Shown here one piece after another: positions 1 to 44,742 of a DNA stretch of 44,742 nt. Both the position numbers and the translations under genes were made by a program. The DNA comes from a virus: IMG/VR virus record IMGVR_UViG_3300022750_000021, positions 1 through 44,742 of that record. One strand, 5' to 3'. Position 1 is the stretch's first letter. Each line of letters begins with the position of its first letter. The notes beneath the pieces were generated by a model that worked only from the letters and a program-made list of their open reading frames with translations, ran no database searches and was not told the origin of the DNA.

Positions 1-1144
1 CGCCAACTGCGTCAATACCGTTATCAGTAGTTTGCGAACCGGCAATGTTAAACTCTTTATTAGCAGTCTTACGGCCGTTAAGATAAGCCAGCGCGAAGGT
101 GGACATATCTACAGCTACTGCCATACGAGACCAGTTTGCGTTAGAGTTAAACAGCGGATGCTCGATGATACGGAAAGTACCGCGAGCCAGTTTCATGGTG
201 GAGAACTGCAGACCCCAAGAAGTCTGACCATCCATTAGTTGGTACACACCAGACTTCTTACCGATGTTGTTCAGTACTACGCGAGCCTTACCACCAACAA
301 ACAGTACGCGCTCGTTAGCAACTTTAGGATCAGTTGCCTGGTCAAATACTGGATCCAGCATAGCTTCCAGTTGATCGTTGGTAGTAGTAGACCCAGCTGG
401 GTATACGTTAGGTGCAGCGTAGCTTGGTGGATAGTAAGCGATGTTGCTAACTACCGAGATCAAACCATCCATAGTACGGAATGGCATGCCATTACGGAAG
501 CTAGAGGACTTCTGCCCAAAGAACAGAGCTTTCTCAATATCCGCTGCGTGGAATGCAGCACAGTCCTGGCGGTTCTCAGCCTGAGTACTATCACCTGCAA
601 TAACTTGGGTGGCATCAGCAGTACCAGTAATTGCCCAGGTGTTACGGAAAATCTGGGTCAAGTTGGTAATGCGCACTGGGTTAATACCCAGAGCTTGCGG
701 ACGCACAGAACCTTCTTCGTACGCGTTACCAACTTGGTAAGCTTCTGGAGATACAGAACCGCCCAAAGTAATTGCAGCTGCTGCTACAGTACCGATGCCG
801 CGGGATACTGTAATAGAGGTTGGCGAGTTAACGGAGTTAATTACCACGTTCTCTTTGGTCTGGAAGAACTGGTGAATCTGACCTGGCAGCAAGTTCTTAG
901 TACTAGATACTGTTAATGTAGTATCACCAATCAGTACGTTAGCAGTAAGTGTAAATGCTGGGAACACCATAGTTTTGGTAAAGAACCCGTGCTCCGACTG
1001 CAGCGCAGTTACCGAAGGCAGCATAGAAGTTAGGCCAAACAGTGGCGCAGTACCGTTGGGCATGAAGCGAGTAATCATGCCAGCAAACGAAAGCTTAGCC
1101 AGGTTTGGTGTGAAGTTACTAGTGTTAAAAATACCTACAGTCAT
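1..1144 (-). CDS. Major capsid protein, N-terminal 381 residues (3' end off the window)
   Basis: The frame is open from an ATG at 1144 to the window edge, with GGAG just upstream of the start. It begins MTVGIFNTSNFTPNLAKLSF and runs through segments such as AFHAADIEKALFFGQKS and ARGTFRIIEHPLF, which I associate with the DUF5309/SU10-type HK97-fold capsid proteins. Position after portal, scaffold and a small head protein supports this. Codon use is strongly biased (CTG, GGT, CGT, AAC), as expected for the most abundant virion protein. The missing C-terminus is very probably the fragment at 44661-44742. Family assignment is from recall, not a search. Confidence 0.85.
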   Translation of the reverse strand, partial: MTVGIFNTSNFTPNLAKLSFAGMITRFMPNGTAPLFGLTSMLPSVTALQSEHGFFTKTMVFPAFTLTANVLIGDTTLTVSSTKNLLPGQIHQFFQTKENVVINSVNSPTSITVSRGIGTVAAAAITLGGSVSPEAYQVGNAYEEGSVRPQALGINPVRITNLTQIFRNTWAITGTADATQVIAGDSTQAENRQDCAAFHAADIEKALFFGQKSSSFRNGMPFRTMDGLISVVSNIAYYPPSYAAPNVYPAGSTTTNDQLEAMLDPVFDQATDPKVANERVLFVGGKARVVLNNIGKKSGVYQLMDGQTSWGLQFSTMKLARGTFRIIEHPLFNSNANWSRMAVAVDMSTFALAYLNGRKTANKEFNIAGSQTTDNGIDAVG

Positions 1145-1185
1145 GGTGACTCTCCTGAAAATTAGTAAGCTAGCTCTATTACAGT

Positions 1186-1443
1186 TTAGGAAGCTGCAAT
1201 TGTACCGGCGTTAATTAGTGAAGTACGCAGCGAGTTAAATGCGTTAGCTGCTGCAGTAAGATCAGCAAATGGTACAGCAGCCGCAGCTACAAATGCGCCT
1301 TGCTTAACTGTGCCCGGCGCAGTAAGAGTTGCAGTAGCACCAGCCATAATTGTGGAAATTGATTGCAACTCCTCCACACCACGAGTAGTCACACCATCAT
1401 TGGTAAACTCTTTCGAAACTAGAATTTTATCTGTAGCAGCCAT
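1186..1443 (-). CDS. Small head-fibre/decoration-like protein (85 aa)
   Basis: Starts ATG at 1443 behind GGAGG, between scaffold and capsid genes. The N-terminus (KILVSKEFTNDGVTTRGVEEL) is followed by an Ala/Val-rich stretch and ends in FNSLRTSLINAGTIAAS. That C-terminal pattern, asparagine-x-leucine-arginine then an alanine/glycine helix end, is typical of small phage head-fibre proteins whose C-terminus binds the capsid. Role in decorating the head is inferred from this motif and from the location directly upstream of the capsid gene; a plain hypothetical head protein is the alternative. Confidence 0.55.
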   Translation of the reverse strand: MAATDKILVSKEFTNDGVTTRGVEELQSISTIMAGATATLTAPGTVKQGAFVAAAAVPFADLTAAANAFNSLRTSLINAGTIAAS

Positions 1444-1485
1444 GATAGGCCTCCTGAAAAGTTTTTAATTACTTGTGTTAGTGGC

Positions 1486-2229
1486 TTAGCCTTGTTGGCC
1501 ACCACTGAAATATGTTTCCCAGTCCGGCTGCCCAGCAGTTGCTGGATCCTGTACTGGCTCTTTCTTACCTGCGGCAAGGTCTGCAAACCCAACCATGTAA
1601 TCTTTAACCATGGCACTAATTTCAGTAGCAGACGACAGTGGATATTGATTTGTGAACTGCGTAGTGAGAGCTTTAACCATTGGAGCTGCCGCAGGTGAAG
1701 ATAATGCAGGATTGAGTTCCTGCATATGTGAATTCACTTGGTTAAGTTTAACCTGTTTATTAATTTTACCGTCTAGCGCGCCACTGGCTTTAGTCAGCCC
1801 CTGCTCGATCATCTTTGCAGATGCTGTGGTGGCCATGGTCATAACCTTAGAAGCAGTGCCATTAAGCATGCTTACCATAGCTTTAAGTGCTTCTGGTCCA
1901 CCAGCTTGAATTGCTGCCAGCGAATCTTCAGTAACCATATCAGCAAAGTTAATACCAGCTACAGCTTTCTGCATACCTTCTGGATCAGTATTAAAGATAG
2001 CCGATGGATTAAACTCTGGCTCAGCACCTTCTTCAGGCTTCTTAACTTCCCAGAGTTTCTCAAAAGCTTTCATTGGATCTGGTGCAGCTGCTGGATCCGG
2101 CTCCTGCTTAGTAGCATCCATTGCTGGATTAGGCTGCTGCTGCTGCTGACCATTGGTAGTTTGTGCAGGCTGTTGATTAGCAGCTGGATTTTGCTGGGCT
2201 GCTGGACGAAAGAAATCCATGAGACTCAT
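1486..2229 (-). CDS. Scaffolding protein (247 aa)
   Basis: Start ATG at 2229 (MSLMDFF) follows AAGG about 10 nt upstream. The protein opens with a Gln/Asn/Pro/Ala-rich disordered region (residues 8-55, including a run of glutamines), then an acidic segment and long alpha-helical stretches rich in Ala, Met and Lys, with no cysteines seen. This composition and the slot between portal and capsid are typical of phage scaffolds that guide procapsid assembly and then leave. No protease domain is visible. The call rests on composition and synteny rather than a conserved motif. Confidence 0.75.
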   Translation of the reverse strand: MSLMDFFRPAAQQNPAANQQPAQTTNGQQQQQPNPAMDATKQEPDPAAAPDPMKAFEKLWEVKKPEEGAEPEFNPSAIFNTDPEGMQKAVAGINFADMVTEDSLAAIQAGGPEALKAMVSMLNGTASKVMTMATTASAKMIEQGLTKASGALDGKINKQVKLNQVNSHMQELNPALSSPAAAPMVKALTTQFTNQYPLSSATEISAMVKDYMVGFADLAAGKKEPVQDPATAGQPDWETYFSGGQQG

Positions 2230-2272
2230 GAGATATTACCTTTTAATTAATTACTGGAAGTACTACAGGGAA

Positions 2273-2554
2273 TTAGTTTTGCTGCTTGCTATTTTCAAGC
2301 TGCTCTTTAATAACATCTGATCTAGCAAGCAAGGTTTTTAGTATGTCTAATTGGCCTTTAGTATAGGCGAGTTTCTTTTGTGCATCAAGATCTAATTGAT
2401 TTACTTCCAAGGTCACCTGAAGTATCTCCTCTGCTGCAGCAGCAACTAGATTCTGAATACCAGCAAGTTGCAAATCATTGTAGTTATAAGCTTGCACCTC
2501 TTCTTCTGGAGTGAGTTTAAAAGCAATAAATGAACTCAGGATATCAGCTTGCAT
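2273..2554 (-). CDS. Unknown 93-aa helical protein, translationally coupled to portal
   Basis: The ATG overlaps the portal stop codon in a TAATG arrangement, so translation is probably coupled. The sequence is almost entirely helical and charged, with a heptad-like segment from about residue 45 to the end (VTLEVNQLDLDAQKKLAYTK and beyond), suggesting a coiled coil. It sits between portal and scaffold. I do not recognise a family; a head morphogenesis or scaffold-assisting role is only an inference from position. Confidence 0.7.
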   Translation of the reverse strand: MQADILSSFIAFKLTPEEEVQAYNYNDLQLAGIQNLVAAAAEEILQVTLEVNQLDLDAQKKLAYTKGQLDILKTLLARSDVIKEQLENSKQQN

Positions 2555-4647
2555 TATTGTGCTCCAGGAACTTGTGTAGGTTGATTGGCTGCCTGACTAG
2601 CGTCTTGAATTGTCTTAGCCATGCTTGACAGAATAGTTGGATTATTCGGAGTAGTTGCTGCACCTGGAGTAAGAGTCTTAGTTCCTGGAGTGTAACCAAA
2701 CTGCTCAGGTGTAGGTTGTGGCAATGCTTGCAATGCCTGGGCAATTGCCTCTGGCTGCATTTTAGCTTCAACCAGCTGCTCTGCCATAGCTTGAATTGCA
2801 TTCTGCCATTGCATAACTGCCTGCTCGTAAGCAACCTGCTGTGGAGATTTCTTAAATTGGCTAAGTTTCAAGCCTGCCATTTCAAACGCATAAGTAGCCA
2901 TATCTGCTACGTTGTAATCAGCCCCAAGTTGCTGGTTCTGGGTAAACAACTGCACTGCGCTGCCAAGTGTATCCGCATTAATAAGCTTGGAACTAGGCTC
3001 CAGGCCATCAGAGATTTTCATGGTCAAGTTAGCCTTACGCAAAGCTACTGGATCAATAATCACAGTACGCTCGCTATCTCTGTTATATAAGCTGGTGCCA
3101 CCTTGGTATTGCAAGATATTTGATCGCAAGATTGCTTTAATTGGTTGGAAGAAATTACCCTCCAAAGTTAATGCTAGCGTCTGGTCTCTGCCATTAGCAT
3201 TGCCCATTACAGCATCAAACTCTCCAAGAGTCTTGTTACCTTTTACAAACTGCCCTTGGCGAGCTGGGTTAAGTCCGCTAATTTCGTTTGCCATACTACG
3301 GTAGGCTTGGATTTCAGCCATGTTAATTTGGAACTGGTCATCCCTAAATGGAATTGCATATACTGCTTTGCTCAATTCCTGCTGATAAGCAGATGGCCTT
3401 ACAGGAATCTTAGCTGTTGGGCTATCGTTGTTAATTGCAGCGGCACTAACTCGGCTTGGATCAAACAGCATACGATCACTAATTGCGCGACGACGACTGG
3501 CAATAGAACTATTGCTAAGTGCTGTGGTAATATCCTGAATGGGCTGTACGTTCTTGGCGAAAGATTTAGTTTGATAAGCCAACCCATCATCAAGAGGTTG
3601 ACTAAAGATAATAGGGATAAGATTATGAGCATTGGTAAGACGCTCTGCATAAATCACCACCTGGTTATTAATAATAATAAACTTCCATACCTGTGGAGTA
3701 TTCTGGCCAGGCACTTGTGTGAACTGGAAATCACTTGGAAGAATACGCCCATACAAAGTAGTAACTTGGTACATATCTTTGTACTTAATATCGCTACTGC
3801 TGTCCTGGTACCCTGCCCATAGCGCCCAATTCATGCCACTAACAGTAGAGATATCAATAGATGATTCTGGATTAAGCTGTGGATAGTAGTATCCGTTACT
3901 TCCCGCTGCACTAACTGTGGATACTGGAGCAGAGAACCCAGACTCAAATGCTTCTTTCATATTAATGCGAGCTGGCAAAGTAAGTGCAAATTGCTTAAAT
4001 GCAATCTTACTCATAAGTTCGTTGTAACCTGCAAACTCGCCCTTAGCTGCAATATCCTTGGGTGCAACACGAGTATCCCAGAATGTGTTGTACATATCCA
4101 TACGTTTAATCTTATTACCTTCCCACAGAACTTCTGCAGGCTTACCTTCTTTGCCATCCCGATAGCCTAGATCGGTAGTAAGACTGTAAGTAATCTCTTT
4201 ATCCCAACTTACTTCTGCAGCCATCAGGTTGTACTTAAGGCCATCACGAATGCTAGTAAGAATTTCATGTACCCAGTTTCCGTGGTCCTGCTGCTCCCCG
4301 ATAATTGTATCCATTTGGGTAGCTTCTTCGGAAAACTCCGGAACACTTACACAGCTAAATATTGGATAGCCAGTAAGAAACACAGACTGCTGGTATGTTA
4401 CAGCATTCTCAACCTGGGGCTGAATAACTGGCAATACAATATTTTGGAACTTGGTTAAGTCTCCTCGCGCGTTAGCTAGTTTAGCTTTAGCCTGCTCTTC
4501 TGTCCAATCAGTTTCACGCATATACGCTAAATCGATTGAGCGCATGGAATCTCGAACATTCCACTGAGCATTAAATAGGTTACTTGTACTTCTGCTAAAC
4601 TGGATAATACATTCTTGAGATTTAACTGTGGGCTTATAAGGAGTCAT
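2554..4647 (-). CDS. Portal protein (697 aa)
   Basis: Large protein immediately downstream of the large terminase gene, where the portal is expected. It forms the dodecameric ring at one head vertex, through which DNA enters and leaves, and nucleates assembly. Visible features are an N-terminal helical part containing WTEEQAKAKLANARGD, a central mixed region around MDMYNTFWDTRV and SFAKNVQPIQDITTALSN, and a Gln/Ala/Pro-rich C-terminal tail (from about residue 590) of the kind seen in podovirus portals. Length is within the range for podovirus portals. Start ATG at 4647 follows AGGAACC. No motif is unique to portals, so the call leans on length and order. Confidence 0.8.
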   Translation of the reverse strand: MTPYKPTVKSQECIIQFSRSTSNLFNAQWNVRDSMRSIDLAYMRETDWTEEQAKAKLANARGDLTKFQNIVLPVIQPQVENAVTYQQSVFLTGYPIFSCVSVPEFSEEATQMDTIIGEQQDHGNWVHEILTSIRDGLKYNLMAAEVSWDKEITYSLTTDLGYRDGKEGKPAEVLWEGNKIKRMDMYNTFWDTRVAPKDIAAKGEFAGYNELMSKIAFKQFALTLPARINMKEAFESGFSAPVSTVSAAGSNGYYYPQLNPESSIDISTVSGMNWALWAGYQDSSSDIKYKDMYQVTTLYGRILPSDFQFTQVPGQNTPQVWKFIIINNQVVIYAERLTNAHNLIPIIFSQPLDDGLAYQTKSFAKNVQPIQDITTALSNSSIASRRRAISDRMLFDPSRVSAAAINNDSPTAKIPVRPSAYQQELSKAVYAIPFRDDQFQINMAEIQAYRSMANEISGLNPARQGQFVKGNKTLGEFDAVMGNANGRDQTLALTLEGNFFQPIKAILRSNILQYQGGTSLYNRDSERTVIIDPVALRKANLTMKISDGLEPSSKLINADTLGSAVQLFTQNQQLGADYNVADMATYAFEMAGLKLSQFKKSPQQVAYEQAVMQWQNAIQAMAEQLVEAKMQPEAIAQALQALPQPTPEQFGYTPGTKTLTPGAATTPNNPTILSSMAKTIQDASQAANQPTQVPGAQ

Positions 4648-4663
4648 GATAGGTTCCTGTGAG

Positions 4664-6193
4664 TCAGAATGGGGAGTTAGAGGCTTCTAAGTAGTTAGTA
4701 TCTTGACCTGCGAATTCTTGTCTACCTTCAATCGTAGATATCTTTATGTATTCTCCCATTTCCTCCAGAACTCTTGGAGCATAGGTTAGACAGTCAAGTA
4801 CACCATCAACGTTCAAAGTTTTAAGTGGGTTAAATCCCATTATTTGTGCATGTACCTGACTTCTGCAACTTGGGTGTACATATAGTTCACCAGCTACATA
4901 TGACTTAAACATGGTCAGGATGCGAGAATTTTTACTAATCTTACCTGAGTATATAGGCATAAATGTAATGCCTGATATACCCATCTGCTGGCAAACAAAG
5001 TTACTCCAGTACTGCAAAGAATACTGGTATGCGTTAGCCTCAATAACAACTAAGCTACAGTTCCACTTCATGGCCATATTAATGGATATCATGATAGCTT
5101 CGCCTGGGGAGTATCTACCTTCATCAATCTCCCTAGCTACTGCCCTTCCTTCATGAACTTCAAAGTAGGTAGTAGTAACAGCATCACTATTAGCCTTATC
5201 GTTAGAAGGGTCGATAATTATAAAGTTCCCTTGATGTACATCATCATCTTCAAATGGATATTCTTTAAGCCTAGAAAAGTCCACCAGATTGTTAATGCTA
5301 GCATTCTCGTCGTTGAGTACTTCAGCATTAAAAATGTGAGCTTTTCCAGCCTCAGCATCAGCCAAGTACTCAGCCTTAAGTTGTTCAATAGGCTGCAAAT
5401 CTTCCCATAGAGATGTACCATCTTCTAGAATTCCCCCACAAATAAACTTTGCCCAATATTTATTATGCTTTAGTTTCTTGAGCAAGCTATGTGGAGTTGG
5501 GTACATGTTAGCAATAAACAAAGTCATACAACCTTTAGGAGACTTTGCTTTCTTAGCTGTACCAATCATCCAATCTTCGAGATCTCTAGATACTTGTTCG
5601 CTATCAGCATCTTCCCTGGTTTGTACGTCTTCAAATATCATTACGTCTGGGCGAGCATTGTCTACGTTAAGTCCGCGTACTGAACCTCCTGCGCCAATGC
5701 CAGCTAAAATTATAGTACGCCCACGAAAGCCAAATACCTTAAGAGTCATGGTATCTTGGACCATCCCAAGTTTCCAATCCCCAAATACTGATCTAATATT
5801 AGGCTCATCTAGCATACTAGCTACGTCTCGTAAGATGTTAGCCGCATGCTTTTCTGTAGCAGACAGTACTAAAATAAACTTACGATCAGTAAATAGTATG
5901 CAGTATAAAATAAATAATTTTACTAGAGTTGTCTTGCCAAAGCCACGGGGCAATCCTAGCGCCATGTTTGGAAAGTATCGCTTAGGCTTAATCTCTTGGA
6001 GTAGCCAAGCCCAAATAGCTACAAATATACGAGACCAGTCAAACTCAAATACCGTAGGCATTGCAAGTGCTGATAGGAAATTTAGGTCCTGTCTAGCAGC
6101 CTCTGCAATCTCAGAAGCATCTGCAGAGCCAGTAAATAGTTCCTCAGCTGGGTTATCTATAGCAGCTGGAATGCTAGTGGTTTCATCTGTCAT
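4664..6193 (-). CDS. terL: Terminase large subunit (509 aa)
   Basis: ATPase/nuclease motor that packages and cuts DNA. Walker A is GLPRGFGKTT at residues 80-89. Walker B is VMIFEDV at 184-190, ending Glu-Asp rather than Asp-Glu. The RNase H-fold nuclease acidic residues are visible in IIIDPSNDK (D328), VVIEANAYQ (E385) and DGVLDCLTYAP (D467). Start ATG at 6193 has AGGAATT upstream. It follows the small terminase after a 204-nt spacer that is filled by a structured RNA element, which is unusual since terS and terL normally abut. Confidence 0.93.
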   Translation of the reverse strand: MTDETTSIPAAIDNPAEELFTGSADASEIAEAARQDLNFLSALAMPTVFEFDWSRIFVAIWAWLLQEIKPKRYFPNMALGLPRGFGKTTLVKLFILYCILFTDRKFILVLSATEKHAANILRDVASMLDEPNIRSVFGDWKLGMVQDTMTLKVFGFRGRTIILAGIGAGGSVRGLNVDNARPDVMIFEDVQTREDADSEQVSRDLEDWMIGTAKKAKSPKGCMTLFIANMYPTPHSLLKKLKHNKYWAKFICGGILEDGTSLWEDLQPIEQLKAEYLADAEAGKAHIFNAEVLNDENASINNLVDFSRLKEYPFEDDDVHQGNFIIIDPSNDKANSDAVTTTYFEVHEGRAVAREIDEGRYSPGEAIMISINMAMKWNCSLVVIEANAYQYSLQYWSNFVCQQMGISGITFMPIYSGKISKNSRILTMFKSYVAGELYVHPSCRSQVHAQIMGFNPLKTLNVDGVLDCLTYAPRVLEEMGEYIKISTIEGRQEFAGQDTNYLEASNSPF

Positions 6194-6210
6194 AATTAAT
6201 TCCTATGCTT

Positions 6211-6365
6211 GCCAGACCTTCCCAGCGTTGCCGCTTGGGTTTAGCCTAACACGACCTCTCCCTAGATCAATCGGCCACTCGGACTACGTCCTCGCTAGGC
6301 ACGATTGACTTGGGGCCCTTTGGTCGCGTGGCTAACGCCCATCGGCAGCTGGGTAGCGGCCTGGC
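6211..6365 (-). ncRNA. Structured RNA family, copy A (between terS and terL)
   Basis: Read on the minus strand. Closing helix GCCAGGCC (6358-6365) pairs with GGTCTGGC (6211-6218). Second helix ACGCGACC (6322-6329) pairs with GGTCGTGT (6249-6256) and continues in TTAGCC/GGCTAA (6330-6335/6241-6246). Third helix TCAATCG (6302-6308) pairs with CGATTGA (6267-6273), topped by a GGAC/GTCC hairpin (6281-6291). A 3' hairpin CCC-A-AGCG/CGCT-GGG carries a GCAA tetraloop (6221-6239). CCTAGCG is present in the inner loop as in the other three copies. The spacer is much more GC-rich than the flanking genes. Function unknown. Confidence 0.8.
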
Positions 6366-6397
6366 CGCGCTTAGCGCTAAATAGCTAACATGCGCCA

Positions 6398-7147
6398 TTA
6401 GAGATCATCTGCAGTAATCTGGCCTTTAGTTTGGAAGCTTCTTCTAAGTCCCGATGGTACAGTTTCAGAAACTCCGGACTCTTGGAGTCTTTGGGATGCT
6501 TGCTGCAGTAGATCTGCTGCGTCGGCACTTCCTTGCCAGCCAGTCTCAGAAGTAAGATCTGGCAGTCTGTTAGCTTCGGTTGCAAGTTTTGCAACAGCGT
6601 CACTTGTTGCGGTGACAAGACTTCTGGCTCCTTCTCCATCACGAATCTCCACTATTTGGTTTTGCGTGTTAGTAATGAATTTCGCGGCCATCGAAGGTGG
6701 CAAGTTAATCTGTACAATCTGAGTAACTCCAGCACCTACTGGTGCATCGCTCATGCCACGCCGCTTAGTAGCATTAATAACTTGAATAACTCTTAATACA
6801 TCCATTGGCTTAGTAACTAAATTAATAGTCTTAAGCAGCTTATCCAAAGCCTTCTCTTCAATCTCCATATGCTTATTATCAATACTGGTCTGCTTCTGCA
6901 GCACTGCTAACTTCAGCCTGGTAACTTCCTCAGCAAATCTTGGCTCAGCTACAAATTGGCTAATTAGGCTTTCACTCACACCTAAGGTGCTAGCTACCAT
7001 TACCTGGCTAATTCCCTGCCCTAGCAAACTCAGTGCTTTACGTTGCTTGTCATTAAGTCCGCCCTGCCAGTTATCAGCCCCGCTCGCTACTACGCCCGGA
7101 GACGTCTGGGCTGCTGTACTAACCTCTTGACCTACTATCATATTCAT
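6398..7147 (-). CDS. terS: Terminase small subunit (putative, 249 aa)
   Basis: First gene of the leftward late block, directly before terL. Residues 30-75 (LNDKQRKALSLLGQGISQVM and following, then LGVSESLISQFV) look like a helix-turn-helix, followed by a long helical region and a central segment with QINLPPSM. This matches small terminases that recognise the packaging site and feed DNA to TerL. A strong GAGGAGGG lies 7 nt before the ATG. The C-terminus ends ITADDL, a peptide echoed in three other phage proteins here. A transcriptional regulator is the main alternative. Confidence 0.65.
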   Translation of the reverse strand: MNMIVGQEVSTAAQTSPGVVASGADNWQGGLNDKQRKALSLLGQGISQVMVASTLGVSESLISQFVAEPRFAEEVTRLKLAVLQKQTSIDNKHMEIEEKALDKLLKTINLVTKPMDVLRVIQVINATKRRGMSDAPVGAGVTQIVQINLPPSMAAKFITNTQNQIVEIRDGEGARSLVTATSDAVAKLATEANRLPDLTSETGWQGSADAADLLQQASQRLQESGVSETVPSGLRRSFQTKGQITADDL

Positions 7148-7470
7148 GGTACTGCCCTCCTCGTTCCGGGCCTATGCGCCACTTTGCGCCTTACTAAATA
7201 GCCTCGCGTGCGTGATTCTAACCCGGATCTGCGCAAGTGCACAATCTATTTCTCAGGCTATTAAGTATCTTGTTAGTTAGGCATAGTTGGTTAGTAGTGG
7301 GTAGTTGAAAAAAGTTTAGTAAATTTATTGGGGTTCCTTAGGATATTAAGCACATCACTAACTAAAAAAGGCCCCCTACTCCCCCGTCATTGATAGTAGA
7401 AGTGCTATTGTAAATACGAATGATTCGTGTTAGTATTACGGTTCTGATTACGGGATAGGGTGGATAGGAT
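7148..7470. other. Intergenic divergence region between late (minus) and early (plus) blocks
   Basis: No credible gene. It holds a long inverted repeat, AATAGCCT near 7196 and AGGCTATT near 7255, enclosing GC-rich sequence, and a GGCGCA/TGCGCC-type hairpin near 7171-7186. It does not contain the shared strings of the four-copy RNA family. Transcripts of both blocks should start in or close to this region. Confidence 0.5.
7215..7244 (-). promoter_or_regulatory. Weak candidate late promoter for the terminase/structural block
   Basis: On the minus strand TTGTGC (7239-7244) and TAGAAT (7215-7220) are separated by 18 nt, upstream of the small terminase start at 7147. The -10 differs from TATAAT at one position but the -35 is poor. 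Since no phage RNA polymerase is visible, host-type promoters are expected; this is only the best match I found, and late genes may need an activator. Confidence 0.22.
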
Positions 7471-7602
7471 ATGTTAGCTAGTTTGATAGGCTGGATAGTA
7501 GAGTTGGGTAGCAATGTCGCCCTGGTAGTGGGGCTGGTAGGTAGCATGGGCGGGCTAGTAGGCGCTTTTTTGCTAATCTGGTATCTGAGCACAAGGGGGT
7601 AG
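7471..7602 (+). CDS. Candidate 43-aa hydrophobic membrane peptide
   Basis: ATG to TAG open frame encoding a peptide that is almost entirely hydrophobic: a first segment MLASLIGWIVELG, then ALVVGLVGSMGGLVGAFLLIW, ending in the basic tail YLSTRG. One long or two short membrane helices are possible. The region upstream is G/A-rich (GGATAGGAT) but is not a well spaced Shine-Dalgarno. It precedes the first recognised early promoter. A tiny holin or host-membrane effector is possible; equally it may be a chance frame in a low-complexity G-rich tract. Confidence 0.3.
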   Translation: MLASLIGWIVELGSNVALVVGLVGSMGGLVGAFLLIWYLSTRG

Positions 7603-7640
7603 GTAGTAGGGTAGGTAGGGTAGGAGGGGAATTTGTGATT
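7594..7640 (+). repeat. G-rich GTAGG-type tract
   Basis: Short degenerate repeats of GTAG and GTAGG containing four G-runs of three or more with loops of 9, 6 and 5 nt, so a relaxed G-quadruplex is possible. The same vocabulary reappears in the right arm of the inverted repeat at 9770-9880. Confidence 0.5.
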
Positions 7641-7677
7641 TTGCCTAGATTTTCCCCACTATTTATCTAATTCCCAC

Positions 7678-7705
7678 TTGACTTACCCTAGTTACCTGCT
7701 AATAT
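7678..7705 (+). promoter_or_regulatory. Early promoter (sigma70-type)
   Basis: TTGACT (7678-7683), 16-nt spacer, TAATAT (7700-7705), 45 nt upstream of the first well supported early gene at 7751. Both hexamers are close to consensus, as expected for an early phage promoter read by host RNA polymerase on entry. Confidence 0.65.
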
Positions 7706-7750
7706 TTCCCTTGTAGAAACAAAACAACTTAAGCAGGAAGGAGATAGGAA

Positions 7751-7939
7751 ATGAATAAGCAAGGTTTGAGCAAGCAGGGCTTAAACAAGCAGCAACTGAA
7801 GTGGGCAAGCCAGCATGATTGGTTTGTGAAGGAGAGTTTTGAGGGTTATGTAGTTGTGCGGGATTATGATAGTGCAGGAAATCTAGAGTTGAAGACTTTT
7901 AAGGATTTCCAAGAATTACGTAGCTGGGCAGGATATTGA
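7751..7939 (+). CDS. Unknown early protein, 62 aa
   Basis: First gene after the promoter at 7678-7705, with a strong GGAAGGAGAT site before the ATG. The N-terminus is a small internal repeat (NKQGLSKQGLNKQQLK), then an aromatic and charged stretch (WASQHDWFVKESFEGYVVVR) resembling a compact alpha/beta fold. Small, highly expressed leading early genes in lytic phages often encode host take-over proteins, but no family is recognised. Confidence 0.65.
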   Translation: MNKQGLSKQGLNKQQLKWASQHDWFVKESFEGYVVVRDYDSAGNLELKTFKDFQELRSWAGY

Positions 7940-7956
7940 ATTTAGGAGTTGTAGAA

Positions 7957-8157
7957 ATGGCTAAAGCAACCAAGTATTACAGCCTTTTAGTTAAGCGTGA
8001 CGGTAAGTGGTCTATCCAGTTTGGAGACTATGATAAAGAAGTAGTTAAAGATGAGGAATATGATAGTTATGATACAGAAGTAACTAAGATCATTGCGACT
8101 AGTGCGGATCAAGCAAGTATTGATGCTAAAGTTAAGTCTCTTAATTCGGGAGTTTGA
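7957..8157 (+). CDS. Unknown early protein, 66 aa
   Basis: I start it at ATG 7957 because TAGGAG lies 9 nt upstream; an in-frame TTG at 7936 would lack a site. The protein is small, with an N-terminal basic beta-like stretch (YYSLLVKRDGKWSIQFGDYD) and an acidic middle (DKEVVKDEEYDSYDTEV). It follows the previous gene after 17 nt. No family recognised. Confidence 0.65.
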   Translation: MAKATKYYSLLVKRDGKWSIQFGDYDKEVVKDEEYDSYDTEVTKIIATSADQASIDAKVKSLNSGV

Positions 8158-8161
8158 TAGC

Positions 8162-8359
8162 ATGATTAGGCCAGTAGAATATGTAGCAAGTGATAGTAAG
8201 TTAGTAGTAGAGCGTAGTTTGACAGCTAGTGTGGAAAAGTTGGAAATGCTGCGTAGTTTTGGATTTGACTGTAAGCACGAGTATCATGCAGGATTCTGGC
8301 TAGTGCATTACAAGTTTCCTAAGCTCAAGTTGGTATCTGGTCACGCATTGGTAAAATAA
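8162..8359 (+). CDS. Unknown early protein, 65 aa
   Basis: Starts at ATG 8162, preceded by GGGAG with about 9 nt spacing; the longer upstream frame overlaps the previous gene in another phase and is not needed. Sequence alternates beta-like segments with a short helix (SVEKLEMLRSFGF) and a C-terminal HAGFWLVHYKFPKLK. It closes the first early cluster, four bases after the previous stop. Function unknown. Confidence 0.6.
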   Translation: MIRPVEYVASDSKLVVERSLTASVEKLEMLRSFGFDCKHEYHAGFWLVHYKFPKLKLVSGHALVK

Positions 8360-8363
8360 GCGC

Positions 8364-8403
8364 TTGACTCAATTTAAGGAGCTTGAGATAATTCAGGCTC
8401 CTT
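8364..8403 (+). promoter_or_regulatory. Promoter with inverted repeat centred on the -10 box
   Basis: TTGACT (8364-8369), 17-nt spacer, GATAAT (8387-8392). AAGGAGC (8376-8382) and GCTCCTT (8397-8403) form a perfect 7-bp inverted repeat whose centre coincides with the centre of the -10 box, suggesting an operator or a transcript-start hairpin. It drives the paralog at 8461. The promoter of the second paralog (15497-15532) has the same plan. Confidence 0.65.
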
Positions 8404-8460
8404 AGGTGGAATCAGGTAGCTAGCGCCTTTCAGCTAGCATTGAAAGTGGAGAATATGCAA

Positions 8461-9117
8461 ATGAAAACCATTATCGGCAACCAGACTTTTAAGAAAGTAT
8501 CTGCTAAGCAAGCTGAACTGTTTCCAGTATTGGCTAGTAAGCTTGGTATCCAGCGCCCGGCAGTTAAGTTTGATTTGCCTGAATATGAGGCAGCGGATTT
8601 AGAAATGCTCGCTACTAGCCATGGTTCTGTAATGCTCACTTGCTTGAATGAGGCACTTAGCCAGTTTGCTAAAGCCCAGTTTGCAGCTAACCCAACTGAC
8701 TGGGAATTTAAGCCTAGTTTGGAAAGCCTGAGTCTGGAAGCATTGGCAGCTAGCTTTGAATCTACTAGCCGTGGTCGTGTACTGACGCTAGACAATGCTA
8801 ATAAACTGGCTACCTGGCTAACTACAAACTTGGCTGCAATTGTTACTGGCGTGCAAGTAAGTGACCCAAGTTATCAAGCTACCAATGCCCAAGCAATTAT
8901 TGCAGTGGTATTGAAATACACAACCTATGAAAGCAAAGGTGCTGCATTTCTGGAAAAGGTAGTTATGCGATTGAATCAGTTGCTAGAATCAATCATGGAT
9001 AGTGAAGACTTGCTAGTTAGCTTTAGCGAAGAGCCTAATTTGGCCGCTGTATTTGAAGCACTGATTAAGAAGTTTAGCCGTGCTGATGAGGCTGAGATTA
9101 GTGAGGATGCGCTGTAA
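8461..9117 (+). CDS. Unknown early protein, 218 aa (paralog 1 of a pair)
   Basis: I choose ATG 8461 (MKTIIGNQ), 9 nt after GGAG; ATG 8455 would leave only 3 nt. Own promoter upstream and intrinsic terminator downstream make it a single-gene unit. It resembles the protein at 15594-16202: both have QRP-x-V near residue 33 followed by a proline-glutamate, alternating helical stretches, similar length, and end ISEDAL versus ITEDSL. The isolated transcription unit suggests high early expression. No family recognised; a DNA-end or nucleoid-associated or host-inhibitory role are all open. Confidence 0.75.
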   Translation: MKTIIGNQTFKKVSAKQAELFPVLASKLGIQRPAVKFDLPEYEAADLEMLATSHGSVMLTCLNEALSQFAKAQFAANPTDWEFKPSLESLSLEALAASFESTSRGRVLTLDNANKLATWLTTNLAAIVTGVQVSDPSYQATNAQAIIAVVLKYTTYESKGAAFLEKVVMRLNQLLESIMDSEDLLVSFSEEPNLAAVFEALIKKFSRADEAEISEDAL

Positions 9118-9150
9118 GTTGGCCAGTGGCCAGTAATAAATAAACCCAAT

Positions 9151-9175
9151 GCCCTAGTTAGCTCTAGGGCTTTTT
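9151..9175 (+). terminator. Intrinsic terminator after paralog 1
   Basis: GCCCTAG (9151-9157) and CTAGGGC (9164-9170) form a perfect 7-bp stem with a 6-nt loop, followed by five T. Confidence 0.85.
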
Positions 9176-9192
9176 AGCTAAGGAAATGAATT

Positions 9193-9396
9193 ATGACTAG
9201 TTATATTCTAGCAGTGCTGTTTCTAGATACGGGTGTTACGGTGGAATACAAGTTTCCAACTAAAGCACAGTGCGAGCAAGTTAAGCCTGCTGTAATGCAA
9301 TTGTATACAGGCTTGCGCCAGCCAGTGCGCCTAACTTGTAAAGCTCGCCAAACTAACAGTCGGGAATATCTGGCTGAGCCTAGCTTAAAAATGTAG
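9193..9396 (+). CDS. Unknown early protein, 67 aa
   Basis: Starts ATG 9193 after AAGGAAATGAATT. The N-terminus MTSYILAVLFLDTG is hydrophobic and could be a signal-like or membrane segment, followed by KFPTKAQCEQVKPAVMQLY and a basic C-terminal region with two cysteines in total. It lies between two intrinsic terminators, so it must either have its own promoter or rely on read-through. Unknown function. Confidence 0.55.
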   Translation: MTSYILAVLFLDTGVTVEYKFPTKAQCEQVKPAVMQLYTGLRQPVRLTCKARQTNSREYLAEPSLKM

Positions 9397-9421
9397 AAAG
9401 TAAGAATACAAATCAATCCAC

Positions 9422-9447
9422 AAGCCTCCTTAGTTGGGGGCTTTTTT
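9422..9447 (+). terminator. Intrinsic terminator
   Basis: AAGCCTCC (9422-9429) pairs with GGGGGCTT (9436-9443, one G.T pair), loop of 6, then a T-run to 9447. Confidence 0.85.
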
Positions 9448-9480
9448 ATGTCTGTAACTTTAGGCTAATAATGCCTTTGA

Positions 9481-9941
9481 GGCACGTCACCATTACGTCA
9501 GGCGTCACCGTCATGCCGTCACCGAAAAGTGTGCCTCACCCTCCTCCCCTCCCCCGCACATCACCCCTATGCTACCTTACTATCTATCCCTCCTAACTAT
9601 CCCTACCTATCCTATATACCCTATTCCCCCTTACCTAACCCCTTTTGCTTAAGTAAGAGTTTTTAGATCTTGTCTTAAATTTAAGAGGCCCATTAAAAAA
9701 TGAACGCAATTGCATATAAGCTTAGTTAGCAAGAGTTGTTTATTTAACAGGTATATTTTAAGTACAAGGGTATAGATAGTAGTATGGGGTAGGGTAGTTA
9801 GTAGGAGGTAGTTAGCTAGGTAGAGTAGGCTAGTAGCAGGTAGAGGGTCGAGGGGGTGAGAGGGGGCATGAGGGTGAGGCAAGGTTTTGATTGACGCCGT
9901 GACGGTGACGTGTGACAATTTGTTGACGCCGTCGCGTACCT
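9481..9941. repeat. Large imperfect inverted repeat with iterons; candidate replication origin
   Basis: About 510 nt without a gene. The left arm has four CGTCAC-type repeats (9484-9522), then a pyrimidine-rich tract (9534-9650). The right arm mirrors this with a purine/G-rich tract (9770-9880), then GTGACG and TTGACGCCGT repeats (9890-9935). GCCTCACCCTC at 9532-9542 is matched exactly by its complement near 9869-9879. The centre (9651-9769) is AT-rich, with a long T/A-rich stretch that would melt easily. Iterons, AT-rich centre and strand asymmetry resemble an origin; a large regulatory cruciform is the alternative. Confidence 0.6.
9845..9874 (+). other. Canonical G-quadruplex motif
   Basis: Four runs of at least three G (9845-9847, 9852-9856, 9862-9866, 9872-9874) separated by loops of 4, 5 and 5 nt. 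The opposite arm (about 9538-9567) has four C-runs, giving a G-quadruplex possibility on the minus strand there. Confidence 0.75.
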
Positions 9942-9961
9942 CTAACTAAGGACCATTACTT

Positions 9962-10432
9962 ATGTCACGTAAAGATTATAAACTACGCCCAAGTCTTAGC
10001 TGGGATGATATGTCATTAGTTATTAAATCATTAGATAGCAGCATAAGAGCTGCTGTAGCAGCTAATGCAGTCAGTTTAGAAACTGTTAAACTAGATGAGA
10101 TTAAAAAGTATCTGGAATCATTTAAACCAGTACAAGTAAGTACAGTTAGTTCACTAGAACGATTCATGCAAACTTATGGAGTAGCTCCAGTAGAGAGCAC
10201 AGTAGTAAGTACCGAACCATCAACAGATTCAGTGCAGCCTAATGAAACTGATATCAATAGCATTGATATAGTAGCTAGAGCTGACCTATCTAATGATCAA
10301 AAGTATGACATGCTAAAGCTAAAGAAAGATTCTGATTATACAGAAGATGAAAAAGCATTTATGCTTAATACTGGAACATTAATTATGATGCGCAGGGCTG
10401 GTGTTAAGCCAGTGGGTATGGGGGATTTGTAA
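9962..10432 (+). CDS. Unknown early protein, 156 aa
   Basis: First gene after the inverted-repeat region, start ATG 9962 after AAGGACC. N-terminal half is helical (LSWDDMSLVIKSLDSSIRAA), the middle (residues 75-105) is a Ser/Thr/Glu/Pro-rich linker, and the C-terminal part KYDMLKLKKDSDYTEDEKAF resembles a small helical domain with an MMRRAG helix. It ends GMGDL. The next gene overlaps its stop (TAATG). Unknown function. Confidence 0.7.
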   Translation: MSRKDYKLRPSLSWDDMSLVIKSLDSSIRAAVAANAVSLETVKLDEIKKYLESFKPVQVSTVSSLERFMQTYGVAPVESTVVSTEPSTDSVQPNETDINSIDIVARADLSNDQKYDMLKLKKDSDYTEDEKAFMLNTGTLIMMRRAGVKPVGMGDL

Positions 10433-10692
10433 TGGATATTAATGAGATTATTAATACTAGTAATAGCTCAGAATTTAAGCCTCAAATATATTTAATCAAT
10501 TACAAAACTAAAGATACTGTTACAGATTATTGCTCAGCCAATGAGCTGGCTAGTTACCTAGACCGGGGCTATATAGTAGTTTCTAAACGTGATTTATATA
10601 ATTACGAAACTAAGCTAATAGCTAAAGCTCAGGCTAGATTACGCAAAACCGAACTACAAAGGCTGCGCCGTAAACAGGGCTATACCCGATAA
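10432..10692 (+). CDS. Unknown early protein, 86 aa, basic C-terminus
   Basis: Starts on the last base of the upstream TAA stop, so translation is coupled. The middle contains DYCSANELASYLDRGYIVVS, which reads like a small alpha/beta unit. The C-terminal 25 residues are strongly basic and helical (KAQARLRKTELQRLRRKQGY), suggesting nucleic acid binding. Last gene before the antisense structured RNA copy. Function unknown. Confidence 0.65.
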   Translation: MDINEIINTSNSSEFKPQIYLINYKTKDTVTDYCSANELASYLDRGYIVVSKRDLYNYETKLIAKAQARLRKTELQRLRRKQGYTR

Positions 10693-10752
10693 GTTTACTA
10701 AAGCTAACCCTAGAGCTAATTGCAAATGCTAATCAATCTCATTCTCGCTTGC

Positions 10753-10942
10753 CCGGGCTTAACCGGCTAGACCGCCTATACAGCTTATATCACCCAACCC
10801 CAATTCAAATACCCGCTTATGCCGTTTGCCCTATGCTCGCTTCGCTCACCTGTGCTACACTAGACATTGCGCTAGGGCAATTTGAGTTGTGGCCCCGTTA
10901 GGGTGATTGTCTTCGCTTTATCGGTCAACCGGTAGCGCCCGG
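10753..10942 (-). ncRNA. Structured RNA family, copy B (antisense to flanking early genes)
   Basis: Minus strand. Closing helix CCGGGC/GCCCGG (10937-10942/10753-10758); second helix ATCACCC/GGGTGAT (10901-10907/10789-10795); third helix TCAAAT/ATTTGA (10880-10885/10805-10810). It shares GACCGAT, GGGCCACAACTCAA, CCTAGCGCA and ATAAGCTG with the other copies. This copy has an enlarged tip containing GTGAGCGAAGCGAGC. It lies in a 300-nt gap between two plus-strand genes, so it needs its own leftward transcription and is not a leader of either neighbour. Confidence 0.75.
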
Positions 10943-10992
10943 CCGCTTTAGCACTAACTAACGCAACACTCCTAGTAACTGAGGATATAAGT

Positions 10993-11355
10993 ATGAAAGC
11001 TGATAGATATGTTCCTAAGCAACTAGCACAAGGGACTAAAGTAGTAGTGTGGATTAAGCCAGATTATTATTTGTTTGGCTGGGAGCTTGCGGAAGGAATT
11101 AAGCACTGCGCTTGGATTAAGGGAACCATAGTTAATAAGTTTGATGACAATGATATAGCTGTTAAGTTTAATGACAATAAGTTCCTAGTGCTGCCATTTC
11201 GTGCGAATGAGGCAATTATCATTCGGTCTACATCAGAAGAAGATAATCCTAATGCATGGGCACAAAACTACGGGCTGCGCAAACTAGCAGCACAGCAGGA
11301 TAAGATGTTGCGTAGGGAATCGATTGGCACTTATAAGGGTACGGTAGAGAAATAG
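10993..11355 (+). CDS. Unknown early protein, 120 aa
   Basis: Start ATG 10993 after TGAGGATATAAGT. N-terminal half is beta-rich (KVVVWIKPDYYLFGWELAEG, then ILIVNKF-like IKGTIVNKFDDNDIAVKF), reminiscent of a small barrel or Tudor/SH3-like fold, followed by a charged helical tail (YGLRKLAAQQDKMLRR). It directly follows RNA copy B, on the opposite strand. No family recognised. Confidence 0.7.
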   Translation: MKADRYVPKQLAQGTKVVVWIKPDYYLFGWELAEGIKHCAWIKGTIVNKFDDNDIAVKFNDNKFLVLPFRANEAIIIRSTSEEDNPNAWAQNYGLRKLAAQQDKMLRRESIGTYKGTVEK

Positions 11356-11445
11356 CGGGAGTGGCAGTGAAGTTGCAGTATTGCAGACAGCACAGATAAC
11401 AAAACCAGCTAAGCCAGAAACATAAATTGAAAGTGGAGATTTAAA

Positions 11446-12450
11446 ATGAAAGTGGTTTGCCCAATAAGCGGAATACAATACACACTTACTAACCCATTAC
11501 GCGGGCATACAGTTCACCCGCATCCAATGCTAGCTAGCTCAATTACTTGTGCAAATCTAGCAGACTGGTATCTAGCAGACTGGACTAAGGGTGACTTACC
11601 ACAAGTAGAGACACACTTGCTAGGCTGCGCATATCTGCTGAAATTACCAGTAGAGTCTATAGGCTTGCCTGTAATGGATTACGATAAGCTAGCTAAGTGG
11701 GATGGATTCTGGTCTAGCAGTCTTGAGAAACTAGCAAAGATAGCCACAAAACTGGAAGGTAAAGGCAAGGTATTTAAGTCTTTGCCTAGACTAGTAGTAA
11801 CTCTAGATACTATTAGTGCATTGCCTGAGTGGCTAAAGGATCTAGAAAACGAGATTGCATACGCTAGCCAACCAATTAGTGATAAAGCTAAAGAGTTAAA
11901 TAAGGCCAGCTATAAATCAAATACAGAAGCAACAAACAATCCTAGTAAGTACCTGGCAGAAGATCAAATAGATCAGGTAGTTCGCCGTGCTTTGACTGGC
12001 TCACCACTGACTAGTAACGAGACTAAAGCATTACCAGTTATTCTAAGCGACTGGGCTTTGAAAGTTACGCAGTTTCCTGAAACCCACAAGATGCGATTCC
12101 AGCGCATCATTATTACAATATTTAATCCAGACTACATAAACATGTTGCTCATGTCTGATATTAAGTTAGATCAGGTTAAGGCACTTGAAGAGCATCTAAT
12201 GCTTAATACTCCTGAGCATGCAGTAGGTACTAGCCATAGCTCAATACTAATGAAACGGCTGGAAGCTGTAATCCCAGTCCTAGAAGACTTTAGCCCTAGC
12301 ATTAGTAGCCGCAAAAAGTCTAATACAGACGACTTAATAAACGGGCTGGGCGGTAGCAGCTCACCAGCACCTAAGAAAGTAGCTGGCGGTATGTCGTTAA
12401 GCGAGCGCCTAGCTGCACGGTTGGCTAGTATCCAAGGGGCTAAGAAATGA
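11446..12450 (+). CDS. Unknown replication-module protein, 334 aa
   Basis: Start ATG 11446 with GGAG 7 nt upstream inside a 14-nt leader (ATTGAAAGTGGAGA) also found before the gene at 8461. Begins MKVVCPISGIQY with further Cys/His nearby (HPHP, C35), perhaps a small metal site, then long helical regions. Residues from about 285 are Ser/Gly-rich, and the C-terminus MSLSERLAARLASIQ is an amphipathic helix resembling the N-terminal peptides of the helicase and of the 215-aa protein at 17914. A helicase loader or primase accessory role would fit its place before the helicase, but this is a guess. Confidence 0.7.
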   Translation: MKVVCPISGIQYTLTNPLRGHTVHPHPMLASSITCANLADWYLADWTKGDLPQVETHLLGCAYLLKLPVESIGLPVMDYDKLAKWDGFWSSSLEKLAKIATKLEGKGKVFKSLPRLVVTLDTISALPEWLKDLENEIAYASQPISDKAKELNKASYKSNTEATNNPSKYLAEDQIDQVVRRALTGSPLTSNETKALPVILSDWALKVTQFPETHKMRFQRIIITIFNPDYINMLLMSDIKLDQVKALEEHLMLNTPEHAVGTSHSSILMKRLEAVIPVLEDFSPSISSRKKSNTDDLINGLGGSSSPAPKKVAGGMSLSERLAARLASIQGAKK

Positions 12451-12833
12451 AAGCATATAAATACAAACCACTAGTTAATCTGACTAAAGAGCAAGTTAAA
12501 GTGTACCAAGATAACTGGAATCTTACTGAGCTAGAGCGCGATAATCTGGATAATTACTTTCTGCGCTCGTGGTCAGAAATAGAGTTAGTAAATGCAATTG
12601 TAATCCCAGGTGGTATACCTAAGATTGATATCTGGGGAGTGGAATACATTCCAGTATTCACAGGTAAGGATATGGCAGTTTGGGATAAGATTTGTTATCT
12701 AGCAGCAACTGGCTATGATCCTAAACCTGATCCAATTAATAACAAGTATCCAATGTACTGGCTAAGCTTTAGATCAGGGATGGTAGAAGGTAAGCGGTTT
12801 AGTTATGTAATTGTGCAGGAGGATAGAAAATGA
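12447..12833 (+). CDS. Unknown early protein, 128 aa
   Basis: ATG overlaps the previous stop (ATGA). Contains LTKEQVKVYQDNWNLTELE near the N-terminus and several Trp/Tyr-rich beta-like segments (IDIWGVEYIPVFTG, MYWLSFRSGM). Coupled to genes on both sides by 4-base overlaps, so it is part of the helicase operon. No family recognised. Confidence 0.7.
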   Translation: MKAYKYKPLVNLTKEQVKVYQDNWNLTELERDNLDNYFLRSWSEIELVNAIVIPGGIPKIDIWGVEYIPVFTGKDMAVWDKICYLAATGYDPKPDPINNKYPMYWLSFRSGMVEGKRFSYVIVQEDRK

Positions 12834-13063
12834 GCCAGTTTCCAGCTAGATCAGTAGATCGGCAGCCTTGGTGCCCTAGGATATTTATGCTATCAGATAA
12901 AGAGATAGCGGATGGTTACAGAGCATTAGTAGCTAAGGATAATTACAGCCAGCGGGAGCCAGGAATAAGTAAGCAGGCTGCCATGGATGTAATAACTATT
13001 AAATACGATACTGTACGTGTAGTAGATAAGTTTATTGCTGAGCTTATTAACCTACCTAAATAA
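12830..13063 (+). CDS. Unknown early protein, 77 aa
   Basis: Overlaps the preceding stop by 4 bases with GGAGG upstream. Small and mixed alpha/beta, beginning MSQFPARSVDRQPWCPRIFM and ending in a helix VVDKFIAELINLPK. It precedes the helicase by 12 nt. No family recognised; likely a helicase-operon accessory. Confidence 0.65.
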   Translation: MSQFPARSVDRQPWCPRIFMLSDKEIADGYRALVAKDNYSQREPGISKQAAMDVITIKYDTVRVVDKFIAELINLPK

Positions 13064-13075
13064 GGAAACTTGAAA

Positions 13076-14884
13076 GTGGCTATATTAGAAACTCCAATTG
13101 AGCGCCTTAAGCGCATGGCTAGGGAAAGTAGGGAACGTGCTAATGGCACACCTGCTGCACCACTAGATCAGAAAGCTGTAATAGAAGCATTGGCTGATTT
13201 GCCAGTACCTGCACCAGCTAGCATAAATGAATTTAATGGAATTGCTCTAACTGAGCGCCAAATGCTAGGTGTGACTTATGCAGTGCAGGGGTCTAGTTTC
13301 TGCATGACGGGCGCAGCGGGTACCGGTAAGACAACTACCACGCGTAATATTGTATCCGCTCTAATCATGAGCAATAAGATACCAACTCTAAGCATTACCC
13401 ACAGATACCTGCAAAGTGGCAGACCTGGAATTGCAGGCTGTGCATTTACTAACAAAGCTGTGCAGAACATCAAGCGAGTTATGCCAGAAGACTTGCAAGC
13501 TAACTTCCTTACAATACATAAGTTGCTTGAGTTTGAACCTGTGTACTATGAGGAGTACGATAGCGAAAAAGGTCGCATGGTTAACAAGATGGAGTTTAGG
13601 CCAGCTCGTAATCAATATAACCCACTGCCTGAATCATTAAAGGTACTGATAATTGAAGAAGCAACTATGGTATCCATTGAACTATGGAATCAGCTATTCG
13701 ATGCACTGCCAGTTGGTGGGAATATACAGATTATCCTCATTGGAGACATCCAGCAGTTACCGCCCGTATTTGGTAAGTCTATTTTCATCCACGCGATGCA
13801 AGTTGGTATCAAAGTAGTAGAGCTAGATCAAGTACACCGGCAGGCATTAGATAGCCCAATTCTGGAACTGGCTCACCGGGTACTATCTGGTAAGATCATT
13901 CCTAGCGTAGAGCTTAAGGACTGGAATAAGGAAACTGGTAGCGGTAAGCTTACCATTGTACCCTGGAAAAAAGACTTAGGTCCTGATCTAGGGTGCCGCA
14001 AAGTAGCTAAGGATTTCCTGCCTAAGAAGATTGAGGCTGGGGAATATAACCCATTTGAAGACGTGATACTTTGCCCATTTAATAAATCGTTTGGTTGCAT
14101 AGAAATAAATAAGCACATTGCTACATATTTAGCCCAGTCGGAAGTATGGAATCCTAATGGAGAGTTAGTGCATGAAGTAATTGGTGGAGTAAATACCAAG
14201 TATTTCAGGATTGGCGATAAGGTACTGTGGAATAAGACTGAGCATGTAGTTACAGATATAAGAGTTAACCAGAAGTATTATGAAAAAGATCCACAGTTGC
14301 CTAGCCGAACTATGGATTACTGGGGAACTGAAACTGATGACCATGCCCAGGATGTTATGGAGGCCATGCTAGGCGGAGATACTAGCCACTTAAGTGACGC
14401 ACACAATGCTAAGATGGATTTGCTGCTTAAGACGTTTAGTGACCTAAGCGATAGCATGGAAGGAGAGAAGGCAACTAGCAGGCAGTGCAGCCATATAATT
14501 ACAGTTAAGTCTGAGGAGTTTGGTGAATACAAAATAGAAACTAGCGGTGATCTAGGAAACTTAGATCTGGCTTATGCAATTACAGTGCACAAGTCACAAG
14601 GTTCTGAGTACCGTAGAGTATTCTTTGTTACTGATAAGTCACATGCAACTATGCTGTTTCGGGAGCTGGTATACACAGCTATCACACGGGCTAAAGAAGA
14701 GCTGATAATTATCTGCCCACCTAGCTTATTTGTGCAGGGCATTACTAGTCAGCGCCTTCCAGGTAAGACACTAGTAGAGAAGATCGCAGCATTCCAGCGA
14801 TACCTTGAAGTAAGTAAAGTCAGCGAGACTGAGCTGCCCAGGGGCATGGCACTATTAACTAAGGGCGTGGAGGAAGCAGCATGA
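13076..14884 (+). CDS. SF1 RecD-like DNA helicase (602 aa)
   Basis: Start chosen at GTG 13076, 9 nt after AAGGA; the in-frame TTG at 13070 would sit on that site. Helicase motifs in order: Q-motif LTERQ, Walker A GAAGTGKTT (about 79-87), Ia AFTNKAVQNI, motif II IIEEATMV (about 191), III IGDIQQLPPV, V ITVHKSQGSEY, VI YTAITRAKEE (about 533). This is the RecD/Dda arrangement, a 5'-3' translocase acting in replication or recombination. Motif II has Glu-Glu instead of the usual Asp-Glu. The N-terminus (TPIERLKRMA) resembles a peptide seen in other proteins of this phage. The next gene overlaps by 4 bases. Confidence 0.9.
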   Translation: MAILETPIERLKRMARESRERANGTPAAPLDQKAVIEALADLPVPAPASINEFNGIALTERQMLGVTYAVQGSSFCMTGAAGTGKTTTTRNIVSALIMSNKIPTLSITHRYLQSGRPGIAGCAFTNKAVQNIKRVMPEDLQANFLTIHKLLEFEPVYYEEYDSEKGRMVNKMEFRPARNQYNPLPESLKVLIIEEATMVSIELWNQLFDALPVGGNIQIILIGDIQQLPPVFGKSIFIHAMQVGIKVVELDQVHRQALDSPILELAHRVLSGKIIPSVELKDWNKETGSGKLTIVPWKKDLGPDLGCRKVAKDFLPKKIEAGEYNPFEDVILCPFNKSFGCIEINKHIATYLAQSEVWNPNGELVHEVIGGVNTKYFRIGDKVLWNKTEHVVTDIRVNQKYYEKDPQLPSRTMDYWGTETDDHAQDVMEAMLGGDTSHLSDAHNAKMDLLLKTFSDLSDSMEGEKATSRQCSHIITVKSEEFGEYKIETSGDLGNLDLAYAITVHKSQGSEYRRVFFVTDKSHATMLFRELVYTAITRAKEELIIICPPSLFVQGITSQRLPGKTLVEKIAAFQRYLEVSKVSETELPRGMALLTKGVEEAA

Positions 14885-15228
14885 CAGTATCATGGCATGA
14901 AAACTTCGGTGGATCAGGACTTACTAGAGACCAGTATTACGATTGTATTAATGCAGGCCGCTCCACTAAAACTGGTAGGCATGTACGTACTAGTGAGCCA
15001 AGTAAGTTAGAGCGCCGCGCTAAGCAAGTAAATTGGAATAAGCTACTGATTACTGGGGCAGCTTGCAATTTGTCCAAGGTGCTAGGTGATATGAATATTA
15101 GCGCAGACCAACGACAGCACGCTAGTGAAGCTATTAGAAAGCTTGAGCAACTTATGCTTAATAGGCTAGCAGAAGACTATGAAGTATTTAAAGCTGAATA
15201 CTTAGCAGCTAAAGGAGGTGCGAAATGA
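14881..15228 (+). CDS. Unknown protein, 115 aa, coupled to helicase
   Basis: ATGA overlap with the helicase stop. N-terminal half is Gly/Ser/Thr and basic (STKTGRHVRTSEPSKLERRA), C-terminal half is a long helix pair (ADQRQHASEAIRKLEQLMLN). Could bind DNA or the helicase. No family recognised. Confidence 0.65.
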   Translation: MTVSWHENFGGSGLTRDQYYDCINAGRSTKTGRHVRTSEPSKLERRAKQVNWNKLLITGAACNLSKVLGDMNISADQRQHASEAIRKLEQLMLNRLAEDYEVFKAEYLAAKGGAK

Positions 15229-15491
15229 TTACGGCAGATCAGGCACGTGCAGAGGCAATCAGCAATAAAACTGCGCTAGTAGTAGATAAGAATAAGCAGC
15301 TGTTAGAGTGCCTTAATTCCTTAATTAAGGAAGCAGTAGCACATGGCGAATTCGAAATTACTGGTGTTTTTATAGGCCATAAAGTTAAGCAGGGTGTTGC
15401 CCAGTATCTAACTGACCAAGGCTATACAGTAAAAGAGCTTACTACTGGAAACACTTTTAGTATATCATGGTTCCTTACTAGCAAAAAATAA
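15225..15491 (+). CDS. Unknown protein, 88 aa
   Basis: Overlaps the preceding stop by 4 bases, with AAAGGAGGTG upstream. Contains ITADQARAEAISNK at the N-terminus, a central helix, then YLTDQGYTVKELTTGNTFSI. The helix followed by a beta hairpin with a Gly-Tyr pair is common in small phage proteins of unknown role. It ends the helicase operon, six bases before the promoter of paralog 2. Confidence 0.65.
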   Translation: MITADQARAEAISNKTALVVDKNKQLLECLNSLIKEAVAHGEFEITGVFIGHKVKQGVAQYLTDQGYTVKELTTGNTFSISWFLTSKK

Positions 15492-15496
15492 TCGCC

Positions 15497-15532
15497 TTGA
15501 CCGTGGGGGCCGTCTGAGAGACAATTGCCCCC
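15497..15532 (+). promoter_or_regulatory. Promoter with inverted repeat over the -10 box
   Basis: TTGACC (15497-15502), 17-nt spacer, GACAAT (15520-15525). GGGGGC (15505-15510) and GCCCCC (15527-15532) form a 6-bp inverted repeat flanking the -10 region. Same design as the promoter at 8364-8403. It drives paralog 2. Confidence 0.6.
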
Positions 15533-15593
15533 GCGATGCGGCATTCCCCTTGCTCTAATCAATCGCCACTCTCCTATACTTAAGGAAACAACC

Positions 15594-16202
15594 ATGACTA
15601 TCGTTGCTCTCACCCAAACTGCTGATGCCAAGTTTAACTACCGCGCTGACCGTGTTACTAAAGTACAGCGCCCTTCGGTTGAACTTAAAGTTCCTGAAAT
15701 TACTGTTTCTGCCGTTGCAAACTACCTGTCCAGCGAAGACAACAAAGTTGTACTGCTGGTTACTGATACCCTGCAAGGCGTACTGAATAGCTACATTCGT
15801 GGCTTTGCTGATGCAGATGCTACCTTTGACCAAGCTAAACTGGATGCGCTGATTGCAGAAGGTAAGGTAGGTCTGGAAGTAATTGCTAACCTGCCACGTA
15901 GCGAGCGCAATACTCTTACCAATGCTGATCTGGAAGAGTTTGGTAAAGTTTACTTCAAGCTGGCTCAAGAGCTGCTGGATAAAACTGAATCCCAAGCAGT
16001 TGCTGCTGTTACTGTATTTAACAGCCGCATTAAGAAGATTGCTGGTAACACCAACGCACTGCAGAAAGTTAAAGGCGACCTGGAAAACTTCCTGGGTCTG
16101 GCTGATGACTCGGTACTGGAAGAGCACAACCGTGCACTGACTTACCTGATTGCCAAGTTGGAAGAGTACCTGGCTGAAGATATTACTGAAGACAGCCTGT
16201 AA
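15594..16202 (+). CDS. Unknown abundant early protein, 202 aa (paralog 2 of a pair)
   Basis: Start ATG 15594 (MTIVALTQ) after AAGGAAACAACC; the upstream in-frame ATG lacks a site and precedes the likely transcript start. Related to the protein at 8461-9117: QRPSVELKVPE aligns with QRPAVKFDLPE, the following helices align, and both end in an acidic xEDxL tail. Codon use is strikingly biased (CTG, GGT, CGT, GTT, AAC) like the capsid gene, implying very high expression. Residues 60-110 include an acidic FADADATFDQAKLDALIAEG helix. Function unknown; high abundance suggests a structural, DNA-coating or decoy role. Confidence 0.75.
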   Translation: MTIVALTQTADAKFNYRADRVTKVQRPSVELKVPEITVSAVANYLSSEDNKVVLLVTDTLQGVLNSYIRGFADADATFDQAKLDALIAEGKVGLEVIANLPRSERNTLTNADLEEFGKVYFKLAQELLDKTESQAVAAVTVFNSRIKKIAGNTNALQKVKGDLENFLGLADDSVLEEHNRALTYLIAKLEEYLAEDITEDSL

Positions 16203-16290
16203 GAAATACATAATTGGTAGGCCAACTGCCAATTTACTTAGCCCGCGTCTGCTTGTATAGAGATTGCGGGTTAAGTCAGTAGTAAGGTAT

Positions 16291-16413
16291 GTTGGTATCT
16301 GGTGTGAGTACAGGTTCGATCCCTGCTGAGTTGACTTATGTTTCATTCGATACTCAGAATGCTGGTGCATAGATAAGACGTAATATTGTAGGTTCGATCC
16401 CTACCACCAACAC
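16291..16413 (+). other. Degenerate tRNA-like element(s)
   Basis: Two GGTTCGATCCC T-arms occur 77 nt apart: CAGG-TTCGATC-CCTG (16312-16326) and GTAGG-TTCGATC-CCTAC (16389-16405). The second is followed by ACCAACA, which pairs perfectly with TGTTGGT at 16291-16297. No canonical D-arm or anticodon arm of correct spacing can be drawn for either, so these are not standard tRNAs; they may be relics or T-loop modules of a larger RNA. Confidence 0.4.
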
Positions 16414-16780
16414 AGCTTACTAGTGAGAAGGGGCAGCACAGAGCATACTCACTAAAATAAAAATTAGCCTAAGAGTCCAATTGTTGTATGACTCAAGCAC
16501 GGATTGTACCGTGGAGTGGTGAAGTATTGCCGGCTAGGGTAGTGATACTAGCAGCTAACACTAAGCTACTAAAAATTCTACAAAGAATAAGCTTATAACG
16601 GTTGCTAGTTCCGAGGGAATTGATCCCCTAAATACTAGCTAGAATTCAGGTAGCCATGTTGAGCTTTAATGCCCCTAGGTATACGAAGGGCGCCTAAATA
16701 GAGATGCCCTGACCTACACTCTTTAAAAAGTAGGCTTCAATTTCAAAGGTACGGGAACTTATATCCCTATCTCAAAACGC

Positions 16781-16825
16781 CCAAGGGGTTAGCTGCTTAC
16801 ATTGCTAACTTGCTTGGGTTTTTTA
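16781..16825 (+). terminator. Branched intrinsic terminator
   Basis: CCCAAG (16781-16786) pairs with CTTGGG (16814-16819), with an inner TTAGC/GCTAA stem, followed by a run of T. Confidence 0.85.
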
Positions 16826-16854
16826 TGCACGCTAGAAAATAGAGGTAAGTGAGT

Positions 16855-17124
16855 ATGGAAATTGTGACTAAAGCATTCCCAGCGGTAGGTGATACAGTAG
16901 CAATCCTGCATACAGTTAAGCGTACCTCAGCAGGTGAAGTACTGGGAGTTATGCGGGCTGATAGCACAGCAGTAGTTACTATTACCGCAGTGTACCTGGA
17001 TGGTGCAGTACGTACAGGACTTTCTGATGTATGGGAAGTTCGTAAAGCAGGGGACGAAAGTAAAGCAACCCGCGGTGCTAAGTGGGCAACAGTAAATCCA
17101 ATGCACGGAGAACGACATGTCTAA
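16855..17124 (+). CDS. Unknown protein, 89 aa
   Basis: I use the ATG at 16855 (MEIVTKAFPA), 9 nt after GAGG, rather than the in-frame GTG six bases earlier. Predicted mainly beta: PAVGDTVAILHTVKRTSAGE and VVTITAVYLDGAVRTGLSD resemble a small barrel. It overlaps the start of the dUTPase gene by 8 bases. No family recognised. Confidence 0.65.
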   Translation: MEIVTKAFPAVGDTVAILHTVKRTSAGEVLGVMRADSTAVVTITAVYLDGAVRTGLSDVWEVRKAGDESKATRGAKWATVNPMHGERHV

Positions 17125-17887
17125 TACAATTCCACCATTTGAACAAATACGCGGGTTTAACTTTACAGTTCCGCAAGTTGAAAAACTTATGCGCATGCAA
17201 GATACGCTTAATACATATGTACATCCTAAGTGGAGAGACCAAGATTTTAATTGGGAACTTGCTATCTTGGACGAGTGCATGGAAATCCATGGGCATCTGG
17301 GCTGGAAGTGGTGGAAAGGTGCTAACTACAAGCAAGGAGTTACAGCAGCTAACGTAGCTCAAATTAAACTAGAGCTTATAGATATCTTGCACTTTGCAGT
17401 TAGCCGCTATATTCAGGATTATCCAGTACTGATTGGTAGGAACGCACACGATCTAGCAATGCGGCTTAGTACGACGTGCACAGTTCCTAGCTTTGAATTC
17501 TCTAGTTTAATTTGCCACTTTCAGGCAGATGTAGCAAATAGAAAGTTCATTGAAAGCATTCTAATTAACTTGATGCAACTAATGCATGTATTGAGAATGT
17601 CTGAGCAGGAGGTGTTGGAAACTTATACCCAGAAGTATGTACTGAATAAGTTCCGTCAGGATCATGGGTATAAAGATGGTAGCTATGTTAAGGAGTGGAA
17701 TCTTAGCACAGGACTGGGCATACTGCCAGACTCTGGTTGCGAAGCTACTGCCGTACTTACGTTTGAAGATAACGAAGTATTGGCCAAAGAGGTTAAGCAT
17801 ATAGAACTGGAGGGGCAGGATACTGCGGACGAACATATCCTTTACAGCCGGCTCGAAGCTCTATACAATAGCCGTCTTAACCAATAG
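17117..17887 (+). CDS. Dimeric dUTPase / all-alpha NTP pyrophosphatase (256 aa)
   Basis: Hydrolyses dUTP to dUMP, keeping uracil out of phage DNA and feeding dTMP synthesis. The metal-binding signature of the MazG/dimeric dUTPase fold is visible as E53-x-x-E56 in LDECMEIHGHLGWKWWK and E86-x-x-D89 in KLELIDILHF. The characteristic later segment YVLNKFRQDHGY (near residue 180) matches the usual N-x-x-R-Q-x-x-GY motif. A C-terminal extension of about 60 residues after this is unrecognised. Start ATG 17117 has GGAGAACGAC upstream and overlaps the preceding gene. Confidence 0.85.
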   Translation: MSNTIPPFEQIRGFNFTVPQVEKLMRMQDTLNTYVHPKWRDQDFNWELAILDECMEIHGHLGWKWWKGANYKQGVTAANVAQIKLELIDILHFAVSRYIQDYPVLIGRNAHDLAMRLSTTCTVPSFEFSSLICHFQADVANRKFIESILINLMQLMHVLRMSEQEVLETYTQKYVLNKFRQDHGYKDGSYVKEWNLSTGLGILPDSGCEATAVLTFEDNEVLAKEVKHIELEGQDTADEHILYSRLEALYNSRLNQ

Positions 17888-17913
17888 CCTGCAACTTAAC
17901 CGAGGATACTATA

Positions 17914-18561
17914 ATGGCTGAGTCGCCACTAGATAGATTGAAAAGGCTGGCAGCGGAAAAGCGTGCAGCAACTTTGGCAGCTCAGCCAGCTGTAGTAGAA
18001 ACTAAGCAGCCTGAGGTAGTTAGCGATGAGCGAGTTGGAGAAGTCTCTGGAGACCCAAGAGAGTCTGGTGGAATATTGTTCACCGGAGCAAACCCTGGAG
18101 AATCTAGTACAGGGGACAACCAAACTACTGGACAGTCACCAGTTCTTGAACAAGAAACTCCAGACCGAGGAGCAGTTGAACAAGACACTAGTATCAGTGA
18201 TAGCGGATGTGCACTGGCTACGATTCAAGTGGAAGATGCTGGCACTGTTGTTAGTGATAACAAATCTATCGACATTGGCTTACCAGTATCTGATCACCCA
18301 CTAGCAATGCAGTTTGCTGAAATGGAAGCAGCGTTACTTGCTAAAGATCCACAGTTCAAAACTATCTTGCGCCAGATACATAACCATCTTGGTAAAGAGC
18401 CAGAACTTGTAACTCAGATGACTGAGCAGGAGATCCAGTTGATCGTAACTGGCCTAGTTGTATTTGCAAATGCTGAAATTGTAGAGCCAGCTAAAGCTAA
18501 GGCCACAAAGTCTAAGATAGCAGCAGCTAAGAAAGTTGTAATTAGTGCAGATGATTTGTAA
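17914..18561 (+). CDS. Unknown 215-aa protein with disordered middle, hosts an overlapping gene
   Basis: Start ATG 17914 after CGAGGATACTATA. N-terminal helix SPLDRLKRLAAEKRA is followed by a long acidic, Ser/Thr/Gly-rich low-complexity region (about 30-130), a folded-looking helical part (QFAEMEAALLAKDPQFKTIL and on, 130-185), a Lys/Ala linker, and the terminal peptide ISADDL. The disordered middle coincides with a second reading frame at 18026-18304. The combination of terminal peptides shared with other phage proteins suggests an adaptor, but no family is recognised. Confidence 0.75.
   Translation: MAESPLDRLKRLAAEKRAATLAAQPAVVETKQPEVVSDERVGEVSGDPRESGGILFTGANPGESSTGDNQTTGQSPVLEQETPDRGAVEQDTSISDSGCALATIQVEDAGTVVSDNKSIDIGLPVSDHPLAMQFAEMEAALLAKDPQFKTILRQIHNHLGKEPELVTQMTEQEIQLIVTGLVVFANAEIVEPAKAKATKSKIAAAKKVVISADDL
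18026..18304 (+). CDS. Candidate overlapping gene: 92-aa coiled-coil, tail-anchored membrane protein
   Basis: A complete ATG-to-stop frame embedded in another phase within the 17914-18561 gene. GAGGT lies 8 nt before its ATG. The product has a charged helical N-terminal part (MSELEKSLETQESLVEY, then KLLDSHQFLNKKLQTEEQL), a basic hinge WLRFKWK and one C-terminal membrane helix MLALLLVITNLSTLAYQYLI. This coherent topology is unlikely for a shadow frame, and the host frame is low-complexity exactly here. Spanin, holin-regulator or superinfection-exclusion roles are possible; function unproven. Confidence 0.5.
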   Translation: MSELEKSLETQESLVEYCSPEQTLENLVQGTTKLLDSHQFLNKKLQTEEQLNKTLVSVIADVHWLRFKWKMLALLLVITNLSTLAYQYLITH

Positions 18562-18577
18562 TTAGGGAGCCAAGCCA

Positions 18578-19051
18578 GTGGCTAAGTTTAAAACTAATCT
18601 ATGGACTTTAGTTAAAGCTGATAAGCCAAATCCTAAAGATCAGTTGCTACTGGCTGTTACTCTCTGGTTGCGTACTTACGATCGTGATGAGCCAACTTGG
18701 CTAGGACTAGAGAGCCTGCTTAATTTACTGGTAGAGTTCACCACAGAACTTAAGCTAGGCTTGAATGTTGATGAACTGCCAGCGGGCAGGGTAGTATCAA
18801 GCGCTGGAGATATCTGGCGTGTAGATGGGCCAGGTAAGTTTGTATATGTAAGTGACAACTGGGCAACCGAGTTTGATTTAAAAGGTTGCTATAGTACTGA
18901 AATCCAGTACGGTGTACATAAGCGCTGGATAGAGTGGGCAATGGCACATGCAATATGTAATTTGGATCACGCTGGTATTGGTTGGAAAAGAACTAATACT
19001 AGGGCTTGTAAAACTATTGGCGGCATGACTGTAGCGGAGTTTTTATTATGA
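18578..19051 (+). CDS. Unknown protein, 157 aa
   Basis: Starts at GTG 18578, 8 nt after AGGGAG, 16 nt after the previous stop. Begins MAKFKTNLWTLVKADKPNPK; middle is a leucine-rich helix pair (LESLLNLLVEFTTELKLGL) and the C-terminal half is beta-rich with several Trp and three Cys. Its last codons overlap a small membrane-protein gene (ATGA). No family recognised. Confidence 0.65.
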   Translation: MAKFKTNLWTLVKADKPNPKDQLLLAVTLWLRTYDRDEPTWLGLESLLNLLVEFTTELKLGLNVDELPAGRVVSSAGDIWRVDGPGKFVYVSDNWATEFDLKGCYSTEIQYGVHKRWIEWAMAHAICNLDHAGIGWKRTNTRACKTIGGMTVAEFLL

Positions 19052-19164
19052 ACTGGGAAATGGTACGCGGTATTATAGTTTGTGCATTATGTGCTAAGAT
19101 TACACTTATTGTATTTGAGCACTTGGGTTGGATTGTTAAAACTGCAAGCTATGGAGAATTCTAA
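19048..19164 (+). CDS. Small membrane protein, 38 aa
   Basis: Short gene bracketed by translational coupling: its ATG overlaps the upstream stop as ATGA (19048-19051) and its TAA overlaps the next ATG as TAATG (19162-19166). The product has one hydrophobic segment, MVRGIIVCALCAKITLIVF, then a Gly-Trp turn and a short polar tail. The double overlap makes a real gene likely despite the length. Role unknown; small inner-membrane peptides in phage early regions can alter host membrane functions. Confidence 0.65.
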   Translation: MNWEMVRGIIVCALCAKITLIVFEHLGWIVKTASYGEF

Positions 19165-20183
19165 TGAACTATCTAGAAAGTCTAGATAACTTACCAAACT
19201 TTCTAGACGAAGCTGCACCTACTGCACTGATGATTCCAGTAGTGCAGCTTGAGCCAGGGCAGATTGATCCTAGATTTGGGCGGCTTAGTTACAGTGGGCT
19301 TACTACCTTGCACGCTTGCCCACGTAAGTTTCAACTAGATAAGTTGCAAGCTGAGAAAGCTGCACAAGATATTAGTACCTCAGTTACATTTGCATATGGG
19401 CATGCAATTGGGGAAGGGATTCAGCAGTATCTAATAAATAGATCTGTAGTGGATGAGCAAGTTGCATTTGATACTGCATTATGGAAAATGTTCTTAGCTT
19501 GGGACTGTGATTTGCTGGCTGAAAACGACAAGCAGAAGAAAAGTTTCTTTAGGGCAGTAGCTACTATGCTGCAATTCAGGCACTTGATAAGAGAAGGACT
19601 GCTTGGAAACGAGTGGGTAGTAGCAGAGTTTAATGGCAAGCCAGCTGCTGAACTTAGTTTCCGCATTGATTTAGGTGATGGATTCTATTACCGTGGATAC
19701 GTGGACTTGGTACTGCGCAATACTGTAACTGGTGAGTTGCTAATTCTGGAGATCAAAACATCCAGCGCAAACTACGTAAACCACTACGGATACAAGAATA
19801 GCGCACAGGCAATAGGTTACTCAGTTGTACTAGATACTATTGCACCTGGTACCAGTAGTTACAGCGTGCAGTATCTTGTATACATGACAAAGCTAGAAAG
19901 GTTTGAGCCATTTGATTTCCCTAAAACATTCCGGCAGAGGGTCCAGTGGCTACAGGATCTTATGTGGGATAAGAAACAAATCGCGGACATGGTTGCATTC
20001 TACGGTAATGATGGAGTGTGGCAGGTTCGTGGAGAATCTTGCACTGACTTTGGTAAAGTATGTGAGTATATGGATATGTGTGGAATGGATACTTCCCGCA
20101 TGACAGCGCCGCTACTTGAAACTCAGTTGCATGAAGATAAAGAATATCAGTTTGAATTCACCATTCAGGAGTTACTATCATGA
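19164..20183 (+). CDS. Cas4/RecB-like PD-(D/E)XK nuclease (339 aa)
   Basis: Likely 5'-3' or single-strand exonuclease partner of the recombinase encoded next. N-terminal TTLHACPRKFQLDKLQ (about 45-60) is the usual start of Cas4/RecB-family nucleases. The active site appears as GYVDLVLRN (D about 180) and LLILEIKTSS (E-x-K about 195-197), followed by a QAIGYSVVL helix matching the RecB Q-x-x-x-Y motif. Cysteines near the C-terminus (CTDFGKVCEYMDMCGM) could hold an iron-sulphur cluster as in Cas4/AddB. Coupled on both sides by overlapping codons. Confidence 0.82.
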   Translation: MNYLESLDNLPNFLDEAAPTALMIPVVQLEPGQIDPRFGRLSYSGLTTLHACPRKFQLDKLQAEKAAQDISTSVTFAYGHAIGEGIQQYLINRSVVDEQVAFDTALWKMFLAWDCDLLAENDKQKKSFFRAVATMLQFRHLIREGLLGNEWVVAEFNGKPAAELSFRIDLGDGFYYRGYVDLVLRNTVTGELLILEIKTSSANYVNHYGYKNSAQAIGYSVVLDTIAPGTSSYSVQYLVYMTKLERFEPFDFPKTFRQRVQWLQDLMWDKKQIADMVAFYGNDGVWQVRGESCTDFGKVCEYMDMCGMDTSRMTAPLLETQLHEDKEYQFEFTIQELLS

Positions 20184-20395
20184 GTGTAAACCCCAGAATT
20201 AAAGTTCCGGCTACCTGGGATAAGAAAAAGAATATTGTGGTACGAGTGCGACATGGTCGAATAGAAGTGATGCAAGACTTTTCAATCTTTGCTACAGATA
20301 GCAAACTAGATGAAGTATTTATTTGTGTATCAGACACTCAACAAGAATTAATTACCCAGTTTCTTGAAGACTGGTTAGCCTGGAGATTGAGTTAA
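20180..20395 (+). CDS. Unknown protein, 71 aa
   Basis: Overlaps the nuclease stop by 4 bases and ends one base before the recombinase start. Short basic N-terminus (RIKVPATWDKKKNIVVRVRH), then beta-like stretch and a C-terminal amphipathic helix TQFLEDWLAWRL. Its position between nuclease and recombinase suggests an accessory to them. No family recognised. Confidence 0.65.
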   Translation: MSVNPRIKVPATWDKKKNIVVRVRHGRIEVMQDFSIFATDSKLDEVFICVSDTQQELITQFLEDWLAWRLS

Positions 20396-20396
20396 C

Positions 20397-21194
20397 ATGG
20401 CAAAGCTATCTAGTATGTCAGCATCTAAGATCAAACATATCATGTTGTTTGGTCCACCTAAAGCAGGCAAGTCTCTCTATGCAGGAAAGCTAGCAAAGTT
20501 TAAGAAACTAATCTGGTTTGATTTGGAGAATGGTTTTAGTACTTTGTTCCAGTTGCCTGCTGAGCTGCAAGATAACATTGATATCATCCATATCCCTGAT
20601 AACCGTGGCACTCCCATGGCTATTGAAACCATGCTTAAGGTAATCAAGGGAGCTAAGATTAGTATCTGTGATAAGCATGGCAAGGCTGGCGGATGCCAAC
20701 TTTGTGCTAAACTTTATCCACCTCCGGCAGTTATACCGTCCACTACTGTTGAATTAAACGCGCTTGACACGGACACGTGTGTGGTAGTAGACTCCTGTAC
20801 ACAGCTTAAGAACAGTGCAATTGCAAACATCACTAAGTTGCAGCCTGTAGATTACAAACTAGAGTTTGATGATTGGGCGCACTTGGGTACGCTAATGGAT
20901 ACTTTCTTTAGCTATGTGCAGTCTGCACCATACAATGTAATCTGCATTAGCCATGAAGATGAAGTGGACATGGTTGATAAGAGCAAGAAACTTGTACCAG
21001 TTGGTGGCTCAAGTAAGTTTAGCCGTAACGTAGCTAAGTACTTTGATGAAGTTGTGTACTGTAGAGTACGGAACGGCAAACACGAAATGGCATCTAGTAC
21101 TGCTACTGATGCAAACATTCTTACAGGTTCACGTGCACACGTAGACTTTAGTAAGATGCAAGATCCTAACTTGATTGTCTTGTGGGGACAGTAA
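20397..21194 (+). CDS. Sak4-like RecA-fold ATPase, single-strand annealing recombinase (265 aa)
   Basis: Walker A GPPKAGKS at residues 19-26 near the N-terminus and Walker B VVVDS about 128-132 match the minimal RecA-core Sak4/AAA_24 family, ATP-dependent annealing proteins that work with an SSB. Neighbours agree: a Cas4-like nuclease upstream and a probable SSB downstream. A Cys/His cluster (C-x2-H-x5-C-x2-C, about residues 92-104) inserted before the Walker B strand looks like a zinc finger. Start ATG 20397. Confidence 0.78.
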   Translation: MAKLSSMSASKIKHIMLFGPPKAGKSLYAGKLAKFKKLIWFDLENGFSTLFQLPAELQDNIDIIHIPDNRGTPMAIETMLKVIKGAKISICDKHGKAGGCQLCAKLYPPPAVIPSTTVELNALDTDTCVVVDSCTQLKNSAIANITKLQPVDYKLEFDDWAHLGTLMDTFFSYVQSAPYNVICISHEDEVDMVDKSKKLVPVGGSSKFSRNVAKYFDEVVYCRVRNGKHEMASSTATDANILTGSRAHVDFSKMQDPNLIVLWGQ

Positions 21195-21261
21195 GCCTAG
21201 GAAGTTACAAGTAAATACCACAAACTAAACTTAATTAATTAATACGAAAAGTGAGATTGTC

Positions 21262-21756
21262 ATGACTGATACTAACCTGAACGCTGATATCCTTGATCTG
21301 TTGGACGGTACTCTGGAAGACTTGGCAGACCTGCAAAAGTTTCAGCCGTTGCCGATTGGTGGTTATCGCATGGGTGTGTACTGGACTTACCCTGATCATG
21401 AAGAGTATGTAGCAGTAATGCTGGAACTGAAACTTCTGGAAGTTCTGGATGTTAAAGTTGCTGAAGAAGACATGCCTGAGATTGGTAAGTCTGCTAAGTT
21501 CTACATGACTTTGCAGCGTAAAGATCGCCAGCCTATGCTGTTCAAAGATGGCACACCAAACACTATTGGCCAAGGTCAGTTCAAAGAAGTTCTGGCTGCA
21601 ATGGCTCCAGTGTTTAACCCAGATGGCACACTGTCTAATCGCCAGATGATCGAAGCATCTGAAGGCTGTGAAGTAGTAGTACTGCTGGGCCATCGTAAAG
21701 ATAAGCAAGATAAAGATGTTATTTATAACACTCTGAAATCTCTTGCTCTGGCATAA
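21262..21756 (+). CDS. Probable single-stranded DNA-binding protein (164 aa)
   Basis: Follows the Sak4-like recombinase, where phages of this type usually encode an SSB. Starts ATG 21262. An acidic N-terminus (LLDGTLEDLADL) precedes a beta-rich core (YRMGVYWTYPDHEEYVAVML and KFYMTLQRKDRQPMLF) compatible with an OB fold. It lacks the classical acidic SSB tail and ends KSLALA. Codon use is strongly biased to CTG/GGT/GAA-type codons, as expected for an abundant protein. The function is inferred from context and composition, not from a motif. Confidence 0.5.
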   Translation: MTDTNLNADILDLLDGTLEDLADLQKFQPLPIGGYRMGVYWTYPDHEEYVAVMLELKLLEVLDVKVAEEDMPEIGKSAKFYMTLQRKDRQPMLFKDGTPNTIGQGQFKEVLAAMAPVFNPDGTLSNRQMIEASEGCEVVVLLGHRKDKQDKDVIYNTLKSLALA

Positions 21757-21775
21757 GCTGGACTAAATTGTTATT

Positions 21776-21829
21776 AGCACATGGAAGTGCTAGCCGTAAA
21801 CAGCCCTGACTAACCATCGGGGCTTTCTT
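21776..21829 (+). terminator. Hairpin plus intrinsic terminator after the SSB-like gene
   Basis: TAGCAC/GTGCTA forms a first hairpin (about 21776-21793). AGCCCTGA (21802-21809) pairs with TCGGGGCT (21817-21824, one T.G pair), followed by TTTCTTG. It separates the recombination genes from the polymerase genes. Confidence 0.75.
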
Positions 21830-21847
21830 GTCTTAGGAGTCAGTAAA

Positions 21848-24241
21848 ATGAATCAGCCAGCAGCAGTAAGCACAAGTATGCCGATCACCCGTGAGGCGAA
21901 AGTAGTCACCAAGGTAAGCATACTTGTACTTATTGATACTGTAGACCAGCCATATGCAGCTAAGCTTGCACCAATGTTTGCTAACTGCAACTTGCGTGTG
22001 CACAGTGGTAAAGTAGAAAGCTTGCCAGTATTGGCAGCGCAGTGCAAACAGGCAGGGTTTACTAAGATTGTTACCACACGACTGGATGTATTGCTGGCAC
22101 TATTGCCACCGGGCCGGGTGAAGAAAGCAAACATAAGTAACTATACTGGCTCAATCATTCCAATGGGTGGGGTAGAGTTCTTAATTATCCCTAGCCTTAA
22201 GCAACTGGTAACAGTTGAATACATGCCTTGGATGATGAAGCAGTTGTTACGTAAGGTGACACACGAACACGAGTGGCGCAAGACTAGTGAGTTTCGCTGG
22301 TGGCAGATTAAGCCGGGCAGGGAATTCGCAGACGCACTAGCACAGCTTAAGCAGTGTGATTTGATTAGTGTGGATACCGAGACTCTTAAGCCTACAGATA
22401 CTTGCCCATGGCCGCGCATTGAATTAGTGCAGTACACAGGATTCAAGTTTGCTACGAATGAATCTTGGACCTATGTAGTTACGATGGATAATATGCTAGC
22501 CGTACAGTTTATGCGGCAGGCTAATAGTTTGGATGTTCCAAAAGTACTGCAGAACGGCAAGTACGATTGTGCATATTTCTTTATGTATAATGCCCCACTG
22601 GTAGCTTACTACCACGACCTTAAGAATGGGATGCACGCACAGTACTGCGAGCTTCCAAAAGATCTGGCATTTAGTTCTGCACTTTGGCTGCGGGACATAA
22701 TGTATTGGAAAGACCTTAGCAGCTCTGGTGATAGCCAAGATAAGTTTAGGTACGGTGCACTAGATACCTGGGCAACTGGTGAGGCTTATATCAGTTGGCT
22801 GCAGCAGGCTCCAGATTGGGCAAAGCAGAATTATGTGACTGAGTTCCAATTGGTACCTAGCCTACATATGGTAGAGATGCGCGGGATTAAGCGGGATGTT
22901 CCAGCTGTACATAAGCACGCGGGCGCAGCAGAGTTTGCATTAGCTAAGTTGCTTGATACCTGTAGAGCTATGGTAGGATCACCAAAGTTTAATCCAAGTT
23001 CCCCAGACCAGTGTGTACGTTTGATCTGCGCACTTACCGGAACTAAGCCACCAAGTAAAGAAATTAAAGTTAAGGACATGACGCCACAAGAACAGCGTGA
23101 GCGCCAGAAAGCAAACAAGGTAGCAATACAAAAAGCATCCTATGCACACCCACTTAACGAGCGGGTGCTTGGCTCTGTACTGGAATATCGGCAGCTACGT
23201 AAAGAACTTAGCACCTATCTTTGCATAGGTAAGAATGCCAAAGAGTTTGGTCCAGTAGGTAAGGAACGAATTCTATATAGCATGAACCCTGATGGGACTG
23301 ATAGTGGACGCTTGGCAAGTAAGTCTCACCATTTCTGGTGCGGTATTAATATCCAGAACATGAAAGGTGGTGGATCAGCTAAAGAAACTTTTATAGCTGA
23401 CGAAGGCTTTGCATTTGCTGAAGCTGACTATAGCCAGGCTGAGGATCGTGGAGTTGCATTTAGCTCTGGTGATCCGACACTTCTTAGTATCTTTGAGCGG
23501 GATGTAGACAGCCACAGTTACAAGGCAGCCATGTTCTTTGGTATCCCATATGAAGATATCTATCAGGCTCCACAACCAGAATACATTAATAACGAAACAG
23601 GACTACTAGTACCGGCGCAAAAGAAAAAGGTACTGATGCCAGATACGCGGCAGCTAGGTAAGCGCATTAACCATGGCGCAAACTACAACATGGGGGCTGG
23701 CGTATTGCTAGAAACCATGGGGCCTAAAGCTGTACGTGAAGCACAAAAGCTTTTGAAACTTCCAGCTGCAATGACACTTATGAAAGTGTGCGAATACCTA
23801 CTACTATGTTACGAACGTGCATTCCCTACAGTTAAAAAAGACTACTACAAATCTATCATACTTGAAATTAAACGAACTAATATGATGCTGTCTGATACAG
23901 GTTGGGTGCGGCACTGTTTTGGCAATCCCGAAACAAGTAAGCCAGCACTTAATAAGTATGTGGCACACAAGACTCAAAATCTCAATGCAATGAATCTTAA
24001 TAAGGCATGGCTAATTGTCTTTAAAGAATTAGGATTCAATCCAGACTTCAGACTCAATGCTCAAATCCATGACTCTCTCCTATTTCAATACCGTTTGGGT
24101 CGAGAAGACCTGGTATATAGAGTCAAGGAACTAATGACATTCCCTGTTGCAATTAGAGACTGCAAGGGAATCACAAGAGACTTAATAGTTCCAGTCGATA
24201 TTAAATTCCTGGGACGTACTTGGGCAGGTACAAATGAATGA
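21848..24241 (+). CDS. DNA polymerase I, family A, with 3'-5' exonuclease (797 aa)
   Basis: Replicative polymerase. Proofreading motifs: Exo I SVDTET (about 174), Exo II GKYDCAYF, Exo III YGALD. Polymerase motifs: A EADYSQAEDR (about 523-532), B RQLGKRINHGANYNMG (about 601), C AQIHDSLLF (about 738). In motif B the position of E. coli Phe762 is His, and in motif C the usual His-Asp-Glu is His-Asp-Ser. An N-terminal domain of about 150 residues is not recognised and could replace the 5' nuclease region. Composition changes near 23800 within the gene. Start ATG 21848 follows AGGAGTCAGTAAA. Confidence 0.93.
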   Translation: MNQPAAVSTSMPITREAKVVTKVSILVLIDTVDQPYAAKLAPMFANCNLRVHSGKVESLPVLAAQCKQAGFTKIVTTRLDVLLALLPPGRVKKANISNYTGSIIPMGGVEFLIIPSLKQLVTVEYMPWMMKQLLRKVTHEHEWRKTSEFRWWQIKPGREFADALAQLKQCDLISVDTETLKPTDTCPWPRIELVQYTGFKFATNESWTYVVTMDNMLAVQFMRQANSLDVPKVLQNGKYDCAYFFMYNAPLVAYYHDLKNGMHAQYCELPKDLAFSSALWLRDIMYWKDLSSSGDSQDKFRYGALDTWATGEAYISWLQQAPDWAKQNYVTEFQLVPSLHMVEMRGIKRDVPAVHKHAGAAEFALAKLLDTCRAMVGSPKFNPSSPDQCVRLICALTGTKPPSKEIKVKDMTPQEQRERQKANKVAIQKASYAHPLNERVLGSVLEYRQLRKELSTYLCIGKNAKEFGPVGKERILYSMNPDGTDSGRLASKSHHFWCGINIQNMKGGGSAKETFIADEGFAFAEADYSQAEDRGVAFSSGDPTLLSIFERDVDSHSYKAAMFFGIPYEDIYQAPQPEYINNETGLLVPAQKKKVLMPDTRQLGKRINHGANYNMGAGVLLETMGPKAVREAQKLLKLPAAMTLMKVCEYLLLCYERAFPTVKKDYYKSIILEIKRTNMMLSDTGWVRHCFGNPETSKPALNKYVAHKTQNLNAMNLNKAWLIVFKELGFNPDFRLNAQIHDSLLFQYRLGREDLVYRVKELMTFPVAIRDCKGITRDLIVPVDIKFLGRTWAGTNE

Positions 24242-25544
24242 GCCAGCAAACATCAGACTTGTTAGTTCAAAAGAGTATGATCCCTTTGTCAATCCAGATG
24301 GAAGTCTCGACTTCTTTAAGCATTACCTCGACTACACAAGCGGAACCGAAGTACCAGCTCATGCTAACAGATGGTCAGCAATCGGAATGTTGGGAGCTTG
24401 GCTTGGCAGGGATATACATGTTAAGTTCGGATCAGCTAAGCTATATGCTAACCAATACATCATGTTACTGGGCGATGCAGGTAGCAAAAAGTCCACAGCT
24501 ATTAAGGGAGCTAAGCGTACTCTTAAAGCAGCTGGCTATGAGAACTTCTCAGCAGAGAAGATTTCTAAGGAAAAGTTTCTTACTGAGCTTGCAAAGCAGA
24601 GTGGAGCAGGATCAACTGGCGCTCTCAACAATATCCTGGACCAACAGTTATTTGGGGATATCGACGACTGTGACTACCGTGAAACTTGGGTGTGCGCGGA
24701 TGAGTTCAACGACTTCTTTGCAAACAATATCTTTGAGTTCGTAAGTACATTAGGTGTACTGTGGGACTATGAGGGCAAGTATGAAAACCAAGTTAAGCAT
24801 GGCGAGTCCGTTGTCATACCAAATCCAACAGTTTCAATTCTATCAGGAAACACGCCTACTACATTCGCAACCACCTTTCCGGTTGAAGCTATTGGCCAGG
24901 GATTCTTTTCAAGGCTTATCGCAGTACATATCAAAGGATCTGGGCGCAGAATTACCAGGCCAAGGGAACCATCCGAAGCCGAAACTTCGGAGCTGCTTGC
25001 TAGACTGGCTGCTATTAAAGACTATCATAGCGGAGAAGTTGAGCTTACAGAAGAATCTTGGGCACTCATCGATCGGATATATCAGGGATGGAAACCCATA
25101 CCAGATAGCAGGTTTGAAAGTTATAGCAATAGACGGCTTACACACCTTATCAAACTCGGGCTCATACATGCAGCTAGTCGCCTGTCCACTACCATTGACC
25201 CTATCGATATCAGGAGAGCTAACACAGTACTTGACTATACAGAGCATTTCATGCCAGACGCATTCGGTGAGTTTGGTACGGCACGCAACTCAGGTATGAC
25301 CCATAAGATTCTAAAGGAATTAGAACTTAGCGACCAGCTCATGACTATTACTGATCTCTGGCATAAAGTACAGCTGGACTTTGATAAGATGGACAGCTAC
25401 CAGAATCATGTAATGGGCATGATGCAAGCAAATAAATTACAGTTTGCTGGTGACAAGATATTACCAGTAAAGCGTGTGTTAGAAACCCCCACTAATGAGT
25501 ATCTAGATTATAGATACATGGTTGATGAAGAGAGAATGATATGA
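24234..25544 (+). CDS. Replicative helicase-type ATPase, DUF3987-like (436 aa)
   Basis: Overlaps the polymerase stop by 8 bases. Walker A GDAGSKKST lies around residues 82-90, Walker B-like WVCADEF near 158, a sensor-type SILSGNTPTTF and arginine-containing GQGFFSRLIAVH follow, an order seen in DUF3987/helicase-primase ATPases of phages with family A polymerases. It probably unwinds DNA for the polymerase. No primase (TOPRIM or zinc) motif is visible. Codon usage differs from surrounding genes and CTAG is rare here. Confidence 0.72.
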   Translation: MNEPANIRLVSSKEYDPFVNPDGSLDFFKHYLDYTSGTEVPAHANRWSAIGMLGAWLGRDIHVKFGSAKLYANQYIMLLGDAGSKKSTAIKGAKRTLKAAGYENFSAEKISKEKFLTELAKQSGAGSTGALNNILDQQLFGDIDDCDYRETWVCADEFNDFFANNIFEFVSTLGVLWDYEGKYENQVKHGESVVIPNPTVSILSGNTPTTFATTFPVEAIGQGFFSRLIAVHIKGSGRRITRPREPSEAETSELLARLAAIKDYHSGEVELTEESWALIDRIYQGWKPIPDSRFESYSNRRLTHLIKLGLIHAASRLSTTIDPIDIRRANTVLDYTEHFMPDAFGEFGTARNSGMTHKILKELELSDQLMTITDLWHKVQLDFDKMDSYQNHVMGMMQANKLQFAGDKILPVKRVLETPTNEYLDYRYMVDEERMI

Positions 25545-26260
25545 ATTCTTGGTATATTCTTGGGCACCCAGTAAATGAAGGAAACTTCCTGTACCACAGC
25601 TCTCTTAATGAAAAGCAGAAACTGGAGTATGAAGAGAGCTTGTTGACTAACTGGATTTCAGACTCCACATTTAGGCCTGGGCTTATGAGTCCAGTTGACA
25701 AAACTAACCACAGAATTAAAGAGCACCTGGATGGCTATACCTGGAGCCCTGCATCACGACTGATTAGTAACACCACAGTTTTCGGGGCAGTATCGGACTC
25801 TACGGAAACTATAATTGAGGTAGATACTAAAGTTACTGGAAATGAATTTAAGATGAAGGAGCCAGCAGTAGCAAATTCAGTGGAAGATACTTTGGCCCAG
25901 CGCGGTAGCCGGTATGGAGATTTCACAGACCATGCAGCTGTATGCCAAGATCTTAAACGTGTGATGCTATGTACAAATTCAATATCTGGTAGAGGCTTTG
26001 CTAGGCTGTCGGATGTACAGAAGCAGGCACTTGAGGTTATCGTGGACAAGGTCGCTCGTATTCTTACTGGCGATCCTAACTACGACGATAACTGGCATGA
26101 TATCCAAGGCTATGCCAAGCTAGTTGAAGATCGGCTTCCATGCAATGTAGAAAAACGGGCGCAAGAAGAATTTAATAGCATGAGTCCGCAGCAGCAGAGC
26201 GCTATGAAAAATCTGGAATCTGCCGTGTTTTACGGAAATAATAAACAGGAATCTAACTAA
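25541..26260 (+). CDS. DUF6378-domain protein (239 aa)
   Basis: ATGA overlap with the helicase. The N-terminal half (to about residue 115) is unrecognised. The C-terminal half contains TLAQRGSRYGDFTDHAAVC and QKQALEVIVDKVARILTGDP followed by WHDIQGYAKL, the pattern I associate with the phage DUF6378 family (an R-G-x-x-Y/H-G-D-F start and a D-x-W-x-D-I-x-G-Y-A end, MazG-like helical proteins). Possible nucleotide-related role. Family name is from recall. Confidence 0.65.
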   Translation: MNSWYILGHPVNEGNFLYHSSLNEKQKLEYEESLLTNWISDSTFRPGLMSPVDKTNHRIKEHLDGYTWSPASRLISNTTVFGAVSDSTETIIEVDTKVTGNEFKMKEPAVANSVEDTLAQRGSRYGDFTDHAAVCQDLKRVMLCTNSISGRGFARLSDVQKQALEVIVDKVARILTGDPNYDDNWHDIQGYAKLVEDRLPCNVEKRAQEEFNSMSPQQQSAMKNLESAVFYGNNKQESN

Positions 26261-26261
26261 C

Positions 26262-26843
26262 ATGGCTACCTCCCCACAAGTACGTACATACAAACGAAAA
26301 GTGCACATTGTCCTGGATACAGAAACTCTGGGGCTCAAACCTAAATCAGCTATCATTGATATTGGTGCAGTAGTTGCCTTAGGCCCAGAGCAAGGCGTAA
26401 GCTACAGCCAGCTGATTAATCCACAGTCGTATTCAGGAGCTGACTTCTGTATTGACCAAGATACCGTAGCTTGGCATGAGCAGCAGAATCCAGGCTTTGT
26501 ACAAACCTGCAGAGATACTGGCGTAAGCTTTCAGGAAGCTGCCCAATCATTTGTAGATTGGATCAATCAATATAAAGCAGAGTTTGACTTGCATGTGTGG
26601 AGCCAAGGTAAAGACTTTGACTTCCCACTACTTAATCATCTGTTTGATCAGTGCGGGCATAAGTCTCCATTTAGCTATCGCAATGTCCACTGCACTCGTG
26701 ACTTGCTCTGGCTTAATCCAGCAGCCCGTATTAGATCTAATGGGGAGGCTGCACATACTGCACTAGCTGATGCGGAATGTGCTAGTCAGCAACTGATTGC
26801 TATTGTAGCTAATAGCTCATGGTACCAGAAACTGTTTAAGTGA
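26262..26843 (+). CDS. DEDD-type 3'-5' exonuclease (193 aa)
   Basis: DnaQ/RNase T-fold nuclease. Motif I HIVLDTETLG (D19, E21), a central GKDFDFPLLNHLF segment with the third Asp, and a C-terminal HTALADAE motif (His then Asp) give the DEDDh set. The internal AVVALGPEQGVSYSQLI segment resembles the Rv2179c-like exonucleases common in phages. It could process RNA or DNA ends during replication; the polymerase already has its own proofreading domain. Start ATG 26262, one base after the previous stop. Confidence 0.82.
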   Translation: MATSPQVRTYKRKVHIVLDTETLGLKPKSAIIDIGAVVALGPEQGVSYSQLINPQSYSGADFCIDQDTVAWHEQQNPGFVQTCRDTGVSFQEAAQSFVDWINQYKAEFDLHVWSQGKDFDFPLLNHLFDQCGHKSPFSYRNVHCTRDLLWLNPAARIRSNGEAAHTALADAECASQQLIAIVANSSWYQKLFK

Positions 26844-26850
26844 GGTAGCT

Positions 26851-27219
26851 GTGAAAGAAATAGTAATGCTAGACCAGCGCATTATCTCTCTTATGCAAGA
26901 GCTTCCTAATCATCCAGCACTATACGAACGGATGAAGGAGGCTGAGCGACAGGGAGCTAAAGCACACTCCACTATCTTCACGACTCCCACAGGTCATGAT
27001 GATATCCCACTAATCCAATCGTTTGAACAAGGCTTAGGATTTATTGCAGCTGAGCTTGACGTAATAGTTCATGGCGATTATACCTATGAGGATATTTGTA
27101 TCCTATGCGATAAGATGCACAAACGGCTACTGGATCGCCGAACTATTGTACTAAATACAGAAGCCCCTAAGCACAAAGCTCTGGAGCATATTGTAATTCC
27201 ACCAGGCTACAAGCACTGA
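26851..27219 (+). CDS. Unknown protein, 122 aa
   Basis: Start probably GTG 26851, 5 nt after GAGGT; an ATG at 26866 is possible. Helical, with RIISLMQELPNHPALYERMK, then an acidic middle (ELDVIVHGDYTYEDICILCD) and a basic helix KMHKRLLDRR. Next two genes follow the same TGAGGT spacing, so the three form one cluster with the anti-CBASS gene. No family recognised. Confidence 0.65.
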   Translation: MKEIVMLDQRIISLMQELPNHPALYERMKEAERQGAKAHSTIFTTPTGHDDIPLIQSFEQGLGFIAAELDVIVHGDYTYEDICILCDKMHKRLLDRRTIVLNTEAPKHKALEHIVIPPGYKH

Positions 27220-27226
27220 GGTGGCT

Positions 27227-27541
27227 ATGGATTTAATCATAGCTGAACTGGAAGCTGACAAGCCACCACTGCTGGTATGCCCAAGCAGAGCGTACTGGGA
27301 GCATCTAACTAATTGGCTTATAGATAATTACAAGCTAAAGTATAAGCCAATCTATACAAATACACCTGGACAGCTTAGAGGACTTAGCCATAGGATTGTG
27401 TTTGTATGCGAGCATTCGTATGAAACCTTCTATCTAAACCCAGCTTGGCACCATACATTATATAGGCGTCATACTGTTGTTATAGTAAAAGAGTCTAATG
27501 ACTATGGATATACTTTCCATATGTCCCCTGAATATCCTTAG
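27227..27541 (+). CDS. Unknown protein, 104 aa
   Basis: I use ATG 27227, which is spaced from GAGGT (27218-27222); the in-frame GTG at 27221 would be part of that site. N-terminal LIIAELEADKPPLLVCPSRA and following helix LTNWLIDNYKLK resemble a small Rossmann-like half domain (strand, turn, helix), with RIVFVCEHSY as a second strand. No full Walker motif. Function unknown; it sits one gene upstream of the CBASS inhibitor and could be another anti-defence factor. Confidence 0.6.
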   Translation: MDLIIAELEADKPPLLVCPSRAYWEHLTNWLIDNYKLKYKPIYTNTPGQLRGLSHRIVFVCEHSYETFYLNPAWHHTLYRRHTVVIVKESNDYGYTFHMSPEYP

Positions 27542-27557
27542 CACTGAGGTATCTAGC

Positions 27558-27845
27558 ATGGAAAATCAACACCGCAAAATTACTGGCTATCGTGAACTTG
27601 GCCAGCACGAAGTAGATCTTATGAATGAGATCAAAGCATTGGGGCCGCAGATTGAGGCAGTCGTACTAAAAGTACAGGAGCACCTTAACCAGCAGCGGGC
27701 GCAAGCTGCCTTAGAAAGTGATGAGACTACTGCTAGTCGTATGGGAGATGCAACTCCAGAACGATTCGCTAATCTTGGAATCACATCCATGCAAACTGGT
27801 CTTATGTATCTGACACGTGCAGTAGCTCAACCGACATCCTTCTAA
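27558..27845 (+). CDS. acb2: Acb2-family anti-CBASS cyclic-nucleotide sponge (95 aa)
   Basis: Small helical hairpin protein that binds cyclic di- and trinucleotide signals and so blocks CBASS effector activation. Diagnostic features: YRELGQHEVDLMNEIKALG at residues 11-29, and the C-terminal half FANLGITSMQTGLMYLTRAVAQPTSF region (70-95), which matches the IG-x-T-x-LQ-x-G-x-M and R-A-x-A-x-P-x-x-F pattern of Acb2. Start chosen at ATG 27558 after GAGGTATCTAGC. Last gene of the early block, typical of an accessory anti-defence gene. The segment 50-66 is polar and may be a longer inter-helix loop. Confidence 0.85.
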   Translation: MENQHRKITGYRELGQHEVDLMNEIKALGPQIEAVVLKVQEHLNQQRAQAALESDETTASRMGDATPERFANLGITSMQTGLMYLTRAVAQPTSF

Positions 27846-27863
27846 ACACTCACGCAAAATAAA

Positions 27864-27899
27864 GCCCCGGTACTAGATCGATCTAGCCGGGGCATTTTT
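27864..27899. terminator. Strong bidirectional intrinsic terminator
   Basis: GCCCCGG (27864-27870) pairs with CCGGGGC (27887-27893). The loop contains the palindrome CTAGATCGATCTAG, extending the stem. T-run follows on the plus strand, and AAAATAAA upstream gives a T-rich tail on the minus strand, fitting the meeting point of the convergent early and late blocks. Confidence 0.88.
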
Positions 27900-27946
27900 A
27901 TATCTAGTGGAAATCCACCAAAGTAGCGAGCGCGCATACTAGTGCA

Positions 27947-28129
27947 CCGGCGCGGCATCCCGCAGGTAGCTGACCGATATGGCGTAGCGTCGAACCCGTG
28001 CGGGCCCACAGTCAACAGTGCCTAGCGCAGCCCTAGCGAGCGAAGCGAGTGGGCTAAGTGGCCTGTTGATCTGGGGTACGGGTGAAGTAAGCTAGACAGA
28101 GCGGGCAAGCTCCAAGGGTTGCAAGCCGG
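27947..28129 (+). ncRNA. Structured RNA family, copy C (between convergent blocks)
   Basis: Plus strand. Closing helix CCGGC/GCCGG (27947-27951/28125-28129); second helix ACCCGT/ACGGGT (27994-27999/28078-28083); third helix TCAACAG/CTGTTGA (28012-28018/28063-28069); tip CCC/GGG arm with GCGAGCGAAGCGAG; 3' hairpin GAGC/GCTC. Shared strings: GCTGACCGAT, AGCGTCGAA, CCTAGCGCAG, GAAGTAAGCTAG. It lies downstream of the terminator at 27864-27899, so it needs its own promoter or read-through, and it ends one base before the stop codon of the 1613-aa gene on the other strand. Confidence 0.8.
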
Positions 28130-28130
28130 A

Positions 28131-31100
28131 TTAGAAACTTTCAGTATCCTGTAAGTTATCTCTGCCGCCCATAATGTCCTGCATATATCTGCTATAGCTA
28201 CTACTTAATCCATTAGCCAGTGCTTCAGCTCTAGATCTATCCGTATTTTTATACTGCTCCATTACCCAGGTATTAAATCCAGTTTGCCTTCCGCCAAGTT
28301 CCATGTAGCGCTGAGCAAACTCTCCTATCTGATTACCATCCACAACTCCATTCCCCTGCAAGTTAAGCTTAAGTGCTGTACCTAACTTAGCTCGCTTCTC
28401 CCTATCTGCAGCCATGTATCCCTGAACTCTAAAAAATGCGTTACTTGTAATAGCTTCATCAATAGGCTTAGCACCAGCGAGCCTGGTCATAGTTGCCCAA
28501 GATACCAAATCATTTGTACCCAAGATAGTTCCGTTAGCTTGTGTACTAGTTACTTTGCCATCCTCATTAGTAAATGCTCTAGCAGTTTGAGCCATACCTG
28601 CCAATGGTCGGCTAAGCCCCATATGCTCAATTCCATTTAAGAAACTATTCCAAACAGGTGCACCACCAGCTACATCAGTTAGGGTTTGTTTAGTAGACCC
28701 GAACACTTTGGCGAAGGAGCTAATGAATGGAATGTCAGCTGGATTTGTAGGGTTGGGTACGATACTCCAAGTGCGTGGGTTGGTGTCACCTCTGGTAAAG
28801 AGACTAGCTCTAAGCACATTTGAGGGTGCGCCAAACATAAGCCAGTCGGCACCTTGCTTTCCAAATAGAATGTTGGTTGCACTGTATAGATCCTTATGCT
28901 CAGGGTTCCCACTAGCGCTGCCTACAAGGGAACTATTGATTAAGTTAAAGCCAGGCAGGCTGCTTGCACCATACACAGAACCTTGTAAACCAGCTGCCAT
29001 AGCTACTGCTTTGCCATTACCCTCACCAATATAACGAAACATCTGCTGCATCAAGTTAAACTGATACGATTGGAACAAACCAATTGCCTGACCTATTGGA
29101 CCCTGGAACATAAGTGGCCGCTCGGCTGCACGAATAACTCCGTTAACCCGGTTAGTAAATGTATTCACATAAGCCCAGGCAATCTTATCATCAATCACTC
29201 CATGCTTAACTCCAACCTCTGTGATTTGTTTCATTACATCAGCTGCAATCAACCGGTTAAACTGTTCAGTCCAACGGTTACCAGTTAGTTTCTCACCCTG
29301 CTTACCAAAAGATTCCCAAGCTGCACTAAGCTGCTCAGACTTCTTACTCATGTCATGCACACTCTCCTTGCCAGTAAGTGTCATAGCATCCAGAGATTTA
29401 TAATACTGATCGCTTAGATCTGGTAGCAGTCCGCGCAACTTGTACTGGGCAAGCAATGCTTTTCTGCCATCACCGTGCAATCTGGCCAAGCTATTAGCAA
29501 TCAACTTACTTGGGCTGCTAATCAAATCACCATCCACACCAGGTACGCCAATCTTCATAATCTTAGCAAGTTCGCCTGCACCCTCAGTACTACCTTTACT
29601 GATTGCACTGGTAAGTGATTTAAGTTCGGCACTAAACAGTACTGTGTTACCAAGCAAGTTGTTCAATGCGTTAAATGGATCAAGCCTAAGAATTGTGGTG
29701 GTAAGAAATGCATTAGACTTGCGAATGAAACTAGTAAGAGTCCCTCGTGGCACAGAGCTATTTGCCATAAGATTTGTTGCTGCATCGTAATAGGCAGTCT
29801 TAAAGCCAAGCTCCTCAAATACATTATTGATTTCATCAGACTTCTCCGGTGTAAACTTCCCACCTTGTCGCTCAAAAATCTCAGTTGCCTTATTCCAAGC
29901 CCTACTAACAAAGCGGTCAAGGGTTTGGTTAACAGTATTTAGCAGGGGGACTTCATCAGTCTTAGTAATGTTAAGCATAGCTTTGACTTGTGCCAGGTAC
30001 GGGTTCTTGTCAGAGCTAGTTACAACATCAGTTACAGAATCTTTACCAGTTTTGCTGCCTGCAATATTAGTGAACTGATCGCCAAGTCGCTTAAGCTCAT
30101 TAGTTTCTTTCTCGTACTTAGCCAATACCATTTGCTTAATCAGCGCGTTCTCTTTAGCTACATGGTCTTGTAGCCAACCGTTAACGATCTTGCCTGGATC
30201 AGTTTGTGGAAAGAACCGAGCACTGATACCCCTAGATAAGAGATCAGTATTGATATAGTTATCGTGCAGGGTCTTGTCATAAATCCATTCGCCACGCGCA
30301 TTATAAAACTCCTCACTCTGGCCTTTTGTATATACTTTGTATTCGCTTGGCACTTTAGCAATTTGATCTTCTAGCTCTTTACTAGTATTAGCAAACAGCA
30401 TTTTAGTGTGCCCTACACCTACCAGAGTTTCATCCTTAACAAATGCAATGTGCCGGTAGTCACGTGGGTTAGGTCGGATAGGATAAAATACATCTAGGGC
30501 TTTCCTATCCTCATTACCCTGAACTGCGTGCAACTCTTTCCAAGTTTGGTTTCGTGTACCATTAAGAGCAATGTGCATATTTACAGCATCGCTAAGTACG
30601 GTATCATCAAGGCTGCTAGGATTGCGCAGTGGAATCTCTTCTACCGTACCCTTAAATAGTTCAGGTGGCGCAACGTCTTCACCATTATCAAGTGCACGTT
30701 GGTAGTCACGAATCTTCTGGGGAATCAGTGCATGCCCAGCATCAGACAGTACATACTTTTCTGGGCTGTTTGCAATGATCTCATTGATAGTACTAAACCG
30801 TACAGCCTCTGCTGGATTCTGTGCAAGCTTTACAGCTACTGGATTAATAGAATCAGTTAGCGTATTGATCTTTGTACGAGTAAGTTCACTAGTGAGACTA
30901 CCAATATAACTAGTAGTTTGTTCAAGTGACCCATATGCACCACCTGCGTTTGTAAATACTCCAGCACCGCCGCCACTACGGTTAGCGGACCGCAGCATGT
31001 CTTCACTAATGGTAGGGAAAGTTTCAGCTAACTCTCTGGCATAGCTTGCAAATACTTTATTCGTAGCTTCTACTGCAAGCTTCTCGCGATACTTAATAAG

Positions 31101-32972
31101 TGCCATACCGTCAAGTACATGCCCAGCATCGTCACTTACCTTAGTGGTGTCGTAAGTTGCCTTACCAAATCTAGGCTTAACATAAAGATCAGCAGCAGTA
31201 ACTGGGCGACCCAAGAAATCACTCAGCTCCTTAGCATATGAATCTTGTGCATGATAGTTTATTACTGGATCTTTACTTTTAGCTGCGCCCTCAATAAAGT
31301 CACGGCGTACATCACTAGCCAATTCTATAAAGTTACTGGTGTGTTTAAGTTGTTTCTGTGCTTCGATAACTTCTGCTTTGGCTTTGTAAAAGTGTTGGCG
31401 AATTGCATCAGTACCAACAAGCGTTTGGTTATCTAGTGCGTTACCATTATTGCTAATAGTAATTGATTCAACTTTATCTCGCAGAGCTTTATCAAGAAAT
31501 GGTAAGTCGTGCGAACCTACAACTGATTTAGCATTCAGTGGCAAGGTAAGACTGCGAGCATTAATCCAGCGCAACTCAACATCACGTGCATTCTTAACAG
31601 ACCTGAAATCAGTTTTATCAGTTACACTAGTGCGAGCCTTAGCCGCTAACTTTTTGATTTGCTCAGGTTTAAACTTATCTGCTAGCCTAGGCACCCCAAC
31701 AGAACCTGCACTAGTTTCGCCAATATTACCAGAGTGCATACGAATATTAATAAAGCTTTCGTCAGTAATCTGTTTCTCAGCCTGCTTAGTAGTTTTAGCC
31801 AGACCTTGCTTAATCAAATCCTTCACGCGAGTCTCAAAGCTAGACTCTTCTGCTACACGTGTAAGAGTCTTAAGATTCTTAAAGGTCTCTTGTGTACCTT
31901 TGTTTCCAAGCTTAGAAGTAATATCTGCAAAGTCATTGCCAAGAGTGTCATCCTTAGCGAGCTTACGGATATTAATGCGGATTTCATTATCAAGCTTCTG
32001 CATATTATCTATGCGAAGTCTATTAGTTTTGGCGGCCTCTCCAGCAATTGCATCTGCAGTAAGAGACTCTCCAGATTCCCCTTGGGCAACCTTACGCGCC
32101 TTAATCATATCAGGAGTAATCTCCTGCATAAGAATTTGACGGTCAGCTGCAGCTACTACAATTTTATCTGAGATAGCTGTATCAGCAGTACTGGAACTAA
32201 GCTGGGTACTTTTAACTGCGGCCAGTTGCCTAGCATCGGCATTGCTTACCAAACGCTTAACACCAAAGTAAGTACCAGCTGCAGCACCAATGGCACCGAT
32301 GCCACCACCGATAACTGTACCAAACGCAATGTTCTTAACAATATCCCCAAAGTCCATTTCTTCTAAAATTGGGGACTTAAACATAGTTGCAGCTACTGCG
32401 GTTTCAAACGCCAATGATTCTAGAATGCCTTGCTGGGTACCACTTGCCAGAGCTTTAATCGCATTGGCATTACCAAAACTAAAGCTAGCGGACTTGGCTG
32501 CTAAATCAGCAGCCTCCCGCTTAACGTAAGTTTCCATGGTAGGTGCGAGCAAATTTGTAGCTAGGCGAAAGTTACTACCTACTTCGCCAGCGGCTGCTGC
32601 ACGCAAGGCTCCCTGCCCAGCGCGCAATGCCTTAATACCTGCCAACCCAGGAACAAAACTAGAACCAATAAATCCAGCCAAATCTGCCGCCGACTTATTC
32701 TGCTCGTAGTATTTGCCAAGATCGTCATCGTAACTTGATACGAATTCAGCAGTATCACGGTAGTCTGTTTTATTCTCTTCAGCCCCAAACAGATTACCAA
32801 TGGCTACGCCAGAGTTATAAAAACTGTTGAGGCTGCTAGCAATAGACACAGCTAAGAAACTTGGAGCATTGCCAAGCGCTGCAGCCACGTCTTCAAAAAT
32901 AGAAGAGTTCTCGCTAGCTACGTCATGTGCATTGGCTGCCTGGAGGAAGTTAGGAGCTTCATCAAAGTTCAT
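28131..32972 (-). CDS. Large internal virion (ejection) protein, 1613 aa
   Basis: The last and largest gene of the late block. ATGA overlap with the 572-aa gene. Alanine- and lysine-rich, mostly helical, with a Gly/Ala-rich hydrophobic stretch (about residues 215-236, NIAFGTVIGGGIGAIGAAAG) able to insert in membranes, and another Gly/Ser-rich stretch near 1350. Size, composition and place next to two other internal-type proteins match podovirus ejection proteins that leave the head ahead of DNA and form a channel across the host envelope. I see no lytic transglycosylase, protease or RNA polymerase motif, although a cryptic enzyme domain cannot be excluded. Confidence 0.7.
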   Translation of the reverse strand: MNFDEAPNFLQAANAHDVASENSSIFEDVAAALGNAPSFLAVSIASSLNSFYNSGVAIGNLFGAEENKTDYRDTAEFVSSYDDDLGKYYEQNKSAADLAGFIGSSFVPGLAGIKALRAGQGALRAAAAGEVGSNFRLATNLLAPTMETYVKREAADLAAKSASFSFGNANAIKALASGTQQGILESLAFETAVAATMFKSPILEEMDFGDIVKNIAFGTVIGGGIGAIGAAAGTYFGVKRLVSNADARQLAAVKSTQLSSSTADTAISDKIVVAAADRQILMQEITPDMIKARKVAQGESGESLTADAIAGEAAKTNRLRIDNMQKLDNEIRINIRKLAKDDTLGNDFADITSKLGNKGTQETFKNLKTLTRVAEESSFETRVKDLIKQGLAKTTKQAEKQITDESFINIRMHSGNIGETSAGSVGVPRLADKFKPEQIKKLAAKARTSVTDKTDFRSVKNARDVELRWINARSLTLPLNAKSVVGSHDLPFLDKALRDKVESITISNNGNALDNQTLVGTDAIRQHFYKAKAEVIEAQKQLKHTSNFIELASDVRRDFIEGAAKSKDPVINYHAQDSYAKELSDFLGRPVTAADLYVKPRFGKATYDTTKVSDDAGHVLDGMALIKYREKLAVEATNKVFASYARELAETFPTISEDMLRSANRSGGGAGVFTNAGGAYGSLEQTTSYIGSLTSELTRTKINTLTDSINPVAVKLAQNPAEAVRFSTINEIIANSPEKYVLSDAGHALIPQKIRDYQRALDNGEDVAPPELFKGTVEEIPLRNPSSLDDTVLSDAVNMHIALNGTRNQTWKELHAVQGNEDRKALDVFYPIRPNPRDYRHIAFVKDETLVGVGHTKMLFANTSKELEDQIAKVPSEYKVYTKGQSEEFYNARGEWIYDKTLHDNYINTDLLSRGISARFFPQTDPGKIVNGWLQDHVAKENALIKQMVLAKYEKETNELKRLGDQFTNIAGSKTGKDSVTDVVTSSDKNPYLAQVKAMLNITKTDEVPLLNTVNQTLDRFVSRAWNKATEIFERQGGKFTPEKSDEINNVFEELGFKTAYYDAATNLMANSSVPRGTLTSFIRKSNAFLTTTILRLDPFNALNNLLGNTVLFSAELKSLTSAISKGSTEGAGELAKIMKIGVPGVDGDLISSPSKLIANSLARLHGDGRKALLAQYKLRGLLPDLSDQYYKSLDAMTLTGKESVHDMSKKSEQLSAAWESFGKQGEKLTGNRWTEQFNRLIAADVMKQITEVGVKHGVIDDKIAWAYVNTFTNRVNGVIRAAERPLMFQGPIGQAIGLFQSYQFNLMQQMFRYIGEGNGKAVAMAAGLQGSVYGASSLPGFNLINSSLVGSASGNPEHKDLYSATNILFGKQGADWLMFGAPSNVLRASLFTRGDTNPRTWSIVPNPTNPADIPFISSFAKVFGSTKQTLTDVAGGAPVWNSFLNGIEHMGLSRPLAGMAQTARAFTNEDGKVTSTQANGTILGTNDLVSWATMTRLAGAKPIDEAITSNAFFRVQGYMAADREKRAKLGTALKLNLQGNGVVDGNQIGEFAQRYMELGGRQTGFNTWVMEQYKNTDRSRAEALANGLSSSYSRYMQDIMGGRDNLQDTESF

Positions 32973-34687
32973 TTAGGTGCCCTCTTTAAGATTGTGTCAG
33001 CCAATTTCTTGGACTGCATAACTGTGAGCGCAAGAGTCACGTCTGTTGGCTTAGTCATATCAAGTGACTTAGCCGCAGCTTTCTCTTGCATACCGCGCTG
33101 CTGGATCATAGCCGATCCCAGGCCAGGCTCAGTGAGAGTTAGCCCAGCACCTAAGCTATCCCAGAATGAGCGCTGGAATCCTTGGATTTTAGTATTGTAA
33201 CCTTGCTGGACAGGTACGCCTAATTGCAGGAATCCGCCAGTTGCATTATTAATGCCTACGGCGTTTTGGTAGAAACTGGTAATGCCATCACGCACTTCAT
33301 TAAGTGTAAGCTGCCCTTGGTCTACTGCTGCAATACCAGCTGCAAGCAACATATCTGGACTAGGGTTATTTTGATCAGTGGCAGTAAGTGTGGTGAGTAC
33401 TGTCTTACCAAACCTACTTTCAGCCAGCCCATTAGGCTCGCTAAGTATTACACTAACAGGTGGAGCCTGATATGGGTTGCCTTTTTCATTTTGAATATTA
33501 GCTTGGTAGCCTAGAGCTGTAGCAGTTACTGCTTTGTTTAAAATAGATGCGCGCTCTGCTGGATTCTTTTTAAGGTCAGCTCCCTCTGGCAGTAGCAGTT
33601 TCTGGGCAATCTCAGTCTGGGCTGCAGCACTAGCTGCTTGCAAAACGTTTACAGCAGGCTTAAAGCTATCAGGGAGATTTACCTGATCCTTTGTAAGAAC
33701 TTGAATAGTCTCTGCTGGAGTATTACCAAATACTTTAACCTCTCCACCAGACAGTTTCATACCTTGAGCTTCTTGCCTACGAATGTCATCCCCAAGATCG
33801 CCGCCCTGGGTAAGTGTACGACGAACAAACGTTTCGTTTACTGGAGGCAAACCAGCTTGTGTACGGTAAGCATTAACTCGGCCAGTGGCATCTACATACT
33901 CCTGGTCTTCCATCTTACCGCGCTTACGCTGCTCTTGCAGAGCATTAAACTGTTCCTGCCTTAGCGCCATACCTTCCCGGTATCTTTGATCTTCTGTAAT
34001 CTGAGAATAGACTTGAACTTGTCTATTGAAATCTTGAGCACCATTCTGGCGTAAGGACTCAATTGCCTGTGCCCCGTACTGCTTACCAGCAATAGCTTGT
34101 TTACTTGCTTCTGCATTCGCAAGTAGCTTGGTAGCCTCAGCAGTTGCTGTAATACTCGCTTGGCTGAGAGTTTCTGTAATTGAGTTCTGAGTTTGTACCG
34201 TTGATTGAGTCTGCGCATTTAAACCTGCCGCCAACTTCTGCTGGACATCAAACTGCTGAGCTAGTGCATCACGCTTAGATCTAGCTTCATCACCCTGTAC
34301 CAGATCTTTTAGCCAGCCGAGTGGATTATTAATAATATCACTACCAGCTTCAATCTCACTTACATCAGCCTGGGCTTTAGTAAGTTCAATTGCGCTCTGC
34401 CGCATACCCTGGCCAAGCTGGGTGATAATATCACTTACGTCACCAACGTTAGTACCAAATGCATTGGCTGCTTGGACACGCTGTTTTTGTGTCTGTAGCT
34501 GGCCTTGCAATTGCACTAGTTGAGCTTGGGCAGTAAGTGTGCCTGCTTGTGCAGTATCCTTACTTGCCTGTTCGGACAGCGCAGCAGACTCAGTATTAAG
34601 ATCTGCAATCCCTTGGGCTTGCTGGGTTTGAGTCCCACTCAGTGCCGCTGCGCTACTAATGATACTACCAAGATCAAACCCAGCCAT
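32969..34687 (-). CDS. Internal virion protein, coiled-coil (572 aa)
   Basis: Starts ATG 34687, just after the stop of the previous gene, and overlaps the next start as ATGA. Very rich in Gln, Ala and Thr with long coiled-coil segments (EQASKDTAQAGTLTAQAQLV, then LRQEQFNALQEQRKRGKMED), few aromatic residues and no cysteine seen. This is typical of podovirus internal core or ejection proteins (T7 gp15/P22 gp20-like role). No enzymatic motif. The call rests on composition and on its position between the other two internal-type genes. Confidence 0.65.
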   Translation of the reverse strand: MAGFDLGSIISSAAALSGTQTQQAQGIADLNTESAALSEQASKDTAQAGTLTAQAQLVQLQGQLQTQKQRVQAANAFGTNVGDVSDIITQLGQGMRQSAIELTKAQADVSEIEAGSDIINNPLGWLKDLVQGDEARSKRDALAQQFDVQQKLAAGLNAQTQSTVQTQNSITETLSQASITATAEATKLLANAEASKQAIAGKQYGAQAIESLRQNGAQDFNRQVQVYSQITEDQRYREGMALRQEQFNALQEQRKRGKMEDQEYVDATGRVNAYRTQAGLPPVNETFVRRTLTQGGDLGDDIRRQEAQGMKLSGGEVKVFGNTPAETIQVLTKDQVNLPDSFKPAVNVLQAASAAAQTEIAQKLLLPEGADLKKNPAERASILNKAVTATALGYQANIQNEKGNPYQAPPVSVILSEPNGLAESRFGKTVLTTLTATDQNNPSPDMLLAAGIAAVDQGQLTLNEVRDGITSFYQNAVGINNATGGFLQLGVPVQQGYNTKIQGFQRSFWDSLGAGLTLTEPGLGSAMIQQRGMQEKAAAKSLDMTKPTDVTLALTVMQSKKLADTILKRAPK

Positions 34688-34689
34688 GG

Positions 34690-35883
34690 TTAGGCTCCTT
34701 TCTTATTCCACAGTTTATCGAAAGCCCGCTCAGTAATAAACAACCCAATCAAATGGCAAACAGGTTCGCCAATAAACTTGGTAATTGTTCCCAGCGGATA
34801 CTTAACATGATCAGCAAAGGTGCCGCGAGTAGCAAGCAAGGAAGTGCGACTACGAGCAACGGGCAAAGTAAATTTAGTCCAGCCCTCGTGACCTTTATCA
34901 ATCTTGGCTGCGATACCAGTAGCCCAGGCTTGGTAGCCAGCAACCGTGAATGGGTGCATAGTCTCAAGATACTCACTCCCTTTGGCATGCAAGTCCTTAT
35001 CTAGCAACCCGCGATTCTTAAGAGCTGTACAGATTACAGATCCACCGGACGTACCACCGCGGCTACCACTATTATTAGATCCACCTAGCCCACTTACAAT
35101 GGAGCCAATAATTCCACCAATACTTCCCAGCCCACCTAGTCCGCCAAGTCCGACACTGGTAGATCCTGTATCAGAGTCAATACCAAAGTTAATGCCGAAC
35201 CCACCTTGGCCAGTAGAACCGCCACCGCCACCGCTACTAATTGTAGAAGTATTTAGACCGAAACCTTCGCCAGTAGTGATGCCTGTACTACCGCTTGGCA
35301 TTGGGCCACCAAAGTCTCCATAGCCTCCGAAATCAATATCTCCTAGCTGATTCTTTTTAGTGCCAGAGTTACTAAAGATTCCCTCAGAGCTACCACCTCC
35401 AGAGCCTCCACCAAACAGATCACCAATAAGATCTGTTACGTAATTAGCTCCAGATTCCAATGTAGGCCCTAGAGCTTTTGCACCTAGATTAAGTGCAGTG
35501 GATGCAAGAAACGCACCTCCCAAACCAGTAGCTAGATCTTTAGCACTAGTGCCCTGCTGTACTGTAGTCTGGGTTTGTGGAGCAGTTGTAGTAACTGTGG
35601 GCGAGCGCGCAAGCTCTGCTCTATTAGCGGCCTCTGCGTACAGATTGCCAAGCAACGTATCTTCGCTCGTGGAATTATAAATACCAGAACTACGAGCACG
35701 TGCACCAATAGACTTGACGCCACCAGAGCCAGACAGAATCTGGTCAATGATCTGCTGAACACCAGCATCAGATACATTGGTCTGCTGAGTAGTCTTACCC
35801 CCAGAGGTTGTGGTTGTAGACTTCTTATCTTTCATACCACCGATAAGATTAGTTAAAGCGGTTAGCTGATCAATAGCTGCCAT
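34690..35883 (-). CDS. Glycine-rich virion protein, 397 aa (probable internal protein)
   Basis: Start ATG 35883 (MAAIDQLTAL) follows AGGAGAGCAGCT. Architecture: helical N-terminus, Ala-rich hydrophobic segment about 120-150 (LATGLGGAFLASTALNLGA), a long Gly/Ser-rich low-complexity region (about 165-290), and a C-terminal folded part with CTALKNRGLLDKDLHAKGSE. The C-terminal part with its conserved-looking histidines is seen in phage proteins encoded next to internal virion proteins. Probably an ejected protein or part of the internal core; function inferred from place. Confidence 0.6.
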   Translation of the reverse strand: MAAIDQLTALTNLIGGMKDKKSTTTTSGGKTTQQTNVSDAGVQQIIDQILSGSGGVKSIGARARSSGIYNSTSEDTLLGNLYAEAANRAELARSPTVTTTAPQTQTTVQQGTSAKDLATGLGGAFLASTALNLGAKALGPTLESGANYVTDLIGDLFGGGSGGGSSEGIFSNSGTKKNQLGDIDFGGYGDFGGPMPSGSTGITTGEGFGLNTSTISSGGGGGSTGQGGFGINFGIDSDTGSTSVGLGGLGGLGSIGGIIGSIVSGLGGSNNSGSRGGTSGGSVICTALKNRGLLDKDLHAKGSEYLETMHPFTVAGYQAWATGIAAKIDKGHEGWTKFTLPVARSRTSLLATRGTFADHVKYPLGTITKFIGEPVCHLIGLFITERAFDKLWNKKGA

Positions 35884-35893
35884 AGCTGCTCTC

Positions 35894-36388
35894 CTAGTTA
35901 TCAAAGACTGGAGGAATCTGCTTCACCCAGTCAGCTTCAAGTTTCTTTTGCAGTTCACTAATTACAGGCTTATCTATACGTCTAACCCATCTATGCAAAG
36001 TTACACAACTGGATATAATGCAGCGGGTAAGCTTAGGAACTTTTAGCACTTCCATAGCTTGTGCTAGTATTTCATCCGCCTGTGCCCGCGTAATATCTAG
36101 GGGATTACCATCTTGTGTAAGCTGTAAAGTATTGCACAACCTATCGTGAACAATAGCTGCTGCACCATACTTACCAGTAGGCGGAAGTAAATTCCAAACT
36201 AAGCGTGGGATTGAAGCAAGATCAGTAAGCATGCCCGCTGGAATATATACCCAAACATTGCCATACTTCTCTCCTATATAATACCGAAAACTTTCAGCTA
36301 TTCTATAGTAATCTCCATCCAATAGTTCTGATGCTTCATCATCATAATATATCACGGGCTTTGCCGTGAAGGAAACAAATTCTGACAT
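35894..36388 (-). CDS. DUF1353-family protein (164 aa)
   Basis: Residues 49-84 contain IPAGMLTDLASIPRLVWNLL followed by PPTGKYGAAAIVHDRL, the hallmark of DUF1353 (a pattern of P-x-G-x-x-T-D-x-A-S-I-P-R ... Y-x-x-A-A-x-x-H-D). The family is common in phages beside lysis or tail genes; its biochemical function is not established as far as I know. Here it lies between the endolysin and the internal proteins. Start ATG 36388. Confidence 0.82.
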   Translation of the reverse strand: MSEFVSFTAKPVIYYDDEASELLDGDYYRIAESFRYYIGEKYGNVWVYIPAGMLTDLASIPRLVWNLLPPTGKYGAAAIVHDRLCNTLQLTQDGNPLDITRAQADEILAQAMEVLKVPKLTRCIISSCVTLHRWVRRIDKPVISELQKKLEADWVKQIPPVFDN

Positions 36389-36397
36389 ACTTAACCT

Positions 36398-36850
36398 CTA
36401 TTCAATACCAGGCATATAATGCCCAGGAGCTCTGCAGGTTAGTTCATTACCTCGTACTGGGCCATGCTGCCTAAATGAGATATGAATCCAAGTAGGCTCC
36501 AGAATTAATTGATCATATCCTACCAGCTCTTTATTAGCCATAAGCTCCAGTGCAATTTGTTTAGGTGAGCCGAAGCCAGGACATTTAAAATCTACTGCTT
36601 CTCCATTGGAATGCTGAGACTTCTGTGCTCCACCAATTGCATTATTAAGTGCCCACGATCTAAACCAACTAGTAATGTACAGTGGGCGATTATCTAATAC
36701 CTGCCTAACAACTTCCAGTTTAAATGCTGTATATTTCATAGCTTCTAACTGAGCGTCATTAGGTGTATTCAGCATGCCACGATCCTGGGCTGTAGCTGAA
36801 TACGTAGCTTCACGGAAACTAAAGTGTGGAGATAATTGAAAGTTTTTCAC
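36398..36850 (-). CDS. Endolysin, M15-type peptidoglycan peptidase (150 aa)
   Basis: Zinc peptidase of the M15 D-Ala-D-Ala carboxypeptidase/endopeptidase group that cuts peptidoglycan cross-links for lysis or infection. Visible are FSFREATYSATAQDRG near the N-terminus, TSWFRSWALNNAIGG, and zinc ligands H80 and D87 in SQHSNGEAVDF and H123 in WIHISF. Compact single-domain length fits. No signal peptide, so a holin would be needed; the best candidates are the one-helix protein at 41773-42108 and two tiny early peptides. Its start overlaps the stop of the upstream gene as ATGA. Confidence 0.85.
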   Translation of the reverse strand: MKNFQLSPHFSFREATYSATAQDRGMLNTPNDAQLEAMKYTAFKLEVVRQVLDNRPLYITSWFRSWALNNAIGGAQKSQHSNGEAVDFKCPGFGSPKQIALELMANKELVGYDQLILEPTWIHISFRQHGPVRGNELTCRAPGHYMPGIE

Positions 36851-37515
36851 TGTATGCCTTCTCTTGATAGATACTGACCGAATAGAACAAAGCCATCTGC
36901 TATACAGGTAGCCACTGGCATTGCATATGCGAAACCATTTGCGTTAGTACGCTTACCTGGGTCTCCTATATAAAAACCATTGTCCCCAAATAGTGCACCT
37001 GTATTAGATACAGATGAATATGCCCAAAGTAATTGTCCTGATACTATACCCTCAAATGCAACAATAGCCGGACCTATGCCAACTCTTACGTATACTCCAA
37101 CAGCTGCATCAGTTAGTGCTACTGTACAAAAGTTTGATGTTGGTGTAGTACCACTTTTAATTGGTATGCCGCTAGAGGGCAGTTCAGGTGGATCTGCTAA
37201 TGCACCACTGACCATACCATTTAAGCCTCCAGTAGACGCAGGGCAAATTGGCTGACCTTTAACTATATCTACTAAGGCAACTGCGGTAAAGAATCTAGTA
37301 AATGGCATTGACTTATCTGGAGGAGTTCCAGGAGCTGTTGATCCACCGCCACCTCCAGTGCCAGCAGATGAGCGTACTTGATCTAGAGAACTGTTTAGAA
37401 TATGAATCGCATTATAAATTTCTGTGAATTCATTAAATAGTTCTGGGTCAGTTGTTAGAGGAGTCTGACCTAATCCTATATCTACTGGAGACGCATAACC
37501 ACCAAGGGCGCTCAT
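36847..37515 (-). CDS. Virion-associated protein, 222 aa (tandem paralog 1)
   Basis: Start ATG 37515. Architecture: short N-terminal part with VDIGLGQTPLTTDPELFNEF and a helix YNAIHILNSSLDQV, a poly-Gly linker about residue 52-56, then a beta-rich domain with YVRVGIGPAIVAFEGIVSGQ and a C-terminal VATCIADGFVLFGQYL. The neighbouring gene 37521-38309 has the same plan. Likely a small tail or fibre component, since it sits after the tail protein genes; no family recognised. Confidence 0.65.
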   Translation of the reverse strand: MSALGGYASPVDIGLGQTPLTTDPELFNEFTEIYNAIHILNSSLDQVRSSAGTGGGGGSTAPGTPPDKSMPFTRFFTAVALVDIVKGQPICPASTGGLNGMVSGALADPPELPSSGIPIKSGTTPTSNFCTVALTDAAVGVYVRVGIGPAIVAFEGIVSGQLLWAYSSVSNTGALFGDNGFYIGDPGKRTNANGFAYAMPVATCIADGFVLFGQYLSREGIQ

Positions 37516-37520
37516 ATAAA

Positions 37521-38309
37521 TTATCCTTTAGTTGAGATACTATGGACATAGTTATAAAATAAAACATAATCATTTGAAACACATATGCCCACAGGATACA
37601 AAAAGGCTCTATGGTATAAGTAGTATTTACCTTGGTGATCGGGATATCCCGGCATCCAGAAACCTTCCCATCTAGCTTCTCCAGGAGCACTAAATTTAAA
37701 TTCTCCTACTACGTTAGCAAGGTATAAGCCGCCATTACCTAGTAAATCTCTGCGCTCCACTAGCTGCTCTACATGCTGGCGCTTACGTGTACTATATACA
37801 GTTCTGGAATCTACAGCCCAGATTACTTGCCCGCATTTAGCGCCACTAACTTTAGATATTCCAGGCCCAATACCAACTTGAACTTGCTCTCCAGGCTGAG
37901 CTGCAGTTAGAGCTATAAAGTACTGCAATGGAACTAAGCCAAGTATATACCTACTACCTGTAGATCCAACAGTTACAGACGAGTCTATAAACTCTCTATA
38001 GGGTTCACTAGATAGAACCCCATTAACTATCTGATTTCCGAAACTTGAAACTACGGATCCAACTTCTATAGGTTGGCCCGCTACCCCCCAGAACGAGTTT
38101 ACAAATGGTACATCATTATTTGGTGGGTTACCATCTACAGTATTTGGATCTGTAATAGCTCCACCACCCCCACCACCAACAGCATTAATAATGGCAGAGG
38201 CATAAGCATTAAGGGTGTGAACAGAGTTATAGACGTACTGCAATTCAACTACATACTTAGGATCCTGATTGGCTGGACTCTGCCCCAGCCTAATATTTAT
38301 ACCAGCCAT
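37521..38309 (-). CDS. Virion-associated protein, 262 aa (tandem paralog 2)
   Basis: Start chosen at ATG 38309 (MAGINIRLGQSP) with GGGAG upstream; an earlier in-frame codon overlaps the previous gene. Shares with its neighbour LGQ-x-P-x-x-x-DP, the YN-x-x-H-x-LN helix, a poly-Gly linker, the QVQVGIGPGI strand and a VGICVSNDYVLFYNYV-type end. It has an extra insertion with TRKRQHVEQLVERRDLLGNG and a WMPGYPDHQGKYYLYH segment. Probably a tail or capsid surface component; function unproven. Confidence 0.65.
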   Translation of the reverse strand: MAGINIRLGQSPANQDPKYVVELQYVYNSVHTLNAYASAIINAVGGGGGGAITDPNTVDGNPPNNDVPFVNSFWGVAGQPIEVGSVVSSFGNQIVNGVLSSEPYREFIDSSVTVGSTGSRYILGLVPLQYFIALTAAQPGEQVQVGIGPGISKVSGAKCGQVIWAVDSRTVYSTRKRQHVEQLVERRDLLGNGGLYLANVVGEFKFSAPGEARWEGFWMPGYPDHQGKYYLYHRAFLYPVGICVSNDYVLFYNYVHSISTKG

Positions 38310-38319
38310 ACTTAACTCC

Positions 38320-39924
38320 CTAAGGATTTCCAACCAAACTGAACCAACCTATAAGTGAGTTTATATTAAATGTGCCTTTGAATAGCCAGGACACATTAGT
38401 ACCAATAACCCCATCCCAAGTATACCTACGGTAGTCAGATTGACTCTCCTGCAAGTATCCAAGTTTAGCAGCTCCAAAGTTTTTACCATTCAAGCTAGGT
38501 AATGCTAGGGCCTGAAAGTTTCCACCTGTATCTACGTTCTCAATCTCAAGCTGATTAAACTCAATTAGCTTCTGTCTAACATACTGGAACTTACCAATTA
38601 TCATTACAGAATCTGAAGCTAGCTGGGAGAAGCTAAAGTCAACTACTTGCACTCTGCCATTACGCTGCAAGAATGCTATAGAATCTCTAGGAATCTCAGT
38701 AATTGTAGAGTTCATAGAGCGTAGTTCAAAGCAAGATGTATGCGTAATTTTAAGTTTACCCATGCGGTTTTGAGTAAGATCAATAACAAGTGCGTGAGTC
38801 ATATCAGCTGTGGGATCTAAGCCATATGATAGAACAATATATCTATCAGCTACTACCGCAAGTTTCTTGCGCATAGTCCAGTTAAAAGTATTAACTGTAA
38901 ATGTATTAGTAGCTGAGTTGAAATCTTCGAATACGTTACCAGCAATAAAGTCTGTAACGTTTGGTGCAACAGTTGTGCAGCGAGCGTGTGTAATCTGCTG
39001 CATACCGTTAGTGGAATATACTTGCTGGAAACCACCGGCTTGCTCTAGAGATACAAGTTCTGAACTGGACACACCACCAGCAGAAGGAATTGCTTTAAGA
39101 TTCCAAGGGAACTCTGCGTTACCTGAAAATATTACAGATACCGCATTCTCTTTTGTAAATATAATAAAGCCTAGTGCTGTAGTAACAGCAGTAACTATAT
39201 TACCTCTAGCCTCTTGAACTTGCCCGCCCCCTGCACCTGACGTATCAGATGGAACAAAGTCTTCTACGTTTACAGTACTGGACCAAGCAAAGCCTGTTGT
39301 TGTATAAGTTATTAAGTAACCATTAGCTGCGGCAATGCCTATAATGTTTGCAGGATTAACCCCTGCCAAAGGTCTTGGAATTAATGTATTGATATCACTG
39401 TTAAAAATGTAGCAACCTACATTTGAGAAATAGATATATGTTGCACCATTAACTGTGGCAGTTGTCATAACACAGCCAACAGGCAGCACAGGCGCACCAA
39501 GAACTAGTGCCCAGGTGTTATTAAATGGATTCATAGAATACACACCATTGGCACCAAAGTTACCAATAGCCATGTAAGTCTTAAATCCAATAGACTCCAC
39601 AATCTCTGCTGGAGGATCCCCTCCCATAATTATTTTAGCAGTTTGAACTTGCCGTACGTATTCAAAGTCTAAGCCAGCTGAAGGTATTGGAGCATTAAAT
39701 ACTGTATTGTAATTAACTGATTGCCAGCCATAGGTACTTGGCATAACGTTATGGCAATAAAATATCTGTGGGATACCAGTATCTACAGGAGATTGCCCAT
39801 CAGAAGATACAAATCTAGCGTACGTATTATCTGCCTGTGGATTAATAACGGTCCGCCCAGACAGCTTAGATAGCAACGGGAACGTCATAGACTGCGTGTT
39901 TGCTCTGTAAGGTATCTGAGCCAT
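38320..39924 (-). CDS. Tail protein, beta-propeller-like (gp10/gp12-type tail hub, 534 aa)
   Basis: Start ATG 39924 after AAGGAGAGTACC. The protein is almost wholly beta with recurring Gly/Asn-rich short strands (YMAIGNFGANGVYSMNPF, TYIYFSNVGCYIF, GYLITYTTTGFAWSS, VYSTNGMQQITHA), a pattern of a beta-propeller as in P22 gp10 and related tail stabilisation or nozzle proteins. Length is in the range of this family. It is preceded by an intrinsic terminator that separates it from the spike gene. The specific assignment among nozzle/hub proteins is inference. Confidence 0.62.
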   Translation of the reverse strand: MAQIPYRANTQSMTFPLLSKLSGRTVINPQADNTYARFVSSDGQSPVDTGIPQIFYCHNVMPSTYGWQSVNYNTVFNAPIPSAGLDFEYVRQVQTAKIIMGGDPPAEIVESIGFKTYMAIGNFGANGVYSMNPFNNTWALVLGAPVLPVGCVMTTATVNGATYIYFSNVGCYIFNSDINTLIPRPLAGVNPANIIGIAAANGYLITYTTTGFAWSSTVNVEDFVPSDTSGAGGGQVQEARGNIVTAVTTALGFIIFTKENAVSVIFSGNAEFPWNLKAIPSAGGVSSSELVSLEQAGGFQQVYSTNGMQQITHARCTTVAPNVTDFIAGNVFEDFNSATNTFTVNTFNWTMRKKLAVVADRYIVLSYGLDPTADMTHALVIDLTQNRMGKLKITHTSCFELRSMNSTITEIPRDSIAFLQRNGRVQVVDFSFSQLASDSVMIIGKFQYVRQKLIEFNQLEIENVDTGGNFQALALPSLNGKNFGAAKLGYLQESQSDYRRYTWDGVIGTNVSWLFKGTFNINSLIGWFSLVGNP

Positions 39925-39940
39925 GGTACTCTCCTTAAAG

Positions 39941-39960
39941 AAAACCCCAGTTTCCTGGGG
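39941..39960 (-). terminator. Intrinsic terminator inside the tail gene cluster
   Basis: Minus strand CCCCAG-GAAA-CTGGGG (39945-39960) with a stable GNRA loop, followed by TTTT (39941-39944) and more T. It sits between the spike stop and the next gene's Shine-Dalgarno, so it would lower transcription of downstream genes. Confidence 0.88.
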
Positions 39961-39968
39961 CTATAAAG

Positions 39969-41771
39969 TTAAGCTGTGTTATCTTCTGCACCAAGTCCGC
40001 ACCAGTTTTGTCCATCATACTGTAGTGATATACGATCTTGTGCATGTGTAAGAGTAAAGTCTGCAGGAATCCTAATGTTACCTGGCGGCCCTTTCTTAAC
40101 AATTACATCCTGTGTAGAACTAGCGGCTGCCAAGATAAGCTCCTGCCCATCTACAACTCCACCATTAATTGTGGCTAGGTTGTCAGTAGCTGCAGCTCCT
40201 TCGTTAGCTACGCGGTAATAGGAGAAATCTCCAATTGTAATTGCATCTGCTGCGATCGTTCTTGTAGGCCCAACTGACCTAGCAAACCTACCAATTCCCC
40301 CATCTGTACGAAGTTGGAAAGTGATTGCCCCAGCCCAACGAAATTCTAGAACATCACTATTGCTAAGGTCCCGTCTAAAGCTCCAACCTGTAGTACTAGA
40401 TAGTGCGTTACCTGTACCAAACTGAATAGCAGGATCCCCACTACCACCGCTAGCTCCACCAAACTTAAGCCACGCGGATGTTCCATCAGCTGGGTTGCGC
40501 TCAGAAACTATTACACCTCCGCCCATAGCCATACCAGGGCAACCCATAATAATGAGCTGTCCAGACATTGCACCACCAAACGCAGGAAGCAGAAGACCTA
40601 CATCCCCAGCAAACCTACACATGCTAATCATTACATCAATGGTGTCAATGTTAGCTAGCCACTGCTTAGTTGCAGCAAACGTGGCGGACGAAAAGTTAGA
40701 TGTTTCAAATATACACTGGCTAAATGAAGCTTGAGAGGCAGCTCGGAGCTGGATTGGGTGGATAGCATAAGTACGAATACTACCCCCATGGAAATAGTGG
40801 CCATTGATATTGGCAGTTACAGCAGTTGTCATACCATCTATAAATATACATGCCCATGTATCAGCATTTGCATAGATCGTTGGAGCAGTTGCTAGTGAGC
40901 GTGCATGGTGATCCAATGTGAATATATCTAAACCGAATGTCATAGTGCCAGACATCCCACTAGATACGCCATCATTAGTTTGCGATCCAATAAGTGCAAG
41001 TCCATGCCTGCCCATGGTGGAACCGCCACGGAAAATTGTGTAATCTGGATCGTCTAAGCCAAGTACAGTTCTGATTGCTGTACCAGCTTTTGGATAGTAA
41101 CCAAAGACAACTACATCAACTATGAGATTCTGTGGGCAATCATCGAAGTAACTTCCCACTTGGTAGTTAGCACTATTCTCTGCACCATATGCAGTTAAAT
41201 TTCCATCTACATCATAGATATCTGTGTCATTTACAATTGCCATTTTTTCCATGCGCAGGCCAGTAATAGCAGTGCGTACGCTATACGTGAATGAAGCATA
41301 ATCATCTGTACGTTGAGTCACTGCAGTTGCGGTGCCTGTACCACGGAACATTACAACTGATCCTGGTAGCAAGTGTTTGTAGCCAGGACGCAAGAATCTC
41401 TTATCGTCGTTTGTTAGTGGAAATGGAGCAAGTTGTGGAGCACCTTCACCCTCCCAGTGGGTAAGCCTGTTATATCCATTGAACATGGAATACACGCCAC
41501 GAGGGAAATACAGTGTCTTACCAATAGAAGCTGCATATATATCAGCTTTTATGATAGCTGCAGTATCATCAGTAGTGTAGTTCCCTACAGCACCGAATCC
41601 TTTTACAGATACCCTACCGTCTCTTACAATAGATTGTAAGCTCTGAATTATGGAATCATCAGAGTCGTAAGTAAAATTTACGTAGGATGCCCCGGCTCTA
41701 GACTGCAAAAAGTTTCGTAGCCAGGTATCAGCAATCGTAATAACTGGTGCCCAAATACTGGAGCCTGCCAT
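39969..41771 (-). CDS. Tail spike with pectate-lyase-type beta-helix (600 aa)
   Basis: Start ATG 41771 (MAGSSIWAP) with GGAG spaced 7-8 nt; the longer frame has no better site. An N-terminal anchor with SSIWAPV is followed by VKGFGAVGNYTTDDTAAIIK and LYFPRGVYSM (about 53-95), the classic start of a pectate-lyase superfamily right-handed beta-helix. The middle is repetitive beta-sheet, and the C-terminal 100 residues are a separate Gly/Ala-rich beta domain (VDGQELILAAASSTQDVIV). Such spikes bind and often cleave capsule or O-antigen. Catalytic residues cannot be placed by eye. Confidence 0.8.
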   Translation of the reverse strand: MAGSSIWAPVITIADTWLRNFLQSRAGASYVNFTYDSDDSIIQSLQSIVRDGRVSVKGFGAVGNYTTDDTAAIIKADIYAASIGKTLYFPRGVYSMFNGYNRLTHWEGEGAPQLAPFPLTNDDKRFLRPGYKHLLPGSVVMFRGTGTATAVTQRTDDYASFTYSVRTAITGLRMEKMAIVNDTDIYDVDGNLTAYGAENSANYQVGSYFDDCPQNLIVDVVVFGYYPKAGTAIRTVLGLDDPDYTIFRGGSTMGRHGLALIGSQTNDGVSSGMSGTMTFGLDIFTLDHHARSLATAPTIYANADTWACIFIDGMTTAVTANINGHYFHGGSIRTYAIHPIQLRAASQASFSQCIFETSNFSSATFAATKQWLANIDTIDVMISMCRFAGDVGLLLPAFGGAMSGQLIIMGCPGMAMGGGVIVSERNPADGTSAWLKFGGASGGSGDPAIQFGTGNALSSTTGWSFRRDLSNSDVLEFRWAGAITFQLRTDGGIGRFARSVGPTRTIAADAITIGDFSYYRVANEGAAATDNLATINGGVVDGQELILAAASSTQDVIVKKGPPGNIRIPADFTLTHAQDRISLQYDGQNWCGLGAEDNTA

Positions 41772-41772
41772 A

Positions 41773-42108
41773 TCATGTCTCCTTCTTAGCATGATGTGCT
41801 AAGTCAAAATTGCCTGCACAAAAATCCTCTTCTGTAGGTAGCTTACGTCTAATTTGGACATCTTGGATTGCACGGTAAGCTAGAACTAATTGCTCCTGAG
41901 TTTTAATCTGGTTTGCAGTACACTCAGAATGCTGCTTATCTAATTTAGACATTCGCCAAATTAAAAATAGTATTAACACAAAAGGGGACAGACTCATAAA
42001 AGTCGTCCCCCATTCGTGAAAATCAGCAGCTGTAAATGATCCATTTATTCCTGCAAATGCCACAGTTACTATTCCTGTGGCGCTATTAATCTTTCCTGAA
42101 GGATCCAT
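41773..42108 (-). CDS. Membrane protein, possible holin (111 aa)
   Basis: One strong membrane helix MSLSPFVLILFLIWRM at about residues 38-53, preceded by a polar N-terminal part and followed by a charged helical tail (KLDKQHSECTANQIKTQEQL and on, coiled-coil like). The topology fits a one-helix holin or a small spanin-like protein, or a membrane-anchored accessory to the spike. It lies between adhesin and spike genes, away from the endolysin. Start ATG 42108 follows AGAGGAACTTACC. Holin function is unproven. Confidence 0.55.
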   Translation of the reverse strand: MDPSGKINSATGIVTVAFAGINGSFTAADFHEWGTTFMSLSPFVLILFLIWRMSKLDKQHSECTANQIKTQEQLVLAYRAIQDVQIRRKLPTEEDFCAGNFDLAHHAKKET

Positions 42109-42119
42109 GGTAAGTTCCT

Positions 42120-42986
42120 CTAGCGCAGCTCTTGCACGGTTAATACTAGATCACTGATTGTGATGTTACCTGCAACTGTACAAGCCATCCACAAGGTAAT
42201 TATATCACCATCCAGAAGCTGTACTTGGCCATGTGCAGCTAGGCCATAAATATTACCAGATACATCAAGTCTAACTCTAGGCCTGCGAACTAAACTAATA
42301 GCACCGTTTACTGCAAATTTAAATGCCACAGTATTGTTGGCTACTGAGGAACTTAAAGACGCCCACATTTCAATCTGGTATGCACCGTCTCTATCAATTG
42401 TAATAGAGTTTGTTTGCTGAGATACCCCACGATTTATACCACTGGGGATAGTATCCCACACGTTAATAATTTGCGTATAGTCTGTGTTACTTACCAGTGT
42501 GGCGTCTGCTGCAGCAAGTTTAGGGATAGCTGTGACACTATTAGTTATTGACCTGTTACCATAGTTTACTCCAGAAGCCCCAGCACGTAAGTCAATAAAG
42601 GTTACTGGCCAACTAGCGCCTTTTGGGCCATAGAAGTATGCGTTGCTTGCATCAATGTAGTAATCAATTGATGTACCTAATCCAGCAGATGGTGGCCCAA
42701 CTCCTTGATATATAACTGAAGCTGCACCAGCTGGTCCTGCTGGACCTATTGGACCCTGAGTTGAAGGCCCGGGCGGCCCTGCTGGACCTGCAACTCCAGC
42801 TCCTGTATCCCCCTTAGGTAGTGTGAAGTTAAGAATAGCTGCGGCTGGCGAGCCTACGTTTATAATCGTAGCTTGCGTTCCAGCAGCAGTAGTACTTACT
42901 GTACCGACCGCAATTGTGCCCGCTGGTCCAGGTGGACCTGGTGGTCCTGGAATTGCTCCCGGACTCCATATACTGGATTCACTCAT
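42120..42986 (-). CDS. Collagen-like tail adhesin (288 aa)
   Basis: N-terminal MSESSIWSPG anchor motif, then Gly-x-Pro/Pro-Gly collagen-like stretches (AIPGPPGPPGPAG at about 12-24, and GPAGPPGPSTQGPIGPAGPA near 65-88). A folded beta domain follows (about 100-288) with ITIDRDGAYQIEMWASLS and HGQVQLLDGDIITLWM, resembling the C1q/TNF-like jelly-roll of phage receptor-binding tips. Trimeric fibre with a host-binding head is the likely structure. It is placed before the membrane protein and spike. Start ATG 42986. Confidence 0.75.
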   Translation of the reverse strand: MSESSIWSPGAIPGPPGPPGPAGTIAVGTVSTTAAGTQATIINVGSPAAAILNFTLPKGDTGAGVAGPAGPPGPSTQGPIGPAGPAGAASVIYQGVGPPSAGLGTSIDYYIDASNAYFYGPKGASWPVTFIDLRAGASGVNYGNRSITNSVTAIPKLAAADATLVSNTDYTQIINVWDTIPSGINRGVSQQTNSITIDRDGAYQIEMWASLSSSVANNTVAFKFAVNGAISLVRRPRVRLDVSGNIYGLAAHGQVQLLDGDIITLWMACTVAGNITISDLVLTVQELR

Positions 42987-42997
42987 GTTAAGTCTCC

Positions 42998-43306
42998 TTA
43001 AGTAAGTGCACCAACATCAATGAGCACAGTAATGTTTTCATACGGAGAGTAGATCCAAATAGGAGATACCCTAGGTAATACAACATCATGGTACTCACAG
43101 ATTGGAGTACCAGTTAAGCCAGCCGCGTCATCTGCTGGAGCTGTGCTATGCACATAGATAGGCAAGCATCCCATGTTAGTGAATCTCATGTGCGTGCCAG
43201 CAAGCAGTGCAGTTGTCTTAAGTCTATTTGCAAATGTATTTAGCCGATCCCCAAATACTACCTGCACGGCGCTATTAACCACCGGAGTCCAAATTCCAAC
43301 ACTCAT
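42998..43306 (-). CDS. Unknown tail-cluster protein with IW-motif (102 aa)
   Basis: Begins MSVGIWTPVVNSAVQVVFG, sharing the N-terminal I-W-x-P motif with the next two fibre and spike genes. The rest is short beta strands (VVLPRVSPIWIYSPYENITV, then a VLIDVGAL end). Only 102 aa, so it may be a cut-down fibre or an adaptor using the same docking site. Start ATG 43306. No family recognised. Confidence 0.62.
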   Translation of the reverse strand: MSVGIWTPVVNSAVQVVFGDRLNTFANRLKTTALLAGTHMRFTNMGCLPIYVHSTAPADDAAGLTGTPICEYHDVVLPRVSPIWIYSPYENITVLIDVGALT

Positions 43307-43315
43307 GGCAAGTCC

Positions 43316-43915
43316 TCAAGTTAGCGGAACATCATCTACATAAGACAGTTTAAGCTCTGAGTATTGCTCAGCTGTAAGCTGGCCGTATTCATTAGCTTGC
43401 TCTGTAAACGAGATAGATTTAAAGATTACTCTGGATGCCTCGTAAATAATTACGTAGGGCATTTCCACTGCAATCCAAGAGTCAAATGCAGTTTCTGGTG
43501 TAACCACCGGATGCAGGTAACATCCAAACAAGACTTTATCCAATGCACAAGTTCCGCGCATCTGAATTAGCTGGCCAGCCATATAATACACATTAGTCTT
43601 AATGTAATTATAACTGTCGAGAGAGTTTTCAATTTGAATTGGAGTTAAGAACTGCCCAACATCTCCTTGAATATCCCCATTCCACAGCCTAAGATATTTA
43701 ATCTTTCTGAAGTTTGGTGCAACATCAGTTGGCAAGAAACTTTGCAGTATAAATGGCTCTGTAAACGCAACTGGCAGTTCGTGCAAATCTTTGTAGTAGT
43801 AGTCTGAGTGATGCGCCTTTAAAGTTGCCGCACGCACAGCACTTTCTATTCTAGTCTTTAAGTCTGGCCGCTTAGTAATTAAAATTACTTCATTTACAAG
43901 TTCTTGGAAATTCAT
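43316..43915 (-). CDS. Head-tail adaptor (199 aa)
   Basis: Start chosen at ATG 43915 (MNFQELVNEV) because GGAG lies 8 nt upstream; a longer frame with a GTG start has no site. Begins FQELVNEVILITKRPDL and contains IESAVRAATLKAHHSDYYYKD, a helical pattern with Asp-Tyr-Tyr seen in podovirus tail accessory/adaptor proteins (P22 gp4/T7 gp11-like). C-terminal region has Phe/Trp-rich helices and KSISFTEQANEYGQL. Located after the capsid genes, where adaptors usually lie. The call is from recall of the pattern. Confidence 0.6.
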   Translation of the reverse strand: MNFQELVNEVILITKRPDLKTRIESAVRAATLKAHHSDYYYKDLHELPVAFTEPFILQSFLPTDVAPNFRKIKYLRLWNGDIQGDVGQFLTPIQIENSLDSYNYIKTNVYYMAGQLIQMRGTCALDKVLFGCYLHPVVTPETAFDSWIAVEMPYVIIYEASRVIFKSISFTEQANEYGQLTAEQYSELKLSYVDDVPLT

Positions 43916-43932
43916 AGTGAGCACTCCAAATT

Positions 43933-44104
43933 GGCGCTTCTAGTCCTTGGGAGCTAACCCGCTCCAGCTAGCTTACTTCAGTCGCATCCCAAGTCAAGCA
44001 GCCGCTACGGGACTTCGTCCCTGCGCTAGACTGCTGTGACTTGTGAGCCTGGCGACTTCGACGCTTAGCTTTTGCGGTCAGCCCCCTTGCGGCCTAGGCG
44101 CGCC
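43933..44104 (-). ncRNA. Structured RNA family, copy D (between 155-aa gene and adaptor gene)
   Basis: Minus strand. Closing helix GGCGC/GCGCC (44100-44104/43933-43937) with CTAG/CTAG continuation; second helix AGTCGC/GCGACT (44052-44057/43980-43985); third helix AAGTCA..GCAG/CTGC..TGACTT (about 44031-44042/43991-44001), tip GGGAC/GTCCC hairpin, 3' hairpin GGAGC/GCTCC. Shared strings: GCTGACCG, AGCGTCGAA, CTAGCGCAG, GAAGTAAGCTAG, GAGCGGG. It is co-directional with late transcription. The island is clearly more GC-rich than the genes around it. Confidence 0.82.
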
Positions 44105-44118
44105 GAACGCCTAATAAC

Positions 44119-44586
44119 TCACTGTGCTTGTTTAAGGGCATTGAGTTTAGCAAGTGGACTTTGGTCAGCGCCCAGCTTAAGTGCTTCCAGCTGTGCATCC
44201 TTAGTGGCTTGTTGCTCAGCAGTAAGTGTTTCTGCACCTACGATATCTGTGGTACTGGCTGCGGAAGCCTGTAAAGCTTGCGTGCCACCACCATCATAAG
44301 TACCGCCATCAACTAGCTTACCTTGGGCAGCAAGTTCAGCCAAGTGCTCTTCCCGGAACTTCTTCTTAAGCTGGTCCATCGGACTTGCGAATTCTGTATC
44401 AATCTCGTGCTCATTGGAATCTACATAGATACCAAACTCACCCTCTTCAGCAGCTTGCATAAGCTCTGCAGCTAGGGCAGCCTTCTCGGTCCAGAACTTA
44501 CCGCTAATAAAGGGGACTACAGCGCCACTTTTAAGTGCGACGTTTACATTACCGTGTTGGTTTTTAAATACAGTTACGATAGCCAT
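44119..44586 (-). CDS. Unknown capsid-adjacent protein, 155 aa
   Basis: Follows the capsid gene in the late block. Starts ATG 44586 (MAIVTVFKNQHG). N-terminal beta-like region, then acidic and helical (FASPMDQLKKKFREEHLAEL), a Gly/Ala-rich stretch and a helical C-terminus ending SPLAKLNALKQAQ. The two S-P-x-x-x-L helices resemble peptides at the ends of the helicase and other early proteins. Possible head-tail or capsid-interacting protein; no family recognised. Confidence 0.65.
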   Translation of the reverse strand: MAIVTVFKNQHGNVNVALKSGAVVPFISGKFWTEKAALAAELMQAAEEGEFGIYVDSNEHEIDTEFASPMDQLKKKFREEHLAELAAQGKLVDGGTYDGGGTQALQASAASTTDIVGAETLTAEQQATKDAQLEALKLGADQSPLAKLNALKQAQ

Positions 44587-44614
44587 GGGAGTATTTCCTA
44601 CTTGGAATATTGAG

Positions 44615-44643
44615 ACGCCTCCGGGCGATGTGCCTAGAGGCGT
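44615..44643 (-). promoter_or_regulatory. GC-rich hairpin between capsid and 155-aa gene
   Basis: ACGCCTC (44615-44621) and GAGGCGT (44637-44643) form a perfect 7-bp stem with an inner GGC/GCC extension. There is no T-run after it on the minus strand, so it may stabilise or process the capsid mRNA 3' end, or slow polymerase, rather than terminate cleanly. Confidence 0.55.
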
Positions 44644-44660
44644 TGCTTAAACAACATTAC

Positions 44661-44742
44661 TTAGGCCGCTGCAGTCAGGCCAGTAATAATTGCGTTAGCT
44701 GGAGGGTTACGGATTTCGGTGGTAGCTTCTGTCAGCAGCGAA
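44661..44742 (-). CDS. Major capsid protein, C-terminal 26 residues (5' part off this edge)
   Basis: Minus-strand frame entering from the right edge and stopping at TAA 44661-44663: SLLTEATTEIRNPPANAIIT and a short Gly/Leu/Ala tail. This resembles the usual C-terminus of DUF5309-type capsid proteins (E-x-T-x-E-x-R-N-x-x-A-x-A-x-I-x-G-L). Its codon bias matches the 5' fragment at 1-1144, and its place on the same strand continues that frame across the window ends if the genome is circular. Joining the ends directly leaves two bases instead of three at the junction, so one base seems to be missing. Confidence 0.75.
   Translation of the reverse strand, partial: SLLTEATTEIRNPPANAIITGLTAAA

What the first reader, a model, noticed from the sequence alone, without database searches (positions are those of the whole stretch)
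18026..18304. A 92-aa membrane protein gene nested inside another gene
The embedded frame has its own GAGGT site at good spacing and encodes a coherent coiled-coil plus C-terminal membrane helix protein, while the host frame is low-complexity exactly over it. Such overprinting is known for phage lysis proteins such as Rz1 inside Rz.
Basis: partly seen in the sequence, partly recalled or inferred. Interest (0 to 1): 0.75.

Follow-up and report, generated by a model that had tools for sequence, protein, structure and literature searches.

The report
Overprinted membrane gene in phage linker
A phage gene very probably carries a second, hidden gene in its +1 reading frame that makes a small membrane-anchored protein; related phages have the same arrangement in the same gene although the hidden proteins no longer look alike, but nothing ties it to cell lysis and its function is not shown.

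Summary
ORF 18026-18304 (92 aa, ATG, GAGG 9 nt upstream) lies wholly inside ORF 17914-18561 (215 aa), in its +1 frame, over a linker predicted disordered. On its own it is weak evidence: three other +1 ORFs in the window also combine a Shine-Dalgarno (SD) match with a hydrophobic stretch, and codon usage, residue composition and start-site folding do not favour it.

Orthologues decide the case. The host family is widespread (52 loci), usually as a ~90-aa protein with no linker. Of five relatives with a linker tested, three (L002, L009, L004) carry a +1 ORF with its own SD and a single membrane helix, though host linkers are only ~25% identical and the nested proteins are not alignable. Synonymous-codon shuffles give this in 0, 12 and 159 of 12,000 (window 63). 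L097 keeps SD and ATG but no membrane helix; L013 has nothing; Aeromonas phage P5, also long, has a +1 frame full of stops.

Best reading: a fast-evolving overprinted gene for a cytoplasm-facing, membrane-anchored helical protein made with the replication genes. The Rz1-in-Rz comparison fails: no lipobox, no membrane helix in the host protein, endolysin elsewhere. Superinfection exclusion or host-membrane interference is a guess.

The parts
17914..18561 (+). Host gene, 215 aa: N-terminal helix, disordered linker, four-helix C-terminal domain of a widespread podovirus family of unknown function, ending ISADDL
   Evidence: C-domain 78-85% identical to L002/L009, linker 25-26%
18013..18017 (+). 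Shine-Dalgarno-like GAGGT of the nested gene, 9 nt between GAGG and ATG
   Evidence: GAGG+9 also in L002, L009 and L097, GGAG+7 in L004
18017..18019 (+). TAG in the +1 frame just upstream of the nested ATG, so the open frame begins at the start codon
18026..18304 (+). Nested gene, 92 aa, +1 frame, predicted helical and tail-anchored in the membrane
18083..18235 (+). Region coding the predicted cytoplasmic helix (nested residues 20-70)
   Evidence: AlphaFold2 helix 20-91; split at the hydrophobic stretch by inspection
18236..18295 (+). Predicted membrane helix (nested residues ~71-90), preceded by HWLRFKWK
   Evidence: Kyte-Doolittle maximum 1.66; topology by the positive-inside rule, inferred
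17926..17979 (+). Host N-terminal helix (residues 5-22), not overlapped
18301..18558 (+). Host C-terminal domain (residues 130-215); only its first codons touch the nested stop
17117..17887 (+). Upstream neighbour, dUTPase_2 / NTP pyrophosphohydrolase family
   Evidence: PF08761 E 4.1e-22, phrog_173
19164..20183 (+). Downstream neighbour, PD-(D/E)XK exonuclease
   Evidence: PF12705, phrog_1218

Best explanation
ORF 18026-18304 is a genuine, independently initiated overlapping gene. Ribosomes start at its own SD and ATG inside the message of the host gene and make a 92-aa protein with a helical N-terminal part in the cytoplasm and one C-terminal helix in the inner membrane. The overlap is tolerated because it falls on a disordered, freely variable linker of the host protein; both frames change fast, so nested proteins in related phages keep architecture but not sequence. 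Shown by computation: the reading frames, the start signals, the recurrence in three other lineages, the disorder of the host linker. Inferred: translation, membrane insertion, topology. Guessed: that it is an accessory protein made with the replication genes and acting at the host membrane, for instance in superinfection exclusion or host take-over (about 0.3 within this reading).
For: Same +1 arrangement in L002 (63 aa), L009 (112 aa) and L004 (82 aa). Fixed criterion (+1 ATG ORF >=60 aa, SD, hydrophobic >=1.6): observed in window, L002, L009, L004; in synonymous shuffles 63, 0, 12 and 159 of 12,000; never in the +2 frame. SD at GAGG+9 in three of them, GGAG+7 in L004. Host linkers 25-26% identical, so openness is not inherited from conserved host codons. 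Linker-bearing hosts without such an ORF exist: L013, L097, Aeromonas phage P5. The +1 frame opens only 2-10 codons before the ATG. Other SD-plus-hydrophobic +1 ORFs in the window do not show this pattern: in relatives they follow a conserved host sequence, or gain stops.
Against: Only three independent relatives; L003 and L091 duplicate L002 and L004. Nested proteins are not demonstrably homologous (best z 2.4). The topology of L004 is reversed (membrane helix first). L097, in the same wider clade, has no membrane helix. Codon usage scores the host frame above the nested frame; residue composition is not better than shuffles; start-site folding is like any internal ATG (-9.3 against a mean of -10.4; gene starts -6.7). 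The hydrophobicity threshold was set after seeing the window. No expression data.
Confidence: 0.62

Rival explanations
1. Spandrel: the frame is open by composition. A hydrophilic linker offers few +1 stops, T-rich third positions give leucine-rich +1 peptides, and acidic codons (GAG) give SD-like strings, so such ORFs arise without function.
For: Three other +1 SD-plus-hydrophobic ORFs in the window and several in relatives; shuffled hosts give an open +1 frame as long as observed in 0.1-13% of trials for the four positives; composition and codon usage are undistinguished; L097 shows an open +1 frame without a membrane helix. The phiX174 E/D case shows how third-position T yields leucine in the +1 frame (PMC8227390).
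Against: The shuffles keep the host protein and its codons, and still seldom give the combination; its recurrence in three diverged orthologues has a joint shuffle frequency below about 1e-8, before allowing for the post-hoc threshold.
Confidence: 0.25
2. A lysis gene: embedded spanin, holin or antiholin.
For: Rz1 in Rz (PMC6139136), phiX174 E in D and levivirus lysis genes (PMC7693330) are +1-nested membrane or envelope proteins. L009 has a holin-family protein (phrog_7045, E 9e-11) in the same early region. Fast divergence is typical of lysis proteins.
Against: No lipobox; host protein has no membrane helix; positive-inside rule puts the helical part in the cytoplasm, opposite to an i-spanin; endolysin and structural genes are on the other strand; no PHROGs or Pfam match for any nested protein.
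Confidence: 0.1
3. The internal start is used, but the product is incidental: initiation there tunes translation of the host C-terminal domain or of downstream genes.
For: The start signal (GAGG+9+ATG) is kept even in L097, where the product has no membrane helix.
Against: Does not explain the recurrent membrane helix; the E-[VE]-x-x-[DN]-[DE] host codons that create the signal could be kept by chance or for the host protein.
Confidence: 0.08
4. Programmed frameshift: the host N-terminal helix is fused to the nested membrane segment.
For: Frame relation is +1 and the host N-terminal helix is conserved.
Against: The +1 frame is closed within 2 codons of the ATG in window and L009 and within 10 in L002 and L004, leaving little room; a good SD sits there instead.
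Confidence: 0.03

Closest known systems
phiX174 gene E inside gene D
   Same: About 90-aa membrane protein wholly nested in the +1 frame of an unrelated host gene
   Different: E is the sole lysis protein with an N-terminal membrane helix and is fixed in its family; here the phage has a separate endolysin, the helix is C-terminal, and nested proteins in relatives are not alignable (from PMC8227390 and general knowledge)
Lambda Rz1 inside Rz (embedded two-component spanin)
   Same: +1 nesting over a flexible region of the host protein (PMC6139136)
   Different: Rz1 is a lipoprotein and Rz an i-spanin with an N-terminal membrane helix; neither feature is present here, and the place is the replication region
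Levivirus single-gene lysis (sgl) genes embedded in rep
   Same: SD plus one membrane helix in the +1 frame of a poorly conserved host region, unrelated proteins arising repeatedly (PMC7693330)
   Different: ssRNA phages without any other lysis gene; lytic activity shown there, nothing shown here
Pseudomonas phage Fc02 olg1/olg2 (overlapping genes, exclusion activity)
   Same: Small overlapping phage gene outside a lysis cassette (PMC9936078)
   Different: Temperate phage, 7.9-kDa product with exclusion shown; no sequence relation tested or seen here

Membership tests
Embedded two-component spanin (Rz/Rz1) | Nested product is a lipoprotein with a lipobox | tested here: not met
   Only Cys is in EYCSPEQ, not preceded by a signal sequence; a scan for SD-bearing lipobox ORFs in the window found none
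Embedded two-component spanin (Rz/Rz1) | Host frame encodes an i-spanin with an N-terminal membrane helix and periplasmic coiled coil | tested here: not met
   Host has no membrane-grade hydrophobic segment and is a helix-linker-domain protein of another family
Embedded two-component spanin (Rz/Rz1) | Located with the lysis genes | tested here: not met
   Neighbours are dUTPase, exonuclease, DNA polymerase on the + strand; M15 endolysin at 36398-36850 on the - strand
Holin / antiholin | Match to a holin family | tested here: not met
   No PHROGs or Pfam match for the nested protein at E<=0.001; weak hits only to unrelated families
Overprinted (overlapping) viral gene | Frame and start maintained in orthologues beyond chance | tested here: met
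   Window, L002, L009 and L004 against synonymous shuffles; with L097 and L013 as negatives
Overprinted (overlapping) viral gene | Purifying selection on the nested frame | not testable with these tools
   Relatives are either >99.9% or <50% identical over the host gene; no intermediate pairs found
Overprinted (overlapping) viral gene | Translation of the nested frame | not testable with these tools
   No ribosome profiling or proteomics at hand
Superinfection exclusion protein | Expression blocks infection by related phages | not testable with these tools
   Needs an experiment

The most novel reading that the evidence does not exclude
The disordered linker of this early gene is a standing site for birth and turnover of overprinted membrane proteins in a dsDNA podovirus lineage: unrelated small membrane proteins, even with opposite topology (C-terminal helix in the window, L002 and L009; N-terminal in L004), arose or replaced one another at the same internal start signal.
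Probability: 0.2. Interest if true: 0.7.

Novelty: new member of a known kind. Interest (0 to 1): 0.45.

Why it matters
Overlapping genes are left out by standard phage annotation. Here a long, well-signalled one lies in the replication region of a podovirus lineage, far from the lysis genes where such nesting is usually sought, and it can be followed through orthologues. If real, it adds a membrane function to a region thought to hold only replication and nucleotide-metabolism genes, and gives a tractable case of how a disordered linker can carry a second gene.

Tried and rejected
Direct sequence searches with nested and host proteins in phages and viral contigs found nothing; the relatives came only through DNA polymerase and exonuclease synteny. 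Genome contigs and a DNA pattern added no new relative. Codon-usage scoring, residue-composition scoring and start-site folding do not separate the nested frame from chance, and are reported as negative. Nested proteins could not be aligned with one another. Structure search with the host model gave no PDB match; one viral model (A0A6G5YAZ4, 46% identity) is another unnamed homologue. The idea that the host lengthened over a formerly separate membrane gene was considered: small membrane ORFs do lie near the host in some short-host relatives (e.g. L030 2265-2465, directly upstream), but the nearest short-host relatives have none there, so it is left open.

Full report
What is there. The window is a 44,742-base virus record. 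Its portal and DNA polymerase match, at about 26-32% identity, EBPR podovirus 3, Polaromonas phage Tiera, Aeromonas phage P5 and the Pseudomonas PaP2/119X group; no record of the phage collection matches the central 20 kb at DNA level. Replication and nucleotide genes lie on the + strand, structural genes and an M15 endolysin on the - strand. ORF 18026-18304 lies in the +1 frame of ORF 17914-18561, with GAGG 9 nt upstream of its ATG.

The host gene. A profile of its last ~85 residues finds homologues in 52 loci, nearly always between a small conserved gene and the exonuclease; most are ~90 aa and consist of that domain alone. The window, L002/L003, L009, L004/L091, L097 and L013 have in addition an N-terminal amphipathic helix and a long linker; P5 has a different long extension. 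AlphaFold2 on 45 sequences orders the N-terminal helix and a four-helix C-domain and leaves the linker disordered. Function is unknown: no Pfam, PHROGs or PDB match.

The nested frame by itself. Synonymous shuffles that keep the host protein give a +1 ORF as long as observed in about 0.3% and one as long and as hydrophobic in 0.08-0.28% of trials. That is suggestive but not decisive across a genome, since the window holds three other +1 ORFs with SD and a hydrophobic stretch, at 34749, 3399 and 29663. Codon usage, residue composition and start-site folding add nothing.

The orthologues. In L002 the +1 ORF has 63 aa and ends in a strong membrane helix; in L009 112 aa, helical, with a C-terminal membrane helix; in L004 82 aa with an N-terminal membrane helix. 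All three have an SD at workable spacing. Under one fixed criterion the shuffles give 0, 12 and 159 hits in 12,000 (window 63), and none in the +2 frame. Host linkers are 25-26% identical to the window's, against 78-85% for the C-domain, so the open frames are not a by-product of conserved host residues. Of the other linker-bearing genes, L097 keeps GAGG+9+ATG and a 57-aa ORF without a membrane helix, L013 has none, and P5 has stops throughout. The background ORFs behave differently: in relatives they follow conserved host sequence or acquire stops. The polymerase tree puts window, L002 and L009 together with L004 next and L005 (kin of L097) outside, with weak support; the exonuclease tree pairs L004 with L005. 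One gain with a loss in L097, or two gains, both fit.

Reading. The nested protein is most likely a real product with its helical part in the cytoplasm: positive residues precede the membrane helix in window and L009 and follow it in L004, so the charge rule puts the soluble part inside in each (inference from sequence). It is not an embedded spanin: no lipobox, no membrane helix in the host, wrong gene neighbourhood. Nothing found here points to a function; exclusion or host-membrane interference is offered only because small early phage membrane proteins often do this and an overlapping phage gene with exclusion activity has been described (PMC9936078).

Limits. Three independent positive relatives, a threshold chosen after seeing the window, no close relatives for a selection test, no expression data.

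Noticed in passing
window 6398-7147(-), 8440-9117, 15525-16202, 17914-18561: Four unrelated proteins end in a shared hexapeptide I[ST][AE]D[DAS]L (ITADDL, EISEDAL, DITEDSL, ISADDL), also kept in relatives (ISADAL, VTADAL); it may be a docking tail for a common partner.
   Followed up: partly
window 13070-14884 and 17914-18561, N-termini: The helicase and the host protein share an N-terminal motif P[LI][DE]RLKR[LM]A.
   Followed up: no
L006 5698-5874 and L007 422-598: The neighbouring gene (a homologue of window 18578-19051) has an N-terminal linker with a +1 ORF of 58 aa, SD and a strong N-terminal membrane helix; 13 of 5000 shuffles reach it.
   Followed up: partly
L009 4760-5014: 84-aa protein of a holin family (phrog_7045, E 9.4e-11) in the early region, absent from the window and the other relatives held.
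   Followed up: partly
window 16203-16848: About 650 bases without a convincing ORF, holding two GGTTCGATCCCT strings like tRNA T-arms, but ARAGORN and Rfam find nothing.
   Followed up: partly
window 41773-42108(-): 111-aa protein with one membrane segment beside the depolymerase gene; a possible holin or spanin, no family match.
   Followed up: no
window 34749, 3399, 29663 (-): Other +1 nested ORFs with SD and hydrophobic stretches, taken here as background.
   Followed up: yes
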